From: Photorhabdus bodei
Lineage (GTDB): Bacteria > Pseudomonadota > Gammaproteobacteria > Enterobacterales > Enterobacteriaceae
Direction: 5' to 3'
Assembly (NCBI RefSeq): GCF_003287735.1
Contig: NZ_NSCM01000013.1
Coordinates: 1 to 64,000, forward strand
Length of the DNA: 64,000 nt
Every line of letters starts with the position of its first letter. The first letter of the stretch is position 1. The notes under the pieces are model-generated. The model searched no databases and was not told the DNA's origin. It worked only from the letters and a program-made list of their open reading frames with translations. A program made the translations under genes and the position numbers. Below are positions 1 through 64,000 of this stretch, one piece after another.

Positions 1-567
1 AATCTTAAAGTCACAGCGAAAGACGAACCCATCCTCTTTCTTGACGCGGTTCACCCGACTCAAGGCACTAAACTCGGTTATGGCTGGATGCGAAAAGGCG
101 AGAAAAAAACAGTCAAAACAACAGGAAGCCGAACTCGCCTGAATATATTGGGCGCACTCAACCTGAATGCTATTGGTCGTACGGTGTTCCAGGAATATCA
201 AACCATCAATGACTACAACATGTGCTGTTTTTTCAATGAAATAAGAAAGTCTTATCCTGACTATCATCAAAAAATTCATCTTATTGTGGATGGGGCGGGT
301 TACAACAAAGCTCATCTTGTGAAGGAGTGGGCTTATGTTAGCAATATTGAGTTACATTACCTTCCTCCATACAGCCCAAATTTAAACCCGATAGAACGAT
401 TATGGAAGGTCATGAATGAACATGTTCGAAATAACCGTTATTTCGCTGATAAACATGAATTTCGAGACAAAGTATTCAAATTTTTCACCACAACGCTACC
501 GGATATAGCGGACTCGCTGATGTCTAGAATTAACGACCATTTTCAGGTGCTAAAAACTGCATCTTGA
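1..567 (+). CDS. IS630-family transposase, C-terminal part (cut by window start)
   Basis: DDE-type transposase that would catalyse cut-and-paste movement of its own IS element. The frame is open from base 1 and reads the same protein as the C-terminal half of the split copy at 3086-3715, so the N-terminal helix-turn-helix half lies outside the window. Visible catalytic motifs are the Asp in LIVDGAGYNKAH and the block YLPPYSPNLNPIERLW, whose Glu completes the DDE triad of the IS630/Tc1 superfamily. It differs from the second copy at only a few residues (TINDYN against TLNDDD; NEHVR against NEQVR), so the two are recent relatives. An internal ATG at 88 exists but homology continues upstream of it. 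Confidence 0.9.
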   Translation, partial: NLKVTAKDEPILFLDAVHPTQGTKLGYGWMRKGEKKTVKTTGSRTRLNILGALNLNAIGRTVFQEYQTINDYNMCCFFNEIRKSYPDYHQKIHLIVDGAGYNKAHLVKEWAYVSNIELHYLPPYSPNLNPIERLWKVMNEHVRNNRYFADKHEFRDKVFKFFTTTLPDIADSLMSRINDHFQVLKTAS

Positions 568-582
568 AGTTTCTTGGGTATA
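1..582 (+). mobile_element. IS630-family element, right part only
   Basis: The terminal inverted repeat follows the transposase stop: GCATCTTGAAG, then a spacer, then TTGGGTATA ending at 582. The same end, in inverse orientation, begins at 3071 in the second copy. The left end is outside the window. The element sits directly downstream of galE and faces it. Confidence 0.8.
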
Positions 583-657
583 TATCGAATAGGTAGTCAT
601 TCAGATTTATTCTGAATTTTACTTCTTTTAAGGAATCAAACAGTGTAGGTATACACC

Positions 658-1677
658 TTAATTAGAGCGAAAACCATTGGGGTTATTCTTCTGCCAGTTC
701 CAGCTATCGCGCATCATGTCGTCAATATTGCGTGTTGCTTGCCAGCCAAGAATTTCACGGGCTTTGGACGGATCAGACCAACATTCAGCAATATCTCCAG
801 GGCGTCTATTTGTGATTTTATGTGGAATCTCTTTACCTGCTGCCTTTTCAAAAGCATGAAGTAAATCAAATACAGAATAACCAGCGCCTGTTCCTAAATT
901 GAAAACTTCATAAGATTGTTGTTTATCCAGATAATCAATGGCGGCAATATGGCCTTCAGCCAAATCCATTACGTGAATATAATCACGAACACCGGTACCG
1001 TCTTTGGTTGGATAATCGTTGCCATACACTGATAAACATTCCAGACGACCAATCGCGACCTGAGTGATATAAGGCAACAGATTATTGGGAATACCGTTAG
1101 GGTCTTCACCAATCATACCTGATGGGTGTGCACCAACAGGATTGAAATATCTTAGACTAGTAATTTTGAAATTTGACTCGGCTGCGGCAAAATCTTTTAG
1201 AATTTGCTCAACCATCAGTTTAGAAGTGCCATAAGGGTTGGTGGTGCCGCCTACTTTGGCATTTTCAGTAAGTGGTACAAATTCAGGATCACCATAAACC
1301 GTTGCGGATGAACTGAAAATCAGTTGATGTACACCGTTGGCACGCATAGCCTGCAACAGAACTAGGGTGCCAGTAACATTGTTCTGATAATACTCAAGTG
1401 GTTTTCTGGTAGATTCACCAACCGCTTTTAATCCGGCAAAATGAATTACAGTATCTATTTTGTTTTCCTGGAAGATTTGATTCAGTAAATCTAAATCAAG
1501 AATATCACCTTGATAAAACTTCACTGATTTGCCAGTAAATTTTTCAACTCTACGAAGAGATTCAGGTGATGAATTGCAAAGGTTATCGATAACTACAATA
1601 TCAGCTCCTTTTTCCAGAAGCGCTAATACTGTGTGTGAACCGATGTAGCCGGCTCCGCCGGTGATTAGAATTGACAT
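658..1677 (-). CDS. galE: UDP-glucose 4-epimerase
   Basis: Cytoplasmic NAD-dependent epimerase that interconverts UDP-glucose and UDP-galactose; some members also act on the N-acetyl forms. The 339 residues match the usual GalE length. The extended-SDR Rossmann motif GGAGYIGSH lies near residues 7-15, the catalytic Ser in SSSATVYG, and the Tyr-Lys pair in [11 protein letters not shown]. The substrate-binding RYFNPVGAH block follows. It is the last gene at the distal end of the Wzm/Wzt-type operon, separated from it by IS elements and an acyltransferase gene, so it probably supplies UDP-Gal or UDP-GalNAc for surface polysaccharide. It is less AT-rich than its polysaccharide neighbours, which suggests a different history. 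Confidence 0.95.
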
Positions 1678-1908
1678 AAGTAGGATAAAAGATTAGCAGT
1701 GCACTATTTAATGTAAATTTCCAAGTACTTATTTATAACACTTTCTATGTTAAAAATCTTCATTTGTAAATTTTTTCTTTTTTACTTTCATGTTTTTCTT
1801 TAATTTCAGAATTTAGTATTAAATATTCAACAGATTCTTTTAGTACTAATGATTTTTTCATAGGTATAAGTAATTCTTTATAACTTATAGTATTAGGTGA
1901 AAATAGTT

Positions 1909-3021
1909 CTATTTCATCTTACTAATCAACCTTCGTGATATTGCCATAAATGGCTTTTCTATTAATAAGTGGGTTAGGTACGATATAAAAATGATTATCA
2001 ATCCAGTAAAGAAAAATTTCGAGAATCCGCTAATTTTCCGGAAAAAATGTAACTCGAAAAGCAATCGAAACAAGATAAACTGAGTTAGGTAAACTGAATA
2101 CGAAATATTTCCAAGCATATTCATGAATTCGCACTTATCGATACCAAAGGTTTTTTCGTACAGTACAAAGGTTGCTACCATAAGGAAGGAAATTATTCCC
2201 CAATTATTGGGTCCGTGTAGAAGTTTAAATGGTGGCGCAGTACTACCTGATGGAATTAGCCCTCCAGAACAAAGTACGCATACTGATGCTAGGAATATAA
2301 ATAACAACAAGACTTTGATAAGTCCTGAAACAGGCAGAGTTACATGTTTATGAATTAAGTAAGCGAACATACCATAGATGAAGTCAATCATCATTGGCGA
2401 CGATAACAGAGCGATGAACGGTCTCTCAATCCCTTCTGGATAATTCATTGTTCTGTATGCATTCATGGACACCGAACCTGAAAATACCAACTGTAACATG
2501 AGCATGGTTGTAAATATCAGAGTTATTCCGGCTACCACTCGATATTTGTGAGATATAACAATTGCAACTAGAAAGTATATATAGAACATCACTTCATAGC
2601 TGAGAGTCCATACTGGTGCCAGTATATTGTAACCAAAGAACGGTGGGGATGAGAGGTAGTTGATGTGAAGTGGTAATATCGATTTAACAACGTTATGGAG
2701 ATTTGGTTCTCCGTAATCAGTTATATTCATTTTAATAGCAATAATCGAACAGATAGCAACGCAGATAAGCATTAATGGGTAAAGTCTAAAGAATCTGCGA
2801 ATAATGTATTTTAGCCATCCATGATGTTCATTTTTTTCTGTTGAAAGGCAGATGATGAACCCGCTGATCACAAAGAAAAGATCCACGCCGAAAAAGAATT
2901 GGCCAAAAAGCAGATAGCCAATATTTTGTTGTGTATAAACTCCATCAAGTATGGGTGACATGTGAACAAATAGCACCAGTATGGCTGCCGCGCCTCGAAG
3001 ATATTGAATGGATAAGAGCAT
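1909..3021 (-). CDS. Membrane O-acyltransferase (acyltransferase family 3, OafA/YrhL type)
   Basis: Integral membrane protein of 370 residues with about ten hydrophobic segments. The N-terminus carries the family signature: SIQYLRGAAAILVLFVHMSP, with the Arg and His used by this family, followed by FGVDLFFVISGFI. Members transfer an acyl group, usually acetyl, from the cytoplasm onto extracytoplasmic sugars. It lacks the C-terminal SGNH domain found in long OafA proteins. Flanked by galE and an IS630 element, it is probably a decorating enzyme for the polysaccharide of the neighbouring operon (inference). It is AT-rich with clear signs of horizontal origin. The sugar target cannot be read from sequence. 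Confidence 0.85.
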   Translation of the reverse strand: MLLSIQYLRGAAAILVLFVHMSPILDGVYTQQNIGYLLFGQFFFGVDLFFVISGFIICLSTEKNEHHGWLKYIIRRFFRLYPLMLICVAICSIIAIKMNITDYGEPNLHNVVKSILPLHINYLSSPPFFGYNILAPVWTLSYEVMFYIYFLVAIVISHKYRVVAGITLIFTTMLMLQLVFSGSVSMNAYRTMNYPEGIERPFIALLSSPMMIDFIYGMFAYLIHKHVTLPVSGLIKVLLLFIFLASVCVLCSGGLIPSGSTAPPFKLLHGPNNWGIISFLMVATFVLYEKTFGIDKCEFMNMLGNISYSVYLTQFILFRLLFELHFFRKISGFSKFFFTGLIIIFISYLTHLLIEKPFMAISRRLISKMK

Positions 3022-3085
3022 TATTAATCCTGTATATATGTATTTAATTACTCATTGGGTGGCAATGATATATACCCAAGAAACT

Positions 3086-3715
3086 TCAAGATGCAGTTTT
3101 TAGCACCTGAAAATGGTCGTTAATTCTAGACATCAGCGAGTCCGCTATATCAGGTAGCGTTGTGGTAAAAAATTTGAATACTTTGTCTCGAAATTCATGT
3201 TTATCCGCGAAATAACGGTTATTTCGAACCTGTTCATTCATGACCTTCCATAATCGCTCTATCGGATTTAAATTTGGGCTGTATGGAGGAAGGTAATGTA
3301 ATTCAATATTGCTAACATAAGCCCACTCCTTCACGAGATGAGCTTTGTTGTAACCCGCCCCATCCACAATAAGATGAATTTTTTGATGATAGTCAGGATA
3401 AGACTTTCTTATTTCATTGAAAAAACAGCACATGTCGTCGTCATTGAGGGTTTGATATTCCTGGAACACCGTACGACCAATAGCATTCAGGTTGAGTGCC
3501 CCCAATATATTCAGGTGAGTTCGGCTTCCTGTTGTTTTGACTGTTTTTTTCTCGCCTTTTCGCATCCAGCCATAACCGAGTTTAGTGCCTTGAGTCGGGT
3601 GAACCGCGTCAAGAAAGAGGATGGGTTCGTCTTTCGCTGTGACTTTAAGATTTTCATAATATTCAATAAATTGTCTCTGTTTTTCTGCATCGAATTTATG
3701 AGGGACACCACAAGG
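3086..3715 (-). pseudogene. IS630 transposase, C-terminal half of an interrupted gene
   Basis: Encodes the catalytic half of the transposase, almost identical to the copy at 1-567, from CGVPHKFDAEKQ through LPPYSPNLNPIERLW to the stop. Family homology starts immediately inside the junction with the IS1111 element. An apparent start at 3736 lies within the inserted element and is accidental. The matching N-terminal half is at 5052-5447. The gene should be inactive while the insertion is in place, although the sibling copy at the window start may supply transposase. Confidence 0.9.
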
Positions 3716-3722
3716 TAATGAG

Positions 3723-3734
3723 ATGGTTCCCCTC
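3723..3734 (+). repeat. Left subterminal inverted repeat of the IS1111 element
   Basis: ATGGTTCCCCTC, perfectly inverted at 5037-5048. It is set in 7 bp from the deduced left end of the element. Confidence 0.88.
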
Positions 3735-3788
3735 ACTCTAACGGCAGTATATTAGCAGAGTGATTATCTTTGATAAGAGGCTACCATC

Positions 3789-4793
3789 ATGAACACTATC
3801 GCACTGATTGGCATCGATCTCGGCAAACATTCTTTTCATGTCCATTGTCAGGAGCAATCGGGAAAAGCTCTGCTACGTAAAAAATTCACCCGAACTAAAT
3901 TGATGGAATTCTTAGCCGATTGCTCTCCGGCAACGGTGGTGATGGAAGCCTGTGCTGGCGCGCATTTCATGGCAAGGCGGATCGCTGATTTGGGGCATGA
4001 GGCTAAGCTGATTTCACCGCAGTTTGTCCGTCCTTTTGTCAAAAGTAACAAGAATGATTTTATTGACGCGGAAGCCATCTGTGAAGCCGCCTCACGACCT
4101 TCAATGCGTTTTGTTCAGCCCAGAACGGAAGCCCAACAAGCCATGCGAGCGTTGCATCGTGTCCGGGAATCACTGGTCCGGGATAAAGTCAAAACCACCA
4201 ATCAGATGCAAGCTTTCCTGCTTGAGTTTGGCATCAGTATGCCCAAGGGGATTGCCGTGATAAAACGACTCTCCACTGTTTTGGCCGAACATCCTCTTCC
4301 ATCTTATTTGGCGCAAATATTACTACGGTTACAGGCGCATTATCACTATCTGGTTGGGCAAATCACCGAGATTGAGACCGCACTGTCACAGGAAATCATT
4401 CAGGATGATACCGGACAACGGCTGATGACGATCCCCGGTATTGGTCCCATCACGGCGAGTGTGCTTTCCTCACAACTGGGTGATGGAAAACAATATTCTC
4501 GCAGCCGGGATTTTGCGGCCTCGACGGGTTTGGTTCCCCGCCAGTACAGCACCGGGGGAAGGACGACCTTATTGGGTATCAGTAAACGGGGTAATAAGAC
4601 GCTCCGGCAACTGTTGGTACTCTGCGCCCGGTCATTCATGCAACAGATTGAACACCGGCAGGGAAAACTGGCTGACTGGGTTAAGCAGCAGCTTGAACGA
4701 AAGCACTCTAATATCGTGGCCTGTGCATTGGCTAATAAACTCGCCCGGATAGCGTGGGCCATTACGACACAACGCACGGTATTTGTCGCCTAA
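3789..4793 (+). CDS. IS110-family (IS1111-group) transposase
   Basis: DEDD-type recombinase of 334 residues, full length for the family. The RuvC-like N-terminal domain shows GIDLGKHSFHVH (first Asp), VMEACAGAHF (Glu) and KSNKNDFIDAEAI (Asp pair). The C-terminal Transposase_20 domain shows LMTIPGIGPITASVL and AASTGLVPRQYSTGG, which holds the family's catalytic Ser. Such enzymes insert without target duplication and are guided by an RNA made from the element's own non-coding end. The frame is intact, so the element may still be active. It has jumped into an IS630 transposase gene on the opposite strand. Confidence 0.95.
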   Translation: MNTIALIGIDLGKHSFHVHCQEQSGKALLRKKFTRTKLMEFLADCSPATVVMEACAGAHFMARRIADLGHEAKLISPQFVRPFVKSNKNDFIDAEAICEAASRPSMRFVQPRTEAQQAMRALHRVRESLVRDKVKTTNQMQAFLLEFGISMPKGIAVIKRLSTVLAEHPLPSYLAQILLRLQAHYHYLVGQITEIETALSQEIIQDDTGQRLMTIPGIGPITASVLSSQLGDGKQYSRSRDFAASTGLVPRQYSTGGRTTLLGISKRGNKTLRQLLVLCARSFMQQIEHRQGKLADWVKQQLERKHSNIVACALANKLARIAWAITTQRTVFVA

Positions 4794-5036
4794 AGCTGGC
4801 GTCATTGTGAACCTATTTAAATGTTACCCCACTGGTTTTGCGAAGACTGATTATTGATGACATGAACGGCCTACCGGCCTGATGAGAAACCTAACATAAA
4901 AAATGGCTCTTTCAAGCCGACAAGGTTTTAAGGTTCATCAGGCGCGGAACTCATCGAGGCGCAGGCTCCTTGCCTACAGTGACGCCGGATAGATTTAAGC
5001 AAGCCAAAAATTCATCAAAATGAGTGTTGCAAAAAC
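4794..5036 (+). ncRNA. Probable guide (bridge/seek) RNA region of the IS1111 element
   Basis: About 240 bp between the transposase stop and the right inverted repeat holds no plausible gene. In IS1111-group elements this 3' non-coding end is known to encode the guide RNA that pairs with target and donor ends. The stretch contains several short self-complementary segments, such as GGCCTACCGGCC near 4868. The exact RNA ends and the pairing loops were not resolved here, so this call rests mainly on position and family knowledge. Confidence 0.5.
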
Positions 5037-5048
5037 GAGGGGAACCAT
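5037..5048 (+). repeat. Right subterminal inverted repeat of the IS1111 element
   Basis: GAGGGGAACCAT, the exact complement of the left repeat at 3723-3734. It is set in 3 bp from the deduced right end. Confidence 0.88.
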
Positions 5049-5051
5049 AGA

Positions 5052-5447
5052 TTTTTTATAAGGAAAACCCTGACGGTGTAGCCATTTATTCATGCCGGGA
5101 ATGCTAAAGGTCATATTCCAGAGCTGAGTAACATAGGCCACAATTTCATGTGTGTGATGGAAAAGATTTTGAGATAAGTGGTTGATTAAAAAGTCAGTTT
5201 GCTCTCGATAAAGTAAACTATCAGACCCCCCATTATCAGATTGAAGTTTACCTTGATTGAGGTAATCACCGATATGGCGGTCAACGGTGGTCTGATGGAG
5301 TCGCAATGCCTGGGCTATCATGACAGAACTCCACCCTTCAGAAGCCAGAAGGATAGCTTTTATTCTGTCTCGTACTTGACCATCACGAGTGGTGTCGTGA
5401 AGACGTTCAAGTTTGATTTTTTGTTCTGATGTAATAAATATTTTCAT
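5052..5447 (-). pseudogene. IS630 transposase, N-terminal half of an interrupted gene
   Basis: Encodes the DNA-binding half of the transposase: MKIFITSEQKIKLERL at the start, then a helix-turn-helix region (SSVMIAQALRLHQTTVDRH), ending in GFPYKK at the insertion junction. The frame runs on into the IS1111 element to a stop at 4995, adding foreign residues. ATG at 5447 is preferred over the longer frame from 5483 because family similarity begins there and 5483 lies in the terminal repeat region. The catalytic half is at 3086-3715. Confidence 0.85.
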
Positions 5448-5564
5448 AGCGAGGATAATGATCTCCATTTCAGATAAAATCAAGCATCTTCAATGACTAC
5501 GGGTATATATATTCTTTTAGTGATTTGTCGAGAGTGTTCAGAATTCTGTGTCACGTTAAAAATA

Positions 5565-6139
5565 TTACAGCGTCATCACGTTCTTCAGTCGCTCGTTAAA
5601 ATAAGTGACTAACTGGGACAATGTTAAATTCCAACTCTGAATGGGCATTGTCCATTTTGCCTGTGTATTCATTAGCCCCAGATAAAGCAGCTTCAACAAA
5701 CTGTTTTCATTTGGGAAAGCTCCTTTGGTTTTCGTCAGCTTCCTGAACTGGCGGCGCAATTAATTCTGTGATTGGTGGTATAAAGCACCTTTTCTGATGC
5801 CTGTGGGATAACGAAAATACGCTGACAAATTCCCCCACTTTTTGCGTCAGGATTGGATAACCACTGGATACTGCTCTCCTCATTTGGCTTCCAGTTCATC
5901 CAGCACCGTTTTTGCTGCATCTTTTGACACTACCCGGTAACGGGGCTTCAGGTCCGCGATAAACGCTTTATAATGTTTTGAGACCACATATTTAATTGGG
6001 GAGTATCTGGTGAATAACGCACAGCTGTACTTTTGTTCGCGGATAGAGCGCTGTTTATCGCCTCCGGGAAACCCGTCATATCACCCACACTCGTAATCAG
6101 AATATCCTTAAACCCCCTCGATCTGCTTTTGACTTCATA
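5565..6139 (-). pseudogene. IS256-family (mutator) transposase fragment, frameshifted
   Basis: Three reading frames together give the C-terminal part of an IS256-type transposase. Upstream part: SRGFKDILITSVGDMTGFPE. Middle part: VVSKHYKAFIADLKPRYR with a following LDELE. Last part: RQFRKLTKTKGAFPNENS then KWTMPIQSWNLTLSQL. At least two frameshifts separate these blocks and the N-terminal half is missing, so the gene is dead. It lies between the split IS630 element and the polysaccharide operon, marking repeated insertion at this end of the cluster. Confidence 0.85.
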
Positions 6140-6446
6140 TTGGTAGGGATGATCGTGAAGATTGAGTGAACCGGGTGGTGTCGAGGGAGTAACACTGGTT
6201 ATTCCAGCAATTTGCTATCGCGCTATTGCTGGACTGTTTACTATGTGGAGAACAACGAAGATAAAGGTGAAAGTATTGATGTTTGCCAACTCGGAGGTCT
6301 CTTTACTGTGTATGTCAGGTATATTGTGAACCAATAGTAAATGTCTTAATCAGGACAGCTAATGTAGGGGTAGTGATTGGTGTAATTGGCGTATCACTAC
6401 CTCATTATCGGAACTAGGCTATTTAATTAAATAGTATAAGTACGAA
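6140..6446. other. Intergenic stretch without a recognised gene
   Basis: About 300 bp between the IS256 remnant and the end of the NTase gene. No credible frame, tRNA or strong terminator hairpin was seen. It is probably debris from the neighbouring insertions. Confidence 0.5.
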
Positions 6447-7511
6447 TCAGTAAAGGTAAGCATCTAATGTTACAATTTTACCTCTGGAATTCCATTCTAT
6501 AATATCTACACCACGGAAAACTTTTTCATCCAAAGTAAGTTCAAACTCGATTATTGATTTTGAAGCTTCTGTGAGAATGGATTTTGCCACAAAAGAGAGT
6601 TTCTTATGTGAAGAGAAAAGTTGTATCAACATTTCTCGAATACTATCGCTGCCGATTAAATGATTACTAGGATCAATCAAAGAAGCATTGCTATCAAACA
6701 GTTCCATCACTTCATGTAATGATTTTTTATCGAACGCTTTAATGTAAGCTTCAGTTAAGCTACGTATAGGACCAGCTGCTTTACGGTGACTCATTTCAAA
6801 GGATTTTACTGCATGGGCATCATAAAAATTATGATAAACGGAATCAGCTAATGGCCTACATGTTATTTTTTTACCCATTAAAACCAGTTCATTAAGGCAA
6901 GAAGAAAGATAAAAGTTACCATCAATCGCACCACCTTTCCTAATGAGATTTTTGGCAGCTGAAATGAAATCATCTGCTTTTTTAAAATAATATAAACCAG
7001 CAATCGCATTTCGACTGATTGCGGTTTTTTCTGCGGCTTGCACTACATTACCTTCATCATTAATTTTTACAAAAGACCATTTAGGGTGGACAGATTCGAA
7101 AGTTAAAACAGCGGAATCTGAATCGCTAGCACGAAAATCATTGACAATCTCTTGGAGATTATCGCTTATATAGTGGTCAGCAGATGCGATAATCAGCTCA
7201 GAATCAAGGTCTAACTCGTCGATTGCCATAAGGCTGCTGCATACCGCTCCCTTTGTCATACCTTGCAGTGGAACGATTTTGCCTTCTCCATTTGAGATCA
7301 CGTTGATTATAGTTTTGAGACTAAGTTTATTCAATTTTTCAACTGGAGCCACGTATATAATTTTGTACCTCTCTTGCAGGGATGTAAAAATTTCTTGTGA
7401 GTATTCTAATAGTGTTCTGTTTGAAACTTCAGTCAGAAGTTTAGGATAGATGAAGTCATTTGAGGTCTCATATAGGTTTTTCCCACTCATAGGAATAATA
7501 ACATTAATCAT
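6447..7511 (-). CDS. Sugar-nucleotidyltransferase-like protein fused to an NTF2/SnoaL-like domain
   Basis: The first 240 or so residues look like a nucleotidyltransferase: MINVIIPMSGKN at the start, DFIYPKLL where the family binds NTP, IIASADHYISD with the metal-binding Asp, and an EKT block. The usual GxGxRF loop is altered to SGKNLYETS, which is odd. The last 100 residues (about 255-354) resemble the NTF2-like fold (ALHEVMELF-type helix, then SLIDPSNHLIGSDSIREML and strand-rich repeats). ATG at 7511 overlaps the upstream HAD gene by 8 bp and is preferred to 7532. Together with the HAD and GDPD-like genes it forms a tight three-gene block that may activate a small substituent for the polysaccharide (inference). 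Confidence 0.65.
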   Translation of the reverse strand: MINVIIPMSGKNLYETSNDFIYPKLLTEVSNRTLLEYSQEIFTSLQERYKIIYVAPVEKLNKLSLKTIINVISNGEGKIVPLQGMTKGAVCSSLMAIDELDLDSELIIASADHYISDNLQEIVNDFRASDSDSAVLTFESVHPKWSFVKINDEGNVVQAAEKTAISRNAIAGLYYFKKADDFISAAKNLIRKGGAIDGNFYLSSCLNELVLMGKKITCRPLADSVYHNFYDAHAVKSFEMSHRKAAGPIRSLTEAYIKAFDKKSLHEVMELFDSNASLIDPSNHLIGSDSIREMLIQLFSSHKKLSFVAKSILTEASKSIIEFELTLDEKVFRGVDIIEWNSRGKIVTLDAYLY

Positions 7512-8151
7512 TTTTCCACCCTGCTTTTTCAATTCTATTAATGAAACCTTTGATGTTTTCGTAATTTACATCATAAACAGTTTCGACTTCTAACACATTC
7601 GCACCGCTAGCTTTTGCTGCTTTTATTCCATTTTCATTATCTTCAACAATTACACATTCATGAGGTTTTAAGCCTAATCTCGATATTGCGAGATTATACA
7701 TTTCCGGGTCAGGTTTACCTTTTATAACATCCTGGTTAGAAATAAAGAATTCTAAATAATTTGATAAGTGAGATTTTTCCATCATAACTTCAATGGAAGT
7801 TTTTATGGAGTTAGAAGCAACAGCAAGCTTATATCCTTCTTTATGTAGCGAAGCTAATGCAAATTCATGATGAAACATTGGCTTGCAGAGATTATGAACG
7901 ATATCCATTGTATATTGCTGTTTCATTTCATTAATAAACCCGTGTAAAGACGTCGATAATCCCTTGTCTTTACTTAGCATTATTAATTTGTCTCTTGTAG
8001 GTAAACCATCATATGTAGTTAAATGTTCTTGCCTTGTTATTTCCAGACCAAAGAGATCTAATGCTTTGTTTAAGGCATCATAATGCCAATCCTTGGCATC
8101 GATTAGTACGCCATCCATATCGAAAATAACAGCCTTAATTTTTTTGTTCAT
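7504..8151 (-). CDS. HAD-superfamily phosphatase (beta-phosphoglucomutase-like)
   Basis: Cytoplasmic hydrolase of 215 residues. HAD motif I is VIFDMDGVLID (nucleophile and acid Asp), motif II is the Ser in LAVASNS, motif III is the Lys in KGKPDPEMY, and motif IV is CVIVEDNENGIKAAKASG. The cap domain sits between motifs I and II, as in subfamily IA. It starts inside the end of the GDPD-like gene (4-bp overlap) and its end overlaps the next gene, so translation is probably coupled. The substrate is likely a phosphorylated sugar or alcohol in the same pathway as the neighbouring nucleotidyltransferase; specificity cannot be read. Confidence 0.85.
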   Translation of the reverse strand: MNKKIKAVIFDMDGVLIDAKDWHYDALNKALDLFGLEITRQEHLTTYDGLPTRDKLIMLSKDKGLSTSLHGFINEMKQQYTMDIVHNLCKPMFHHEFALASLHKEGYKLAVASNSIKTSIEVMMEKSHLSNYLEFFISNQDVIKGKPDPEMYNLAISRLGLKPHECVIVEDNENGIKAAKASGANVLEVETVYDVNYENIKGFINRIEKAGWKND

Positions 8152-8786
8152 AAGAAAAACTCCGTTGCATCTTCAGGCAGATCAGTACAAAGAATTAAAT
8201 TGCGATCATTAATAATATTATAGGGAAAAGTTTTATATTTCTTCCATGATTCAATATGATTGCGATGATGTAATTCTGGAGAAACTATGCAGACTTTTTT
8301 GTCTGAAGATAGAAATTTATTTAACAGATCAACCGTAACAAGATCTTGATTAAAACCATCAAGCCAGATCCCTTCAGCACGATCATACAAAGAATTTATT
8401 GACTCATATTCGCTATATCTTGCGAATGTTGAGAGTCCTAAATGAAAATACCCAAGCATGTCAGGCACAGACATATCAAAAAAAAAGTAATTATCTACCT
8501 TATATTTGTCTAGAATTTCTTTGGCTTTATATTGCAATCCATCAGCTTTGATATTCAGAGCTAATGTGCAACGATTATTACCAGTTTCCATTTTATAAAT
8601 ATTCAGAAAATCGTCAAATGAAATACATTCTTGATTAGCAATATCATGACTGATTACTAACTCACCATCAAAATCTCTGATATCAGTCTCAGTGCCAAAC
8701 CCTAAAGAAAAGGATCTTTTGAAAGCTACGGTTTTATTTTTCTCATCTGGGGTTTTCCAGTAGCCACGATGGGAAATTATTTCCAT
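8148..8786 (-). CDS. Glycerophosphodiester phosphodiesterase-like protein
   Basis: Short (212 residues) TIM-barrel protein of the GDPD/PLC-like group. The N-terminal ISHRGYW supplies the first catalytic His-Arg, GTETDIRDFDG the Glu-Asp pair, and ELVISHD the second His. The C-terminal half is reduced compared with GlpQ/UgpQ. No signal peptide is seen, so it acts in the cytoplasm. In a polysaccharide operon beside a HAD phosphatase and a nucleotidyltransferase it may release or rearrange a glycerol- or choline-type phosphodiester that decorates the glycan. That role is inference; the fold assignment is firmer. Confidence 0.7.
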   Translation of the reverse strand: MEIISHRGYWKTPDEKNKTVAFKRSFSLGFGTETDIRDFDGELVISHDIANQECISFDDFLNIYKMETGNNRCTLALNIKADGLQYKAKEILDKYKVDNYFFFDMSVPDMLGYFHLGLSTFARYSEYESINSLYDRAEGIWLDGFNQDLVTVDLLNKFLSSDKKVCIVSPELHHRNHIESWKKYKTFPYNIINDRNLILCTDLPEDATEFFL

Positions 8787-8829
8787 ATAAACTCCGAATA
8801 ATTAAATCACTTATGCTTTATAAAATTTT

Positions 8830-9561
8830 CTATACGATATCATTGTAATATTTAATAGCTTTATTAACATTGCCATCAAATAGATTTTTCCCATGATCTA
8901 AAACTATAGCTTTGTTACAAATGTCCAATACTTGCTGGCTGTCATGACTAACAAATACAATTGTTTTACCCTTTCTTTTTGTTTCGTTAATTTTGTCTAA
9001 GCATTTTTTTTGAAACTGTGAATCGCCTACAGAAATAGCTTCATCAATAACAAGAATGTCGGAATCAAGGTGAACACCAATTGAGAATGCCAAGCGTAGA
9101 TACATACCGGAAGAATAATATTTTACAGGGGAATTAATAAAATCTGATATTTCGGAAAATGAAATAATGTCATCAAGCTTATTTTTGACTTCTGAGCGAT
9201 TCATTCCTAAAATAGCTCCTGAAAGGAAGATATTTTCATATCCAGATAGATCCTGATGGAATCCAGCACCAACTTCTAAAAGGCTTGAAAACGTACCGTT
9301 AATTGTTATTTGACCTGATGAAGGTAATATAATGCGAGTCATCAGTTTTAAAATTGTTGATTTGCCAGCTCCGTTCTTCCCTATAATACCCACTGAGTCT
9401 CCAGCCTCGATATGAAAACTGACGTCATTGACAGCAATGAATTCTTGGGTGCGAGTGTATTTTTTATGAATTCTACGATTGAATGAAAATAAATCGCGTA
9501 TCGAGTCGGCATTTTGGTTGCCACTATTGTATATTTTAAATACATTGTCAAATTTAATCAT
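8830..9561 (-). CDS. wzt: Polysaccharide ABC transporter, ATP-binding subunit
   Basis: Cytoplasmic ATPase of 243 residues that would power export of a completed polysaccharide with the membrane subunit encoded just upstream. The Walker A motif is GIIGKNGAGKST, the signature is YYSSGMYLRLAFSIGV, and Walker B is DILVIDEAIS followed by the switch His in IVFVSHD. It lacks the long C-terminal carbohydrate-binding domain of O9a-type Wzt, so it resembles short capsule/teichoate-type exporters (KpsT, TagH). It overlaps wzm by 4 bp. Confidence 0.92.
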   Translation of the reverse strand: MIKFDNVFKIYNSGNQNADSIRDLFSFNRRIHKKYTRTQEFIAVNDVSFHIEAGDSVGIIGKNGAGKSTILKLMTRIILPSSGQITINGTFSSLLEVGAGFHQDLSGYENIFLSGAILGMNRSEVKNKLDDIISFSEISDFINSPVKYYSSGMYLRLAFSIGVHLDSDILVIDEAISVGDSQFQKKCLDKINETKRKGKTIVFVSHDSQQVLDICNKAIVLDHGKNLFDGNVNKAIKYYNDIV

Positions 9562-10385
9562 TCGAGATCTACCACCTTCCGTTCATTAAAACTGAAATAA
9601 AGGCTTCCCAAAATTGCGATTGCCAGAGAAGATATAAATGTTACTAATAGGTTTGGTAATATAATACTATCTAAAAGTGCATAACGTGCGACTGAAACAA
9701 TATGAGTCATTGGGTTAATATCATAAATGTCTTTATATTCAGCGGGAATGATGCTTGCCGTATAAACAATAGGAGATGCAAAGAATAAAACTTGCATAAG
9801 AAGAGGTATAATATGTCGGAAGTCCTTATACTTCACTTTTAAAATTGCTATCCAACTTCCTAGTCCCCACGAAAAAAATAATGTCGTTATAACACAAAAT
9901 GGCACGAAAAGAGCGATTTTCCAGACATTTATATTAATATTTAAATACATAAGCACAGGCACAAAAAAAACTAGAGCTATGATTAAGTCCACGAATGCAA
10001 CAAAAACACTTGCTAACCCGAATACGATTCTTGGAAAATAGGTTTTTTTAATAAGCCCGATATTATTCACAAGAGAGTCACTCACAGCTGTAAGGCTTGA
10101 AGCAAAAAAATTCCAAAATATAATACCAACTAAAAGAATCGCAGAATAAGGTGCAGAATATTCTGGGGTTGGGACTTTTACTAATAAACCAAAAACAAAA
10201 GTAAAGAGCAAAAAAGTTATTAGTGGGTTAATTACTGCCCATAGCCATCCCAAGCTAGTTTGTTTGTACCGCACGGAAAAATCACGTTTCGCTAGTTGTA
10301 GTATAAGGTATCTGGATTGAAATATTTCTTTCAAACTAGTTTTGCTATTTTTCTTTGATATTATAGTACTCATATAAAATATCAT
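9558..10385 (-). CDS. wzm: Polysaccharide ABC transporter, permease subunit
   Basis: ABC-2 type membrane protein of 275 residues with six predicted transmembrane segments. The cytoplasmic N-terminus carries SRYLILQLAKRDFSVRYKQT, then SLGWLWAVINPLI, the typical entry of Wzm/KpsM/TagG permeases. It should move a lipid-linked glycan across the inner membrane. It overlaps both neighbours by 4 bp (wzt downstream, WavE-family gene upstream). Its presence shows the operon uses ABC export, unlike the Wzx/Wzy operon at 17-32 kb. Confidence 0.92.
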   Translation of the reverse strand: MIFYMSTIISKKNSKTSLKEIFQSRYLILQLAKRDFSVRYKQTSLGWLWAVINPLITFLLFTFVFGLLVKVPTPEYSAPYSAILLVGIIFWNFFASSLTAVSDSLVNNIGLIKKTYFPRIVFGLASVFVAFVDLIIALVFFVPVLMYLNININVWKIALFVPFCVITTLFFSWGLGSWIAILKVKYKDFRHIIPLLMQVLFFASPIVYTASIIPAEYKDIYDINPMTHIVSVARYALLDSIILPNLLVTFISSLAIAILGSLYFSFNERKVVDLE

Positions 10386-11422
10386 CCCCTTTTGTAAAAA
10401 CGCTTGATAGCTATTTGCTTGATAAAAGGAATACGTAGAAGATTAGTTCGTATCATAAAGTAAATAATCATCATAATAGTAACGAACCGCTCGTATAGAT
10501 GATAAAGATTTATTTTATTGGGGATCTTTAGAACGTATTTATTATACATCCTCTTCCAATCTTCATTTGTATATATACTATATGTTCCTTTATTATGGTA
10601 GTGCGTTGTATGCTTAGGCCATTTAAAACCTAAGGTGTTGGAGTCAGCTACAAAAAAATTATTAACATAGAACCTCTCTGATTCTTCAATTAACTCATTG
10701 CTATGTGACTGATTACCCGGGAAAATTCTATATCCCTTTTGCTTTTCAATACATTTTACCCAAATATATTGTTCGGGAACAAAACGCATCATCGTATAAA
10801 AATACATCCTCGTGTGGGTTTGGAAAATATCCTTGTTAGCTAATTCGATAGAAAAGAGCTTTTCCAAATCTATTCGTCGTCCTGCAAGTAAAATATCACC
10901 AGGATGGAATAAGTAAGGTAAATACCCTTTGGCATTACGTGCAAAAAGATTACAGTTTATCATGCGTTCTTTAAAGATAGTGTAATTTTCGTCTCTTTTA
11001 AGGTTGTCGATATTATTAATAATATATGTTTCCATTAACTCCATGATATTTGTATTGTAAAAATAAGAGTCTGTCCTTAGCTTGACTATATATTCATTAT
11101 CCGAATGTAATATGCCTTGGTAAGTGGAAACTAGCATGCGGTTAATATTACTACTATATTTTATGCCATTGAAATAAGTAGTAATTGCACCAGGATCAGT
11201 ATTAAATAATATATCTATATCGAAGTATCTGGAAATCTTCTCTATAGTGTTCCTTAAGAAATCGTCAACTTCCCAGGTTGAAAGAATTAGGCGAGAGTGA
11301 GGAAATAATCTTCTCACTTTAAGGACATAACTTACTAATTGTTTGTCGATTTTATTATTAGCAGTTAAAGTTCCCTGCATTACGATATCAATTTTTCCTT
11401 TCATGGCAGTAAGTATTTTCAA
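10382..11422 (-). CDS. WavE-family glycosyltransferase-like protein
   Basis: 346 residues. The N-terminal third matches the WavE lipopolysaccharide-synthesis family: KIDIVMQGTLTAN, LFPHSRLILSTWE, and a later LFNTDPGAITT. It then gives SNINRMLVSTYQGI and VKLRTDSYFY, which resemble a GT-A nucleotide-binding core. A short hydrophobic stretch near residue 310 could anchor it at the membrane. It overlaps wzm and the upstream gene by 4 bp each. The likely job is transfer of one sugar to the growing chain; donor and acceptor are unknown. Confidence 0.75.
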   Translation of the reverse strand: MKILTAMKGKIDIVMQGTLTANNKIDKQLVSYVLKVRRLFPHSRLILSTWEVDDFLRNTIEKISRYFDIDILFNTDPGAITTYFNGIKYSSNINRMLVSTYQGILHSDNEYIVKLRTDSYFYNTNIMELMETYIINNIDNLKRDENYTIFKERMINCNLFARNAKGYLPYLFHPGDILLAGRRIDLEKLFSIELANKDIFQTHTRMYFYTMMRFVPEQYIWVKCIEKQKGYRIFPGNQSHSNELIEESERFYVNNFFVADSNTLGFKWPKHTTHYHNKGTYSIYTNEDWKRMYNKYVLKIPNKINLYHLYERFVTIMMIIYFMIRTNLLRIPFIKQIAIKRFYKRG

Positions 11423-11910
11423 TGTCTTAGTAATCGTTTGGCTCGATTATAAAACGTAGTCATTAAATGACTTGATTTATATCCAAAGTATTTTCTAATT
11501 AAATTAAAAATAATTAATTTTGATGAGTAGAATTTGTATTTGTTATGTACACTCGTATCACTAAATATTAAAGAATGGAACTCTTTTATATAATAATCAT
11601 AATGATTGGTTATTATTTTAATTTTAACGGTGTTAGAATAATCCTTTTTGTGAAGAAAAATAAGAAGGTTCAACAGAATTGAGCTATTTTTCTGGAAGTT
11701 ATCATGCTTCTGTTGATGGATAATAATTTCTATTATAGGTTGCTTAAGAAGATCTTCATTCCATGTTGTACTAATCAAATAATTTTTCGGCTTGCACTTA
11801 TTTCCTATAATAAGTTGGTTTCTTTCTTTCCTGTTTGCATCTGAAGTTGATTTAAATGCATATTCTTCGAAATAACTGCTTTCATCTATTTCCTCAAGTA
11901 TAATATCCAC
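11419..11910 (-). CDS. Unrecognised 163-residue protein in the polysaccharide operon
   Basis: No family is recognised. The protein is soluble in appearance, very AT-rich at DNA level, and rich in Lys, Asn and Ile. The middle has a strand-like IIEIIIHQQKHDN followed by NTVKIKIITNHYDYYIKEF, which could be part of a Rossmann-type fold. The C-terminus is basic (FYNRAKRLLRH). It starts with GTG at 11910, right behind the stop of the upstream gene, with GAGG as ribosome-binding site, and overlaps the WavE-type gene by 4 bp, so it is a real operon member. It may be an accessory subunit or the remnant of a glycosyltransferase. Confidence 0.6.
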   Translation of the reverse strand: MDIILEEIDESSYFEEYAFKSTSDANRKERNQLIIGNKCKPKNYLISTTWNEDLLKQPIIEIIIHQQKHDNFQKNSSILLNLLIFLHKKDYSNTVKIKIITNHYDYYIKEFHSLIFSDTSVHNKYKFYSSKLIIFNLIRKYFGYKSSHLMTTFYNRAKRLLRH

Positions 11911-13668
11911 TTAATTATCCTCATTAATATACATGGTGGTTTGCTCCATCAACTTTGCTATTTCCTTAACACTCATAGGAAGATAGACCCCGCGATAGAA
12001 ATATTTCAGATAAGAAGCAGATATGAGATTAGAATATTTTATAGACTTGGTTTTTCTTAGCCCCCAGCTATCTTTGCTTTCCTCAAATGAATGGTGGAAT
12101 AGCGAATGGGAAACTTGGTTTTGTAAGAATGGGTAATGTATTAAAGCTAATTTTTTGTCGCGAGGGTTAATATTTGAAGTCAAAAGCCTCTTCAGCCTTT
12201 CATAGTGTTCTGGAGGTATTGATTCAAATAGAACATTGGCGCTAAAGTCCTTTACGAATTGTTCGGTTAACCATACAGGTATATTGATAGAGTGTATAAT
12301 CTTAGAGATTAAACTCAACCTAGAGTAGCCACTCAAGGATTCACTGACAATACTCCTTAATACTTCATCATCTGCTCCGTATTTTGATGCAAAGCGATGA
12401 AGCCTGCGTTTAGCTTCTTTTATTGAAATTCGAAATAATGGTTTCCTTTTTATAAAAGGCAGAATTTCAGTTATTGCTCTTGATAGCCTAATTTTGCCAT
12501 TATTTGAAATTAGATTTATATATCCATAATAATGTATTATGGACCGTGAATTCATGCTTTGAGTTATTGTATAAGGGTTAACGATAACAGGTATTCCCAC
12601 TGATGCAGCCCTAATACCATGTTCGACATCCTCAAAATCATCCCAATATAACTTTTCATTTTGAGGGCAGTAATTCCATAGACTTGTTTTACATATGTAG
12701 AGACTTCCTGTAAGGTAATCTTTGCCGTGATTTGAGCGTAATGGGTTTTGATAATAAAAAGACAAAGAGTTAGCAATGGTCTTAATGTCTTTTTTGTTCA
12801 TGGAATGGAGTTTGAAGTATTTATCTAATTTATCACTGATAGTGTTGAAATCGGAATATCTGCGTGGAATTAAATTAAGTTTATCAACAAAGTAAAAAGA
12901 CTGAAAGCCGACGAAGGGAAAAAAATCTCCGAATGTTTTCATTGCACTGAGAAAATTCAATGGTAATAAAACACGATCATGGATTATGCATAGATTATTT
13001 TTTGACGCATGTTTTGCAATCTCATTCTTTTTCTTCGTTATATGTACCGGGGGCGCTGGAATATCTTCACCGATTATTTTTACTGCATTAAAATATTTAA
13101 AATCTGAATGAGGTTTACCACAAAGAATAATCTCTAAATCATCAATACCAAGTTCTATAATTCTTGAAACACAGTAATTAAGGAATGTTGGCTCTTCTGG
13201 ACCTACAGGGATACCTATCGTCCAAGAATCAAAGCCTTTATCTTTCTCTATGATTAATTGAGAAGTTTTGCGGAAGATTTTATATTCTTGCTGTTCTTCA
13301 ATAAGTTGAAAGGAATTCTTAAAGTAGCTGTTTTGAAGGATGCAGGAGTCATCTAAATCTTCAAAAACATATAAATAGTTTCCTATTTTAAGCTGATGAG
13401 CTATATCCCAAATCAAATGTGCATAGAATGGTGTCCTTGTTTGAATGTTATATAAGCAAACATCATGGGGCGGTTCAAACAAGAACCTTGTTGTGCCATT
13501 GATTTCAATTACTTTATGATCTTTAGAATTATTATTTACTTTACCTATGGAAACTAAAAGCAGTTTTTCGGGTTCTCTAAAGATGGAAAAATCGAGGTTT
13601 CTTTCTCCTTTAAAATTTCTGTATTTAAGGCTTTTATCATGTTTTAACTGAATTACTTCCATTCTCAA
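11911..13668 (-). CDS. Large glycosyltransferase-like protein (GT-A type)
   Basis: 585 residues. A GT-A-like core begins near residue 148 with SWTIGIPVGPEEPTFLNY, continues with DDLEIILCGKP, and has the acidic metal-site candidate NLCIIHDRVLLP. A later acidic block LYWDDFEDVEHGIRAA resembles the catalytic region of family-2-like enzymes. The first 145 residues and last 200 residues are not recognised and may form extra domains. It is downstream of the nucleotidyltransferase gene and probably transfers a sugar or an activated substituent onto the glycan. Length and layout are reminiscent of large capsule transferases in Campylobacter, but that resemblance was not tested. Confidence 0.65.
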   Translation of the reverse strand: MRMEVIQLKHDKSLKYRNFKGERNLDFSIFREPEKLLLVSIGKVNNNSKDHKVIEINGTTRFLFEPPHDVCLYNIQTRTPFYAHLIWDIAHQLKIGNYLYVFEDLDDSCILQNSYFKNSFQLIEEQQEYKIFRKTSQLIIEKDKGFDSWTIGIPVGPEEPTFLNYCVSRIIELGIDDLEIILCGKPHSDFKYFNAVKIIGEDIPAPPVHITKKKNEIAKHASKNNLCIIHDRVLLPLNFLSAMKTFGDFFPFVGFQSFYFVDKLNLIPRRYSDFNTISDKLDKYFKLHSMNKKDIKTIANSLSFYYQNPLRSNHGKDYLTGSLYICKTSLWNYCPQNEKLYWDDFEDVEHGIRAASVGIPVIVNPYTITQSMNSRSIIHYYGYINLISNNGKIRLSRAITEILPFIKRKPLFRISIKEAKRRLHRFASKYGADDEVLRSIVSESLSGYSRLSLISKIIHSINIPVWLTEQFVKDFSANVLFESIPPEHYERLKRLLTSNINPRDKKLALIHYPFLQNQVSHSLFHHSFEESKDSWGLRKTKSIKYSNLISASYLKYFYRGVYLPMSVKEIAKLMEQTTMYINEDN

Positions 13669-13683
13669 ACCTTAATTTTAAAT

Positions 13684-14448
13684 TTAGAATAATATTGCTT
13701 TACTATAGACAGGTAAACTTTTAAATAAAGTTAAATCAGCTGGCGTGCCTAGTCCATACATTCCGTCAGCTTCACTGCCAACGTTATATATGCCAATATT
13801 CGCATTATTATATTCATACATGTATGTATAAACTGGTGCTACATAGAATTCCCCATTACTTCTTTCGTCACGTTCAATCATTTTTCGAACATGTAAACAA
13901 AAGTCTTTACCTCGTTTGTAATTATAAATCCCAACGGTCGCCTCATCTGAAACGACAATTTTTTCTACAACTTTTACTACATTATTTTTTTCGTTTAGTT
14001 GTGCGTAAGACCATTTTGGATCATTTGCTTTCATGGTCATAATTAGGCCATCTAAATTTTCAATATCCATTTTAGATAAATAATCATTGATATCAATATC
14101 AACCCATTGGTCAGAATTGGCTATCATTAAAGGTTCATCGTTATCTATATATTGCTCAGCAAACATTACAGTACACGCGGCACCTTCTGTAACGCCGTCG
14201 ATGCCTATTACAATTGAACCCGGGGAGATTCTCTCTAGTTCTTTTTTATAATTATATTTATCAAGGTGTTCTTGTTGACAAATAAATATAAAACGATGGG
14301 GACATGATGGTTTTAGATTGTTGGCAACAACTTCGATCATTCTTTTATTTTCGAGTAAAATAAGAGGCTTTGGGTCTATGTAACCAGCTGAAGAGAAACG
14401 ACTTCCTCGACCTGCCATTGGTATAACAATATTAAGCATTTTTTTCAT
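13684..14448 (-). CDS. Nucleotidyltransferase of the sugar-NTP transferase family
   Basis: 254 residues, cytoplasmic. The loop IPMAGRGSRFSSAGY binds the nucleotide, IDPKPLILLENK carries the conserved Pro-Lys-Pro, and LMIANSDQWVDID supplies the metal-binding Asp. The C-terminus ends in a GLGTPADL motif common in this group. It should couple a phosphorylated sugar or alcohol to NTP. It overlaps the upstream cupin gene; ATG at 14448 or at 14439 are both possible. It resembles the N-terminal domain of the protein at 6447, so the operon encodes two related activating enzymes. Confidence 0.8.
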   Translation of the reverse strand: MKKMLNIVIPMAGRGSRFSSAGYIDPKPLILLENKRMIEVVANNLKPSCPHRFIFICQQEHLDKYNYKKELERISPGSIVIGIDGVTEGAACTVMFAEQYIDNDEPLMIANSDQWVDIDINDYLSKMDIENLDGLIMTMKANDPKWSYAQLNEKNNVVKVVEKIVVSDEATVGIYNYKRGKDFCLHVRKMIERDERSNGEFYVAPVYTYMYEYNNANIGIYNVGSEADGMYGLGTPADLTLFKSLPVYSKAILF

Positions 14449-14767
14449 CCACTAAATATTTATCATTTAAAGCGCCAGGTAATTTTACGACGGTTGTAAT
14501 GGTATCTTCTAATGCGTGGAAATCAGTACTTTCGCCGGGATTAATCTTAATGATACTGCCAGCAGAATACTCTTTACCCATCATGACTACTTTACCCACT
14601 ATTATTACGGTTATTTCTGTTGCTATTTTATGCAAATGTCTTTTTTCTTTATCACCTGCTTTGAAATGTTGTACGGCAACTTCTACGTCAGTCGTATTGT
14701 AAATAGAAGGGGTAAATCCACCTACAAACCAACCTCTGACCATATCGTCGAGTTTATAAATTTCCAT
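14432..14767 (-). CDS. Small cupin-domain protein
   Basis: 111 residues forming a single cupin barrel: EKRHLHKIATEITVIIVGKV is cupin motif 1 with the His-x-His-like metal ligands and Glu, and INPGESTDFHALED is motif 2. Small cupins in sugar operons act as isomerases, epimerases or regulators; which one cannot be decided. It is the first gene of the Wzm/Wzt operon, about 500 bp downstream of a JUMPStart-like element, and overlaps the nucleotidyltransferase gene. Confidence 0.8.
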   Translation of the reverse strand: MEIYKLDDMVRGWFVGGFTPSIYNTTDVEVAVQHFKAGDKEKRHLHKIATEITVIIVGKVVMMGKEYSAGSIIKINPGESTDFHALEDTITTVVKLPGALNDKYLVDEKNA

Positions 14768-14864
14768 AATAATTCATTCCTAATCTGGGACTAAACACCT
14801 AGTACAATTAGATGAGATTAAGCCAAAGGCTCCTTTATAATTGAATAAGTTATTTCTACTTTCT

Positions 14865-15110
14865 CAATTATCTATTATAATTTTTTTGATAACGTAGATT
14901 TAGATTTTGTCTCCTTGTTATTATATTTGTATATAAAGACTTGATATAATTCTCTTAAGTTTTTATCCCCCTTCTGTGGAGTTGTTTTTATCTACAGAAT
15001 ATATGTTTTTCCATGTTGGTTGTTTGTGTAGTGGAGTAAAATAGATAGGAAAGCCTATATTTTTCTTAGCTATGTTTTATAACGTTATGTCATCTAAGCT
15101 AATAGGCTAA
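14865..15110 (-). pseudogene. Decayed 3' end of a DegT-type aminotransferase gene
   Basis: On the minus strand this stretch aligns by eye, with many substitutions and stops, to the last 75 or so codons of the intact aminotransferase gene at 19739-20896. Shared blocks include GATAACGTAGATTT, TTTGTATATAAAG and GGTTGTTTGTGTAG/GGTTGTTTATGTAA. No open frame remains. It lies downstream of the second JUMPStart copy, where the first gene of an operon would be expected, so it looks like the relic of an older O-antigen cluster. Confidence 0.75.
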
Positions 15111-15271
15111 AAATATTTATTAAGTTCTTTTAAGTATTGTAAAAAACCTATCGGTTCACAAGCAGAGATAAATATCAAAGATAATTTTTAGCAATGTGGT
15201 TGCTAAGTCTGCTGTATTAAGGTAGTTTTTGGCGCTTTATGCCTTCTCTCTGGCATATTTATATATAAATC

Positions 15272-15303
15272 AAAGCTACCGCACTAGGTTTTTGGCTCCC
15301 AGA
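15272..15303 (-). promoter_or_regulatory. JUMPStart-like element with ops core (copy 2)
   Basis: Minus strand reads GGGAGCCAAAAACC then AGTGCGGTAGC, matching the JUMPStart/ops pattern (ops core GGCGGTAG) through which RfaH is recruited to long polysaccharide operons. The first base of the core is T instead of G. It precedes the cupin-to-galE operon. It is near identical to the copy at 32090-32121. Confidence 0.75.
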
Positions 15304-15535
15304 GTGCCTGTGATATTCGGAAATCTTATCTATTGCACTGATTTTCCAATACTTTTGTCTGTCTTAACAAAAAGTAATGGGGGATAAGATTTTGTAACTA
15401 GTTGGGGGGAGATTAGACTGTAAACTCTTCTGGGTCAAGTTTAACAAACCACTTGTTTAACTAATTGGTAGAATAGAGTTAGCTGAAATCTGTATTACTA
15501 CTCATGGAATGGCGGTTAGATCTTACCAACAACGT
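15272..15535 (-). repeat. Diverged duplicate of the cpxA 3' end plus O-antigen leader
   Basis: About 265 bp aligns by eye over its whole length to 32090-32352. Shared landmarks, in order: AAGCTACCGCACTAGGTT, TTGGCTCCCAGA, CTTTTGTCTG, GGGTCAAGT, GCTGAAATCTGTATTAC/GCAGAAATCTGTATTAC, and the region matching the last codons of cpxA (CATGGAATGG/CATGAAGTGG). The cpxA-like tail is no longer coding here. The duplication carries promoter and JUMPStart to the second polysaccharide operon. Confidence 0.85.
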
Positions 15536-15884
15536 ACTATGTGCCTTGTTTTTCAACAGGTTTGCTGCTATTCCATTCGCTTCGGGATGTGGCAGTATTT
15601 CCGTGATATCCATCCGGTAGTAAAGCTTAATTGTGACTTTATGTTTATTTAGCATTGTGATTGGTGAGGTAACGATATTCCTAATTCTGCAATCTGTAAT
15701 CTTTAGAGGTATAGGTAAATTCAGTAGTGATGGTTATCTAAAAAGGTCAGAGAAGAGGGGGAGAGTGGTTGGTGTAGGTTCGGGGATACTTGGTAATATA
15801 TTATTGATAGGTAGTAGAGTTTTAGTGGTTTTCTTTAACTATAACATTAAAGCGAGCCTAAACTTGATACGAATAGAATCGCAT
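15536..15884. other. Intergenic stretch, no gene recognised
   Basis: Between the duplicated leader and the permease gene. A plus-strand frame of 103 codons at 15633-15944 is low-complexity, runs into the permease gene on the other strand and has no recognisable features, so it is not called. Some pieces may be further debris of the older cluster. Confidence 0.5.
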
Positions 15885-16844
15885 TCATTTAAGTGTCAAA
15901 ATCAATTTTTTGATGTTAAGTGGATTTACAGCAGTCAGGAGTGATCCGGCAGAGACTCCTACACATAAGAGCACTAGTTTTATAGAGATAGGCTCATCTA
16001 CCAGCAAACAAGCAAAGATGACTGCCCAGATGGCGTAAGTGATGTTTAAACTCATAGCACGGATGGGTTGAAGCATGCAGATTGCTTTGTAGTAGAAGAG
16101 GTACGATAGCGTGGCGACCAGTGAAGTGAAAAATAATAAGGAGTATAATTCTATATTTGAGAATATATGTACAACTCCAGGAAAAGAGTGAATGAATAAT
16201 ATGATCATGATTAAATAGCCCACTGAGGATGATAATTGCCTGATAAAATAAGCAATATCAGCAGGTATATCTTTATTCATGCCGTAAGAGCTGATAACAA
16301 CTTCGGAACTCCAGCCTAGTGCGCATATAAAAGCGAAGAGAAAGCCTATCCAGCCAGATATTGTCTGAGTTGATGCCGAATAGCCGAGTATCATGGTACA
16401 TACAACGGCCAGTATTAATCCCAATATGCCGATAAGGTGAATACGATCTTTAAGCAGGAAAAAAGAAGTTAGTGCGCCAATAGCAGGATAGGTGGCCGAG
16501 ATAGTTGCTGTGTAGCTAATACCAATGTATTGAATAGCTAAAATATAACAAGACATGCCAATTGGGCCACCAAATATAGCCGCCAGTATAATTATTCCAT
16601 TTTTCTTGTTCTTGGGGATAAGGCGTATCTCTCGGTATTTTCCTTTAGCTATAAGATATATAAACATATATACGCATGAGATTAGATCATTTAGGAAAGC
16701 GAGTACGATAGGAATGAAAAGACAACAGGAAAGTGCGGTGTTTTTTAGTAATAATGCGAAAAGTACGCCACTTAGCCCCCAGAAGACACCGGAAGAGAGT
16801 CCATAGGCATTGGCTGTTATTTTACTATTAGTGAATATAGCCAT
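15885..16844 (-). CDS. LicB-like EamA/DMT-family permease
   Basis: Inner-membrane transporter of 319 residues with ten predicted helices in two EamA repeats. The pattern resembles LicB, the choline permease of phosphocholine-decorating bacteria: GLSSGVFWGLSGVL at the start, FGGPIGMSCYILAIQYIG, ATISATYPAIGALTSFFLLK, and ICALGWSSEVVISSYGM in the second repeat. No licA, licC or licD partner was seen in the window. It follows the Wzx/Wzy operon in the same direction but is separated by about 400 bp and a MITE. A role in bringing in choline or a similar amine for glycan decoration is inference. Confidence 0.7.
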   Translation of the reverse strand: MAIFTNSKITANAYGLSSGVFWGLSGVLFALLLKNTALSCCLFIPIVLAFLNDLISCVYMFIYLIAKGKYREIRLIPKNKKNGIIILAAIFGGPIGMSCYILAIQYIGISYTATISATYPAIGALTSFFLLKDRIHLIGILGLILAVVCTMILGYSASTQTISGWIGFLFAFICALGWSSEVVISSYGMNKDIPADIAYFIRQLSSSVGYLIMIILFIHSFPGVVHIFSNIELYSLLFFTSLVATLSYLFYYKAICMLQPIRAMSLNITYAIWAVIFACLLVDEPISIKLVLLCVGVSAGSLLTAVNPLNIKKLILTLK

Positions 16845-16957
16845 TTGAGTACTTTTTCATAAATTTATAGGCTCATATTAAGAGGCTAGCTTCATAATTT
16901 CCAGATGTTTAATCATTCTCCTTTGTTGAAGGAGGAAATGAAGGAAGTATAATGCAT

Positions 16958-17084
16958 TATACCCGTCATCTTTCAAGTTGCTTCTTTGTTGGCTGCACTC
17001 ACTCACCTCGGTCACATAGTTCTCTATGCTCCCGGGGATTCGCTCCCTTGCCGCCGCGATGCATCTTGAAATCCATAGGGTATA
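16958..17084. mobile_element. 127-bp MITE with IS630-type terminal repeats
   Basis: Non-coding element with terminal inverted repeats. The left end reads TATACCCGTC then TTTCAAGTTGC; the right end, on the minus strand, reads TATACCC then TTTCAAGATGC. The centre is GC-richer than the surroundings (ACTCACCTCGGTCACATAG, CCGGGGATTCGCTCCCTTG) and can fold. Its ends match those of the IS630 elements in this window, so it was probably mobilised by such a transposase. Confidence 0.8.
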
Positions 17085-17242
17085 GATATATCTAATAATG
17101 AGGTTTTTGTTGGCTTGTTATTTTAATTTTCGAATTATATGATTTTTAATTGCTCGTGTGTTAAAAATTTCATAGGATTATTATTTGTCCAGAAGGCTAA
17201 TGTCGGTAATATGATTTTCAGCCAGCTTCATGACATGAATTT

Positions 17243-19117
17243 TTATTTTAAAAGATCGTAAATATAATCCTTAGGATGAAAATCAATAGGAGCATTGATA
17301 AGGATCTGCCTAATATTTTCAAAATCGTAATTTTCACAAGATGTTTTTAACTCATTTAATAATGGGTTTAATTTATCCCAAGTGAGAAAAACTTCATTGG
17401 CTGTCATGATTCTTGGGTGATTAGTGCCAGAGACGTTATCACCAATTAAGAGTTCTTCATAAAGTTTTTCACCGGGTCTTAATCCGGTAATTTTGATTTC
17501 GATATCACCATGAGGATTGGTTTCATCTTTCACGGTCAGGCCGGAAAGATGGATCATTTTCCGGGCGAGGTCATAAATTTTTACTGATTCTCCCATATCC
17601 AGAACAAAAACATCGCCATTATTGCCCAGTGCACCTGCCTGGATGACTAATTGGGCCGCTTCTGGAATCGTCATGAAGTAACGGGTAATGTCTTTGTGAG
17701 TGAGGGTTATCGGTCCACCACTTTTTATCTGTTTCTCGAACAGGGGGACAACGGAACCGGATGAGCCAAGGACGTTGCCAAAGCGAACCATTGAGAATTT
17801 TGTATGGCTGTTTTCTTTTGCAAAAGCTTGCAGTATCAGCTCGGCAAATCTTTTTGTTGCCCCCATGGTATTTGTCGGGCGGACGGCTTTGTCGGTAGAG
17901 ATTAATACAAATTTTTCAACTTTTTGGTTAATTGCTGCTTTAGCCAGTGAGAGGGTGCCAAAAATATTGTTATTAATGCCCTCTATGGTATTCATTTCTA
18001 CCAGTGGAACATGTTTATATGCCGCAGCGTGGTATATGGTATTAATGTTAAATTTATTGATTATTCTAGCTATCTTTTCTGAATCTTTTATGTCACCTAA
18101 AATTGCAGTAATGGTTATGTTCAAATCTCTATCTGAATTTATCTTTTGTAACTCTTTTTCTATTGAATAAAGACAATATTCGGTTAATTCAAATAAGACC
18201 AGTTGCGAAGGGGATTGAGTGATGATTTGTCTGCATAATTCTGATCCGATTGAACCACCGGCGCCGGTAATAAGCACATTTTTGTTTTTGATGTTTTTAC
18301 TGAGTAAATTTTGTAATGGGTTAACCTGTTCTCTTCCAAGTAGATCGTTAATGGAAACACGTTTCAGTGAGTTTATTTGAGCTTTTCCTTCAACCAGATC
18401 ATTGAAGCTCGGGATGGTGAGGATTTCACAATGCTCTTTTTGTAATCTATTGAGTATTTTTTTTCTATTAGATATTGATGCACTGGGTATGGCTAATAAT
18501 ATTTTCTTTATATGATATTTTTCTACTAAAATGGTTATTTTCTCGGGAGAAAAGACGTAAACTCCATGAATAGATAAATTGTGTAATTTGGCATTGTCAT
18601 CAACAAAAGCAATAGGGTTGAATTCTCTATGCTCTCTTAATATAGGTAACAGTTGTCGGCCAGATTCTCCTGCTCCGTATATGATAACAGGCGTGCCTTT
18701 ATATTTTAATAGATTACGTAGTGTTCTATAGACAAATCTTGTACCGCAGAGTGAGATAACCAGAAAAGAGAAGTAGATAATCGGTACGGTTCTGGGTAAA
18801 AATGCCTGCTGATATAGCGAGATTGCGGTCAATAGTAGAGTAGATAGAAATGAACCAATAATGGCCCATTTCAATATACTCATGTTGACATATTTCAGTA
18901 TCGATCTGTAGAAGCCAATTCTTAGGAAAATAAATAGTGTGAAAGGTATGGTGAATATAATCGTTAACCAATGTTGTAAACTGTAAACGGGCACTTCTCT
19001 ATCAAGGCGTAGCCACATGCTTAGCCAGTATGAAATAATAATGATAAATATATCTACAATCAGAAGGATGATGGTTTTAATTAATCTATCTTGGTTGAAA
19101 AATATTCTCTTGTTCAT
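17243..19117 (-). CDS. Membrane-bound UDP-HexNAc 4,6-dehydratase (WbpM/WbgZ type)
   Basis: 624 residues. Four N-terminal transmembrane segments (to about residue 125) are followed by a degenerate CoA/NAD-binding domain with IIYGAGESGRQLL, then the catalytic SDR domain starting at VLITGAGGSIGSEL. The active-site block ISTDKAVRPTNTMGATKR carries the Ser and the Met-x3-Lys of WbpM-like enzymes in place of Tyr-x3-Lys. It converts UDP-GlcNAc to a 4-keto-6-deoxy sugar for the aminotransferase encoded two genes upstream. The order DegT, sugar transferase, dehydratase equals wbgX-wbgY-wbgZ of Shigella sonnei. It is the last gene of the tight run. Confidence 0.92.
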   Translation of the reverse strand: MNKRIFFNQDRLIKTIILLIVDIFIIIISYWLSMWLRLDREVPVYSLQHWLTIIFTIPFTLFIFLRIGFYRSILKYVNMSILKWAIIGSFLSTLLLTAISLYQQAFLPRTVPIIYFSFLVISLCGTRFVYRTLRNLLKYKGTPVIIYGAGESGRQLLPILREHREFNPIAFVDDNAKLHNLSIHGVYVFSPEKITILVEKYHIKKILLAIPSASISNRKKILNRLQKEHCEILTIPSFNDLVEGKAQINSLKRVSINDLLGREQVNPLQNLLSKNIKNKNVLITGAGGSIGSELCRQIITQSPSQLVLFELTEYCLYSIEKELQKINSDRDLNITITAILGDIKDSEKIARIINKFNINTIYHAAAYKHVPLVEMNTIEGINNNIFGTLSLAKAAINQKVEKFVLISTDKAVRPTNTMGATKRFAELILQAFAKENSHTKFSMVRFGNVLGSSGSVVPLFEKQIKSGGPITLTHKDITRYFMTIPEAAQLVIQAGALGNNGDVFVLDMGESVKIYDLARKMIHLSGLTVKDETNPHGDIEIKITGLRPGEKLYEELLIGDNVSGTNHPRIMTANEVFLTWDKLNPLLNELKTSCENYDFENIRQILINAPIDFHPKDYIYDLLK

Positions 19118-19126
19118 AATGGTTAA

Positions 19127-19738
19127 TTACCTAAAAACTACTTTGTAAATTGTTTTAAAAATAATCTTCAGGTCATAGAAAAATGACTGTTTATCAATAT
19201 ATTCTAAATAGTACTTGGCTTTTATCGGCATAATAATGTCGATATAGGCTTGATGAGGATCTTTATATTGGTTTAATACCTGGTTTTCATCGATCATTTC
19301 TATAGAAGCCAAATCTGTTATGCCGGGTTTTACCGATAATATTTTGTTTCTGACATCATCTGGATATTTGTCCATAAATTGTGGCACTTCAGGTCTTGGC
19401 CCGACTAAGCTCATTTTACCTCGAACAACATCAATCAATTGAGCTAATTCGTCAATTTTATATTTGCGGATAAATTTTCCAGAGTGGGTAATACGGAGGT
19501 CATTACCGATAGTAAGTTGTCCTTTTTGCTCTGATCCTGTCGTCATGCTTCTAAATTTGTGAATATAAAAATCTTGATTATATTGGCCTACCCGTTTTTG
19601 CCGGAAAAAAATAGGCCCTTTCGAATCCATTTTTATCCAGATGGCAATAGTCATTAAGATAGGAAATAATAGAATGAGTCCAATAAGAGAAGAAATAAAA
19701 TCAAATAGCCTTTTTATAGCTAAATAATATGTCATCAT
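19127..19738 (-). CDS. Initiating phosphoglycosyltransferase (PglC/WbgY type)
   Basis: 203 residues; a monotopic membrane enzyme that transfers a sugar phosphate from a UDP-sugar to undecaprenyl phosphate, starting the O-unit. One N-terminal re-entrant hydrophobic helix (LFDFISSLIGLILLFPILM) is followed by GPIFFRQKRVG, the catalytic Asp-Glu in YKIDELAQLIDVV, and MSLVGPRPEVP. The short form lacks the extra helices of WbaP, as in PglC. It abuts the aminotransferase gene without a gap. By analogy with WbgY the first sugar is probably a 4-amino-4,6-dideoxy-HexNAc. Confidence 0.93.
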   Translation of the reverse strand: MMTYYLAIKRLFDFISSLIGLILLFPILMTIAIWIKMDSKGPIFFRQKRVGQYNQDFYIHKFRSMTTGSEQKGQLTIGNDLRITHSGKFIRKYKIDELAQLIDVVRGKMSLVGPRPEVPQFMDKYPDDVRNKILSVKPGITDLASIEMIDENQVLNQYKDPHQAYIDIIMPIKAKYYLEYIDKQSFFYDLKIIFKTIYKVVFR

Positions 19739-20896
19739 TTATGCCAAGATCTCTTTAATTGTGTTGATAACGTAGATTTGGTCTTCTTTGGTCATTTTTG
19801 TATATAAAGGGATGGATACAATTCTTTTAAAGTTTTCTTCGGCAACTGGGAAATTGTTTTCATTAAGAGAATAGGTATTTTTCCAGATGGGTTGTTTATG
19901 TAAAGGAATAAAATGGACAGAGCAGCCGATGTTTTTTTCTGCCATTTTTATGATAAAGTCATCTCTGGATATTTTGACTTGATCATTTAATCTAATGGTA
20001 TATAGATGCCAGGCGTGTTGGCTATTAGATTCTTGAGGTTTAGTCGGTAAGATAATCGGCAGATGTTTTAATTCATCATCATAGAGTTTAGCCATTGCCT
20101 CTCTTTTCTTGTGGAAAGTGTCTATTTTCTGTAATTGATGGATGCCGATAGATGCACAAATATCGGGCATGTTATATTTATAACCTGGTTCAATCACTTC
20201 ATAATACCAGGCAGGTATTTTAGATTGATATCTATCAAAGGCGTCTTTGCTAATGCCGTGGAGGCGCATTATTTTTGCTCTTTTTATGATATCTGGATGT
20301 CTGGAGACTAGCATGCCACCTTCCGCTGTCGTCATGGTTTTATTCGCGTAAAAGCTGAATACGGTGACATCGGTATCTAGCGTGCCAATTTTCTTTCCCT
20401 TATATAAAGTCGGAAATGAATGGGCGGCATCTTCAATGATTCGTAGATTGAATTTTTTAGCTATTGCAATAATGGCATCCATATCACAGGATAAACCTGC
20501 AAAGTGTACTGGCATAATTGCTTTAGTTTTGGCGGTTATGGCTTTTTCTATTGCTATTGGGTCAATATTCAGGCTGTCAGGTAAAGAATCAACAAAAATA
20601 GGGTGAGCTCCCAAATAACGGACAACTTCTGCGGTTGCCGTAAAGGTATAGGTCGGAACGATGACTTCATCACCCGGCTGAATACCAATGGCTTCTAATG
20701 CTAAATGCAATCCCGCCGTGGCTGAATTTACCGCTATGGCTTCAACATCAGAACCTAAATATTGCGCAAAATCTTGTTCAAATCTTCTGGTTTTAGGTCC
20801 GGTGGTTATCCAGCCGGTTTTAAGTGAGTCAATGACTTCATCAATTTCGGATTGTCCAATTTCAGGTAATGCAAAAGGAAGGAATTTATTATTCAT
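19739..20896 (-). CDS. PLP-dependent sugar aminotransferase (WbgX/PglE type)
   Basis: 385 residues of the DegT/DnrJ/EryC1 family. PLP-site features are NSATAGLHLALEAIG, IIEDAAHSF (Asp that holds the pyridine nitrogen) and VFSFYANKTMTTAEGG with the Schiff-base Lys. It should aminate the 4-keto-6-deoxy product of the WbpM-like enzyme, giving UDP-FucNAc4N or UDP-QuiNAc4N; the axial or equatorial outcome cannot be judged. It overlaps the upstream glycosyltransferase gene by 8 bp. No N-acetyltransferase of the PglD type is in the operon, so the 4-amino group may stay free as in S. sonnei. Confidence 0.92.
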   Translation of the reverse strand: MNNKFLPFALPEIGQSEIDEVIDSLKTGWITTGPKTRRFEQDFAQYLGSDVEAIAVNSATAGLHLALEAIGIQPGDEVIVPTYTFTATAEVVRYLGAHPIFVDSLPDSLNIDPIAIEKAITAKTKAIMPVHFAGLSCDMDAIIAIAKKFNLRIIEDAAHSFPTLYKGKKIGTLDTDVTVFSFYANKTMTTAEGGMLVSRHPDIIKRAKIMRLHGISKDAFDRYQSKIPAWYYEVIEPGYKYNMPDICASIGIHQLQKIDTFHKKREAMAKLYDDELKHLPIILPTKPQESNSQHAWHLYTIRLNDQVKISRDDFIIKMAEKNIGCSVHFIPLHKQPIWKNTYSLNENNFPVAEENFKRIVSIPLYTKMTKEDQIYVINTIKEILA

Positions 20897-22127
20897 GATT
20901 GATGATGGCCTTGATGAAATTGTCGGCTAATACGGAATAAGCGTGATTTTCTAAAGCGTAAATTTTACCTTTTTGCCCCATTTGGTTTAATTCGTCAGTT
21001 GATAATTCACTGAGTTTTAATAAGGCTTGAGCAATCTCTTTTGGCTTGCCTGATTTAACTGTAATACCGCAATTCACGTCAGAAACGGGATCATTACCGG
21101 CGTCAATTGCACATAAAATAGGTTTGCCCGCCATCATGTAATCAATAAGTTTATTAGGGCTGATGCCAAATCTGAATAATGATTGCTTTTGTAACCCTAT
21201 ATAGGCAATGTCAATTTTATTGAGTAGTGTTGGGATTTGAGTTTTGGGGATCGGATCAAAGAATATAATGTTATTTATGCCCAGTAATTTAGATTCTTCA
21301 ATTAAATTATCCTTTTCAAGGCCCGTGCCGACTAATAAGAATGTCATCGGTTTATCATGAAGAAGTGAAGCGGTTTTGAGCAGTTTTTCTAGTGCATTTG
21401 GGCGTCCATGGGCACCGCTATAGCATACAATTTTATGCCCTTTATTTTTCTCGGTTACAATAAGTTTTTCTAGTGAACTGTTTAACGGAGTAGGTTGATT
21501 TATCCAATCCTCTACAACCACGCCATTAGGGATAATATGTAATTTATTGAGATCTAATCCATGTGCTTTCGTATGTTCTTGTACATTTGGGAGCATGGAA
21601 ATAACTATATCCGCATATTTATAAGCCGCGTTTTCAGCAAGTTGGCATAATTGAATAAATGGATGTTTAGGTGACATTCCACCTAATTCTATGGGTGAAA
21701 GAGGCCATAAATCATGGAGTTCAAAAACCAATTTTGCATTGGCTTTTTTGGCAAGACGTTTTGCCACCCAGATATCCATAGGATATGTGCTGGAAGCAAT
21801 AACAACATCTGGTCGATATTTTTTGACTAAGTTATGGCTATCAAGCCAAATTTGCCGTAAAAAAGAGAAAATATTTTTGACTCTGGATAATCCGTTTCCG
21901 TTGTAGTTCGGGGTTGGATACCAGATATATTCTAATCCGTTAATATTTTCGGTGGTTTTTTTATTATCTATTAGTTTGGGTTGTTTGGTCCGTACATGAG
22001 AATAAGAGGCTGCAAGTAGGGTAATATTATGTCCCGATTTAACCCATTCTTGTCCTAAATGATATGGACGAAATTCCATCCCAAGATCCGGTGAGCCGGC
22101 ATAGTGGTTTATATAGACGATATTCAT
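20889..22127 (-). CDS. Family-4 glycosyltransferase (WbpJ/WbuB-like)
   Basis: 412 residues with the GT-B fold. The N-terminal domain opens with IVYINHYAGSPDLGMEFRP, and LVFELHDLWPLSPIELGG follows, both typical of WbuB/WbpJ-like enzymes. The C-terminal donor-binding domain shows IVCYSGAHGRPN and FGISPNKLIDYMMAGKPIL with the conserved Glu/Asp region of GT4. Soluble or peripherally bound to the inner membrane. Position next to wbpI suggests it uses the ManNAc(3NAc)A-type donor, but this is inference. It overlaps wbpI by 4 bp. Confidence 0.88.
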   Translation of the reverse strand: MNIVYINHYAGSPDLGMEFRPYHLGQEWVKSGHNITLLAASYSHVRTKQPKLIDNKKTTENINGLEYIWYPTPNYNGNGLSRVKNIFSFLRQIWLDSHNLVKKYRPDVVIASSTYPMDIWVAKRLAKKANAKLVFELHDLWPLSPIELGGMSPKHPFIQLCQLAENAAYKYADIVISMLPNVQEHTKAHGLDLNKLHIIPNGVVVEDWINQPTPLNSSLEKLIVTEKNKGHKIVCYSGAHGRPNALEKLLKTASLLHDKPMTFLLVGTGLEKDNLIEESKLLGINNIIFFDPIPKTQIPTLLNKIDIAYIGLQKQSLFRFGISPNKLIDYMMAGKPILCAIDAGNDPVSDVNCGITVKSGKPKEIAQALLKLSELSTDELNQMGQKGKIYALENHAYSVLADNFIKAIINHE

Positions 22128-23194
22128 AGTAATTTTTCTAGTTCGTCAGCAATTCTTGTCGCAGCGATACCACCACCATACATGGATTGAATCGAGTCCA
22201 TATCGATTCCAATCATGTCATGAACGGCTTGGGTTATTTTTTTATTTTCAGCCTCCGAGAGTTTGTTTACGCCCGCTTCAATTAATTCTACCCATTCAGT
22301 TTGATCCCGCACGGTCACACAAGGTTTCTTGAAGAAAAAAGCCTCTTTTTGGAGTCCACCGCTATCGGTAATAATCAGGGAGGTGTTTTTAAGTAGCCAG
22401 ATCATCTCTAAATATCCTACTGGCTCAATTAAATGAACATCTAAATGTAAGTCGTACTGTGCTAACATTTTTTTAGTTCTTGGGTGAATTGGCATAACAA
22501 CAGTAACAATTCTTTTATGTATATCATTTAAGGCGTTTACTATTTCAGTTAGACGTTCCTGATTATCGGTATTTTCAGCACGATGGAGCGTGGTTAATAT
22601 AAAGTTCTGTATCTCATCCAGCCCATCAGGTTTTTTCGCCATTTGGCTAAAATATAAAGCGGCATCTTCCATCACATCACCGATTTTTTTGATATTAACG
22701 GGCTTTGAGCCGAAGCCTTCTTTTTGTAGGTTATTGACGGCAGTGTCTGTTGGACAAAAGAGAATTGAACTCACATTATCGGTTAATATTCTGTTTATCT
22801 CTTCGGGCATATTCATATTAAAGCTACGTAAACCGGCTTCAACATGGATAATCGGAATATGTAATTTAGATGCGGCTAATGCGCCAGCTAAAGTCGAGTT
22901 TGTGTCGCCATATACCATAACGGCATCCGGTTTTTCTGTGATGAGTACTTTTTCAATTTCGATGAGCATTCTACCTGTCATTTCACCGTGTGAGCCACCG
23001 TGAATATTGAGCGTGTAATTCGGTTTGGGAATGGCTAAGTCATTGAAGAATACATCAGACATATTAGTGTCAAAATGTTGACCTGTATGAATGATAATTT
23101 CTTTAAATTTTTTATTATTTTTTAAGGCAAGAGAAACAGAGCTTGCTTTAATGAATTGTGGTCTGGCGCCTAATACGGTGATGATTTTTTTCAT
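22124..23194 (-). CDS. wbpI: UDP-GlcNAc(3NAc)A 2-epimerase, WbpI-like
   Basis: 356 residues of the WecB/UDP-GlcNAc 2-epimerase family. Motifs: VLGARPQFIKAS, IIHTGQHFDTNMSDVFF, VYGDTNSTLAGALAASKL, VEAGLRSFNMNMPEEINR and TLHRAENTD. The match to Pseudomonas WbpI is closer than to housekeeping WecB: NIHGGSHGEMTGRML and the DSGGLQKEAFFFKKPC block are shared with WbpI as I recall it. It would convert UDP-GlcNAc(3NAc)A to UDP-ManNAc(3NAc)A, finishing the pathway encoded by wbpA, B, D and E in the same operon. Confidence 0.9.
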   Translation of the reverse strand: MKKIITVLGARPQFIKASSVSLALKNNKKFKEIIIHTGQHFDTNMSDVFFNDLAIPKPNYTLNIHGGSHGEMTGRMLIEIEKVLITEKPDAVMVYGDTNSTLAGALAASKLHIPIIHVEAGLRSFNMNMPEEINRILTDNVSSILFCPTDTAVNNLQKEGFGSKPVNIKKIGDVMEDAALYFSQMAKKPDGLDEIQNFILTTLHRAENTDNQERLTEIVNALNDIHKRIVTVVMPIHPRTKKMLAQYDLHLDVHLIEPVGYLEMIWLLKNTSLIITDSGGLQKEAFFFKKPCVTVRDQTEWVELIEAGVNKLSEAENKKITQAVHDMIGIDMDSIQSMYGGGIAATRIADELEKLL

Positions 23195-23199
23195 ATCGA

Positions 23200-24303
23200 T
23201 TAACGTCCAATTTGTTGATAAAATTTGGTTAGTTTATTTTGTTCAATATCCCAATTGTATTTTTCATTGACTGCCAAGAGACCATTGTTACCCATTTCTT
23301 CTGCTATATCAGGGTTATTTGATAAGTAATCTATCGCATTAGCTATTTGCTTAGGGTTTAATGGGTCGACACAAATGCCACAATGGTTTTTTACAACAAT
23401 ATCTTTCCATAATGTGAAGTTTGAAGCGATAACAGGGATGCCGGCACTCATATATTCGAATATTTTATTGGGTTGGGCATCAATATGATTGGGGAGTGGG
23501 TGATATAGAACGATACCCGCAATAGATTTAGATAAAAGTTCCTTGGTTTCTATACGATTTAAAAATCCCAGAGCATCTATTTTGTGCCAATTTTTCATGC
23601 TTTTTATTTTGTTCTCTAAATCTGTGTCAGAAAAATTGCCCGCTAATTTCATTTTTGTATTCGTCGTGAGGTAAGAGAGGGATTCAACCATCTCGGCTAT
23701 ACCTCTAATGTCGGAAATACCGCCGACATAGCAGACTTGTTTTTCTTTTTCATGCCAGCTGGCATGCTTATTATATAACTCACCTAATATGGGATAGTTA
23801 TTAATGTCTATGGTGTTGTTATTGAGTTTTAAGAATTTATCTCTTATTGATGGTGTGGCTGTAATAATGCCATCAAATTTAGGAGTAGAATACTTCTCGT
23901 AGAAGGCGAATAGTTTAGAGATAATAACGCGGGTAAATTTATTTAAATAAGGCTTGCTAAAAATTTGTTTAGGGACATCTTCATGGGCGTCAAAAATGAC
24001 TATTTTACCTTTCTTTTTGAGTTTTAATCCGATAGGGATGAGTTCCGGATCATGAAAATGATATAAGTCAGCGTCTAATTCTAATGCTTTTTTATAAACT
24101 TTATCGGTTGTTTTAAAGATTCTATTTAATCGGCCGGGTAATATACCGACATCAATGATAGCAATGTTATTCTTGATTTCATTATCTTTGCCATCTGCGA
24201 CAATAAGCGAGACCTCATGTTCTTTTTGTAAGGCAGAACATTCTTTTAGGAAAATACGGATGTCGAAACGTGAATGTACCGAGGTCATGTGTGTAATTTT
24301 CAT
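23200..24303 (-). CDS. Family-4 glycosyltransferase (WbpH-like)
   Basis: 367 residues, GT-B fold. The N-terminus reads ITHMTSVHSRFDIRIFLKE, followed by LYHFHDPELIPIGLKLKKKG and IVIFDAHEDVPKQ, an arrangement typical of WbpH-like O-antigen enzymes. The donor-binding half has VCYVGGISDIRGIAEM and PNKIFEYMSAGIPVIAS. It probably adds one residue to the lipid-linked O-unit at the inner membrane. It overlaps wzy by 4 bp. With the initiating transferase and the other GT4 it would give a trisaccharide unit if each adds one sugar. Confidence 0.87.
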   Translation of the reverse strand: MKITHMTSVHSRFDIRIFLKECSALQKEHEVSLIVADGKDNEIKNNIAIIDVGILPGRLNRIFKTTDKVYKKALELDADLYHFHDPELIPIGLKLKKKGKIVIFDAHEDVPKQIFSKPYLNKFTRVIISKLFAFYEKYSTPKFDGIITATPSIRDKFLKLNNNTIDINNYPILGELYNKHASWHEKEKQVCYVGGISDIRGIAEMVESLSYLTTNTKMKLAGNFSDTDLENKIKSMKNWHKIDALGFLNRIETKELLSKSIAGIVLYHPLPNHIDAQPNKIFEYMSAGIPVIASNFTLWKDIVVKNHCGICVDPLNPKQIANAIDYLSNNPDIAEEMGNNGLLAVNEKYNWDIEQNKLTKFYQQIGR

Positions 24304-25529
24304 AAGGATATTTTGTTAGTTTTTGTAGGGAATAAAAATAATAATATGCTTAATGCCAGCAGCCCATAGGTCAGTAGCAGTGCTGTAATTGCTGAGTTTG
24401 ATATTGTGTATACAAAGGGTAGATAGAGTGTCGTTGAAAATTCAAATGGAACCTTTTTTGAGCTCAGGTTCATGGCAAAGATTAATATATTAAATATAAA
24501 AAAGTTTATGATTAAACCCAGTGTACCGTATCTGGCGATACCGTCTCCAATAAAGCCAGTATTCGCTGAGCCTGAGGTACCATAATAGATTTGAGAAACT
24601 ATTTGAGGAGCTTCTGTCGTAAATTCACTATTGTTGTTGTAGATATAATCATAAAAGTAATAGGTATTTAATGTTGGTGTGAAGAATACTCTGCGTAGCC
24701 AATGTATCAGTGGATCATAAAAATCGAAAATAAAATATAATATCCCGGCAGCAAGGAATAAATAGAGAATGATATTTATCACCGAGTTACTTATCGATCT
24801 TGTTCCTTTTATATAGAAGAATAGCATGATAACGGCAAGATTCATGAATGCTATACTTTTTAATCCTGAGGAGCTGTAGATTAAATAGGAAATCATAATG
24901 CTTATTGTAATGAGGACATATTTAATCGGACCTCTGATATAGAGTGAAGCTAATAATAGTAATGGTGAGATAACATATCCCCCATTGGTGATGATGTACA
25001 TAGTGAGTAACGGCGTGTTGTCTTTAAAGTGCTGTCTCACGGAATAAACTTTAAATATATTAGGAGGTATTAAACTTAATCCAGGATTACTAATGACGAA
25101 TAGGAGTACAATAATACCACATCCTATTATAAGTATTTTATATAAATCCCACGGAATTTTTAGTTTTGGTATTGTTATTCTATCTATTATCCGAAAGAAT
25201 AATATAGATGAGAAAAATAATATGTTTATTGTGCATACGAAAATGATTGAATAGACAGAAGCTGAATTAATCAGTGGGAATATAATTGATACCGGTATAA
25301 TGTAAGTGATATAGATTAACCATAAAAAAACCATCACGGGATTTTTTTGGTTGTTGAGTAAAATGAGTGGTAAAAATGATATCCAACAGAAAAAAATACT
25401 TAAGTAACCTTGTGGGGTAATATTATAGCCTCTTACCTCATGGAATGTATCTAATATAAGCACTGAATTCAGGTAGATAATAACCTGATAGATAAATATT
25501 TTCAGGATTATTTTAATATTATTTTGCAT
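24300..25529 (-). CDS. wzy: O-antigen polymerase
   Basis: 409 residues, strongly hydrophobic with ten to twelve predicted transmembrane segments and a larger periplasmic loop around residues 270-330 (LIHWLRRVFFTPTLNTYYFY and following). Wzy sequences are poorly conserved, so the call rests on topology, length and position between wzx and glycosyltransferases. It would join O-units at the periplasmic face. The FTPTLNTYYFYDY-type loop resembles polymerases of the oligosaccharide repeat unit family. It overlaps the epimerase-like gene by 11 bp. No wzz gene is present in the window. Confidence 0.85.
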   Translation of the reverse strand: MQNNIKIILKIFIYQVIIYLNSVLILDTFHEVRGYNITPQGYLSIFFCWISFLPLILLNNQKNPVMVFLWLIYITYIIPVSIIFPLINSASVYSIIFVCTINILFFSSILFFRIIDRITIPKLKIPWDLYKILIIGCGIIVLLFVISNPGLSLIPPNIFKVYSVRQHFKDNTPLLTMYIITNGGYVISPLLLLASLYIRGPIKYVLITISIMISYLIYSSSGLKSIAFMNLAVIMLFFYIKGTRSISNSVINIILYLFLAAGILYFIFDFYDPLIHWLRRVFFTPTLNTYYFYDYIYNNNSEFTTEAPQIVSQIYYGTSGSANTGFIGDGIARYGTLGLIINFFIFNILIFAMNLSSKKVPFEFSTTLYLPFVYTISNSAITALLLTYGLLALSILLFLFPTKTNKISL

Positions 25530-26628
25530 TTTTGCTGATAAAAAAGTAAATGGATGATAATACTAAGATAGACAGAAAATACATAGTGATGAATTGATAG
25601 TATGCCCAACTCGTAGGGCCATGTTTTATGTAATAATACCCGCTATTAGCGGCGGAGTTATTCCAATTATTATATAAGTCTATTATTTCTTTATTTTTAA
25701 AATTTTGATTTCTATCTATCAGATCTTTTAAAAGAAGGGTATGTATTTTATGATATTTAATGTTACTTGGATTGCCAATTAAATCGTAGCTAGACCATTC
25801 GTTTTTTATGTCGAACTTAAATATATTATGACTGATTGATTGATATAATTTATCGGATATTTTGGTATTTTCATCTATATTTAGATAATTTTCAAAAGAT
25901 TCAATACCATAAGTAGAGTAGACCATACCGTTTAATACAAAAGCTAATTGGTCTGAATTGGCTTGAGGATCAACATACTCTTCAATCCAGGGCATATTAT
26001 CTAATGTTGTTAAACTTCCGCCTTTATGGATAGGCGCGAGTGATGATTGATATAGTAATTTCGAAGTCAGCAAATATTTATCATCACCAAAATAGTCATA
26101 AGCTCTTAATAAGAGAATAATGGCATAGGCATCGGTTAGCCCAGACCACCAGGGGGCAGAGAGTTTATTATTTTTGTAGCCTTTATATGACCAATCAAAA
26201 TCATATAAGTAATGATTTTCACCATGAAATAATTTTATATTATTAAATAACCAATCGGCTGAAAATTTAAAATTAGTCATTAATTCATTTTGATTGAATT
26301 GAGGTGGCGGTACATTCCATCCCGGTAAGGATGAATCGGTTCGCCATAATATATTGGTGTTATCTTTATTCGTTAAGCCTAAAGAAGAGTATATCAGGCC
26401 ATAGTGAACAACATAAAATGGGGATAAGAATGGCTCTGGAATATGAGGTGAGTGAGATAAAGGAAAACCATTGCTATTAAATTCGCGTTGAGTGAATTTC
26501 CCTTTCATGACTAGGTTTCTCACATTGCCATTGAATTCGTCTAGCTCATAAGCATATTTATTGAATGTATAGCTGACAATCATCACGATAATGATATAGG
26601 GAATTATTTTTATTATGATTTTCTTCAT
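25519..26628 (-). CDS. Membrane-anchored D-glucuronyl C5-epimerase-like protein
   Basis: 369 residues. One N-terminal and one C-terminal hydrophobic helix bracket a large extracytoplasmic domain. That domain matches the C-terminal catalytic region of glucuronyl C5-epimerase (Glce): PWWSGLTDAYAIILLLRAYD, a WIEEYVD block, LAFVLNGMVYSTYGI, then WSSYDL and KYHKIHTLLLKDL followed by YNNW. Glce enzymes invert C5 of uronic acids within a polymer. The operon encodes a ManNAc(3NAc)A pathway, so a polymer-level change of the D-manno to the L-gulo uronic acid in the periplasm is plausible. This is inference; such an enzyme is unusual inside an O-antigen operon. Confidence 0.82.
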   Translation of the reverse strand: MKKIIIKIIPYIIIVMIVSYTFNKYAYELDEFNGNVRNLVMKGKFTQREFNSNGFPLSHSPHIPEPFLSPFYVVHYGLIYSSLGLTNKDNTNILWRTDSSLPGWNVPPPQFNQNELMTNFKFSADWLFNNIKLFHGENHYLYDFDWSYKGYKNNKLSAPWWSGLTDAYAIILLLRAYDYFGDDKYLLTSKLLYQSSLAPIHKGGSLTTLDNMPWIEEYVDPQANSDQLAFVLNGMVYSTYGIESFENYLNIDENTKISDKLYQSISHNIFKFDIKNEWSSYDLIGNPSNIKYHKIHTLLLKDLIDRNQNFKNKEIIDLYNNWNNSAANSGYYYIKHGPTSWAYYQFITMYFLSILVLSSIYFFISKNAK

Positions 26629-26629
26629 G

Positions 26630-27853
26630 TTAACCTTCTTTATGCATGAAAGATAATTTTAAAATATAAGCCGTACTTGTCATATAAAGAACAAAACTTG
26701 TGAGTGAAAATAATAACAGGGTAAGGTAAATATCGCCTAATAGATATCCAGCAAGGAGGGCGATTAATCTTAATATAATCGATATTGTTTGAATAAATAA
26801 ATTGCTTTTCTGATGTTCATAGATGGATAAATATATCGATAACGATGAATATATTATTTGTCCGCATAAGTGCGGTATTAAACATAATAGATATTTACCT
26901 GATTCAAGCCATTCTTCACCGAAAATAAAGCTTATGATGGGTATGCCCGCGAAGTATGTCACTATAGCAAATAAAATAGCAATGAGCGTTAGACAATAAA
27001 ATGTCTTTTTTATCTTTAAGAAAGGTGATATAAGTGTGTCTTTTAAGTATCCTTGTAATATAGACGAAACGGTTTGGGTTAATAGTGTAATTGGAGCGCC
27101 TGATATTCTGGATGCAATTAAATAAAATCCTGCCGATTTTAGCCCATAGGTGGACATGATAAATAATTGGGGCAGCTCATTACTAAACGTGTTAATTGAA
27201 GCCGCAGGAAAATCATAAACTGGAAATCGATAATATTTCTTAGCCAGTAGTCTTATTTTTCTAAGTTCATGTTTGCTGATAATTAAACGATATTTGGATC
27301 TTTTACTTAAAAATAGGACACCTAACGATTGACCTAATATTTGGCCTAAGATGAGACTGCTTGCGCCTAAATGGGCAATGCCGCCAATGATTTGGGTGCT
27401 AATCATGGCAACTGTTTGCGTTATTTTAGTGATAGAGAGTGCATAGTATTGTTTTTCTCTTATATTATTGAAACTCACTGCCCGATAAAACCCATAAGTG
27501 ATAATACCTAGTGGGATATAGTATATATAGTTTCCTATAATTATTTTTTCAGGTGTATTAGATATTGCAAAAATAGTGATAACTATTAGGCTAATGGTTA
27601 TTGGAATAATGCAAGATAATGTGATTAATGAATTAATTTCACGATTTTTTTCTGATGAACTTATTGAAAATTCATAACGAAGACAAGCACCGACGGCAAA
27701 AACACTTAAAAGCGATGAAAATGAAGCATAAATACCTAATTCTTCCGGTGAAAATAGTCTTGTTAATACTGGCGTTGATAGTAATAATAATATCTGGCTG
27801 AATAATGATGAGAGTAATAAGCCAGATATATTCCTCAATAATTTATAATTCAT
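26630..27853 (-). CDS. wzx: O-antigen flippase
   Basis: 407 residues, about twelve transmembrane segments, polysaccharide-biosynthesis (MATE-like) family. The N-terminus has the usual LLRNISGLLLSSLFSQILLL followed by LTRLFSPEELGIYASFSS. It should flip the undecaprenyl-linked O-unit to the periplasm. It lies between wbpE and the epimerase-like gene, one base from the latter's start region. Together with wzy it marks this operon as Wzx/Wzy-dependent, in contrast to the Wzm/Wzt operon further left. Confidence 0.93.
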   Translation of the reverse strand: MNYKLLRNISGLLLSSLFSQILLLLSTPVLTRLFSPEELGIYASFSSLLSVFAVGACLRYEFSISSSEKNREINSLITLSCIIPITISLIVITIFAISNTPEKIIIGNYIYYIPLGIITYGFYRAVSFNNIREKQYYALSITKITQTVAMISTQIIGGIAHLGASSLILGQILGQSLGVLFLSKRSKYRLIISKHELRKIRLLAKKYYRFPVYDFPAASINTFSNELPQLFIMSTYGLKSAGFYLIASRISGAPITLLTQTVSSILQGYLKDTLISPFLKIKKTFYCLTLIAILFAIVTYFAGIPIISFIFGEEWLESGKYLLCLIPHLCGQIIYSSLSIYLSIYEHQKSNLFIQTISIILRLIALLAGYLLGDIYLTLLLFSLTSFVLYMTSTAYILKLSFMHKEG

Positions 27854-27858
27854 GGATT

Positions 27859-28929
27859 TTAAATTGAACTGGCAATTTTATTAATTAAATCTATGGATAA
27901 ATAAGGATGCATCGGCAAACTAATGACTTCTTGTGCGATTTCGTCTCCTATAGGCAGAGCAATATGGCTGGCCACCGCGGGTTGTTTATTCAGGGGAATA
28001 GGGTAATGCACGGCGGTTGGAATGCCTTGTTCTTTTAATTTGTGTTGTAATTCATCGCGGTTTTTAACCCGGAGAGTATATTGCGCATAGGCCGAGAGAT
28101 TGTGAGGTTCAATATACGGCGTGGTCATGATGCCGATATTGTTCAACGCCTGATTATAATTTTCTGCAACAGTTTGACGTAATGCCATTTCTTCATCAAA
28201 TATCTCCAGTTTGGGCAACAAAATAGCCGCTTGTAGGGTATCTAAACGGCTGTTCACCCCGATTCTGATATGGTGGTATCGTCTGTCTTGCCCATGACGG
28301 GCTATTTGACGAATAATTTTCGCCAGTTCTTCATCATGGGTGAAAATAGCGCCGCCATCGCCGTAACAACCCAACGGTTTGCTGGGGAAGAAGCTGGTAC
28401 ATGAGATGGTTGTTAAGTTACAGGAACGTTTGCCTTTATAAGTCGCGCCAAAACTTTGGGCCGCGTCTTCTATTACGGTCAGGTTATGTTTTGCTGCGAT
28501 GGCATTAATTTCGTTAAAATCGGCACATTGGCCGAATAAGGAAACCGGAATAATCGCTTTGGTTTTTGGTGTAATCGCCGCTTCGAGTTGCGCCGGATCT
28601 AAATTATACGTCGTGGGTTTGATGTCAACATAAACCGGAACTCCGCCCAGTAGCGCAACGGTTTCAGCGGTGGCAATGTAGGTAAAGCCGGGGGTAATCA
28701 CTTCGTCGCCGGGTTTAATGCCAATCGCCATTAAGGCTATTTGCAAGGCATCGGTGCCATTGGCGCAGGTAATACAATATGGCGCTCCGGTGTAGGCAAT
28801 CAGCTTTGCTTCTAATTCGTCGACTTCGGGCCCTAAAATATATTTTCCGTGTGTTAATACTTTCTGGATATTCGCGTCAATTTTATCTTTAATTTTAAGT
28901 TGCTGTGCTGCCAGATCGGTAAATTGCAT
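27859..28929 (-). CDS. wbpE: UDP-3-keto-GlcNAcA aminotransferase
   Basis: 356 residues, DegT/DnrJ family. Matches the WbpE/WlbC type: MQFTDLAAQQ at the start, ANGTDALQIALMAIGI, VIEDAAQSFGATYKG and SFFPSKPLGCYGDGGAIF with the PLP-binding Lys. It uses glutamate to aminate C3 of the 3-keto uronic acid formed by WbpB, giving UDP-GlcNAc(3NH2)A. GC content and codon use are higher than in wzx/wzy, in line with wbpA, B and D; the four genes form a conserved cassette. Spacing to wbpD is 14 bp. Confidence 0.94.
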   Translation of the reverse strand: MQFTDLAAQQLKIKDKIDANIQKVLTHGKYILGPEVDELEAKLIAYTGAPYCITCANGTDALQIALMAIGIKPGDEVITPGFTYIATAETVALLGGVPVYVDIKPTTYNLDPAQLEAAITPKTKAIIPVSLFGQCADFNEINAIAAKHNLTVIEDAAQSFGATYKGKRSCNLTTISCTSFFPSKPLGCYGDGGAIFTHDEELAKIIRQIARHGQDRRYHHIRIGVNSRLDTLQAAILLPKLEIFDEEMALRQTVAENYNQALNNIGIMTTPYIEPHNLSAYAQYTLRVKNRDELQHKLKEQGIPTAVHYPIPLNKQPAVASHIALPIGDEIAQEVISLPMHPYLSIDLINKIASSI

Positions 28930-28943
28930 GCCTTTATCCTTGC

Positions 28944-29531
28944 TTATTTAATTCGCGCGACAATATGGTTATTGAGTTGATAAATATGCTGAGTGTGTGG
29001 ACAAATGGCGGTAGCTTGTCCGTGCAGCGGTAAATCGAGTTGTTCACCAAATTCACTCATCCAGCCAATGTGTTTGGCCGGCACACCTACCATCAGGGCA
29101 TAATCGGGAACATCTTTATTGATTACCGCGCCGGCGCCAATAAAGGCATAAGCGCCAATGGTAGTGCCGCAAATAATGGTACAGTTGGCGCCTAAGGTGG
29201 CGCCTTTTTTTACCCGCGTATTTCGATATTCACTTTTTCTTTCAATTAATGAACGGGGATTATAGACATTGGTGAACACCATGCTGGGGCCACAAAATAC
29301 CCCATCTTCCAGATGAACATTGTCATAAACCGAGACATTATTTTGTATTTTGCAGTGATTGCCGATGGTGACTTTATTGCCAATAAAGACATTTTGTCCT
29401 AAGGAACAACCTTCGCCAATTTGCGCGCCAGAACAGATATGGGTGAAATGCCAGATACGGCTGTTTTTCCCGATTTGCGCTCCTTCATCAACAATGGCAC
29501 TGGAATGTATCATTACGTGTTCTGCTGACAT
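28944..29531 (-). CDS. wbpD: UDP-GlcNAc(3NH2)A 3-N-acetyltransferase
   Basis: 195 residues of left-handed beta-helix (hexapeptide repeats) from about residue 12 to 150: [37 protein letters not shown] and later repeats, with the WbpD signature [14 protein letters not shown]. The helix ends in GVPAKHIGW. It transfers acetyl from acetyl-CoA to the 3-amino group, as in the WbpD/WlbB family. The start at 29531 could be the upstream ATG ([11 protein letters not shown]) or the second Met six residues on. It sits in the wbpA-B-D-E cassette. Confidence 0.94.
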
Positions 29532-29549
29532 GAGGCCGGTTCCATTGAT

Positions 29550-30599
29550 TTAATAGGTTAAAGGTAAAGAGATGGTTTTATTATCTCTGGCGGATAAATA
29601 GGCGGCGATAAGCAGTTCTAAGGATTTTAATCCTTCCCGGCCATCGGTTATCGGTTTGGCGTCGCCTTTCATCACCTCAATGACATTTTTATAATAAAGC
29701 GGGTGACCAAAGCCATAAACGGAAGTGGTTTCGTAATTGGCGGCTTTGACTTGTTGGTCATACTCTTTTTCGTCAGCGAAATGCCATTCCTGAATTTCAT
29801 TGACGGCTAACCCCCCCACTCTGACCGTGCCTTTTTCCCCTAAGATGGTGATTGAACCTTCGAGATTTTGCGGATAAGTGCACATGGTAACGGCCATCGA
29901 GCCTAATGTGCCATCCCGCCAGCGGATATTGAGTACCCCGGTATCTTCTGTCTCGATATCCAGGTGGGTCGAGGTCATGGCCTGAACATCTTTGACCGGG
30001 CCGATTAGCCATTCAATTAAATCAACATAGTGGCTCGCCTGATTCATGAAGGCACCGCCATCAAATTCCCAGGTACCCCGCCAGGCGGCCTGGTCATAAT
30101 AGGCTTGGGGACGGGTCCAGAAAACATTGAGGTGGACCATGTGGATTTTGCCAAACCGTTTTTCGCTGACTGCCCGTTTCAGTAATTGCAAGGTGGCATT
30201 TAAGCGGTTTTGTTTGACGACAAAGAGGTGTTTTCCGGCTTTATCCGCCGCCTTAACCATGTTTTCCCCATCAGTCAATCGGGTGGCCATCGGCTTTTCG
30301 GTGACGACGTGAAAGCCTTTATCAAAACAGGCTATCGCCTGTGCTGGGTGAAGGCCGGATGGAGTGGTCAGGATAATGATATCCGCTGTGATGTTATCCA
30401 GCATCGTGTTTAAGTCGCTGAAACCCGGGACGCCGGTTTTTTCTACCGCTGTGTTTAATGCGTCTTGATCGTTATCACAGACGGCGACTAATTCGGCCGC
30501 TTCTTGATGTATTTCCAGAGAATTGAAATGATTTTTAGCGATCCGTCCACAACCGACTAAAGCAAATCTTATCTTTCTGTCGTTGATCGTGCTCAGCAT
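29550..30599 (-). CDS. wbpB: UDP-GlcNAcA 3-dehydrogenase
   Basis: 349 residues, Gfo/Idh/MocA oxidoreductase. The NAD-binding Rossmann motif is FALVGCGRIAKNH; the catalytic Lys is in VVTEKPMATR; the C-terminal domain has WRGTWEFDGGAFMNQASHYVD split across a conserved loop, with the His near its end. It oxidises C3 of UDP-GlcNAcA, coupled to alpha-ketoglutarate recycling in the family. It is placed 15 bp after wbpA and before wbpD. The C-terminal 100 residues are complete, so the gene looks functional. Confidence 0.94.
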   Translation of the reverse strand: MLSTINDRKIRFALVGCGRIAKNHFNSLEIHQEAAELVAVCDNDQDALNTAVEKTGVPGFSDLNTMLDNITADIIILTTPSGLHPAQAIACFDKGFHVVTEKPMATRLTDGENMVKAADKAGKHLFVVKQNRLNATLQLLKRAVSEKRFGKIHMVHLNVFWTRPQAYYDQAAWRGTWEFDGGAFMNQASHYVDLIEWLIGPVKDVQAMTSTHLDIETEDTGVLNIRWRDGTLGSMAVTMCTYPQNLEGSITILGEKGTVRVGGLAVNEIQEWHFADEKEYDQQVKAANYETTSVYGFGHPLYYKNVIEVMKGDAKPITDGREGLKSLELLIAAYLSARDNKTISLPLTY

Positions 30600-30613
30600 A
30601 ATCTTATCCTAAG

Positions 30614-31924
30614 TTAAGCTTTGATAATGTTTGTGTGATTGGGGGAGTATTTACCACGAGTATCGACGACTAATTTGGCGTGATTGATAATTAATTCATA
30701 ATCAAATTTATCGTGATCGGTGGCTAAAATAACGCAGTCGAAGGTTTTGAGACTATTTTCCGTGATGGGCTGGCTGATTAAATTAAAATGATGTTCACGC
30801 ATTTTCGGAAAGACCGGGACATGCGGATCCGCATATTCAATATTGGCCCCTAATTCGCTTAATTTTTCCATAATATGTACTGAGGGGCTTTCTCTCATAT
30901 CATCCACATTCTTTTTATAAGCGATGCCGAGGATTAATATGCGGCTGCCATTAATGGATTTATTCGCTTTATTTAGCGCTAATACGGTTTTGGTGACCAC
31001 ATAATCGGGCATGGAGGAATTGACTTCACCGGAGAGTTCAATAAAGCGGGTATTAATACCATATTCTCGGGCTTTCCAGGTTAAATAGAAGGGATCAATT
31101 GGAATACAGTGCCCGCCTAATCCGGGGCCGGGATAATAGGGAACAAAGCCGAAAGGTTTGGTTGCCGCGGCTCTAATCACTTCGTGGATATCAATGCCCA
31201 TTTTATCGGCAACGAGTTTCATTTCGTTGACTAAGCCGATATTGACCGCCCGATGGATATTCTCCAGAAGTTTTGTCATCTCCGCCGCTTTAGTTGAACT
31301 GACGGGAACAACCTGGTCAATGGCGTGTTGATACACGGCGATACCGGCTTTTAAGCAGTTTTCCGTGTGGCCGCCGATGACTTTAGGAATGGTGCGGGTT
31401 TCGAAATCAGGGTTACCCGGGTCTTCGCGTTCCGGTGAATAGACCAAAAAGATGTCTTCACCGACGGTTAACCCGCTCTCTTCAACTCTGGGTAATAATT
31501 CTTCTTCGGTGGTGCCCGGATAAGTGGTACTTTCTAAAGAGAGGACTTGCCCGGCTCTTAAATACGGTTTTACCCTATCGGTGGTGTTAATCACGAAACT
31601 AATATCGGGTTCACGGTATTTATTTAACGGCGTTGGGACGCAAAGAATAATGGCATCGCATTGAGCGATGTTGGTGAAATCCGTCGTGGCTTCAAAACCG
31701 GTATTTATCGCGTGACTGATTTTGGCGGAGGGAATATGTTCAATGTAACTTTGGCCTTGATTGAGTTTATCTGTTTTTTCTTTATCGATATCGAAACCAA
31801 TCACTTTAAAACCAATATCGTTATATCTGAGCATTAACGGTAAGCCAACATAACCCAGGCCAACAATGGCAATGGTGGCGGTTTTATTATCAAATTTCTC
31901 GGTGAGAATGTTGAGTGAGGACAT
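30614..31924 (-). CDS. wbpA: UDP-GlcNAc 6-dehydrogenase
   Basis: 436 residues, UDP-glucose/GDP-mannose dehydrogenase family. The Rossmann motif is [17 protein letters not shown]; the catalytic Cys lies in [18 protein letters not shown]; the C-terminal UDP-binding domain begins near [20 protein letters not shown]. It oxidises UDP-GlcNAc to UDP-GlcNAcA, the first step to UDP-ManNAc(3NAc)A. It is the first gene of the Wzx/Wzy operon, with the JUMPStart element about 170 bp upstream in the leader shared with the cpxA end. Confidence 0.95.
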
Positions 31925-32089
31925 ATTTTGCCTTTTAAGTAAAAATAAAACTTATGAAAATACATTACATTTTGTTTTTAATAGGGTGCTATCTATTGCC
32001 ATAAGTTTTATTTGGCAGGTGAAACTTTAACAAGCTTTTTAAATAGATTGTGTAAGATATATTACTGAAATAATAAATAAGGTAATAAC

Positions 32090-32121
32090 AAAGCTACCGC
32101 ACTAGGTTATTGGCTCCCAGA
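32090..32121 (-). promoter_or_regulatory. JUMPStart-like element with ops core (copy 1)
   Basis: Minus strand reads GGGAGCCAATAACC then AGTGCGGTAGC, upstream of wbpA. The ops core differs from GGCGGTAG at the first base. This suggests RfaH-dependent transcription of the long O-antigen operon. The operon promoter probably lies between here and the end of cpxA. Confidence 0.8.
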
Positions 32122-32352
32122 ACTCCATAGAACGTTATAATTTTATCTACTGTTTTGATTTTTCAATGCTTTTGTCTGCTGTAATAGAAAAGCAATGAAA
32201 TATAAGGTTTTTTAATGAATAACAGGGGAGGTTAAACCGTCAGACTCATCGGGTCAAGTATAAATAAAATTTATTTGTTTAATAAATTTGCAGAATAAGC
32301 TTAGCAGAAATCTGTATTACCGGCCATGAAGTGGTAGCCAAATAACCAAGCG
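32090..32352 (-). repeat. cpxA 3' end plus O-antigen leader, original of the duplicated block
   Basis: This segment is repeated in diverged form at 15272-15535. Here the cpxA codons are intact and the leader feeds wbpA, so this is the parental location. Confidence 0.8.
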
Positions 32353-33687
32353 TAAGCCGCCGAGTGGGCTGTCCTCAGCACGAACCCAACCGCGGTGCTG
32401 GTTAATCGCGGTTTCAACAATGGCTAAGCCAAGGCCAGTGCCACCGGATTCTCGATCGCGGGCTTCGTCTGTACGGTAGAAAGGGCGGAATATGTGTTCA
32501 CGGTCTTCCGGGTTGACGCCTGGGCCGTCATCATCAACGGTAATGGTGATCCCTTGATTATCGGTGTGAAATACGACCGCAATATGGTGGTGGGAGTAGC
32601 GTAAGGCATTACGCACGATATTTTCAAAAGCACTGCCAAGTGCTAATGGGTTGCAGTAAATTGCCCAGGAACTCGGTGGTAAGGTTACTTCAAGGGTTTT
32701 ATCCATCTGTTCAGCTTCGAAGCGGGCATTGTCAAGAATATCGTTCCATAAATCTGTCATTTTGATGTTTTCTCTCAACAGTTCATTTTTATGCTGACTG
32801 CGGGAGAGTACTAACAGATCGTTAATCATGCTGTCTAGCCGTTGGGCTTCTGTCTCTATTCTTTCCAGCTCTTTATTTTCACCATGACGGCGGCGAAGTA
32901 ATGCTGTCGCAAGTTGTAAGCGAGTGAGAGGCGTGCGTAGTTCATGGGAGATATCGGAAATTAACCGTTGTTGTGCGGTGACCATTCTTTCCAATACATT
33001 GATCATCTGGTTGAAGCTGTTACCGGCGGCCAGAAATTCTTGTGGGCCAGCTTCCAGTTCTGGATGCTGGCGTAAATTACCTTTAGCAACATCGTCTGCG
33101 GCATTTTTTAATTTACGGGCAGGCTTAGCCAAACTCCATGCCAGCCATAATAGGAGTGGCGCACTGATTAACATGGTGGCAGTTAATAATAATAGTGGCC
33201 GGTCGAACATCAGATTAATAAAATCCGATTGTGGGCTATTCGCTGGACGAACTAAATAAAGTTGATAATGATCTTCTCCATCTCGAATGGAAAAGGGCCC
33301 TAGCATTTCAGAGCGGCCATATTTTTTCTTTTTAGGATGATCAGCGTTATCTGATTGTCCAATAAAGTTACGGACAACTTGCATTTCACTTCTTTGCGCG
33401 CCAATAACGCGCCCTTCGCTGGTGACCAGTATTAGGCGCTGACTTGGGGGGGCCCATTTTTCAATCGCGCGAAATAAACGGCGCCACCAAAGTAAATCGT
33501 TAGCGGGATCTTGAGCTAATTCAGCTTCGATATGTTGTTCCAGCATGACTCCCTGCCGGTATTCATTTTCCAGCAGAGAGGTCAGTTGTCTGGAATCCAG
33601 TTTCGGCACCATTAATACCAACATTAGGACTAACGCCAGAGTAAACCAGAAAATTGCGAAGATGCGTGCCGTCAAACTGTTTATCAT
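32317..33687 (-). CDS. cpxA: Envelope-stress sensor histidine kinase
   Basis: 456 residues. Two transmembrane helices (about 7-28 and 165-186) enclose a periplasmic sensor domain of usual CpxA size; a HAMP segment follows, then the H-box ISDISHELRTPLTRLQ with the phosphorylated His, and ATPase boxes NIVRNALRYS, TVDDDGPGV and GGTGLGLAIV. It autophosphorylates and phosphorylates CpxR, and acts as a phosphatase when CpxP is bound. It overlaps cpxR by 4 bp. It lies at the border of the O-antigen operon. Confidence 0.97.
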   Translation of the reverse strand: MINSLTARIFAIFWFTLALVLMLVLMVPKLDSRQLTSLLENEYRQGVMLEQHIEAELAQDPANDLLWWRRLFRAIEKWAPPSQRLILVTSEGRVIGAQRSEMQVVRNFIGQSDNADHPKKKKYGRSEMLGPFSIRDGEDHYQLYLVRPANSPQSDFINLMFDRPLLLLTATMLISAPLLLWLAWSLAKPARKLKNAADDVAKGNLRQHPELEAGPQEFLAAGNSFNQMINVLERMVTAQQRLISDISHELRTPLTRLQLATALLRRRHGENKELERIETEAQRLDSMINDLLVLSRSQHKNELLRENIKMTDLWNDILDNARFEAEQMDKTLEVTLPPSSWAIYCNPLALGSAFENIVRNALRYSHHHIAVVFHTDNQGITITVDDDGPGVNPEDREHIFRPFYRTDEARDRESGGTGLGLAIVETAINQHRGWVRAEDSPLGGLRLVIWLPLHGR

Positions 33688-34379
33688 GTCGCAGAAACCA
33701 TTAAATATCCTCGGCCACGTAAGGTCTTAAACCAGGGGAGTCCATCTTCCCGCTCAGGCAATTTACGGCGTAGGTTAGAGATATGCATATCAATTGCGCG
33801 GTCAAATGGCGTGAGTCGCTTACCTAATACTTCCTGGCTCAAATGTTCACGGGAGACAACTTGACCTAAATGTTGAGCTAATAGATAGAGCAAAGTAAAT
33901 TCGGTACCGGTTAAATCGAGAATTTGATTAGCAAAGTTGGCTTCCTGTCGGCCAGGGTTCAATTGTAGGTTATCGACCTGAAGCGTGGGTGGGCCATTGT
34001 CTGTTTGCTGTTGTTCACTCCAGTTTGAGCGGCGAAGAATAGCACGTATACGTGCCACTAGCTCACGATCATTAAATGGTTTGGCAAGATAGTCATCTGC
34101 CCCTAATTCTAGTCCCAGAACACGATCCAAATCACTTCCTCGCGCTGTCAGCATGATGACTGGAGTTTGATGGTGTAGACGAAGCTCCTTTAATGTCGTA
34201 ATGCCATTTTTACGCGGCATCATAATATCGAGTAGTAATAAGTCGATAGAATCGTCAAGGAATTTTAATGCCTGCTCTCCGTCATGAGCGACAACAACGT
34301 TAAATCCTTCCATTTCAAGTAATTCTTTTAATAGTGATGTCAGTTCACGGTCATCATCAACTAATAGGATTTTATGCAT
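33684..34379 (-). CDS. cpxR: Envelope-stress response regulator
   Basis: 231 residues, OmpR/PhoB type. The receiver domain has the acidic pair in LLVDDDREL, the phosphoacceptor Asp in DLLLLDIMMPRKNG and the Lys in LAKPFNDREL. The C-terminal winged helix contains LTGTEFTLLYLLAQ and FDRAIDMHISNLRRKL. Phosphorylated CpxR binds GTAAA-N5-GTAAA boxes; one lies in the 157-bp gap to the divergent cpxP and should control both. Co-transcribed with cpxA. Confidence 0.97.
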   Translation of the reverse strand: MHKILLVDDDRELTSLLKELLEMEGFNVVVAHDGEQALKFLDDSIDLLLLDIMMPRKNGITTLKELRLHHQTPVIMLTARGSDLDRVLGLELGADDYLAKPFNDRELVARIRAILRRSNWSEQQQTDNGPPTLQVDNLQLNPGRQEANFANQILDLTGTEFTLLYLLAQHLGQVVSREHLSQEVLGKRLTPFDRAIDMHISNLRRKLPEREDGLPWFKTLRGRGYLMVSAT

Positions 34380-34433
34380 CGATTACTTCCTCCAAGAGCA
34401 AAAATACGATAACAAACTTTGCTATTCCATGAC

Positions 34434-34448
34434 TTTACGTTCTTTTAC
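34434..34448 (-). promoter_or_regulatory. CpxR-binding box between cpxR and cpxP
   Basis: On the minus strand GTAAA-AGAAC-GTAAA, a perfect match to the GTAAA-N5-GTAAA consensus. It sits in the divergent control region, 89 bp before the cpxP start. Confidence 0.9.
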
Positions 34449-34536
34449 AAGCCTTTGACGCTAGTTTGCAGCCGCGTAGGTATAGTTGTCCACATTGGAC
34501 CTAATAGCATCGTTCGGGGAAACGAGGAATTGTTTA

Positions 34537-35031
34537 ATGCGTAACATAGCAGCGTTAGTTTTAGCGTCAATATTTGTTCTTAGCTCGACTGCATCTTTAG
34601 CTGGAACAGCAAGTACAATGCACGCTGCTACGGTACCTGGTCATTGTGCGCCTTGTGAATATAAAAATGTAGGAAGTTATCATTATCGTAATAATAACGA
34701 TATTGGTGATAACGACCATATGTTTAGCGGTATCACTTTAACTGAGCAACAGCGTCAACAGATGCGTGATTTGGTAGGGCAGAAACATCAACCGCATTCA
34801 TCGATGTCAATGAGTCCCACAGAGCGAGAAGAGATGCGTAAGCTGGTCACTGCGAAGGATTTTGATGGAGTGGCTGTAAAGGCTCTGATTGAAAGGATGA
34901 TCAGATGTAATGTGGAACACCAGGTTGAAATGGCACGAATCCATCACCAGATGTACCAACTGTTGACGCCTGAGCAACAAGCACAATTGGAACAACATTA
35001 TCGGCAGCGTATGTCTCAGTTACCGAACTGA
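34537..35031 (+). CDS. cpxP: Periplasmic Cpx regulator and chaperone
   Basis: 164 residues from ATG 34537, chosen because GAGGAA lies just upstream and a signal peptide follows directly (RNIAALVLASIFVLSSTASLAG). The longer frame from 34486 has no ribosome-binding site and would hide the signal. The mature part has the two LTxxQ motifs of the Spy/CpxP family: LTEQQRQQMRDL and LTPEQQAQLEQHY. CpxP damps CpxA signalling and helps degrade misfolded envelope proteins. A rho-independent terminator follows at 35106. Confidence 0.95.
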   Translation: MRNIAALVLASIFVLSSTASLAGTASTMHAATVPGHCAPCEYKNVGSYHYRNNNDIGDNDHMFSGITLTEQQRQQMRDLVGQKHQPHSSMSMSPTEREEMRKLVTAKDFDGVAVKALIERMIRCNVEHQVEMARIHHQMYQLLTPEQQAQLEQHYRQRMSQLPN

Positions 35032-35087
35032 TTTGTAGTACCCATAGAAGCAAAGTAGTAGCAAACGAGAATTTTTCCTTGCCATAG

Positions 35088-35310
35088 ACACCATCCCTGT
35101 CTTTCAGGCCCTTTTTAGGGCCTTTTTTTTCAGTCACTTACAACGTATTTCTTTGTAAAACAACAACATAAAAAAGTATAAAGGGGTTGGAAAGTATACG
35201 AAAGTTTTTGAGTGTGGACGCTTGTTGGACGTTCGCCACACTCTCTAGCTTTATTCTACTTCTATCCCACCCTTAAGAGGGTTTAATGTAATGGCATGTT
35301 GCAGATAGTC
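35088..35310. repeat. 223-bp direct repeat, left copy (prophage attachment region plus int 3' end)
   Basis: Matches 38258-38480 with only two differences (T/C at the ACAACGTATTT site and T/G at CTTGTTGGA). It covers the cpxP terminator, about 120 bp of non-coding sequence and the last 60 bp of an integrase gene. In P2-like phages attP lies just past int, so this is read as the host-left att junction of the tandem prophages. The exact crossover core cannot be fixed. Confidence 0.88.
35106..35130 (+). terminator. Rho-independent terminator after cpxP
   Basis: Perfect 7-bp stem AGGCCCT/AGGGCCT with a TTTT loop, followed by a run of Ts. A second copy is at 38276-38300 within the direct repeat. 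Confidence 0.9.
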
Positions 35311-35866
35311 GGGTGCTAGATGCGCATACGCCATAGTTTGTTGTATATTGGCATGACCAAGTATTTGTTGCAGTGCAACAATGTTTCCACCTTTCATCAC
35401 AAAATGACTTGCGAATGTGTGGCGTAGAACGTGCGTTGCTACCGCTAAAAACTTCAAGTTTTTGCAATGTCGTTATCATTCCTGATAGACGATACATATC
35501 CCGATTTATCGTTGACGCTTTGATCCCATCAGCCAGGCGATTACTGCGGTGTTCCAATAAAACATGCTTGTTGAGACGGTTTATAGATGGATCATTTAAC
35601 TGCCTGATTGTCTTCATCAGTTGTCGTTTTTCTATAGTGCCGTTCTCTGCGGTTTGTCCGTGATATAGCCACCATAAGTTCAGTAAATCACTAAGGTCTC
35701 GTCTATCAGTTCTTGTACTGAGTTTTTGAGCATTTGCCATTGAATGACGTTCGAAGGCAATAGCTTCTGTCTTCTTGTTGAATGTTCTCCTGATGCGATT
35801 TCCTTGTCGCCCAAGAGGTCTAATGTCCACCATATAACGACCATCATCGAGCTTCTTAATTGGCAT
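35251..35866 (-). pseudogene. P2-like integrase gene with internal deletion
   Basis: Tyrosine recombinase remnant. The N-terminal part (MPIKKLDDGRYMVDIRP through MITTLQKLEVFSG) is followed directly, in another frame, by the C-terminal part HVLRHTFASHF, LGHANIQQTMAYAHLAPD and the end GGIEVE. About 130 residues, including the first catalytic Arg, are missing and the frame is shifted. Compare the intact gene at 38421. The protein is clearly related to but different from its neighbour outside the repeated 3' end, so it came from a separate P2-like phage. Confidence 0.9.
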
Positions 35867-35932
35867 AGTGAAGCCCTCCGATGCAACAAATTGATTGACT
35901 GTCGATCCAGTCGATTAATTCCTCATGTAGTG

Positions 35933-36085
35933 TTAGCCAGTTTTCCGGTCTGAGTGGTGTGACGTTTTGATGTCTGCACCATCAGGGGAGAGAGTTGGGC
36001 TAATTTGCCCAGATTTTGGGGCAATCTTTCCCGTCATTAGCCAGAGTGTGTATTTTTCAAATTTGGGGTGATTGGTAATTTGTAG
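35933..36085 (-). pseudogene. Remnant of a P2-like repressor gene (3' end)
   Basis: The minus strand reads NHPKFEKYTLWLMTGKIAP and on to SDRKTG-stop, aligning with the end of the intact repressor at 39471 (QHPKFKKYTLWLMTDTTAP and QKIG). The N-terminal helix-turn-helix half is gone. With the integrase remnant it shows the left unit was once a full prophage with the same gene order. Confidence 0.85.
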
Positions 36086-36350
36086 GACGGCGCTTATGCT
36101 GCAACAGTTTCTGTAAAATAGTTACCCTTTCTTCACTTAATTTTATACTTGGATATCAATGCTCAAATTTGGCTTTTAAATCACCATTTAATACCTTTGT
36201 TCGAGTCTGTAGTAAATAATGTGTGCCCCGTTGATTTTTGATGTTGTATCAGTGATGGCAGCTCGCAGGACGAGACAGCTACGCTGGCTTGATGAACAGC
36301 ACAACGTAGCACCTGCCCGCTCAAAGAAGATGACGGGGGTGATTCATCTG
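36086..36350. other. Intergenic stretch between repressor remnant and parE
   Basis: No convincing gene. A plus-strand 76-codon frame at 36219-36449 overlaps parE in antisense and has no recognisable features. This is probably residual phage sequence at a deletion junction. Confidence 0.4.
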
Positions 36351-36605
36351 TTAATGAAGGATACGCGCAATCAGAATATCGGTATCCCGGATAGTATAGA
36401 AAACCGTGTGGCGGTGAAACTCAACCCGCATTACACCTGGGACAGATAGGTATTCCCTCCCTATATGTGGCATCTCTGCTAGCGTGTCAAAAAGTGCTTC
36501 CAGTGCCTCCGTATAATGGTCAGCCTGAGCTTCACCGAACTGCAAAAGTGTATAATCATAAATCCCAGCAAAATCTTCAGCAGCCTGATCCGTGAGCTTA
36601 TACAT
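36351..36605 (-). CDS. parE: ParE-type toxin
   Basis: 84 residues of the RelE/ParE fold: YKLTDQAAEDFAGIYDYTL at the N-terminus, a central IGREYLSVPGVMRVEFHRH and a C-terminal YTIRDTDILIARILH, all typical of ParE. Family members poison DNA gyrase. The gene overlaps the antitoxin gene by 8 bp, so translation is coupled, and the antitoxin is made first. Located in the left prophage remnant as cargo. Confidence 0.9.
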   Translation of the reverse strand: MYKLTDQAAEDFAGIYDYTLLQFGEAQADHYTEALEALFDTLAEMPHIGREYLSVPGVMRVEFHRHTVFYTIRDTDILIARILH

Positions 36606-36840
36606 TATGTCTGCGTTTCCGTTGTTCCGCTATATCCCGTAGGGTCAGCGAGCTTTCCCCACTTTCCAAGCCAGCAATAACCGCCTTGCGTACAATCTCA
36701 TCGTAAGCTTCTTGTTGCTCCAGCAAACGCAGCGCCGAACGTATAACTTCACTGGCATTTCCATAACGGCCACTTTCAATCATGTGCTGTACGAACCCGT
36801 CAAGCTGTTCGCCCATACTGACAGTAGTAATTTTTCTCAT
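36598..36840 (-). CDS. parD: ParD-type antitoxin
   Basis: 80 residues. The N-terminal ribbon-helix-helix region is TTVSMGEQLDGFVQHMIESG followed by YGNASEVIRSALRLLEQQE, the ParD pattern; the C-terminal tail, rich in Arg and Glu, would wrap the toxin. It should neutralise ParE and repress the operon by binding the palindrome 10 bp upstream. Complete and in normal order with parE. Confidence 0.92.
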   Translation of the reverse strand: MRKITTVSMGEQLDGFVQHMIESGRYGNASEVIRSALRLLEQQEAYDEIVRKAVIAGLESGESSLTLRDIAEQRKRRHNV

Positions 36841-36849
36841 ATATCACCA

Positions 36850-36870
36850 ATGTATTAATAGTTAATACAT
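36850..36870. promoter_or_regulatory. Palindromic operator upstream of parD
   Basis: ATGTATTAA-TAG-TTAATACAT, a perfect 9-bp inverted repeat with 3-bp centre, placed just before the parD start. It is the likely autoregulatory site for ParD. Confidence 0.75.
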
Positions 36871-37388
36871 CAAGTATGCAGCAGATCAGGCCGCATTACC
36901 AACGTTCTGCTTAGTCCTACCAACCCGATCAGCAATGCCTTCTTTGACCAATAAATTTTGCAGACAATGGTTGCGTTAACTAATTGCCATTTGAGGAGAT
37001 TTGGCAATAGCTTTTTGCAATGGATAAATCACTGATCTATCGGTCAGAAGAATGGGATTGCACAAATGAATGTTTTTGTTCTTATGGTTGATGTAGAGAA
37101 AAGTTGGCAGTTATCGCAGCTACCCGGTAACTATCTATGTCTATGATAATTAAATATTTAATTGCTATATATTTTATTTAATATAGTTGATTTATGTAAA
37201 GATGGCTTGTATATAAATAAGGTGAAGTGACATGAATATCAGTTACTAAAAACGAATATTTTTGGTGCTTGAGCACGTTATTTTAGCTATGAACAATTTC
37301 AGCCGTATTTGACGTGTGAAGATGTTGAAAAGATACAACGTGCAATAATTAAAATATGGCGGGTTATCATTTTTTTGTTTTCTTTGAA
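36871..37388. other. AT-rich intergenic stretch between two toxin-antitoxin modules
   Basis: No gene could be supported. A minus-strand run encodes LQNLLVKEGIADRVGRTKQ before a stop near 36889, which might be the tail of a lost winged-helix protein, but nothing upstream of it is coherent. A 120-codon minus frame at 37299-37661 is antisense to the next antitoxin gene and is not called. Confidence 0.4.
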
Positions 37389-37442
37389 AACAACATTGTT
37401 GTTATAGGTTATTGTGCTAATATGACAACACAAATGACAACA
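37389..37442 (+). promoter_or_regulatory. Probable operator/promoter of the second toxin-antitoxin pair
   Basis: Contains the palindrome AACAAC-ATT-GTTGTT (37389-37403) and two direct copies of ATGACAACA at 37422 and 37434. They lie 35-90 bp before the antitoxin start, as expected for sites bound by a ribbon-helix-helix antitoxin. Confidence 0.55.
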
Positions 37443-37477
37443 TTTTCTTTGGGGCAATAGTGAACGAAGGAGGGTGA

Positions 37478-37756
37478 ATGGAGACGATTCATTTTCGTAT
37501 TGATGAAGAAACCAAGCGTTTAGCCATGCAAGCTGCCAAACGCCATCAGACAGACTTAACAAAGTTAATGAGACAAAAAGCCGAAGAGTTGGCGAATGAA
37601 GAACGTGAGTATCAAAAAAATACCCATGCTCACTGGTTAGAAGCGGAAATTGAGAAAGCAATTGACCGATGTGAAAATGGTTTGGCTCATTTCATCGATG
37701 ATTCTGAAAGTCATCATCGGATGGCTCTACTGCGTAATAAGCTGAGCAGGGGATAA
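37478..37756 (+). CDS. Antitoxin of a type II pair (ribbon-helix-helix)
   Basis: 92 residues. The N-terminus METIHFRIDEETKRLAMQAA fits a ribbon-helix-helix of the RelB/DinJ kind, followed by a charged helical tail that could wrap the toxin. A strong ribosome-binding site (AAGGAGGGTG) precedes the ATG. The toxin gene starts one base after its stop. The opposite orientation to parDE shows it is an independent module. Confidence 0.8.
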   Translation: METIHFRIDEETKRLAMQAAKRHQTDLTKLMRQKAEELANEEREYQKNTHAHWLEAEIEKAIDRCENGLAHFIDDSESHHRMALLRNKLSRG

Positions 37757-37757
37757 A

Positions 37758-38063
37758 GTGATACGTCTTTCATGGGAAGAAACCGCCCAAACTGACCGGG
37801 AGCAAATTTATTTCTACTTCTTTGAACAGGCTGGGCTGTTATTGGCTGATAAAGTTGATACAAAATTTTCGGAAATGGCTGAACTTCTGAAAGTTAGCCC
37901 ATATGCAGGCGTAAAGGCTCGTAACAGCCCAGATAAACGTTATAGAAAACTCGTTGTCCCTCATTTTCCTTTCATCATGCTCTACCGTTACGATGAGGAT
38001 ATAGAAAATATAAAAATTCTCAGAATATTGCACACCTCCAGAAGAATAACCGGGCTTTTTTAA
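37758..38063 (+). CDS. RelE/ParE-family toxin
   Basis: 101 residues starting with GTG (IRLSWEETAQTDREQIYFYF), with the family's core YAGVKARNSPDKRYRKLVVP, then HFPFIMLYRYDE and KILRILHTSRR. Fold and length fit a RelE/ParE toxin; whether it cleaves mRNA or attacks gyrase is open. A strong terminator follows at 38146. Confidence 0.85.
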   Translation: MIRLSWEETAQTDREQIYFYFFEQAGLLLADKVDTKFSEMAELLKVSPYAGVKARNSPDKRYRKLVVPHFPFIMLYRYDEDIENIKILRILHTSRRITGLF

Positions 38064-38145
38064 GTAAAAAACTTTGAGGTGAATCTCAAAAATATTCCAG
38101 CCAGATAACTGGGAGCATTTCTTTGTCTGACAGTAAACTGAGTTA

Positions 38146-38180
38146 TAAAAAAGCCCCTCGGCATGCGAAGGGCTTTTTTT
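38146..38180 (+). terminator. Rho-independent terminator after the second toxin gene
   Basis: Stem GCCCCTCG/CGAAGGGC (one mismatch) extended by A/T pairs, loop GCATG, followed by seven Ts. Confidence 0.85.
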
Positions 38181-38257
38181 GTATATCGATGTGGTCACGG
38201 TGTGGACATTTTTGTTTTTAAATCCTTTTATTACAATGTGTTATGTTTGGAAAACAA

Positions 38258-38480
38258 ACACCATCCCTGTCTTTCAGGCCCTTTTTAGGGCCTTTTTTTT
38301 CAGTCACTTACAACGCATTTCTTTGTAAAACAACAACATAAAAAAGTATAAAGGGGTTGGAAAGTATACGAAAGTTTTTGAGTGTGGACGCTTGGTGGAC
38401 GTTCGCCACACTCTCTAGCTTTATTCTACTTCTATCCCACCCTTAAGAGGGTTTAATGTAATGGCATGTTGCAGATAGTC
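38258..38480. repeat. 223-bp direct repeat, right copy (junction between tandem prophages)
   Basis: Nearly identical to 35088-35310. It holds a second copy of the cpxP terminator (38276-38300) and the 3' end of the intact integrase gene. It is therefore the hybrid attachment site between the left remnant and the right prophage. Confidence 0.88.
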
Positions 38481-39404
38481 CGGGGCAAGGTGTGCATAGA
38501 CCATTGTTTGGATTATGCTGGCGTGCCCTAATATCTGTTGTAATGCAATTATATTCCCTCCATTCATCATGAAGTGGCTGGCAAAAGTGTGTCTGAGGAC
38601 ATGAGTTGCTTGCCCTTTAGGTAAGTCGGGCTTTACTACATGTAAGATCTTGCAGAAATTTATGTAGTCAACATTGAACAGCTTGCCCATTTTCTTTTTA
38701 CCACGAATTTCTTTCTCTAATTTGTCAGAAATGGGAACGATGCGTTGATCTCCATTTTTGGTATTTAGAAAAATTACACGGCCTTTTAATACCTGTTGAG
38801 CTGCCAGACTTTCCGCTTCCCCCCAGCGCGCGCCAGTGCTAAGGCAGAGTAAAGCCAGCTTTTTTTCCTCTTTATTTAGAGAATTAAGCAGTAGTTCTAT
38901 CTCTGGTATTGTGAGATAGGTCATAGCAACATTTTTCTCGCTTAATGGCTCTAATCCTTGTAGAGGATTTGTGCCGGTAAATTCCTCAATTTTTATTAAG
39001 GTCGAGAACATACCGGATAGTCTGTACATATCTCGATTTACAGTTTTCGCGCTTATTCCATCAGCCAGCCGTTTTCCCCGATGTTCCATGATGACTCTCT
39101 TTGTGAGGTGACCTATTGTGGGGTTGTTAAGCTGCCTCATTGTTTTGGTGAGATGTCGCTTCTCTATTGCTCCATTGTCTGTGTTTTGTCCGTAATATAG
39201 CCACCAAATATTGATGAAATCACTCAGTTGTGTCTTATCATTCGTGGTGGATGGTTCACTATTGCTAGCCTGTGTGAGCGTGTAACGTTCAAAGGCAACT
39301 GCTTCACTTTTTCTATTAAATTTCCTACGGAGTCTTGTTCCTGTGCTGCCGTAGGGTCTTACATCCACTTCGTAGCGTCCATCATTGAGCTTCTTAATTG
39401 CCAT
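38421..39404 (-). CDS. int: P2-like prophage integrase
   Basis: Tyrosine recombinase of 327 residues from ATG 39404 (MAIKKLNDGRYEVDVRP), the start that matches the family; the longer frame to 39467 adds unrelated residues. The catalytic set is visible: Arg in STGARWGEAESL, His and Arg in HVLRHTFASHF, His in ILGHASIIQTM, and Tyr in VYAHLAPDYL region. It integrates and, with Cox, excises the phage. It points toward the attachment repeat, which overlaps its 3' end. About the length of P2 Int. Confidence 0.95.
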   Translation of the reverse strand: MAIKKLNDGRYEVDVRPYGSTGTRLRRKFNRKSEAVAFERYTLTQASNSEPSTTNDKTQLSDFINIWWLYYGQNTDNGAIEKRHLTKTMRQLNNPTIGHLTKRVIMEHRGKRLADGISAKTVNRDMYRLSGMFSTLIKIEEFTGTNPLQGLEPLSEKNVAMTYLTIPEIELLLNSLNKEEKKLALLCLSTGARWGEAESLAAQQVLKGRVIFLNTKNGDQRIVPISDKLEKEIRGKKKMGKLFNVDYINFCKILHVVKPDLPKGQATHVLRHTFASHFMMNGGNIIALQQILGHASIIQTMVYAHLAPDYLQHAITLNPLKGGIEVE

Positions 39405-39470
39405 AAGTAAGCCCTTCGATGAAACTGACAGATTGTGACCACAACTCGTCAGCATACGCATAACCAATAT

Positions 39471-39764
39471 CTAGCCAATTTTCTGGTTTGAGTGGAATGA
39501 GGTTTCGTTCTCTGGCCCATTGTGCGCGATAGCCGGCGAGACTTGACCAGCTTCCGGTGCTGTAGTGTCAGTCATTAGCCACAGCGTATATTTTTTGAAC
39601 TTAGGGTGTTGAGTTAATTTAGAAAGTGTGTTCCAGCCGGGTTCGTTATGTCCTCCCTCTAATTTTTTTAATGTGCTAAGGGGGAGCTGCATGATTTCAC
39701 AGAATTGTGATTGACTCAGGTTCTCTGCATTACGCATGGCCTTTATTTTTTCTCCTATGTTCAT
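39471..39764 (-). CDS. Phage immunity repressor (P2 C-like)
   Basis: 97 residues with an N-terminal helix-turn-helix: IGEKIKAMRNAENLSQSQFC and LPLSTLKKLEGG. The C-terminal part KKYTLWLMTDTTAPEAGQVSP is common in repressors of this P2-like group. It is upstream of int in the same direction and divergent from cox, the P2 switch layout. It would repress the early (cox) promoter and maintain lysogeny. Confidence 0.85.
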   Translation of the reverse strand: MNIGEKIKAMRNAENLSQSQFCEIMQLPLSTLKKLEGGHNEPGWNTLSKLTQHPKFKKYTLWLMTDTTAPEAGQVSPAIAHNGPENETSFHSNQKIG

Positions 39765-39895
39765 TGACTTAGTTCCGAGTATTGATCTAGTATTCGCTTG
39801 GTGGTGTAAAAGTCGGAACCATCAAGCACGAGCAAAACACCTTGTAAACAGAGTTAGAACGGGTTTAAAGGTGTTTGATCTAACGAGGTTAACAA
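39765..39895. promoter_or_regulatory. Lysis-lysogeny switch region between repressor and cox
   Basis: 131 bp with face-to-face promoters expected. It contains the direct repeat AGTATT at 39778 and 39790 and an interrupted inverted repeat AAACACCTT/AAAGGTGTTT around 39834-39876, candidate sites for repressor or Cox. Neither operator is assigned with certainty. Confidence 0.5.
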
Positions 39896-40168
39896 ATGAG
39901 TGAAGAAGCGTACAAGGTTGAATATCCAGTTGATGCCGTACCGTATCCAAAATTTGCGGCTTTGATCGGTAAAAAAGAAGCGGCTGTTCAAGAAATGGTA
40001 AAGCAGAACAAGTTGCCACTTATTGAATGGCGTGATCCGAGTAAACCAAAAGCTAGGGTAGGGGAGAAGTGGATTTATGTTCCTGAGTTTAATCGTGCTA
40101 TGCGCGAGGCATTCTACAACCGGCCAAAAGAACAGCGTGACGCTTGGCTATTGTGGATTGGGCTATAA
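39896..40168 (+). CDS. cox: Cox-like excisionase and repressor of Pc
   Basis: 90 residues. Similar to P2 Cox along its length: DAVPYPKFAALIGKKEAAVQ near the N-terminus (winged-helix) and RPKEQRDAWLLWIGL at the C-terminus, compared with the RPKEIRDGWLMWLGL end recalled for P2. Cox directs excision with Int and turns off the lysogenic promoter. First gene of the rightward early operon. GAGG precedes the ATG. Confidence 0.92.
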   Translation: MSEEAYKVEYPVDAVPYPKFAALIGKKEAAVQEMVKQNKLPLIEWRDPSKPKARVGEKWIYVPEFNRAMREAFYNRPKEQRDAWLLWIGL

Positions 40169-40178
40169 GGTGCGTGTT

Positions 40179-40385
40179 ATGACTCAGATCCCAACACCAG
40201 AGGAATACAAAAAGGGGCGGGTAAAATTTGGAAAATTACTTATTCAGCCTTTACGCAAGAACGCCGTAGTTCAGATTACTCAATATCAGGTCAGTGATGG
40301 CGAATACTCTTATGGTCAATTCGATTCAAAAGAGCAGGCTATCAGTTTTGCAAGGCAGCTTTACGGGAGAGAAATCAATGAATGA
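40179..40385 (+). CDS. Small early phage protein, function unknown
   Basis: 68 residues from ATG 40179 (MTQIPTPEEYKKGRVKFGKL), 10 bp after cox. The C-terminal YSYGQFDSKEQAISFARQLY resembles small P2-type early proteins of unknown role. The longer frame from 40077 lies inside cox and is rejected. Its end overlaps the next gene by 8 bp. Confidence 0.7.
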   Translation: MTQIPTPEEYKKGRVKFGKLLIQPLRKNAVVQITQYQVSDGEYSYGQFDSKEQAISFARQLYGREINE

Positions 40386-40524
40386 ATTAATGAAAATTCC
40401 GCATAAATATAAATTAACTGGCGATGATTTCAAAAAGACGAATCATTACAAATATTTCATGATTTCGGTAATTGGTTTGGCAACTGTGATATTAACCCCG
40501 TTATTAGTTTTTATTTACAGGTGA
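40378..40524 (+). CDS. Small membrane protein of the phage early region
   Basis: 48 residues from ATG 40378. A single hydrophobic helix (FMISVIGLATVILTPLLVFI) ends the protein, with a basic N-terminal part. Overlap of 8 bp with the upstream gene suggests coupled translation. Could be a superinfection-related membrane peptide, but no family was recognised. Confidence 0.55.
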   Translation: MNELMKIPHKYKLTGDDFKKTNHYKYFMISVIGLATVILTPLLVFIYR

Positions 40525-40528
40525 TGAA

Positions 40529-40888
40529 ATGGCAAATACAGAACCGTGCCGTGCTGTTGTCTTAACACTGGATGAGAAAATCGATGGTCTCAATAAAGCC
40601 TCTGAGGCGCGTAATCGGTATTTTTGTGATGATAAAGAAAATAATAACAAATTGGCCGATTTCATGGAAACTATGCGTGATCGCACAAATAACCGCGTTA
40701 GAAATAATGAACGGGTTTTGCATTTAATTTTTCACTTGGCAGGTTTTGATAAAGAGCGTTATCACGTCAAGTTTAAGGAATTAACAATAGAGGAACAGCG
40801 TTCATTAATATTGGCAATTAATCAACTTCGGGCAGTGGCGTCTATATTGCCAGATAAATTGGCATTGCCAAAGCCAACTCAGTATTAA
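40529..40888 (+). CDS. Early phage protein, function unknown
   Basis: 119 residues, charged and helical, no membrane segment or signal. Mid-region NNRVRNNERVLHLIFHLAGF and C-terminal EEQRSLILAINQLRAVASIL suggest a helical bundle. It lies in the position where P2-like phages of Photorhabdus and relatives carry uncharacterised early genes; I have no firm family name for it. It follows the small membrane protein by four bases. Confidence 0.65.
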   Translation: MANTEPCRAVVLTLDEKIDGLNKASEARNRYFCDDKENNNKLADFMETMRDRTNNRVRNNERVLHLIFHLAGFDKERYHVKFKELTIEEQRSLILAINQLRAVASILPDKLALPKPTQY

Positions 40889-40961
40889 TTTAAAGCATAA
40901 TTTAAGAAATTAATGCGAAAATTCGCAGGGCTTTTTATTACCTAAAAATAGGAAATAGAAA

Positions 40962-41156
40962 ATGAATATAGAGAAATTAATTAAAAAAAATAGAGAAGAC
41001 GAGCGCAAGATATTAGCCGAACGTTCTTCTTCACGTCTGTTAAAAATCGCGGCGCATATTGTGGCAAAGAAATTGGATTACGCCGCTTCATCTGCATTGT
41101 TGAACAGTGAAGCCGAGAAAATAGAACACGAAGCACGGGAGTTGGAGAGTGTCTAG
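40962..41156 (+). CDS. Small early phage protein (DUF2732-like)
   Basis: 64 residues, highly charged helix: EKLIKKNREDERKILAERSS then AAHIVAKKLDYAASSALLNS. Pattern and place fit the DUF2732 proteins that precede the zinc-finger gene in P2-like phages. The 3' end overlaps the zinc-finger gene by 8 bp. Role unknown. Confidence 0.7.
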   Translation: MNIEKLIKKNREDERKILAERSSSRLLKIAAHIVAKKLDYAASSALLNSEAEKIEHEARELESV

Positions 41157-41370
41157 GGAAATCGACCATGCTTGCCAACATGCTGAGAAAACGCTAGAGC
41201 GCAGAATATCAGAGCATGTAAACCGCTCCGTCGGTGTCTCTGCGTTTGAATGTGAAGAGTGCGACCAACCTATCCCTGTGGAACGTCGGATGAATATCGC
41301 TGGAGTCATCCGCTGCGTCGCATGTCAGGAAGTTTTTGAACTGAAACAGAAGCATTATCGGAGTATATGA
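41149..41370 (+). CDS. TraR/DksA-type zinc-finger protein
   Basis: 73 residues with a C4 zinc finger, CEECDQPIPVERR and then GVIRCVACQ, the DksA/TraR signature; the upstream part is a short helix (HACQHAEKTLERRI). Phage TraR-like proteins bind the secondary channel of RNA polymerase and alter promoter choice. Early region, between the DUF2732-like gene and dam. Confidence 0.88.
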   Translation: MSREIDHACQHAEKTLERRISEHVNRSVGVSAFECEECDQPIPVERRMNIAGVIRCVACQEVFELKQKHYRSI

Positions 41371-41374
41371 ATTG

Positions 41375-42190
41375 GTGAATAAAACTATCTTGAAATGGGC
41401 AGGCTCTAAAATTCGCATTATGGATAAATTGCTACCCCATCTGCCAGCAGGTCAACGGTTGGTTGAACCGTTCGCAGGTTCATGTTCTGTAATGATGAAT
41501 ACGCAATATGATGCGTATTTAATTGCAGATGCTAACAGCGATTTAATCGATATGTATCAATGCATCAAAGAAAATTGTGATGGATTTATAAATGCTGCGC
41601 AAGACTGGTTTTCGTATTTTAATAGTGAACATGGGTTTTATTGTCTGAGAGCTTTATTTAATTCTGATGATGAAAAATATAAATCGCAGATATGGCGCGC
41701 ATCGGTATTTTTATTTCTAAACCAGCATTGCTTTAATGGCCTGTGTCGTTATAACTCAAAAGGTGAATTCAATGTGCCTTTTGGGAACTGTAGAAAACCT
41801 TACTTTCCCGAAGTAGAAATATTGGCGTTTGCTGAGAAATCCAAGATTGCTTCTATCCATCGTGCCGATTGGCGCGAAATACTGAAACTGGTTGATTTTG
41901 GGGATATGGTTTATTGCGATCCGCCTTATTTCACCAACGGCGTTAATTTCACGCAGTATTGCAAAAATGGCTTTCTTCATCATGACCATAAGGAGCTGGC
42001 GACTTCTCTGAAACAGCTTAATGAATTATTGGGCGTTCCTGTCACAGTGTCCAACTCCATTGAGGCCAAAGAACTTTATGCCGATCTGGGGTTCACTATC
42101 CATGAAATCGAAGCACCCCGCACCATTGCCGCCAATGGCAATCGTCAGCCAGTAATAGAAATTATTGCGACGCTAGAGGCGAGTGCATGA
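41375..42190 (+). CDS. dam: DNA adenine methyltransferase (Dam-like)
   Basis: About 271 residues. Motif I is LKWAGSKIRIMDKLLPHLP followed by VEPFAGSCSVM, and motif IV is MVYCDPPYFTNG, defining the D12-class N6-adenine methylases that act on GATC. No ATG is present; GTG at 41375 (or TTG at 41372) is the start, with CGGAG about 10 bp before. Phage Dam may protect against host restriction or tune replication and packaging. It overlaps gene A by 4 bp. Confidence 0.92.
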   Translation: MNKTILKWAGSKIRIMDKLLPHLPAGQRLVEPFAGSCSVMMNTQYDAYLIADANSDLIDMYQCIKENCDGFINAAQDWFSYFNSEHGFYCLRALFNSDDEKYKSQIWRASVFLFLNQHCFNGLCRYNSKGEFNVPFGNCRKPYFPEVEILAFAEKSKIASIHRADWREILKLVDFGDMVYCDPPYFTNGVNFTQYCKNGFLHHDHKELATSLKQLNELLGVPVTVSNSIEAKELYADLGFTIHEIEAPRTIAANGNRQPVIEIIATLEASA

Positions 42191-44319
42191 GTGAGTTAAT
42201 CGACTTGTTGCAGGAGCACAACAGCGATTACCAGCAGTCAAAACGCCTGCAATATGAGATGTTCAAGCCCGGTTTGCCCGGCGAGTCAACGTTAGCTGAA
42301 CAGATCATGTGGCAGGTAAACCCTGATGATTATGACTGGCGTCATAAAATTATCGGTGATATGCCCGATTTTTTGGCGCTCTATTTTGCTACTCGGTACA
42401 AAAAAATATTTACCCAATCGGGGGGTGATCGCCGTCGTGCTAATACGTTTTTGCGTCAGTTTGGCGAGAACGTATTACCACGGCTGAATAAAGTCACTGA
42501 ACGCTATCAATTCAAGGATCAGGTATCCGGCGTTACCCCGTTCCCCTTTATTGAGCAGTTAGAGCGATTGGTTACGTTGGAGCGTAAGGATATCAAACAG
42601 CTTGCCTGGGGAATTTCCCATTTTATGGCCGAGAACTACGAAAATACATCGGCTCAGTATGTCAATCAACAACCTGCGAGCGAACAAGACGCCAGAGAAC
42701 GTTTGATCCGTATCTATGAGTTACTGGCAAAACTGACTCAACAAGCTGGCACAACAGCCCCTTACTGGCAGCAGTTCACCAAAGGCAGGGAAGGCGCCAC
42801 AGTCGATCAATTGTGTGCCGGCCTCCTGCGCATGATGTCGGATAAATGGTGGTATGCCCGCTTGAAAAGAATGCGTGATATTCGCGCTGAGCATATGGCT
42901 ATTGCGGTAGGTCAAGTGCAGAAATCAGCCTCTCCCTATGTTTCCCGTAGTACGCTGCGTGAATGGTTGGAACAGAAGCGCCGCAATTGGGACTTTATCA
43001 AACAGTTTGATGTTGAGAATGAACAGGGCGACAGGGTGCCGCTGGAAGATATGGTACTCGGTAGTGTGGCTAATCCTGCTGTCCGCCGTAGTGAATTGAT
43101 GGTGAGAATGCGCGGTTTTGAAAATCTGGCTGACGAACTCGGCTATGTCGGTGAGTTTTATACCATCACTGCTCCATCAAAATGTCACGCTGTCCATAGT
43201 GTCGGTGGCTTTGTTTCAAATTGGAATGGGGCCAGTCCCCGTGATACACAAAAATATTTGTGCAACGTCTGGGCGAAAATCAGGGCGGCTTATTCCCGTG
43301 CGGGGATCAGCGCCTTCGGTTTTCGTGTAGTTGAACCTCACCATGATGGGACTCCTCACTGGCACATGTTGCTGTTTATGCGTCCTGAGCATGTCGATGA
43401 AATGCGCGACATCATGTGTTATTACGCCCGGTTGGAAGATTCAGAAGAATTACAGGGGCAAAAGGCACTAAAAGCACGATTCCATGTGAAGCCCATCGAT
43501 AAAGCGAAAGGTTCGGCTACAGGCTATATTGCTAAGTACATTTCTAAGAATATTGACGGTTACGCGCTGGATGGCGAAAAGGATGAGGAAACAGGCCAAC
43601 TTCTTAAGGATATGTCATGGTCTGTTGCTGCTTGGGCCAGTCGTTGGCGTATCCGGCAGTTTCAGCAGATCGGCGGTGCGCCCGTTTCCGTCTGGCGCGA
43701 ATTGCGTCGTTTGCGTGGTGATGAGCAAATCTTGCCTGATGCAGATATGGATAATGTCCGATTTGCTGCGGATGTGGGGGACTGGTTCGCCTATACCGAG
43801 TTCCAAGGTGGGCCTCTGGTTGCACGAAAAGATTTAACCGTGCGGTTGTCCTATGAAATCACCGAACAGGGCAATGCCTACGGCGAAAATGTGTTGCGTA
43901 TTTCTGGTGTCTATTCACCCAGCTTGGGCGATTCCTCTTCTTTTATTACCCGTACTGTTAAATGGAACATTGTTCCTAAATTTAACGCTGATGTTAAGGG
44001 TGTGGGTTTGGGGTTTTCTGGCGGCTCTGCCGCCTCTTGGAGTTCTGTCAATAACTGTACGGGGTGTGACAGTACGGTCAGAGGCGGTGATCTGTTAGTG
44101 GAAAAAGTTATCGATTATGCGGATTCAATCGGCATGGATTTTAGCCGGGCTATGGCGAAGTCATTAATCATCGGAGGAAAAATCAACATAGGTGAACAGT
44201 TGTTCAAGTTATGGACGGATGGCAGTTTTATTCCGATAGAGACGGAATGTCAGAAAGAAGCCCGTCGCGATTTGTTGTGGCAGCGGATTAAGAATATTGG
44301 TGAAATGAGGAATAAATGA
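42187..44319 (+). CDS. A: Replication initiation endonuclease (P2 gpA)
   Basis: 710 residues. HUH endonuclease: metal-binding HHDGTPHWHMLLF and the tyrosine pair in GYIAKYISKN, the same arrangement as the two active Tyr residues of P2 gpA, which nicks its origin and starts rolling-circle replication. The N-terminal 300 residues and the C-terminal tail match the usual gpA size (about 760 in P2). The origin is expected inside the gene but was not located. Last gene of the early operon. Confidence 0.95.
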   Translation: MSELIDLLQEHNSDYQQSKRLQYEMFKPGLPGESTLAEQIMWQVNPDDYDWRHKIIGDMPDFLALYFATRYKKIFTQSGGDRRRANTFLRQFGENVLPRLNKVTERYQFKDQVSGVTPFPFIEQLERLVTLERKDIKQLAWGISHFMAENYENTSAQYVNQQPASEQDARERLIRIYELLAKLTQQAGTTAPYWQQFTKGREGATVDQLCAGLLRMMSDKWWYARLKRMRDIRAEHMAIAVGQVQKSASPYVSRSTLREWLEQKRRNWDFIKQFDVENEQGDRVPLEDMVLGSVANPAVRRSELMVRMRGFENLADELGYVGEFYTITAPSKCHAVHSVGGFVSNWNGASPRDTQKYLCNVWAKIRAAYSRAGISAFGFRVVEPHHDGTPHWHMLLFMRPEHVDEMRDIMCYYARLEDSEELQGQKALKARFHVKPIDKAKGSATGYIAKYISKNIDGYALDGEKDEETGQLLKDMSWSVAAWASRWRIRQFQQIGGAPVSVWRELRRLRGDEQILPDADMDNVRFAADVGDWFAYTEFQGGPLVARKDLTVRLSYEITEQGNAYGENVLRISGVYSPSLGDSSSFITRTVKWNIVPKFNADVKGVGLGFSGGSAASWSSVNNCTGCDSTVRGGDLLVEKVIDYADSIGMDFSRAMAKSLIIGGKINIGEQLFKLWTDGSFIPIETECQKEARRDLLWQRIKNIGEMRNK

Positions 44320-44399
44320 TGAAAGTTTTTGTGGTAAAGCACAAGTTTATTGATTACTCGAAAATTGTCGGCATTTTTCTATCAGGGGGAGAAATTTAG
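44319..44399 (+). CDS. Possible 26-residue small protein after gene A
   Basis: ATG overlaps the stop of gene A; the frame reads MKVFVVKHKFIDYSKIVG to a stop at 44399. The tight overlap with A favours translation, but the length is minimal and no family was recognised. Confidence 0.35.
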   Translation: MKVFVVKHKFIDYSKIVGIFLSGGEI

Positions 44400-44459
44400 A
44401 GGGTAAAACGTTCCTTAACCCCAGTCGTCAGTGATGTTTTGATGGGAATGAACTGTTAG

Positions 44460-44609
44460 AATGCAAAATGGGAAGTAAATCGCAATTTATCCCCATTTGT
44501 CTGGCAAGCAATATTAAGTGAGGAAGTTAACGAGTTCGCACAGGTCATTTGCATGATGAATATGGCAGTGATCACGCAGGAACGGCATGCGCGGAGATGG
44601 TGCTGGTAG
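44460..44609 (+). other. Start-less open frame at the left edge of the cargo region
   Basis: 50 codons open from just after a stop, with no ATG, GTG or TTG until near its end; it reads LSPFVWQAILSEEVNEFAQV and then MMNMAVITQERHARRW. It looks like a piece of a phage gene cut when cargo entered. A similar start-less piece lies on the other side at 46653. Confidence 0.4.
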
Positions 44610-44666
44610 CAGCAGTCGCTCTGCAAATGAACTTTAATGCAAATGAGGAAATAAAATAGTACAGAA

Positions 44667-44691
44667 GAGCACATTAATATGAAATGTGCTC
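44667..44691. terminator. Hairpin between gene A region and the KAP gene
   Basis: GAGCACATT/AATGTGCTC, a perfect 9-bp stem with 7-nt loop. It is between two convergent genes and may end transcription from both sides; T-rich stretches flank it but are short. Confidence 0.65.
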
Positions 44692-44723
44692 ATTGGTTTT
44701 CATTAAAATTTTGATGAGTAGTT

Positions 44724-46550
44724 TTATTCTATTCCCTCATACTGTTTCGATTGTTTATTTTTATGCTTGTCAACAATCTCTTTTAGAGCATGTATCATCC
44801 ATTTAATTCTAACTTTCTCAAGTCCAATTTTATTATCGTTGGTGGCTTCAATATTTTCAATAATATCTTTAAGCCATTCCATTTCCAGATTAACAACATT
44901 ATCATGGCAATATCTTGTAAGTAGAGCTTTATTAATTATAGCCTGCTGTTGAGGTGGTTTAGATAACCATTTTTTAACGAATGTTTTAGGAGGTATCTCA
45001 GCCAAAATAGCTATACTGGAATACATCCCTTCATATTGATGATTTCTTGTGATTAGATTTCCGAATTCATTGACATTGTTATCTAATTTGCTGATTATAT
45101 CTTCTGCAAATTTAGGGTATTGCTTTATTAAGCAATCTTCTGTTCTCTTATTAAAGTATTCCTTTAATTCGTTTAATTTTTTCTTATCCACATACTCTTC
45201 AAAGAACAAATAACTGTATCCATCATATGAAAAATCATTTCTATAATTATAATCATTTGAAATTAAATTGTTATACGGTAATTCATCTTGTTCATATAAA
45301 TAATCTATATAATCTTTGCACTTTATAAATGTATCATCAAAATCAATATTGATAACTTTTAAAGTAGAAAACATAAGCATGCAAGAAAACACATGTAGCA
45401 AATCTCCCTCATTTTTTTCTAATTTTTCAGAAAAAGTTTTTTGAATATCACTGACAGCATTATTTACAACATTCTGATCTAATTGACTAAGATTATAAAT
45501 CTTTTTCCATGATTTTATATTAGAACTTCCTTTTGTCATTAATATAATATTATTAACTGACTCTTCTATTTCGTTGGGGTTAAATACACCATTAAATAAT
45601 ATATCAGCCAATATATCATTGGTTAGAACTGGATTGTAAAAATTAATACCATTGTATTTTTCAAGCTTTTTCACAAGTGTCGAATCGAAAATCTCATAAG
45701 ATGACTTGGCACGTAAATCTTTTTCGACCAGTGAGGATTTTTTCACCTCAATACATATGGCTACAAACATTGATGTCATGTCCAGAATAATTTTCTCATA
45801 CTCAAGATGTTCGTTTTTTAAACATCTATATAATAAATCTAAATTAATAATAATTTCATTTAAAATTCTAAGTGACTTGCATTCAGACTGTTTGAAAATG
45901 CCAGTAATGTGCTCTCTATATTTTTCTAAGGTTTCCTTTGATATTTTATTTTCGATAAAAGAAATAAATGCATTATCTAGATCAGGGTGTAGTTTTACTG
46001 TATATCCAAAGACCTTTTCTTTCATCTCTTTGAATTGGTCTTCTAATTTTTCATCATGAGTTATAGCAATAACATGGCATTTATAGTGTTCAACGTACTT
46101 ATTAATTACACCAAGTAATTCTTTTGAATTAAGCGAAGATCTTTCTAAATCATCAAAAACAATTACTCTATCATTTTTTATATCATCTGAAATAATCTTT
46201 TTTATAATGGAATCACCTAAGTCAGATAGTTTTAAATTAATACCACTTATATTTACTGTTGATAAAACTCCACGAGATAATATTTTTGCAACACTTTTAA
46301 CTGGGTGCATTTTTGCAAATAAATCAGCATGAATTTCATCAGCATTATTTGTACCGAATAAACTCACATAATACATTTCGTTATTCTTTAGGCATTCTTT
46401 TATTGAGTGTGTTTTTCCTACCCCCCAATCACCAGTTACGAGGACAGCATAACCGGGTTGTTTTAGGCTTTTATAAGTGTTGATACAGTTTTCAAAATTT
46501 TCTTTGGATTTCATATTATCCTCTAATTTATAATTCATAAATGAAACCAT
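44724..46550 (-). CDS. KAP-family P-loop NTPase, candidate anti-phage cargo
   Basis: 608 residues. The N-terminal domain is a KAP-type P-loop ATPase: Walker A TGDWGVGKTHS at 39-49, Walker B VIVFDDLERS at 129-138, and sensor-like HVIAITHDEKL near 160. The remaining 400 residues are helical, AT-rich and not recognised. No transmembrane helices are evident, unlike classical KAP proteins. It lies between A and Q, a site where P2-like phages are known to carry exchangeable defence genes, has its own orientation, and is far more AT-rich than flanking phage genes. Related KAP proteins include PifA, which excludes T7. Defence is inference from fold and place. Start at 46550 or the next Met at 46538. 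Confidence 0.75.
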   Translation of the reverse strand: MVSFMNYKLEDNMKSKENFENCINTYKSLKQPGYAVLVTGDWGVGKTHSIKECLKNNEMYYVSLFGTNNADEIHADLFAKMHPVKSVAKILSRGVLSTVNISGINLKLSDLGDSIIKKIISDDIKNDRVIVFDDLERSSLNSKELLGVINKYVEHYKCHVIAITHDEKLEDQFKEMKEKVFGYTVKLHPDLDNAFISFIENKISKETLEKYREHITGIFKQSECKSLRILNEIIINLDLLYRCLKNEHLEYEKIILDMTSMFVAICIEVKKSSLVEKDLRAKSSYEIFDSTLVKKLEKYNGINFYNPVLTNDILADILFNGVFNPNEIEESVNNIILMTKGSSNIKSWKKIYNLSQLDQNVVNNAVSDIQKTFSEKLEKNEGDLLHVFSCMLMFSTLKVINIDFDDTFIKCKDYIDYLYEQDELPYNNLISNDYNYRNDFSYDGYSYLFFEEYVDKKKLNELKEYFNKRTEDCLIKQYPKFAEDIISKLDNNVNEFGNLITRNHQYEGMYSSIAILAEIPPKTFVKKWLSKPPQQQAIINKALLTRYCHDNVVNLEMEWLKDIIENIEATNDNKIGLEKVRIKWMIHALKEIVDKHKNKQSKQYEGIE

Positions 46551-46652
46551 CGGTAATTGTTAGATTCTGTGTAGCTGCCTTTTAGCTGCTAGTAATTAGT
46601 TTGAACTATTAAATTTACTGATAATTAATAGAATATGTACACACCATCAATC

Positions 46653-46838
46653 TTAGTAGAAAACCACCCATTTTGCGCACCAATCCGCAAGATCAAACAA
46701 GGATCTCATCCCCTGTAAAGCATCAGCACTAGCTTCTTTCAGATTGTCTCTTGCATGTGCATGAAAAACACTACATTTAGTGAGCAGGCGCGGCGGGGTC
46801 ACGACTGCGCGCAGCAGCGTCTGGTAGCTGTGCTGGTC
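46653..46838 (-). other. Start-less open frame at the right edge of the cargo region
   Basis: 61 codons open to a stop at 46653, with protein-like content: VVTPPRLLTKCSVFHAHARD and then LFDLADWCAKWVVFY at the end. No ATG start; an ATG at 46849 (MKFETS) is out of frame by one base, so a frameshifted small gene is likely. A GTG within the frame would give 47 residues. Confidence 0.4.
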
Positions 46839-46889
46839 TCAAATTTCATGATGTAATCATTCTGTATTGAAACTATATTTCTTCCAGAC

Positions 46890-46919
46890 AAAAAAAAGAC
46901 CGCTCAGTCGGCGGCCTCT
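46890..46919 (-). terminator. Terminator after gene Q
   Basis: On the minus strand GGCCGCC-GACTGA-GCGGTCT forms a short GC-rich stem followed by eight Ts. It would end the leftward P-Q late transcript before the cargo region. Confidence 0.8.
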
Positions 46920-46935
46920 CAATCAATGACGCGGG

Positions 46936-47970
46936 CTATTTGTCCTCGTTCATATCCAACGAATACTGTTCAAATCGGATCACCTCCTCACCAATCCAGT
47001 CATTTAATTGTTTCATTTTACTTTGCAGCGGCATCAGTTCATTACGTACAAACACCTTAGCCGCCTTCTCCACATCACCAAAACCGCCGGTATTCTGTGG
47101 AATAATCCCCATCATCTGCGGTGGTACACGGTGCGCGGCCAGTATGTCGTCACGGCTGGCATTCTTGATATTTAAAAATTCATCCTTAGCCGCGGCTTCA
47201 GACAGTGGAATGGTCTGGATACCGTCTTTTTTACCGCCCGGCGCATATAAAAATAGATTGCGGAAATTACCCGGCCCCTTGGCATTTTTCAGCGCGTCGC
47301 GAATATTATCGATATCGGACAGGTTTTGTGACGCATCACTGATATACAGGATGTAACCCGCATGGGAACCGTTCAGGTAATACTTGCGGCGAAACAGAGT
47401 GGCCGACTCATTCAGCAGCGCCGACGGCAAAGCAGCTAAATACTCCGGCAATCCGTAAAGTTCCTGATTAATGTCGGGTTCAATCAGATGAAACACTTGC
47501 CCCGTCGGGAACGGGTATGGCTGGCTGTTGTAGCCATATTTCACAAACCAATAGGTTTCCAAGTCTTCGCCGCGTCGGGTGAACTTGGCCGGGCAGTGAT
47601 TCAGCTTCAAAGGCTGGCCGAGGCGATTCTTGCGTTGTTCAAGATAGGCATTGCCAAACAGTATAAAGTCCAGCGCCCATGAGTCGAATGCCTGTCGGCT
47701 AAGTAGACGGTGTGGGATAAAGGTACTGGTCAGGATGTTGCGTTTGACATAAACCGCGCTGCTGTGGTGCGGCGCCGAGCGAAACGACAGCGCCAGCCCG
47801 TTAAAACTGATTGGCGGTTCATACCAGTTATCGACCAGTACACACTCCAGATAATCAAACACCTCGCGCCGGTCAAGGACCGGGATCGGATCGCCAAAGG
47901 TGAATGCTTCAATCGATGGGCTGGCTGTGGTTTTCACCGTCGGGCTGCGTTTTCTGTTTTTACGGCTCAT
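46936..47970 (-). CDS. Q: Portal protein (P2 gpQ)
   Basis: 344 residues, the same as P2 gpQ. Portal family features: EAFTFGDPIPVLDRREVFDY near the start, PISFNGLALSFRSAPHHSSA, and the late block AAHRVPPQMMGIIPQNTGGF. It forms the dodecameric DNA channel of the head. Start overlaps the stop of P by one base; both are leftward, opposite to the other late genes, as in P2. Confidence 0.96.
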   Translation of the reverse strand: MSRKNRKRSPTVKTTASPSIEAFTFGDPIPVLDRREVFDYLECVLVDNWYEPPISFNGLALSFRSAPHHSSAVYVKRNILTSTFIPHRLLSRQAFDSWALDFILFGNAYLEQRKNRLGQPLKLNHCPAKFTRRGEDLETYWFVKYGYNSQPYPFPTGQVFHLIEPDINQELYGLPEYLAALPSALLNESATLFRRKYYLNGSHAGYILYISDASQNLSDIDNIRDALKNAKGPGNFRNLFLYAPGGKKDGIQTIPLSEAAAKDEFLNIKNASRDDILAAHRVPPQMMGIIPQNTGGFGDVEKAAKVFVRNELMPLQSKMKQLNDWIGEEVIRFEQYSLDMNEDK

Positions 47971-49727
47971 CAGTAAACCTCAACAATATTTCTATGGTGG
48001 GGAGTGTCACCGGTAATCGGTTCATTAAACAGGGCGTGCATGGCGGCCCATGCCAGATCTGCGTGACTGGCTTCTTCGCTACGGCTGGTTTGATAGGTCG
48101 GGCGGTTGCCGCTGGCGGTGGTAGAACGGCGGATAGCCATAAAACTTTGTGCAATGTCGGTCTGGCCGGCGTCAAACTCCAACCGACGATGGTTGATAAT
48201 GTCCCATGCCTTAAGTACCAGCGCGTTTTTAACGGCGGGGTTATAGACAAATTCCCGCACGGATGGGAAAAATTCTTTGACGTTTTGGTAAACCCCATGC
48301 CCGACGCCAGTCGAGTCAATGCCGATATATTCGACGTTGTACTGTTCCGTCAGTCGTTTGATGGCGTCAGACTGAGCGCGAAAGTTCATGCCACGCCACT
48401 GATGACGTTCAAGGATGCGGAATTTGCCACCCGGTACCTGCGGTGGAGCGACTACGACACAACCGGCACTGTCGCCATTCTCGCCCCCTTTGGCGGGGTC
48501 ATAACCGATCCAGACAGGGTGATAACCATACGGGCGTAGCATCAGGGGTTGCACATCGTCCCAGATTTCCCAGCTATCGACCATGCAACCCTGCATCAGT
48601 TGCAGTGAGAAAATGGATTCGATATCGTCCATAAATTCGCACAGCAGCAGGTTCTGGTACTCGTCCGGGCTGTATTCCAGCCGTAACTGGTCAATATCAA
48701 ACAGGTTACAGCCGCCCCTGACTGCATCTTCAACCGTGACAATCTGCCGCCACTGACCATCGGCACATCGTAGGCCGCTGGCTAATGCTTGATGGTTAAT
48801 ATCAATGTCAATACGATTGGCCTTGGCGCGGCCACGGTTAAACAGTTTGCCTGACCAATACGGGTACGCGCTATGGGTTAAGCTGGACGGGGTAGAAAAG
48901 TAAGTCTGGCGCCATTTTTTGTGCATTGCCATACCGGATGCTACCTTGCGCAGTTCCTGAAACTTCGGAATCCAGAAATATTCATCTAGATAGAGATTGC
49001 CGTGATAGCTTTGTGCGGTGCGGGCATTGGTGCCAAGAAAATACAGGGTGGCGCCATTACTCAGGGTGATCGGGTCGCCTTTTAGTTCGACGTCCACTTC
49101 CCGCGCCATTTCCAGGATGTACTGCTTGAATACGTGGGCCTGCGCTTTACTGGCAGAGAGAAATATCTGATTGCGTCCGGTAGTCAACGCATCGATTAGG
49201 GCTTCACGGGCAAAAAAGAATGTCGCACCAATCTGACGGGATTTCAGGATATTGCGGATACGATGTGCTAATCCGGCGTGATACCAGTCATGTTGATAAC
49301 CGAACAGGGTCGAGCGGAAAATGTCTTCCAGCTTTTTGATTTGTTCTTCACTGAACACGTTCTTTTCCGGTGGCCGGCGCTCACCTTTGTTGCGGTTGGC
49401 AATTTTGGGGTTCAGATCGGTTTCATTACCGCCGCCGCTATATTTCCTGATCCGCGCCTGTCGTTCTAACTGACGGTGCAGCAGGTCAATTTCCTTAAAG
49501 TCTTTGCCTTCTTTTTGCTCCTTGGCGATAAGCTGACATAGCCGTGCTTCAAGGGACAACTCGACTCGTTCAAACGAGGTCACCTCATCCCATTTGTCAC
49601 GGCGTTTCCAGCTATGGATAGTTGATGCTTTCTCGTTGAGCATTTCCGCAATCCGTGCAATCCGGTACCCGTTAAAATACAGGTGCATTGCGTGCTTACG
49701 GGGATCAAAATCAGATGTTGTTTTCAT
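47970..49727 (-). CDS. P: Terminase large (ATPase) subunit (P2 gpP)
   Basis: 585 residues, close to P2 gpP (590). An N-terminal helix-turn-helix (YRIARIAEMLNEKASTIHSW) is followed by the ATPase: a region around ILKSRQIGATFFFAREALID, and the Walker B-like YLDEYFWIPKF. The C-terminal nuclease domain begins at VWIGYDPAKGGENGDSAG, a conserved Asp cluster. It powers DNA packaging into the head. Divergent from O across a control region with a late-activator site. Confidence 0.96.
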   Translation of the reverse strand: MKTTSDFDPRKHAMHLYFNGYRIARIAEMLNEKASTIHSWKRRDKWDEVTSFERVELSLEARLCQLIAKEQKEGKDFKEIDLLHRQLERQARIRKYSGGGNETDLNPKIANRNKGERRPPEKNVFSEEQIKKLEDIFRSTLFGYQHDWYHAGLAHRIRNILKSRQIGATFFFAREALIDALTTGRNQIFLSASKAQAHVFKQYILEMAREVDVELKGDPITLSNGATLYFLGTNARTAQSYHGNLYLDEYFWIPKFQELRKVASGMAMHKKWRQTYFSTPSSLTHSAYPYWSGKLFNRGRAKANRIDIDINHQALASGLRCADGQWRQIVTVEDAVRGGCNLFDIDQLRLEYSPDEYQNLLLCEFMDDIESIFSLQLMQGCMVDSWEIWDDVQPLMLRPYGYHPVWIGYDPAKGGENGDSAGCVVVAPPQVPGGKFRILERHQWRGMNFRAQSDAIKRLTEQYNVEYIGIDSTGVGHGVYQNVKEFFPSVREFVYNPAVKNALVLKAWDIINHRRLEFDAGQTDIAQSFMAIRRSTTASGNRPTYQTSRSEEASHADLAWAAMHALFNEPITGDTPHHRNIVEVY

Positions 49728-49773
49728 ATCACCAGACTACAGACCCGCCCGTCATTTCTCTGTGTCTGCCCTG

Positions 49774-49791
49774 TGTGTCAGTCCAGACACA
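49774..49791. promoter_or_regulatory. Ogr/Delta-type late activator site between P and O
   Basis: TGT-N12-ACA with dyad TGTGTC/GACACA, the known pattern for Ogr-family zinc-finger activators of P2 late promoters. It lies 96 bp before O and 47 bp before P, so it may serve both. Confidence 0.75.
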
Positions 49792-49869
49792 ACCGCATTT
49801 TATTGTTTCCTCGACTTGACGATACAAACTAGTAGGCCATGACTGACCCATTGATAATCAGGGCTTACA

Positions 49870-50706
49870 ATGCCGAAGAAATCCAAACCCTTTCGAATCT
49901 GTGTAGAAGGCGCAACCACAGACGGGCGCAAGGTTCAGCGCGAATGGCTGACACAGATTGCCGCCAACTATGACCCGCAGACCTACGGTGCACGCATCAA
50001 CATGGAGCATTACAATTTTTCGTGGAGTCCTCGCTTTGGTGATGTGGAATCGGTTTTTACCGAAGAAATCAAGGACGGCGCGCTGGCGGGCAAGTTGGGG
50101 CTGTATGGGGTACTTTCACCCACCGATGATCTGGTAGAAATGAACCGTAAGCGCCAAAAAGTTTACACCTCTGCTGAAATCAACCTAGATTTTGCCGACT
50201 TCGGCGGGGCGTATCTGGTGGGATTGGCCGTTACTGACAGTCCGGCAAGTCTTGGCACCGAAATGTTGCAGTTTAGCGCTAATGCGGACAGCAATCCTCT
50301 CAATTCAAGGAAGCAGCACCCAGACAACCTCTTTACGGCAGCGGAAGAAACCCTGTTTGAGTTTGTGGATGCACTAGAGGAAAGCGAAAAGCCCTCGCTC
50401 TTTTCCCGTGTACAGGCATTTTTCCATAAGAAGCAGCAAGCTGACGATGCCCGTTTTAACGATATCCATCAGGCCGTCGAATTATGTGCCCAAGAGCAGC
50501 AGGCCACAGTGGAAGCCGTGAGCACACTTTCTCAACAAATAGGCGAAATAACCGCTATCAAACGGAAGCAGACTGAACTTGAAACCCAGCTTCGTGACTT
50601 AAAAACTCAGTTGAGTCAGCAAGACAGCCAGAAAACACACCGACCTGTTTCGCTGGGATCGCCGAACGCTGACACTCCAGTCAGTAAACATCTGACCAAC
50701 TGTTAA
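49870..50706 (+). CDS. O: Capsid scaffolding protein and protease (P2 gpO)
   Basis: 278 residues. The N-terminal half is the self-cleaving protease (KPFRICVEGATTDGRKVQRE; GARINMEHYNF with the His; VTDSPASLGTEML with the Ser), and the C-terminal half is a helical coiled-coil scaffold ending around ELETQLRDLKTQLSQQD. It guides head assembly and processes N and itself. First gene of the rightward head operon. Confidence 0.95.
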   Translation: MPKKSKPFRICVEGATTDGRKVQREWLTQIAANYDPQTYGARINMEHYNFSWSPRFGDVESVFTEEIKDGALAGKLGLYGVLSPTDDLVEMNRKRQKVYTSAEINLDFADFGGAYLVGLAVTDSPASLGTEMLQFSANADSNPLNSRKQHPDNLFTAAEETLFEFVDALEESEKPSLFSRVQAFFHKKQQADDARFNDIHQAVELCAQEQQATVEAVSTLSQQIGEITAIKRKQTELETQLRDLKTQLSQQDSQKTHRPVSLGSPNADTPVSKHLTNC

Positions 50707-50718
50707 TGGAACAATCCC

Positions 50719-51822
50719 ATGAAGAATGAAACTCGATTTAAATTTAACGCCTTTCTGATGCGTCTGGGTGAAATTTACGGTGTGGACGCCACGGCATTTA
50801 CAGGTAAGGTAGACGTCAATCCATCCGTTGCTCAGACGTTGGAAGATGAAATCCAGCAAAGCGCCGATTTCCTGCAAAAAATTAACATGGTTCCCGTCAG
50901 TGAGCAGTCGGGCGAAGCGATTGGGCTAGGTGTCGGTTCGACTATTGCAGGGACGACAGACACCGACAGTAAGGAGCGAGAAACTTCCGATCCGACCCGA
51001 CTCAACGCTATTGAGTACAAATGCGAACAAACCAACTTTGATACTAGCATTCCTTACAAAAAACTTGACTTATGGGCGAAATTTCAAGATTTCCAGTTAC
51101 GTATCCGTAACGCCATTATCAGACGTCAGGCATTGGACCGCATTATGATCGGCTGGAATGGGGTTAAACGGGCCAAAACCTCAAACCGCGTTCAATATCC
51201 ACTATTGCAGGATGTAAATATCGGCTGGTTGGAGAAAATCCGACAGGATGCACCGGATCATGTCATGAGCAATATCACTGACGAAGCCGGTAAAGTTATA
51301 TCTGAAACCATCCGTGTGGGAGAAGGCGGTGATTTCAATAATCTGGACGCACTGGTGATAGATACCGTCAACAATGCTATCGACCCAGAATATCAGGATG
51401 ATACGGAGCTGATGGTCATCTGTGGCCGTGAACTGTTGGCTGACAAATATTTTCCGTTGGTCAATCAGTCGCAGCCCAACACCGAGAAAATGGCGGCAGA
51501 TGTGATTATCAGCCAGAAACGTATCGGTAATTTGCCTGCGGTGCGCGTACCGTATTTCCCGCCCAAAGCCTTGCTAATTAGCCGTCTGGATAATCTGTCT
51601 ATCTATTATCAGGAAGGCACTCGCCGACGTTCTGTGCTGGATAACCCCAAACGTGATCGCATTGAAAACTACGAATCAGTCAATGAAGCGTATGTCGTTG
51701 AAGACTATCGTGGTGTGGCCCTGATTGAAAATATCGAGATGTTGGCAGCCAGCAAAAAAGCAGCGTTGCCGCAGCCAGATAATGCCGCATCTGAGCACAA
51801 CGCCGACACTGAGGAACAATAA
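50719..51822 (+). CDS. N: Major capsid protein (P2 gpN)
   Basis: 367 residues (P2 N has 357). Family features: RFKFNAFLMRLGEIYGVDAT at the start, the E-loop region around LGVGSTIAGTTDTDS, and the conserved IYYQEGTRRRSVLDNPKRDR near the C-terminus. It builds the HK97-fold shell after cleavage by O. It precedes M with a 1-bp overlap. Confidence 0.96.
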   Translation: MKNETRFKFNAFLMRLGEIYGVDATAFTGKVDVNPSVAQTLEDEIQQSADFLQKINMVPVSEQSGEAIGLGVGSTIAGTTDTDSKERETSDPTRLNAIEYKCEQTNFDTSIPYKKLDLWAKFQDFQLRIRNAIIRRQALDRIMIGWNGVKRAKTSNRVQYPLLQDVNIGWLEKIRQDAPDHVMSNITDEAGKVISETIRVGEGGDFNNLDALVIDTVNNAIDPEYQDDTELMVICGRELLADKYFPLVNQSQPNTEKMAADVIISQKRIGNLPAVRVPYFPPKALLISRLDNLSIYYQEGTRRRSVLDNPKRDRIENYESVNEAYVVEDYRGVALIENIEMLAASKKAALPQPDNAASEHNADTEEQ

Positions 51823-52487
51823 TGGCTAGCCCGTGGCAGCGTCACCGAATGCGATTACAGGCGACCGAGGCCGCTCAACTGAGTAGCCCCGCGCGGCAAA
51901 ATCACGGCGGTTATAACCAGATGCTGCTGATGCTGGAGCAAGACCGCCGTCACCTTAAAAAAATCCAGTCTATGGAGCGCAAAGCGCAGCACAAAAGGCA
52001 GATATTGCCTAAATATGCGCCGTGGATTACTGGGGTATTACAGGGGGGCATAGGTCATCAAGATGATGTGCTGATGTATGTCCTGCTGTGGCGTATTGAT
52101 GCCGGTGATTATGATGGTGCGCTGGATATCGCTGAGTACGCGTTACAGCACCGACTCGCTATGCCTGAAAATCATGAGCGGACAACGGGCTGTGCCGTGA
52201 CAGAAGAGATCGCCGAAGCCGCCCAGCGTTGTTATACCGCTAAATCTCCGATGCCTCTTGCCACGCTGGAACGGGCGGCTAATCTCACCCACGATCAGGA
52301 TATGCCCGATAAGGTGAGGGCGGAGTTATATAAATGGCTCGGTTATAGCCAGCGGGATAACAACCAGCCGCAGCCTGCCTATTGTTCACTGAGCAGGGCT
52401 TTAGAACTGAATAATCATGTTGGCGTGAAAAAAGACTTAGAGCAACTTGCCAGAGCGCTCCGCAGTCAGAAACACGACAACACATAA
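51822..52487 (+). CDS. M: Terminase small (endonuclease) subunit (P2 gpM)
   Basis: 221 residues. N-terminal SPWQRHRMRLQATEAAQ and the following RQILPKYAPWITGVLQGG, then DVLMYVLLWRIDAGDYDGAL are typical of P2 M. It cuts cos DNA for packaging with P. C-terminal half ends with an alpha-helical repeat-like region. Overlaps N by one base. Confidence 0.94.
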   Translation: MASPWQRHRMRLQATEAAQLSSPARQNHGGYNQMLLMLEQDRRHLKKIQSMERKAQHKRQILPKYAPWITGVLQGGIGHQDDVLMYVLLWRIDAGDYDGALDIAEYALQHRLAMPENHERTTGCAVTEEIAEAAQRCYTAKSPMPLATLERAANLTHDQDMPDKVRAELYKWLGYSQRDNNQPQPAYCSLSRALELNNHVGVKKDLEQLARALRSQKHDNT

Positions 52488-52569
52488 CCGAACGTGCCAA
52501 CGCGCCGGGGCGGCACGGGGTGGCGAAGTCTCAACGCCCTGTTCACCGCCCACCTATTCAGGGGGCAAT

Positions 52570-53034
52570 ATGGACTTTATTTCAACCGCACCCGCAACGG
52601 ATAAACAGGCCACCATGACCAGTGTCCCGTTTTTTCCTGCTATCGAGATCGGTCGCTACCGTGACGAGATGCGCACAGATGGTACGGTCACCGCGCCGAG
52701 ATTACATCAAGCAATTTCCAACGCCATTGTTGAGGTGAATCGCGAGCTGAACCATTGGCGGCAGATCCATATCGATGAGGGATACTCATCACTGGCCGAC
52801 ATTCCCGCCGACACTCTCAATGGCGAGAGTGAGTTGGTTTATCTCTATCGTCGTGCGGTGTTTTGCCTGACCAAGGCGAATCTGATCGAACGTTACCGCG
52901 ATATCGACACTACTCAGATTGGCAGCAAAAAGGCTGAGGCAATGGAAATCACCATTGACGACCTGTGGCGGGATGCGCAATGGGCGATGCGCCGGATACA
53001 AGGATATAACCATATGATAGTGGAGCTTATCTAG
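52570..53034 (+). CDS. L: Head completion protein (P2 gpL)
   Basis: 154 residues from ATG 52570 (MDFISTAPATDKQATMTSVP); the longer frame back to 52447 overlaps M and is not supported. Contains FFPAIEIGRYRDEMRTDGTV and DLWRDAQWAMRRIQGYNHMI, the gpL pattern. It finishes the head-tail connector. Overlaps X by one base. Confidence 0.94.
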   Translation: MDFISTAPATDKQATMTSVPFFPAIEIGRYRDEMRTDGTVTAPRLHQAISNAIVEVNRELNHWRQIHIDEGYSSLADIPADTLNGESELVYLYRRAVFCLTKANLIERYRDIDTTQIGSKKAEAMEITIDDLWRDAQWAMRRIQGYNHMIVELI

Positions 53035-53237
53035 TGCAAGTGCGGGCGCAACAGTATGACACCGTGGATTCCTTATGCTGGCGCCACTATGGACGAACAC
53101 AGGGAGTCACCGAACGGGTATTAGAAGCCAATCCCGGTTTGGCCGATGTTGGGGCCATCCTGCCACAGGGTACCGAGATTGAACTGCCTGAAATCACGCC
53201 TGCTGCTGTAACGCCCATCATTCAATTATGGGATTAG
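53034..53237 (+). CDS. X: Tail protein X
   Basis: 67 residues starting with GTG 53034, which shares a base with the stop of L. LysM-like: RAQQYDTVDSLCWRHYGRTQ and GAILPQGTEIELPEI. X binds peptidoglycan or helps tail completion in P2. Next are lysis genes. Confidence 0.93.
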   Translation: MQVRAQQYDTVDSLCWRHYGRTQGVTERVLEANPGLADVGAILPQGTEIELPEITPAAVTPIIQLWD

Positions 53238-53240
53238 AAA

Positions 53241-53564
53241 ATGGATAAACAACCGGATTTATGGGCCGATTTATTGAATGGCCTGAGAAATTCATGGCCG
53301 CAGATATCCGGCTCCTTACTGGCTGTACTGATCTGTTATGGTCGCCTGATTTATGACGGCGTAGAGCGGAAAAAACGCTGGGTTGAACCGTTGCTATGTG
53401 GTGCGTTGTCGTGGGGTGTTTCCAGCGGGCTGGAACTGTTTGGCATTCCCGGCAGTGTTTCACCGGCTTTGGGGGGTGCCATTGGTTTTATTGGTGTTGA
53501 AAAACTGCGTGAATTTGCCCTTCGCGCAATCAATAAACGTTTGGGAGGCAAATCACATGACTAG
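53241..53564 (+). CDS. Holin (lambda-type, class II-like)
   Basis: 107 residues with two or three membrane helices: SLLAVLICYGRLIYDG, then WVEPLLCGALSWGVSSGLEL and GAIGFIGVEKLREFALRAI, a pattern of the phage_holin_3 (lambda/HP1-like) family. It replaces gene Y of P2. It forms the pore that lets the endolysin out. Overlaps the next gene by 8 bp. Confidence 0.85.
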   Translation: MDKQPDLWADLLNGLRNSWPQISGSLLAVLICYGRLIYDGVERKKRWVEPLLCGALSWGVSSGLELFGIPGSVSPALGGAIGFIGVEKLREFALRAINKRLGGKSHD

Positions 53565-53952
53565 AGGTGTTCGCAACCATAATCCGGGCAATATCCGCCA
53601 CGGCGATAAATGGCTGGGATTACACGACATACAAACAGATCCGTCATTTTGTCAGTTTGTGTCACCAGAATACGGCATACGGGCCATTATCAAGATTATC
53701 CGCAATTATGAACGAAAATACGGATTGAAGAGTATCCGGCAGATAATTTCTCGTTGGGCGCCACCGAATGAAAATGATACCGAAAATTATATTGCATGTA
53801 TGAGCCAGACGGTTGGTATTCCCTGTAACGCGGTGATTGATGTTGATAATCAGGTGATCATGACCCGATTGGTTTGCACCATCATTCAAATAGAGAACGG
53901 ACAGCAACCGTATGCTGATACGATCATTAAACGGGCGTTTGCGCTGTTATGA
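53557..53952 (+). CDS. P5/lysozyme-like phage protein, probable endolysin
   Basis: 131 residues from ATG 53557. The N-terminus RGVRNHNPGNIRHGDKWLGL and the following FVSPEYGIRAIIKIIRNYER, with IRQIISRWAPPNENDTENYI, match a family named after PRD1 structural protein P5 and common in enterobacterial phages. In the lysis position of P2 gene K, it probably degrades peptidoglycan, though P2 K belongs to another family. No signal sequence. Confidence 0.75.
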   Translation: MTRGVRNHNPGNIRHGDKWLGLHDIQTDPSFCQFVSPEYGIRAIIKIIRNYERKYGLKSIRQIISRWAPPNENDTENYIACMSQTVGIPCNAVIDVDNQVIMTRLVCTIIQIENGQQPYADTIIKRAFALL

Positions 53953-54329
53953 GGTTTAATCTGCACATACTTACCTTGAGTACGCTGGTGGTAGTGTCTG
54001 GCCTGCTCTGGTTCTATTACGGTGAGTATCAGCAAAAAAGCGATGAATACCAAACGCTGAACCAGCGGTATGAGCAACAGCAAACCATTACCGATAACGC
54101 ATTCCAGACCATCAGGATAATCAATGATATCTCACGGGTTAATAACGAAAATCGGAAGCGATCAGCCGTGGATGCTGCACAAATTCAGGCGGCTATCAAC
54201 ACTGTTGTTGTCGGTAATGATTGCGCCCGTCGTGCTGCTCCTGATAGGGCTGTTGTCCGGTTGCAGCAGCACGCGAACCGAATACGTTCAGGTACCGTTG
54301 ATGCCGATTCCGATGCATCTACTCGCTGA
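53949..54329 (+). CDS. lysB: Inner-membrane spanin (Rz/LysB type)
   Basis: 126 residues. One N-terminal membrane anchor (HILTLSTLVVVSGLLWFYYG) and a periplasmic helical coil (NQRYEQQQTITDNAFQTIRI). Pairs with the outer-membrane spanin encoded within and beyond its 3' end, as in lambda Rz/Rz1 and P2 LysB/LysC, to fuse the membranes at the end of lysis. Overlaps the endolysin gene by 4 bp. Confidence 0.85.
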   Translation: MRFNLHILTLSTLVVVSGLLWFYYGEYQQKSDEYQTLNQRYEQQQTITDNAFQTIRIINDISRVNNENRKRSAVDAAQIQAAINTVVVGNDCARRAAPDRAVVRLQQHANRIRSGTVDADSDASTR

Positions 54330-54462
54330 CTGTCTGCCCCCGGTCATATCCGACACAATGACATGGGGTGATAGCTTGTTGCTGAATGCACAGTTACTGG
54401 CGGTTATTGAACAGTGCAATCTGGATAAACAGGCCATTCGACAAATAGAACAGATTAGATAG
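54217..54462 (+). CDS. lysC: Outer-membrane spanin lipoprotein (Rz1/LysC type)
   Basis: 81 residues from ATG 54217, in a different frame from lysB and overlapping it. The signal MIAPVVLLLIGLLSGCSS ends in a lipobox with the acylated Cys; the mature part starts STRTEYVQVPLMPIP, Pro-rich as usual for Rz1. The longer frame from 54124 would bury the signal. Probable o-spanin. Confidence 0.8.
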   Translation: MIAPVVLLLIGLLSGCSSTRTEYVQVPLMPIPMHLLADCLPPVISDTMTWGDSLLLNAQLLAVIEQCNLDKQAIRQIEQIR

Positions 54463-54469
54463 GTGACAC

Positions 54470-54886
54470 ATGAATAAGCCTAACGCTTTGCGGAAGGTCC
54501 TGACAGAAAAGATCCCCTACTTGCGCGACAACCCTGAATACCTGCATTTGTTTGTTGAAGATGGCGTCGTTTTGGCGACAATGGCACTCTCCTTGTCTTA
54601 CGAATATGAATACACGCTAAACCTGATTATTGAAGCCTATCCCGATGATCAGGATGTGCTCATGGTGGTTATCGTGCATTGGATACGCGAGCACCAGCCA
54701 GATATTTTCGCTCATCCTGACAATCGCCGCAGCGGCTTTACTTTTGACGTGAATATTCTCAATGATGACACCGCTGATATCAGTATCGATCTGAAACTGA
54801 CCGAGCGTGTACTGGTCACCCAGCAAGGGCAGGTTAGCACGGTGTGCGCCGTTCCTGAGCCTGAAAACCCGTTTGACAGGTGGTGA
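54470..54886 (+). CDS. R: Tail completion protein (P2 gpR)
   Basis: 138 residues. NALRKVLTEKIPYLRDNPEY at the start and the IVHWIREHQPDIF block are typical of P2 R. Needed to finish tails. It is followed by S after one base. Confidence 0.92.
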   Translation: MNKPNALRKVLTEKIPYLRDNPEYLHLFVEDGVVLATMALSLSYEYEYTLNLIIEAYPDDQDVLMVVIVHWIREHQPDIFAHPDNRRSGFTFDVNILNDDTADISIDLKLTERVLVTQQGQVSTVCAVPEPENPFDRW

Positions 54887-54887
54887 G

Positions 54888-55553
54888 ATGAACGGTGACG
54901 CATTGCAGCCTTTGGATACCGCACTAACCGCCCTGTTGAATCAACTTTCTCCCGCCAGTCGAAAGCAGCTAGCCCGTGATATCGCACGGGACTTACGACA
55001 GAGCCAAATGCAACGTATCCGATCCCAGCGTAACCCTGACGGCAGCCGTTTTACCCAACGCAAGGCACAAACCCGCACTGTACAGCATGGTATAAAATTT
55101 ATCTGGCGCGGTGAACCTCGCACCTTGAAAAATTGGCAAATCCGCAAGGGCAAGAAGGGTGAAACGATTACCGGTTATGATGCCGAGCGTAAAGGGCAGC
55201 GTACTTTTTACAAACGCGATATCCAACGTTTTCTGGACGTCAAAACCGACCGGATAAGTACCCGAAAATCCGATAAAAAGTCCCGCATGTTTAAGAAACT
55301 GGCTACTGCGCGTTACTTACGTCTGTCCGCCAGTGAGCGGGAAGCCATTATCTTTTTCGCATCGAAAGTCACTGCGGTTGCTCGTGTGCATCAGTTCGGA
55401 TTAAAGGAACGTATGAGAGGGAAAAACATTGAAGCCAAATATCCATCGCGGCGACTTTTGGGACTGACACAGAGCGATATTCAACATATCGAAGACCAGA
55501 TATTTTCCCATCTCATCCACGGATGTGTGCCAGTCAGTACACAAACCTCATGA
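54888..55553 (+). CDS. S: Tail completion protein (P2 gpS)
   Basis: 221 residues from ATG 54888 (MNGDALQPLDTALTALLNQL). N-terminal PASRKQLARDIARDLRQSQM then QRIRSQRNPDGSRFTQRK are the phage virion morphogenesis (gpS) signature. P2 S has about 150 residues; the extra length here lies in the middle (KGKKGETITGYDAERKGQRT region and after). The C-terminal GLTQSDIQHIEDQIFSHL is usual. Confidence 0.9.
   Translation: MNGDALQPLDTALTALLNQLSPASRKQLARDIARDLRQSQMQRIRSQRNPDGSRFTQRKAQTRTVQHGIKFIWRGEPRTLKNWQIRKGKKGETITGYDAERKGQRTFYKRDIQRFLDVKTDRISTRKSDKKSRMFKKLATARYLRLSASEREAIIFFASKVTAVARVHQFGLKERMRGKNIEAKYPSRRLLGLTQSDIQHIEDQIFSHLIHGCVPVSTQTS
55524..55541 (+). promoter_or_regulatory. Ogr/Delta-type late activator site upstream of V
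   Basis: TGT-N12-ACA inside the end of S, 50 bp before the V start, as expected for the V late promoter of P2-like phages. The overlapping TGTGT/ACACA allows two registers. Confidence 0.7.
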
Positions 55554-55590
55554 CGTGCAGGTGAGGGTTTGGGGTGACATTGTTGTCTGC

Positions 55591-56229
55591 ATGAACACAC
55601 AATTAACTGAACTGTTGCGCCGATTGCGCAATCTGATCCGAATCGGCGTCATTACCCAAGTAGATACTACACGGGGCATGTGCCGGGTTATGACAGGCAA
55701 TCTTGAAACCGACTGGTTGCACTGGTTGACATCCAGAGCGGGAAGTTCCCGAACATGGTGGGCGCCCAGTATTGATGAACAGGTTTTATTGCTATCCCTT
55801 GGTGGTGACTTGACCACAGCTTTTATACTGCCTGCGATTTTTTCTGATGAGTTTCCGGCCCCTTCGGCATCACCGGAAGCGGTGTGTATCGCTTTTCCTG
55901 ATGGTGCCGTGATGGAATATGAACCGCAGACCAGCACCTTAACTGTCACAGGTATTAAGACTGCCATGATCACCGCGTCGGCCTCCGTACATGTTACTGC
56001 ACCAGAAATCACTTGTGTGGCCGGCAATCAGATCACATTGGATACACCCACCGTCATTTGCACCCACCATCTGACTACGGGCAGTCTGGAAGTGCGAAAA
56101 AACGGCACTATGCGCGGCAATATCGTCCATGTAGGGGGTGAATTCAGTTCTAACGGGGTTGTGGTGGATTCGCACCGACACCACGGTGTGCGCTCCGGTG
56201 ACAGTACATCGGGAGTCCCCATATCATGA
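55591..56229 (+). CDS. V: Baseplate spike protein (P2 gpV)
   Basis: 212 residues from ATG 55591 (MNTQLTELLRRLRNLIRIGV), a start typical of gpV. An OB-like domain is followed by a beta-helix with HVTAPEITCVAGNQITLDTP, and a C-terminal tip VVVDSHRHHGVRSGDSTSG whose His-x-His binds iron in P2. It punctures the outer membrane. Overlaps W by 4 bp. Confidence 0.94.
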   Translation: MNTQLTELLRRLRNLIRIGVITQVDTTRGMCRVMTGNLETDWLHWLTSRAGSSRTWWAPSIDEQVLLLSLGGDLTTAFILPAIFSDEFPAPSASPEAVCIAFPDGAVMEYEPQTSTLTVTGIKTAMITASASVHVTAPEITCVAGNQITLDTPTVICTHHLTTGSLEVRKNGTMRGNIVHVGGEFSSNGVVVDSHRHHGVRSGDSTSGVPIS

Positions 56230-56567
56230 TGTACCTTGGTATGAATCGACAGACGGGTGAGGCTATCAGCGATATCGCCCATGTTCGCCAGTCAGTTAGC
56301 GATATCTTGCTAACGCCGATGGGTAGCCGTATTACTCGCCGCCAATATGGTTCGTTGTTATCCGAACTGATTGATGCGCCCCAAAATCCTGCTTTACGTC
56401 TGCAAATTATGGCTGCGTGCTATACCGCCATCCAGCGATGGGAACCCCGCATTACCCTGACCGCTATCACTATCAATCAGGGTGAAGCCGGATACATGAC
56501 TGTTGATATCAGCGGCCAATATCGGCTATCCAATGTCCCGGTTGCTTTTTCTGTGCCTGTGGGGTGA
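56226..56567 (+). CDS. W: Baseplate wedge protein (P2 gpW)
   Basis: 113 residues, gp25-like lysozyme-fold family. GEAISDIAHVRQSVSDILLT and GSRITRRQYGSLLSELIDAP are the conserved blocks. Part of the baseplate with V and J. Overlaps J by 4 bp. Confidence 0.94.
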   Translation: MMYLGMNRQTGEAISDIAHVRQSVSDILLTPMGSRITRRQYGSLLSELIDAPQNPALRLQIMAACYTAIQRWEPRITLTAITINQGEAGYMTVDISGQYRLSNVPVAFSVPVG

Positions 56568-57478
56568 TCATGCCGACCATCGACCTTAGTCAGTTACCGC
56601 CGCCGGAGGTTGTCGAACTACTGGATTTCGAAACCCTGCTGGCTGAGCGAAAAGAAAAACTGATTTCACTGTATCCGCCAGAGCATCGCGATGCTATCAC
56701 CCGCACATTGGCGCTGGAATCCGAACCCATCACCAAACTGTTGCAGGAAAACGCCTATCGGGAATTGCTCTTGCGTCAGCGCGTCAATGAGGCGGCGCGG
56801 GCGGCGATGGTGGCGTATGCCACAGGCAGCGACTTAGACCAACTGGGGGCGAATAACAATGTGCAGCGTTTGGTATTACAGCCCGCTGATAATCTCGCCA
56901 TACCACCGATCTCTGCGGTGCTGGAATCTGACGCTGATTTTCGGGTACGCATTCCGCAAGCGTTCGAGGGGTTAAGCGTCGCCGGCCCTGTTGCGTCCTA
57001 TGAATACCATGCGCGTAGTGCTGACGGACGGGTTGCCGATGCATCGGTGATAAGCCCGGCACCTGCCTGTGTCACCGTCAGTATTTTGTCACGTGAGGGG
57101 AACGGCGCGGCCAGTGATGAATTGATTGCGGTCGTGAATACTGCTCTGAATGATGAGGACGTTCGTCCCGTGGCGGATCGTCTGACCGTACAGTCTGCGG
57201 AGATTGTCGATTATCAAATTGATGCCGTGCTGTACCTGTACCTAACTCCGGAATATGAGCCGATATTGCAGGCTGTGCGTGAACGGCTGGCACGTTACAC
57301 TGCTGAGCAACACCGGATTGGCCGCGATATCGTGCGCAGTGCCATCTTTGCTGTCTTGCATATGCCTGGTGTTCAGCGTGTTCACCTGAAAGCTCCGGCT
57401 CAGGATGTGATTTTGGATAAAACTCAAGCGAGTTTTTGCACACGTGTGCAGGTAGTGATTGGGGGAGCGGATGAATAA
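56564..57478 (+). CDS. J: Baseplate wedge protein (P2 gpJ)
   Basis: 304 residues from GTG 56564 or 302 from ATG 56570 (MPTIDLSQLPPPEVVELLDF). Contains LLQENAYRELLLRQRVNEAA and ATGSDLDQLGANNNVQRLVL, the baseplate J family pattern. Structural part of the baseplate. Overlaps I by 8 bp. Confidence 0.94.
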   Translation: MIMPTIDLSQLPPPEVVELLDFETLLAERKEKLISLYPPEHRDAITRTLALESEPITKLLQENAYRELLLRQRVNEAARAAMVAYATGSDLDQLGANNNVQRLVLQPADNLAIPPISAVLESDADFRVRIPQAFEGLSVAGPVASYEYHARSADGRVADASVISPAPACVTVSILSREGNGAASDELIAVVNTALNDEDVRPVADRLTVQSAEIVDYQIDAVLYLYLTPEYEPILQAVRERLARYTAEQHRIGRDIVRSAIFAVLHMPGVQRVHLKAPAQDVILDKTQASFCTRVQVVIGGADE

Positions 57479-58079
57479 CCGCTTGTTACCGGTCGGATCA
57501 TCACTGCTGGAAGTGGCCGCCGCTGAAGCCCTCGCCAGTCTGGCAGATGTACCGGTTCCCCTTCGTGACTTGTGGAGTCCTGAGCGGTGTCCAGTGAAAT
57601 TGCTCCCCTATCTGGCGTGGGCGTGGTCAGTTGATCGCTGGGATATGGACTGGCCGGAGAATACTAAACGCGAGTCAATTAAGGCGTCGATGTTTGTTCA
57701 TCAGCACAAGGGAACAATAGGCGCTATCCGCCGTGTGGTGGAACCGTTCGGTTATCTCATCCGTGTTATCGAATGGTGGCAAACCAATGATGCCCCCGGC
57801 ACTTTCCGATTGGATATTGGCGTCATGGAAACCGGTATCACAGCGGAAACTTATCAAGAACTAGAGCGGTTGATTTTTGATGCCAAACCCGCTTCACGGC
57901 ATTTGGTCGGTATGTCTATTCAGTTGGAGACCGGCGGCGAAAATTATTGCGCGGTCACTAGTTACAGCGGTGATGTATTAACCGTTTACCCCTATATCCC
58001 GGAATTAATTACCGTCACTGGCTCTGATGTAGTAGGGGCTGGAGTGCATATTATTGATGATGTGTGGATTGAGTCATGA
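57471..58079 (+). CDS. I: Tail protein I (P2 gpI)
   Basis: 202 residues from ATG 57471 (MNNRLLPVGSSLLEVAAAEA). Signature: RCPVKLLPYLAWAWSVDRWD, and HQHKGTIGAIRRVVEPFGY. Baseplate component linked to the tail fibre. Overlaps H by 4 bp. Confidence 0.94.
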   Translation: MNNRLLPVGSSLLEVAAAEALASLADVPVPLRDLWSPERCPVKLLPYLAWAWSVDRWDMDWPENTKRESIKASMFVHQHKGTIGAIRRVVEPFGYLIRVIEWWQTNDAPGTFRLDIGVMETGITAETYQELERLIFDAKPASRHLVGMSIQLETGGENYCAVTSYSGDVLTVYPYIPELITVTGSDVVGAGVHIIDDVWIES

Positions 58080-59599
58080 GGACCAAATATTTTGCCCTGT
58101 TAACTCAATTGGGCGCGGATAAGCTGGCAAATGCTGCCGCGTTGGGTACCAAGATTGAAATCACCCATATGGCTGTTGGTGATGGTGGCGGAAGCTTGCC
58201 GACACCAGATACTACACAGACTAAACTGGTTAACGAACGCCGTCGTGCGGCGATTAATGAGCTAAATGTTGATCCCAAGAATACTAACCAGATTATTGCC
58301 GAGCAGGTAATCCCCGAAAACGAGGGCGGTTGGTGGATACGGGAAATTGGCCTGTTTGATAAAGACGGTATTTTGATTGCCGTCGGAAACTGCGCGGAGA
58401 CTTACAAACCGCAGTTACAGGAAGGCGCTGGGCGTACACAGACTATTCGTATGGTCTTGATTGTCAGCAGTACCGACACAGTAACATTGAAAGTTGATCC
58501 CTCCGTGGTGCTGGCAACGCGGGAATATGTGGACGAGTCGATTCAAATTCATGTGAAGAACCCTAATCACCCTGACGCTACGCTAAAAGATAAGGGTTTC
58601 GTTGTTTTGAGCAGCGCAGTAGATAGTAATAGTGAAATCCACGCGGCAACCCCGAAGGCGGTTAAGGCGGCGTATGACTTGGCAAATGTCGCGGACAATA
58701 AGGCTAATGGCCGTGTGCCTGCTAATCGTAAAGTGAACGGGAAGGCGCTTTCCTCTGATATTTCACTGAATGCGGGGGATATTGGGGCGTATACCAAAGG
58801 GGAAATGGATTCTCGTGTGAATGAAGTCAACATATTGGCAAATAAGGCAAACCAGAATGCGACCGATGCTAATGATAATGCTAATAGTCGATTGTCCAGG
58901 AAGGATAACGGCGCTGACATTCCTGACAGAAATGCTTTTGTGAAAAACCTCAATTTGCTGGAAACGGTGGTGTTGGCTAAAGGAGCAGTACCGAGCAACC
59001 GGAAAATCAACGGTAAGGCGTTGACCGGGGACCTTAGTTTGAGTGCTGGAGATGTGGGAGCATATACGCGAGCAGAGAGTGATAATACTTTCTTGCGTAT
59101 TTCTAGCGATAAAACCGCCACCGTTGGTAGTTTACTGATTGATAGCAAAACGCCTTTTCCTGAATTGCGTTTCAAATCGAAAGATGGGTATGTAGTAGGA
59201 ATTAACGGCTCAGAAGGAAAATTGTTGCATATCTATTCTAACGATTCGAGCAATCGGCGGCGTTACAATATACTAATACCTGAGCGAAGCGGTACTCTTG
59301 CGCTACAAAATGCAGCGATAAAATCTGAAAATGGTTGGTGGCAATGCGGGGATACGGGAATAATGATTCAATGGGTTAAAGTTGCATCCAGTCAACAGTC
59401 ATGGGTAAAAGTCAATTATCCAATTTCTTTTAAAAATAAGTTCCTTGGCTATATTGCCAGTATGTCGAGTGTCAATACATCAACGGGCCACACATTAGTA
59501 CGTAATGCAACACTATCGACATTTGAATATCAAGCTGGCACTCCTAACAATAATGAGAATCCAGACAGAGTTGTACATATATTATTTTGGGGGGTATAA
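58076..59599 (+). CDS. H: Tail fibre protein (P2 gpH)
   Basis: 507 residues. The N-terminal 150 residues are the conserved attachment domain (TKYFALLTQLGADKLANAAA; NEGGWWIREIGLFDKDGILI). Two tail-collar repeats follow: KVNGKALSSDISLNAGDIGA near residue 221 and KINGKALTGDLSLSAGDVGA near 306. The C-terminal receptor-binding part (after about 400) has no obvious kin and probably sets host range. Shorter than P2 H (669). Confidence 0.92.
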   Translation: MRTKYFALLTQLGADKLANAAALGTKIEITHMAVGDGGGSLPTPDTTQTKLVNERRRAAINELNVDPKNTNQIIAEQVIPENEGGWWIREIGLFDKDGILIAVGNCAETYKPQLQEGAGRTQTIRMVLIVSSTDTVTLKVDPSVVLATREYVDESIQIHVKNPNHPDATLKDKGFVVLSSAVDSNSEIHAATPKAVKAAYDLANVADNKANGRVPANRKVNGKALSSDISLNAGDIGAYTKGEMDSRVNEVNILANKANQNATDANDNANSRLSRKDNGADIPDRNAFVKNLNLLETVVLAKGAVPSNRKINGKALTGDLSLSAGDVGAYTRAESDNTFLRISSDKTATVGSLLIDSKTPFPELRFKSKDGYVVGINGSEGKLLHIYSNDSSNRRRYNILIPERSGTLALQNAAIKSENGWWQCGDTGIMIQWVKVASSQQSWVKVNYPISFKNKFLGYIASMSSVNTSTGHTLVRNATLSTFEYQAGTPNNNENPDRVVHILFWGV

Positions 59600-60046
59600 A
59601 TGGTTTATTTCTCCAGAAAAGAAGGCGCTTTTTATAATGAAGCTTATGAAGAATGCGTTGAAATAACAGCAGAAAAACACAATGAATTACTCGCCGGGCA
59701 ATCGCGCGGTTTATCAATTGTCAGTAGTAAAGAGGGTTATCCAGTACTCATTGAACGTGCTCCGTCCGTTTATCATAAATATGATGGTGAAAAATGGATA
59801 ATATCAGAAAGTGATAAAATAAAGCTTAGACAGGAACAGCAGCAACAAGCAGAACATAAGAAACAGCAACTTATGCTCACGGTAGGTAAACAGATAGCCC
59901 CGTTACAAGATGCGGTAGATTTGGGGATGGCGAGTGATGAGGAAAAATCGCTGTTAGCCGATTTGAAAAGATATAGGGTATTACTGAACCGCGTTGATGT
60001 TAATTTAATGCCAGATATTCATTGGCCCGAAAACCCCTCAGAATAA
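59600..60046 (+). CDS. G: Tail fibre assembly protein (P2 gpG-like)
   Basis: 148 residues, Caudo_TAP family. YFSRKEGAFYNEAYEECVEI at the start, then GYPVLIERAPSVYHKYDGEK and a long helical, Gln/Lys-rich segment. The start ATG immediately follows the H stop. It chaperones fibre folding and usually co-varies with the C-terminus of H. Confidence 0.9.
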   Translation: MVYFSRKEGAFYNEAYEECVEITAEKHNELLAGQSRGLSIVSSKEGYPVLIERAPSVYHKYDGEKWIISESDKIKLRQEQQQQAEHKKQQLMLTVGKQIAPLQDAVDLGMASDEEKSLLADLKRYRVLLNRVDVNLMPDIHWPENPSE

Positions 60047-60346
60047 TGGAATCAGAGCCGCAGTAGTTTAGTTCTTATTTGAGCGGCTCTGACTATTCGA
60101 TATCGGGAGCCTGTGAGGTATCTACTCTATTTCTGCAACGTCTTCTATTTTAAGTTTCATAGTGCGTAATGTAACGACTGAATATTTTAATTCGATGACG
60201 TCTTATTAATTGCTCAGGGGGTAGATGTTCTTGTGACTTTTTTGATATCCTCCACTTTGTGCTATCCCTGATACTTACCCAATCAACTGAATTTTATTGT
60301 CACAGCGATCACCATAGTGAAATCATCATTACGGGAGTCTTTCGCT
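60047..60346 (+). other. Intergenic region between G and FI with hairpin and late promoter
   Basis: 300 bp. A hairpin CAGAGCCGC/GCGGCTCTG (60054-60062 and 60084-60092) may end the G transcript, though no T-run follows. At 60258-60275, TGT-N12-ACT nearly matches the Ogr site and would drive the FI operon. No gene was seen. Confidence 0.6.
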
Positions 60347-61519
60347 ATGGCACAAGATTATCATCATGGCGTCCGCGTGCAGGAAATCAACGAGGGCACG
60401 CGCACCATTACCACTGTCAGCACCGCTATTGTCGGGCTAGTCTGCACAGCGGATGATGCTGACACCAAAACTTTTCCCTTGAACATGCCAGTCTTGTTAA
60501 CCGACGTTCTGACTGCCAGTAGTAAGGCTGGAAAAACGGGCACACTGTCCCATGCTCTGCGAGCGATTGCCGACCAGTCCAAACCCGTGACTGTTGTTGT
60601 GCGTGTGGCTCAAGGGGAAACCGAAGTCGAAACCACGTCGAATATCATTGGCGGTGTTACCGACGAAGGCAAAAAAACGGGAATGCAGGCGCTGCTTGCG
60701 GCACAAGGTCAGCTCGGCATCAAACCGCGTATTTTGGGGGCGCCCGGTCATGATACCCAACTCGTTGTAACAGCCCTTGCCGACATCGCTCAAAAGCTGC
60801 GGGCAATGGCTTATGTCAATGCTTACGGCTGCAAGACCATTGCCGACGCTATCAAATACCGCAACAATTTTAACCAGCGCGAACTGATGTTGATTTGGCC
60901 GGACTTCCTCAGTTGGGATACGGTCAAAAATAGTGAGTCTATCGCATACGCAACGGCTCGTGCGCTGGGCCTGCGTGCCAAAATTGACGAGGAAACCGGT
61001 TGGCACAAAACCTTGTCCAACGTTGGTGTCAATGGTGTGACAGGGATTTCTGCCGATGTCTTTTGGGATTTGCAGGATGTTGCCACCGATGCCAACCTGC
61101 TTAACCAGAACGCCGTTACGACCTTGATCCGCAAGGACGGTTTTCGCTTCTGGGGTTCCCGCACCTGTTCGGATGATCCACTGTTTCAGTTCGAAAGTTA
61201 CACACGCACGGCGCAGGTACTGGCCGACACGATGGCTGATGCGCATATGTGGGCGACTGACAAGCCACTGACACCTTCTCTGGTACGCGACATTATCGAA
61301 GGTATTAATGCCAAGCTGCGCGAACTGAAATCCAATGGTTACCTGATCGACGGTCAGTGCTGGTATGACGACAGTGTTAACACCAAGGACACCCTGAAAG
61401 CAGGCAAACTGTTCATTGATTACAACTACACGCCGATCCCGCCATTGGAAAACCTGCTGTTGCGCCAGCGCATCACTGACCAGTACCTGATGAATTTCGC
61501 CAACAGCATTAACAGCTAA
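60347..61519 (+). CDS. FI: Tail sheath protein (P2 gpFI)
   Basis: 390 residues from ATG 60347 ([20 protein letters not shown]), with GGGAG ahead. P2 FI has 396. Blocks SALVGL-like [16 protein letters not shown] and [20 protein letters not shown] fit the contractile sheath family, and the C-terminus [19 protein letters not shown] is well conserved. It forms the contractile outer tail. A 360-codon antisense frame on the other strand is a coding-bias artefact. Confidence 0.96.
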
Positions 61520-61529
61520 GGGGCTACTC

Positions 61530-62045
61530 GTGGCATTACCTCGTAAACTCAAATACCTGAATTTGTTCAATGATGGCAATAATTACATCGGTGTTGTGGA
61601 AGAAATGACGCTTCCTAAACTGAGCCGTAAGCTCGAAGCCTATCGCGGCGGTGGCATGAATGGTACCGCCTCGGTGGACTTGGGGCTGGATGATGGCGCA
61701 CTGGATACCGAATTTACCTTGGGCGGCGTGGAAGCCCAACTTTACCGCCAATGGGGCATTGAGAAAGTGGACGGTGTTTCTCTGCGCTTTAACGGCTCCT
61801 TTCAGCGTGATGATACCAGGGAAGTGATTGCGGTCGAAGTCGTGATGCGTGGCCGCTTTTCGGAGTTTGACCACGGCAGCTATAAACAGGGCGACAACAG
61901 CCAGACCAAAGTCAGCGCCAAAAACACCTACTTCAAACTGACGTGGGACGGAGAAGTCCTGATCGAAATCGACACCGTTAATATGGTGGAAATCGTTGGT
62001 GGTGTTGACCGTCTGGAAGCCCACCGACGCGCCATCGGTTTGTAA
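61530..62045 (+). CDS. FII: Tail tube protein (P2 gpFII)
   Basis: 171 residues (P2 FII 172). ALPRKLKYLNLFNDGNNYIG and the VEEMTLPKLSRKLEAYRGGG block are the family signature. It forms the inner tube. Ten bases after FI. Confidence 0.96.
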   Translation: MALPRKLKYLNLFNDGNNYIGVVEEMTLPKLSRKLEAYRGGGMNGTASVDLGLDDGALDTEFTLGGVEAQLYRQWGIEKVDGVSLRFNGSFQRDDTREVIAVEVVMRGRFSEFDHGSYKQGDNSQTKVSAKNTYFKLTWDGEVLIEIDTVNMVEIVGGVDRLEAHRRAIGL

Positions 62046-62088
62046 CAATTGAACGCTTATCATCTAAATCACTATAGGAACATTCACC

Positions 62089-62406
62089 ATGATTGAACAA
62101 ACCCCTGTTGCCCAGCCGGAACACGCTACAGTGACACTGGAAGAACCTATTACCCGTGGTGCAACCACCATCAGCGACGTCGTTGTGCGTAAGCCCAACA
62201 GTGGCGCACTGCGTGGTGTCCGCTTGCAGGCCCTGATGGAAATGGACGTTGATTCTATGATGTTGGTGTTGCCTCGTGTCACCGCGCCGGCACTGACCAA
62301 AAATGATTTGTTGCTGATGTCGCCAGGTGATCTGATTAACCTCAGCATTGAGGTGGTCAATTTTTTGCTGCCGAAGTCGGTGAAGTCCGATTTCCAGCAT
62401 CAATAA
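62089..62406 (+). CDS. E: Tail assembly protein E (zero-frame product)
   Basis: 105 residues, the short product of the E/E' pair (tail chaperone). PVAQPEHATVTLEEPITRGA and the ALMEMDVDSMMLVLPRVTAP block are typical. Ribosomes that shift at 62361-62367 make the longer E+E' form. Confidence 0.93.
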   Translation: MIEQTPVAQPEHATVTLEEPITRGATTISDVVVRKPNSGALRGVRLQALMEMDVDSMMLVLPRVTAPALTKNDLLLMSPGDLINLSIEVVNFLLPKSVKSDFQHQ

Positions 62407-62540
62407 CCGTTGATGAACTGGTGGCAGATATTGCCACCGTGTTTCACTGGTCGCCTGCTGTGGCAACTGAGATGGGCCTGCCTGAATTGTTGGCATGGCG
62501 TTACCGGGCCATGAAACGGAGTGGGGCCGATAATGAGTGA
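62089..62540 (+). CDS. E': Tail chaperone fusion E+E' made by -1 frameshift
   Basis: The slippery heptamer T-TTT-TTG at 62361-62367 is in the right register (zero frame AAT-TTT-TTG). A -1 shift continues into AAEVGEVRF, then ITVDELVADIATVFHWSPAV and on to GADNE, stopping at 62540. The shifted protein is about 150 residues. The known P2 E/E' signal has the same T-run, and its product helps load the tape measure T. Confidence 0.88.
62361..62367 (+). promoter_or_regulatory. Programmed -1 ribosomal frameshift site
   Basis: TTTTTTG read as T-TTT-TTG in the E frame. Shifting joins E to E'. No downstream pseudoknot was worked out. Confidence 0.85.
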
Positions 62541-64000
62541 CCGAAACTTACGCCTGCAAGTTATCTTGAATGCCGTTGATAAAATTACCCGCCCGTTCAA
62601 GAGTGCGCAGGTGTCCAACAAAAGGCTGGCTGAAACCCTTCGCCAGTCGCGCCAGCAGCTCAGGGAGCTAAACCAGCAGGCTGGCCGGATTGATGGTTTT
62701 CGCAAGGTAAAGCGCCAATTGCTAGAAACCCGGCAGGCTTACCGCAGCGCTACCGAGCGTGTGGCAGCACTGAACTGTGAAATTAACGCCAGTCAGAACC
62801 CGACACAGGCCCAAATCAACCAGCTACAGCGGGCAAAAAACGCAGCTAGGCAGTTCGAGGAAAAAAATCAATCCCTGAGTCAGTCCCTGCAACGTCAGCG
62901 TGATGCCTTGTGCGCCAGCGGTATCTCAACTAACCAGCTTGGACAGGCGCAGAGACGGATAAACGCGGACATCAACCACACAACCAGTATGCTCCAGCAA
63001 CAGGAGCAGCAGCTTGGGCGTTTGAGACAGCAGGAACAACGGTTGGCTAATACCCGCTCTCGCTACCAAAAAATGAAAGATGTGCGTAACCAAATGACGG
63101 CAACCGGTGCTGCGGCAACGGCAGCGGGTGTTGGTGCGCTCTATGGCGCTAAACGGGTGATGATGCCGGGTTATGACTTTGACGTGGGGATGTCGAAGGT
63201 GCAAGCGCTGACCCGTTTGGATAAGCATTCTCCCGAACTAAAAAAATTGCAGGAGCAGGCGCGGCACTTAGGCGCAACAACGGCATTCTCCGCCAATCAG
63301 GTCGCGCAGGGACAGAGTTTTTATGCAATGGCCGGCTTTACTCCAGACCAGATACGATCAGCCATGCCTGGTACATTGGCGATGTCATTGGCGGGTGATA
63401 CCGATTTGGCCGCGACGGCGGACATTGGTTCCAATATCCTGACGGGTTTTAAGCTGAAATCCGAAGAAATGGAACGGGTGAGTGATGTACTAGTGGGTGC
63501 CTTTACTCGTTCTAACACTAATCTGATGATGCTGGGTGACACCATGAAGTATGTTGCCCCTGTAGCGGCAGGCTTAGGGGTTGATATTGAAACCGCCGCT
63601 GCGGCGACGGGTAAACTCGGTGATGCCGGTATTCAGGGTAGTATGGCGGGTACCTCCCTAAGATCCATTTTAGGACGACTGGCTGAACCGCCCGCCACCG
63701 CAGCGAAAGCGTTGGCAAAACTGAACATTCAGACTAAGGATGCCAAGGGCAATCTCCGCGCTTTGCCGGATATTCTGACTGAGCTGGACAAGAAAACTAC
63801 CAAAATGGGTAACGCCCAGCGTGCCGGCATTTTCAAAGCTATTGCCGGGGAGGAAGCCTTTTCCGCTCTGTCGGTATTGGCTGAAAGAGCCGGTACGGGG
63901 GAATTACAGAAACTCATCAAAGAATTGAAGAACGCCCAAGGTGAGGCCAAAAAGGTCGCCGATACTATGACTAATAACCTTGACGGCGACATGAAAAGTC
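62533..64000 (+). CDS. T: Tail tape-measure protein (P2 gpT), cut by window end
   Basis: At least 489 residues from ATG 62533, which overlaps the end of E' by 8 bp. The N-terminus is MSDRNLRLQVILNAVDKITR, followed by a long coiled coil with many Gln, then a hydrophobic GAAATAAGVGALYGA segment and the PhageMin_Tail domain (DVGMSKVQALTRLDK; GATTAFSANQVAQGQSFYAM). It sets tail length. The frame remains open to base 64000. Confidence 0.95.
   Translation, partial: MSDRNLRLQVILNAVDKITRPFKSAQVSNKRLAETLRQSRQQLRELNQQAGRIDGFRKVKRQLLETRQAYRSATERVAALNCEINASQNPTQAQINQLQRAKNAARQFEEKNQSLSQSLQRQRDALCASGISTNQLGQAQRRINADINHTTSMLQQQEQQLGRLRQQEQRLANTRSRYQKMKDVRNQMTATGAAATAAGVGALYGAKRVMMPGYDFDVGMSKVQALTRLDKHSPELKKLQEQARHLGATTAFSANQVAQGQSFYAMAGFTPDQIRSAMPGTLAMSLAGDTDLAATADIGSNILTGFKLKSEEMERVSDVLVGAFTRSNTNLMMLGDTMKYVAPVAAGLGVDIETAAAATGKLGDAGIQGSMAGTSLRSILGRLAEPPATAAKALAKLNIQTKDAKGNLRALPDILTELDKKTTKMGNAQRAGIFKAIAGEEAFSALSVLAERAGTGELQKLIKELKNAQGEAKKVADTMTNNLDGDMKS

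Follow-up and report, generated by a model that had tools for sequence, protein, structure and literature searches.

Genes at the locus

The window, meaning the whole stretch of 64,000 nucleotides that was analysed, contains a P2-like prophage in which an AT-rich gene, called the KAP gene here, lies between the genes for gpA and gpQ (A and Q; Table 1). The preliminary description of this DNA had reported at this place an AT-rich gene encoding 608 residues with the Walker A motif TGDWGVGKT and the Walker B motif VIVFDDLE. The reading frame at 44724-46550 (-) is real, with its Walker B motif read as VIVFDDLER, and its GC content is 27.7%, against 48.2% in gpA and 50.3% in gpQ.

To judge from the sequence, translation probably starts at Met13 (46514), 12 codons after the listed start, because AGAGGA precedes Met13 while the ATG at 46550 has no ribosome-site-like sequence 5' of it; the product of the later ATG would have 596 residues. 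The distance to Walker A fits either start: 24-29 residues precede the motif in 15 of 31 clade relatives, fitting Met13 (27 residues), and 38-43 in 11 of 31, fitting Met1 (39 residues), all of these distances resting on mechanically chosen starts. No promoter-like site is listed directly upstream of the KAP gene. The hairpin between the convergent genes is weak, since terminator-like sites in the region number three against 1.1 +/- 1.3 in shuffled sequences. The sole ORF listed between the KAP gene and gpA (72 aa) has no match in PADLOC, PHROGs or NCBIfam. On the other side of gpA, directly upstream of it, a D12-class adenine DNA methyltransferase is encoded at 41372-42190 (+).

Table 1. Features at the KAP locus, with positions in the window
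Feature	Position	Strand	Evidence
gpA replication initiator, convergent with the KAP gene	42187..44319	+	PF05840 (Phage_GPA), E 4.9e-110
Swapped AT-rich cassette, from gpA to the conserved segment before gpQ	44316..46680	.	DNA comparison of related loci; GC
Terminator-like hairpin between the convergent gpA and KAP genes	44667..44691	+	9-pair stem, weak
PDC-S49 / KAP-type P-loop NTPase gene	44724..46550	-	ORF, 608 aa, ATG start; PADLOC, PHROGs and Pfam matches
C-terminal helical domain, candidate sensor	44727..45653	-	About residues 300-608; folded alone
N-terminal ATPase module, AAA+/KAP-like	45741..46514	-	About residues 13-270; AlphaFold model, VIA-align
gpQ portal, same strand as the KAP gene, upstream	46936..47970	-	phrog_68, E 1.3e-164

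A cargo slot between A and Q

The cassette has a GC content of 29.7% over 44320-46660, and its edges are seen in related prophages. On the right, identity to seven related loci begins at 46660-46682 and resumes at 46683 in L157, which places the junction at 46,660-46,683 in eight of the ten loci compared besides the viral contig L103; the other two match wholly inside Q-P. The left edge is the end of gpA in L157, where A-side identity stops at 44315, and L160 additionally matches 44493-44628. In L157, whose Q is 98% identical, a GmrSD/HEC-06 gene stands at the place of the KAP gene.

A scan with the portal protein of the window gave at least 595 confirmed stretches, of which 80 were kept. gpA was located in 68 of these 80, with an A-Q interval of 1,154-7,737 bp and differing contents; in the other 12 the interval was run to the end of the locus and is possibly incomplete, so that a few of the 'cargo' ORFs may not be cargo. 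The KAP protein had no match at E <= 1e-5 in any of the 80 portal loci (of at least 595; gpA located in 68). Of 133 ORFs listed with a length of 180 aa or more, 122 made up the cargo set; 11 had been left out by hand, namely the KAP gene of L103 and ten seemingly redundant ORFs, not all of which were checked. C5 methylases are the commonest among the 25 commonest Pfam families listed for the 122 ORFs (10), GmrSD_N and AAA_21 each occur five times, AAA_15 and single restriction enzymes are likewise present, and so are the non-defence families PAAR and Peptidase_S8; the scan reports families, so that defence genes among the 122 ORFs cannot be counted from it. Another KAP protein is present in this cargo (PF07693 in 1 of the 122 ORFs), and a PDC-S49-type profile built here matched none of the 122. 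Terminase_6N was found in six of the 122 (best E 2.9e-15), which is odd outside the packaging operon.

Among the loci fetched, the KAP gene lies between A and Q only in the phage type of the window and L103; megablast of the window locus against E. coli and blastn with an Enterobacter variant gave no match. A core phage gene was considered and rejected, since none of the 80 portal loci (of at least 595; gpA located in 68) shows the KAP gene and PDC-S49, the PADLOC family to which the protein belongs, is missing from 10 of the 12 genus members. The preliminary description had said that its view would be refuted if every relative kept the gene here as part of its conserved core; the gene was found at none of the 80 loci and in 2 of the 12 genomes. 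Its placing of the gene at a P2 cargo site with variable occupancy agrees with the A-Q position, the survey of 80 related portal loci and the swap in L157. In E. coli, the A-Q slot has been reported as a hotspot with 1,650 arrangements, and the same report describes other functions there, e.g., partition genes and a toxin (Rousset et al., 2022, PMC9122126). The slot, a known hotspot of defence genes in E. coli, is thus variable in this other enterobacterial genus too and carries defence-type cargo there.

Family of the KAP protein

Three PDC-S49 models of PADLOC match the KAP protein over almost its whole length (E 2.5e-117, 1.2e-91 and 2.2e-47 for residues 15-601, 16-599 and 18-595), and at E <= 1 no other PADLOC models do. 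The PHROGs match is phrog_4740 (E 4.7e-77), of unknown function. Pfam KAP_NTPase (PF07693) scores 29.6 bits with a gathering cut-off of 20, its best stretch covering only residues 18-81. Among 71 family members scanned, drawn from the 95 rows of the tree and alignment and including the KAP protein, all three PDC-S49 models match every one and KAP_NTPase matches 70 at E <= 0.001. The KAP signature consists of Walker A GxWGxGK[ST] and Walker B DD-x-[DE]-R. GxWGxGK[ST] is present in 94 of the 95 aligned full-length members and DD[LIVM]ER in all 95; G40, W42, G43, G45, D133, D134, E136, R137 and R228 are invariant in 95 rows, and K46 is kept in 94. The assignment to the KAP-type NTPases is accordingly borne out by the Pfam score and by the 70 of 71 members.

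No membrane helix is predicted in the KAP protein (highest Kyte-Doolittle 19-residue window 1.66), as the preliminary description had noted, and a window of at least 1.8 occurs in only 2 of the 95 members. Membrane helices are known from only some bacterial KAPs. Their absence alone does not make a separate branch, and the earlier suggestion of one is not supported. Nor is the gene new as a candidate defence gene, because PADLOC already lists PDC-S49, which it matches at full length; the A-Q hotspot is also published, and immunity by prophage KAPs was proposed in 2014. The gene is genuine, but it adds a further member to PDC-S49, at a hotspot of a type already described, and is not of a new kind. 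PDC stands only for phage defence candidate. A full-text literature search found no paper naming PDC-S49 and no published assay of a PDC-S49 protein, the assays met there concerning other KAP proteins, Tmn and QatA; the family is widespread across phyla, yet no published test of it was found.

Structure and selection

The AlphaFold model of the KAP protein, based on 95 sequences, has a mean pLDDT of 89.6. No relative in the PDB was found from the sequence at E <= 1. In VIA-align, residues 11-273 match TnsC (7mcs_B) with Z 14.2 (236 aligned, 4.1 A), followed by MuB (13.0) and Cdc6 (12.9); dynein, p97, NSF and RFC score only a little lower, and matches within 1 Z are tied, so that the class of ATPase is indicated, not the function. 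In a viral structure library, 12 entries matched at E <= 0.001, with low TM-scores; those with names are AAA-type ATPases or clamp loaders.

Residues 300-608 folded alone give a pLDDT of 90.8. The structure search of this C-terminal part, which the preliminary description had proposed, found no PDB match in Foldseek at E <= 0.001; the best VIA Z was 8.5, to 118 residues of the HEAT protein Kap95, a level reached by common helical arrangements. Such weak matches reflect common helical-repeat arrangements, so that no fold is assigned, and the missing match would not by itself mean a new fold. Of the 'about 400 unrecognised helical residues' described earlier, the unrecognised helical nature stands, while the extent shrinks to about residues 300-608, as the ATPase module reaches to about residue 270. 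Taken together, the models depict an AAA+-like ATPase connected to a helical domain, and the searches turned up no solved fold close to the latter.

Among the 25 closest of 36 pairs of relatives, dN/dS lies between 0.04 and 0.33 in both domains where computable; these pairs share sequences and exclude the protein of the window, and saturated dS makes several ratios unusable. Purifying selection acts on the related genes. In 23 of the same 25 pairs (of 36), dN is higher in the C-terminal part than in the N-terminal one.

Distribution of relatives

A scan of genome contigs gave 271 confirmed relatives, of which 80 were kept, from Pseudomonadota, Cyanobacteriota, Bacteroidota, Campylobacterota, Thermodesulfobacteriota and other phyla, and a scan of viral contigs gave 54 loci. 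At 1e-10, PDC-S49 is found in 19 of 394 genomes of the order of the window, in many over the ATPase part only. One of the two carriers among the 12 genomes of the genus is the source genome of the window; around the copy in the other (L253 of G399), nine P2 proteins had no match in 19.9 kb. Seven records of annotated phages match the KAP protein, none over 80% of the query, and 27 plasmid records do, three of them over at least 80% with a best identity of 27%.

The tree has 95 rows, the window protein and 94 of 98 non-redundant relatives, L142, L145, L146 and L154 having been left out by hand; in it, the KAP protein falls in a group of 32 rows with SH-aLRT 100, which includes 14 rows from viral contigs, Pseudomonas and enterobacterial ones among them. 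It stands on a long branch, with at most 32% identity to any other row. The viral contig L103 encodes an identical KAP protein and has 98.8% DNA identity to the window over 7,999 bp. In L086, L087 and L101, the PDC-S49 relative is broken into two open reading frames, which is consistent with decay or sequence error.

Relatives beside cI and int

In 12 of 134 family loci, a 186-type cI and an int lie near the KAP gene. The order is cI-int-KAP in nine loci (L028, L029, L049, L116, L117, L119, L120, L122 and L125) and cI-KAP-int in L118, and in L115 and L127 cI, int and the KAP gene follow with gaps. In seven of the nine (L028, L029, L049, L116, L119, L120 and L125), the KAP gene starts at -7 to +17 relative to the end of int; L117, in which int appears in two frames, and L122 are outside this figure. 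The repressor of L029 matches the solved 186 CI (2fjr) with E 1.6e-36, and the integrase of the same locus matches that of HP1. With their equal lengths and scores, L116 and L117 are apparent near-duplicates, and therefore the 12 loci do not represent 12 independent events.

In phage 186, cI and int are transcribed together in the lysogen. A KAP gene beside these co-transcribed genes is thus predicted to be expressed in the lysogen, a prediction that can be checked. The neighbourhood of cI and int is a probable cargo slot in 186-like prophages; a cI-int hotspot has been described in P2-related phages of Vibrionaceae (Rousset et al., PMC9122126). The copy in the window itself is not within a cI-int operon. 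In a further group, L132-L136 and L141, several of which are near-identical, the KAP gene lies about 3 kb past gene M, in the late region.

A SIR2 partner in roseobacters

In six loci of the roseobacter group (L079, L085, L093, L096, L098 and L099), the gene after a divergent relative encodes a SIR2_2 protein of about 1266 aa (1276 aa with an earlier start in L098). The partner in L079 matches Dsr1 of PADLOC with E 3e-81. The KAP relative and the Dsr1-like gene overlap by ATGA in L079, L093, L096, L098 and L099; in L085 they overlap in the same way by their coordinates, the junction lying outside the stretch printed. The Dsr1-like gene starts at about 9.9 kb within these loci and at 6.5 kb in L085. 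L079 and L085 are near-copies (99%). The search for a Dsr1-like neighbour covered 138 loci (L023-L156 and L253-L256), and the six that have one are all from roseobacter-group genera. The pairing is confined to one small divergent branch of the tree, of which L068 is without the Dsr1-like gene. No Dsr1-like SIR2 gene adjoins the KAP gene in the window, where the flanks are phage genes. From their arrangement, the roseobacter pair is suggested to form a two-gene defence operon, which provides a lead to an effector.

For genes adjacent to family members more generally, PADLOC at 1e-15 gave 155 families for 117 adjacent genes and 94 for 117 genes more than 5 kb off in the same loci, a comparison that counts families rather than genes and sets 43,898 adjacent residues against 34,166 control residues. 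Fifteen loci judged near-duplicates and ORFs below 150 aa were left out of the adjacent set. The enrichment of defence genes beside family members is only suggestive, because families are counted, the control set is shorter and defence hits occur in the distal set too.

Comparison with known systems

The KAP protein shares a full-length profile match with PDC-S49, from which it does not differ in the features compared. With the KAP P-loop NTPases (PF07693) it shares the GxWGxGK[ST] and DD-L-E-R motifs and a score above the gathering cut-off, while it differs from other KAP-family proteins in having no membrane helix and in the restriction of the best Pfam stretch to residues 18-81. PifA of the F plasmid is also a KAP-family P-loop NTPase. 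Tmn is an anti-phage protein of the KAP family with two transmembrane domains (PMC11846954), whereas the KAP protein has none and matches only PDC-S49 in PADLOC at E <= 1; a Tmn-like membrane protein was rejected on the basis of its highest window of 1.66. QatA of qatABCD is described as multimerising and binding DNA, and its deletion did not fully abolish defence (PMC12424860), so that a KAP ATPase need not be the core of a defence system. QatA is accompanied by QatB, QatC and QatD, which are absent from the KAP locus, flanked instead by gpA and gpQ.

A STAND NTPase (Avs-like) combines the NTPase with a winged helix and a superhelical sensor. By analogy, a similar logic of C-terminal sensor and ATP-driven assembly may be expected in the KAP protein, although it is without a recognisable N-terminal effector. 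The top Foldseek match is a STAND-TPR protein (6mfv_A, E 2.5e-4), but with a TM-score of only 0.21; no STAND Pfam family matches the KAP protein at E <= 1, and iSTAND was found in 1 of 71 family members. The KAP gene occupies the same genomic slot as P2 old and tin, and we know of no relationship between the proteins encoded by these or other A-Q cargo genes and the KAP protein. Exclusion of phages by old, tin and other A-Q cargo is described by Rousset et al. (PMC9122126). For KAP proteins of Campylobacter prophages, Clark et al. suggested a part in superinfection immunity in 2014 (PMC3995785). The KAP protein ORF10 of Campylobacter CJIE4 is likewise prophage-borne, with 26.9% identity over query residues 35-172 only. 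GiPD474 of a Gifsy prophage, a single protein with an ATPase and an unknown domain, confers broad phage resistance (PMC12724215); it resembles the KAP protein in this one-protein architecture, its ATPase being of the ParA/AAA_31 type and not KAP.

Interpretation

The preliminary description had proposed a single-gene defence or superinfection-exclusion system. That the KAP gene is a single gene between gpA and gpQ stands; the role in defence is only plausible. It is fairly probable that the gene serves defence or exclusion, and the odds lean modestly towards the fuller reading, in which it is cargo of the P2-like prophage and encodes a stand-alone cytoplasmic PDC-S49 ATPase that would protect the lysogen against other phages. 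The PDC-S49 match, the A-Q cargo, the GmrSD swap, the cI-int placement of relatives, the Dsr1 pairing, the selection and the clade with its 14 viral-contig rows argue for defence; set against them are the candidate-only status of PDC, the non-defence cargo at A-Q, the missing promoter-like site, the missing effector domain and the position of the window copy outside a cI-int operon. With both lists weighed, defence remains moderately favoured. The strongest new evidence is that from relatives, above all their place beside cI and int and their SIR2 partner.

A protective KAP protein would presumably be made in the lysogen. Its helical half, faster-evolving in most related pairs, might recognise a phage-derived cue, upon which ATP binding would change the shape of the ATPase module or make it oligomerise, as in other ATPase switches. 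The assembled protein could then stop phage development, most likely by aborting infection. This sequence of steps is tentative and rather doubtful in its details. The mechanism is weakest at the effector step, of which the sequence shows nothing; no known effector domain is seen in the KAP protein.

A more speculative and unlikely extension would make PDC-S49 a distinct set of membrane-free KAP immune switches expressed with the prophage repressor, in which the helical half reads the cue and the TnsC/MuB-like half assembles on DNA and blocks the phage alone, whereas in roseobacters the switch would be coupled to the Dsr1-like SIR2 protein and trigger loss of NAD. If this were true, PDC-S49 would have two roles, a defence complete in itself and a trigger for another, separate effector.

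The strongest competitor of the defence reading, though itself unlikely, is a non-defensive prophage moron, i.e., an ATPase for lysogen fitness, prophage maintenance or regulation (e.g., partition-like) in a hotspot that is merely a tolerant insertion site. Among the ATPases that the module resembles are DNA-associated ones such as TnsC, MuB and Orc/Cdc6, the protein shows no effector domain, and partition systems and a toxin gene are reported from the same site (PMC9122126). A moron fits poorly with the full-length PDC-S49 match, with the Dsr1-like operon partner in six loci of relatives, and with the occurrence of relatives in several prophage positions and many phyla, unlike a phage-specific maintenance gene.

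Exclusion might also be narrow, the KAP gene mainly blocking P4-like satellites or close P2-like phages rather than unrelated ones. One system of the slot, that of phage AC1, is reported to block P2 itself as well (Rousset et al., PMC9122126), and the superinfection immunity proposed for prophage KAPs (Clark et al., PMC3995785) would agree with such a role; the occurrence of relatives beyond P2-like phages and across many phyla speaks against it, and a narrow role is improbable. Least probable of all is a recently acquired passenger gene, silent or already inactive in this phage. Its 28% GC, against 48-51% in the neighbouring genes, the lack of a promoter-like match listed directly upstream and the split appearance of some family members elsewhere (L086, L087 and L101) are what such a passenger might show, but the ORF in the window is intact with its ATPase motifs retained, an identical protein is present in a second record, the viral contig L103, and related genes are under purifying selection.

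Other features of the window

On the int side of the prophage, 32317-34379 (-) encodes a CpxA-like sensor kinase (CpxA_peri match) and an adjoining ORF of 231 aa, which is probably CpxR. The cpx region is a known neighbourhood of P2 attachment. Beside int, two small ORFs of 92 and 101 aa abut at 37478-38063 (+); the 101-aa ORF has a weak PDB match to a plasmid-stabilisation-system protein (E 0.011) and the 92-aa ORF none at 0.1, and the two are a possible toxin-antitoxin pair. A long run of genes on one strand, mostly of low GC, extends over 6400-32000 (-), and several of them match polysaccharide-biosynthesis families; the run is likely to be a surface polysaccharide cluster, as far as these family matches indicate. 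An IS110-type transposase is encoded at 3789-4793.
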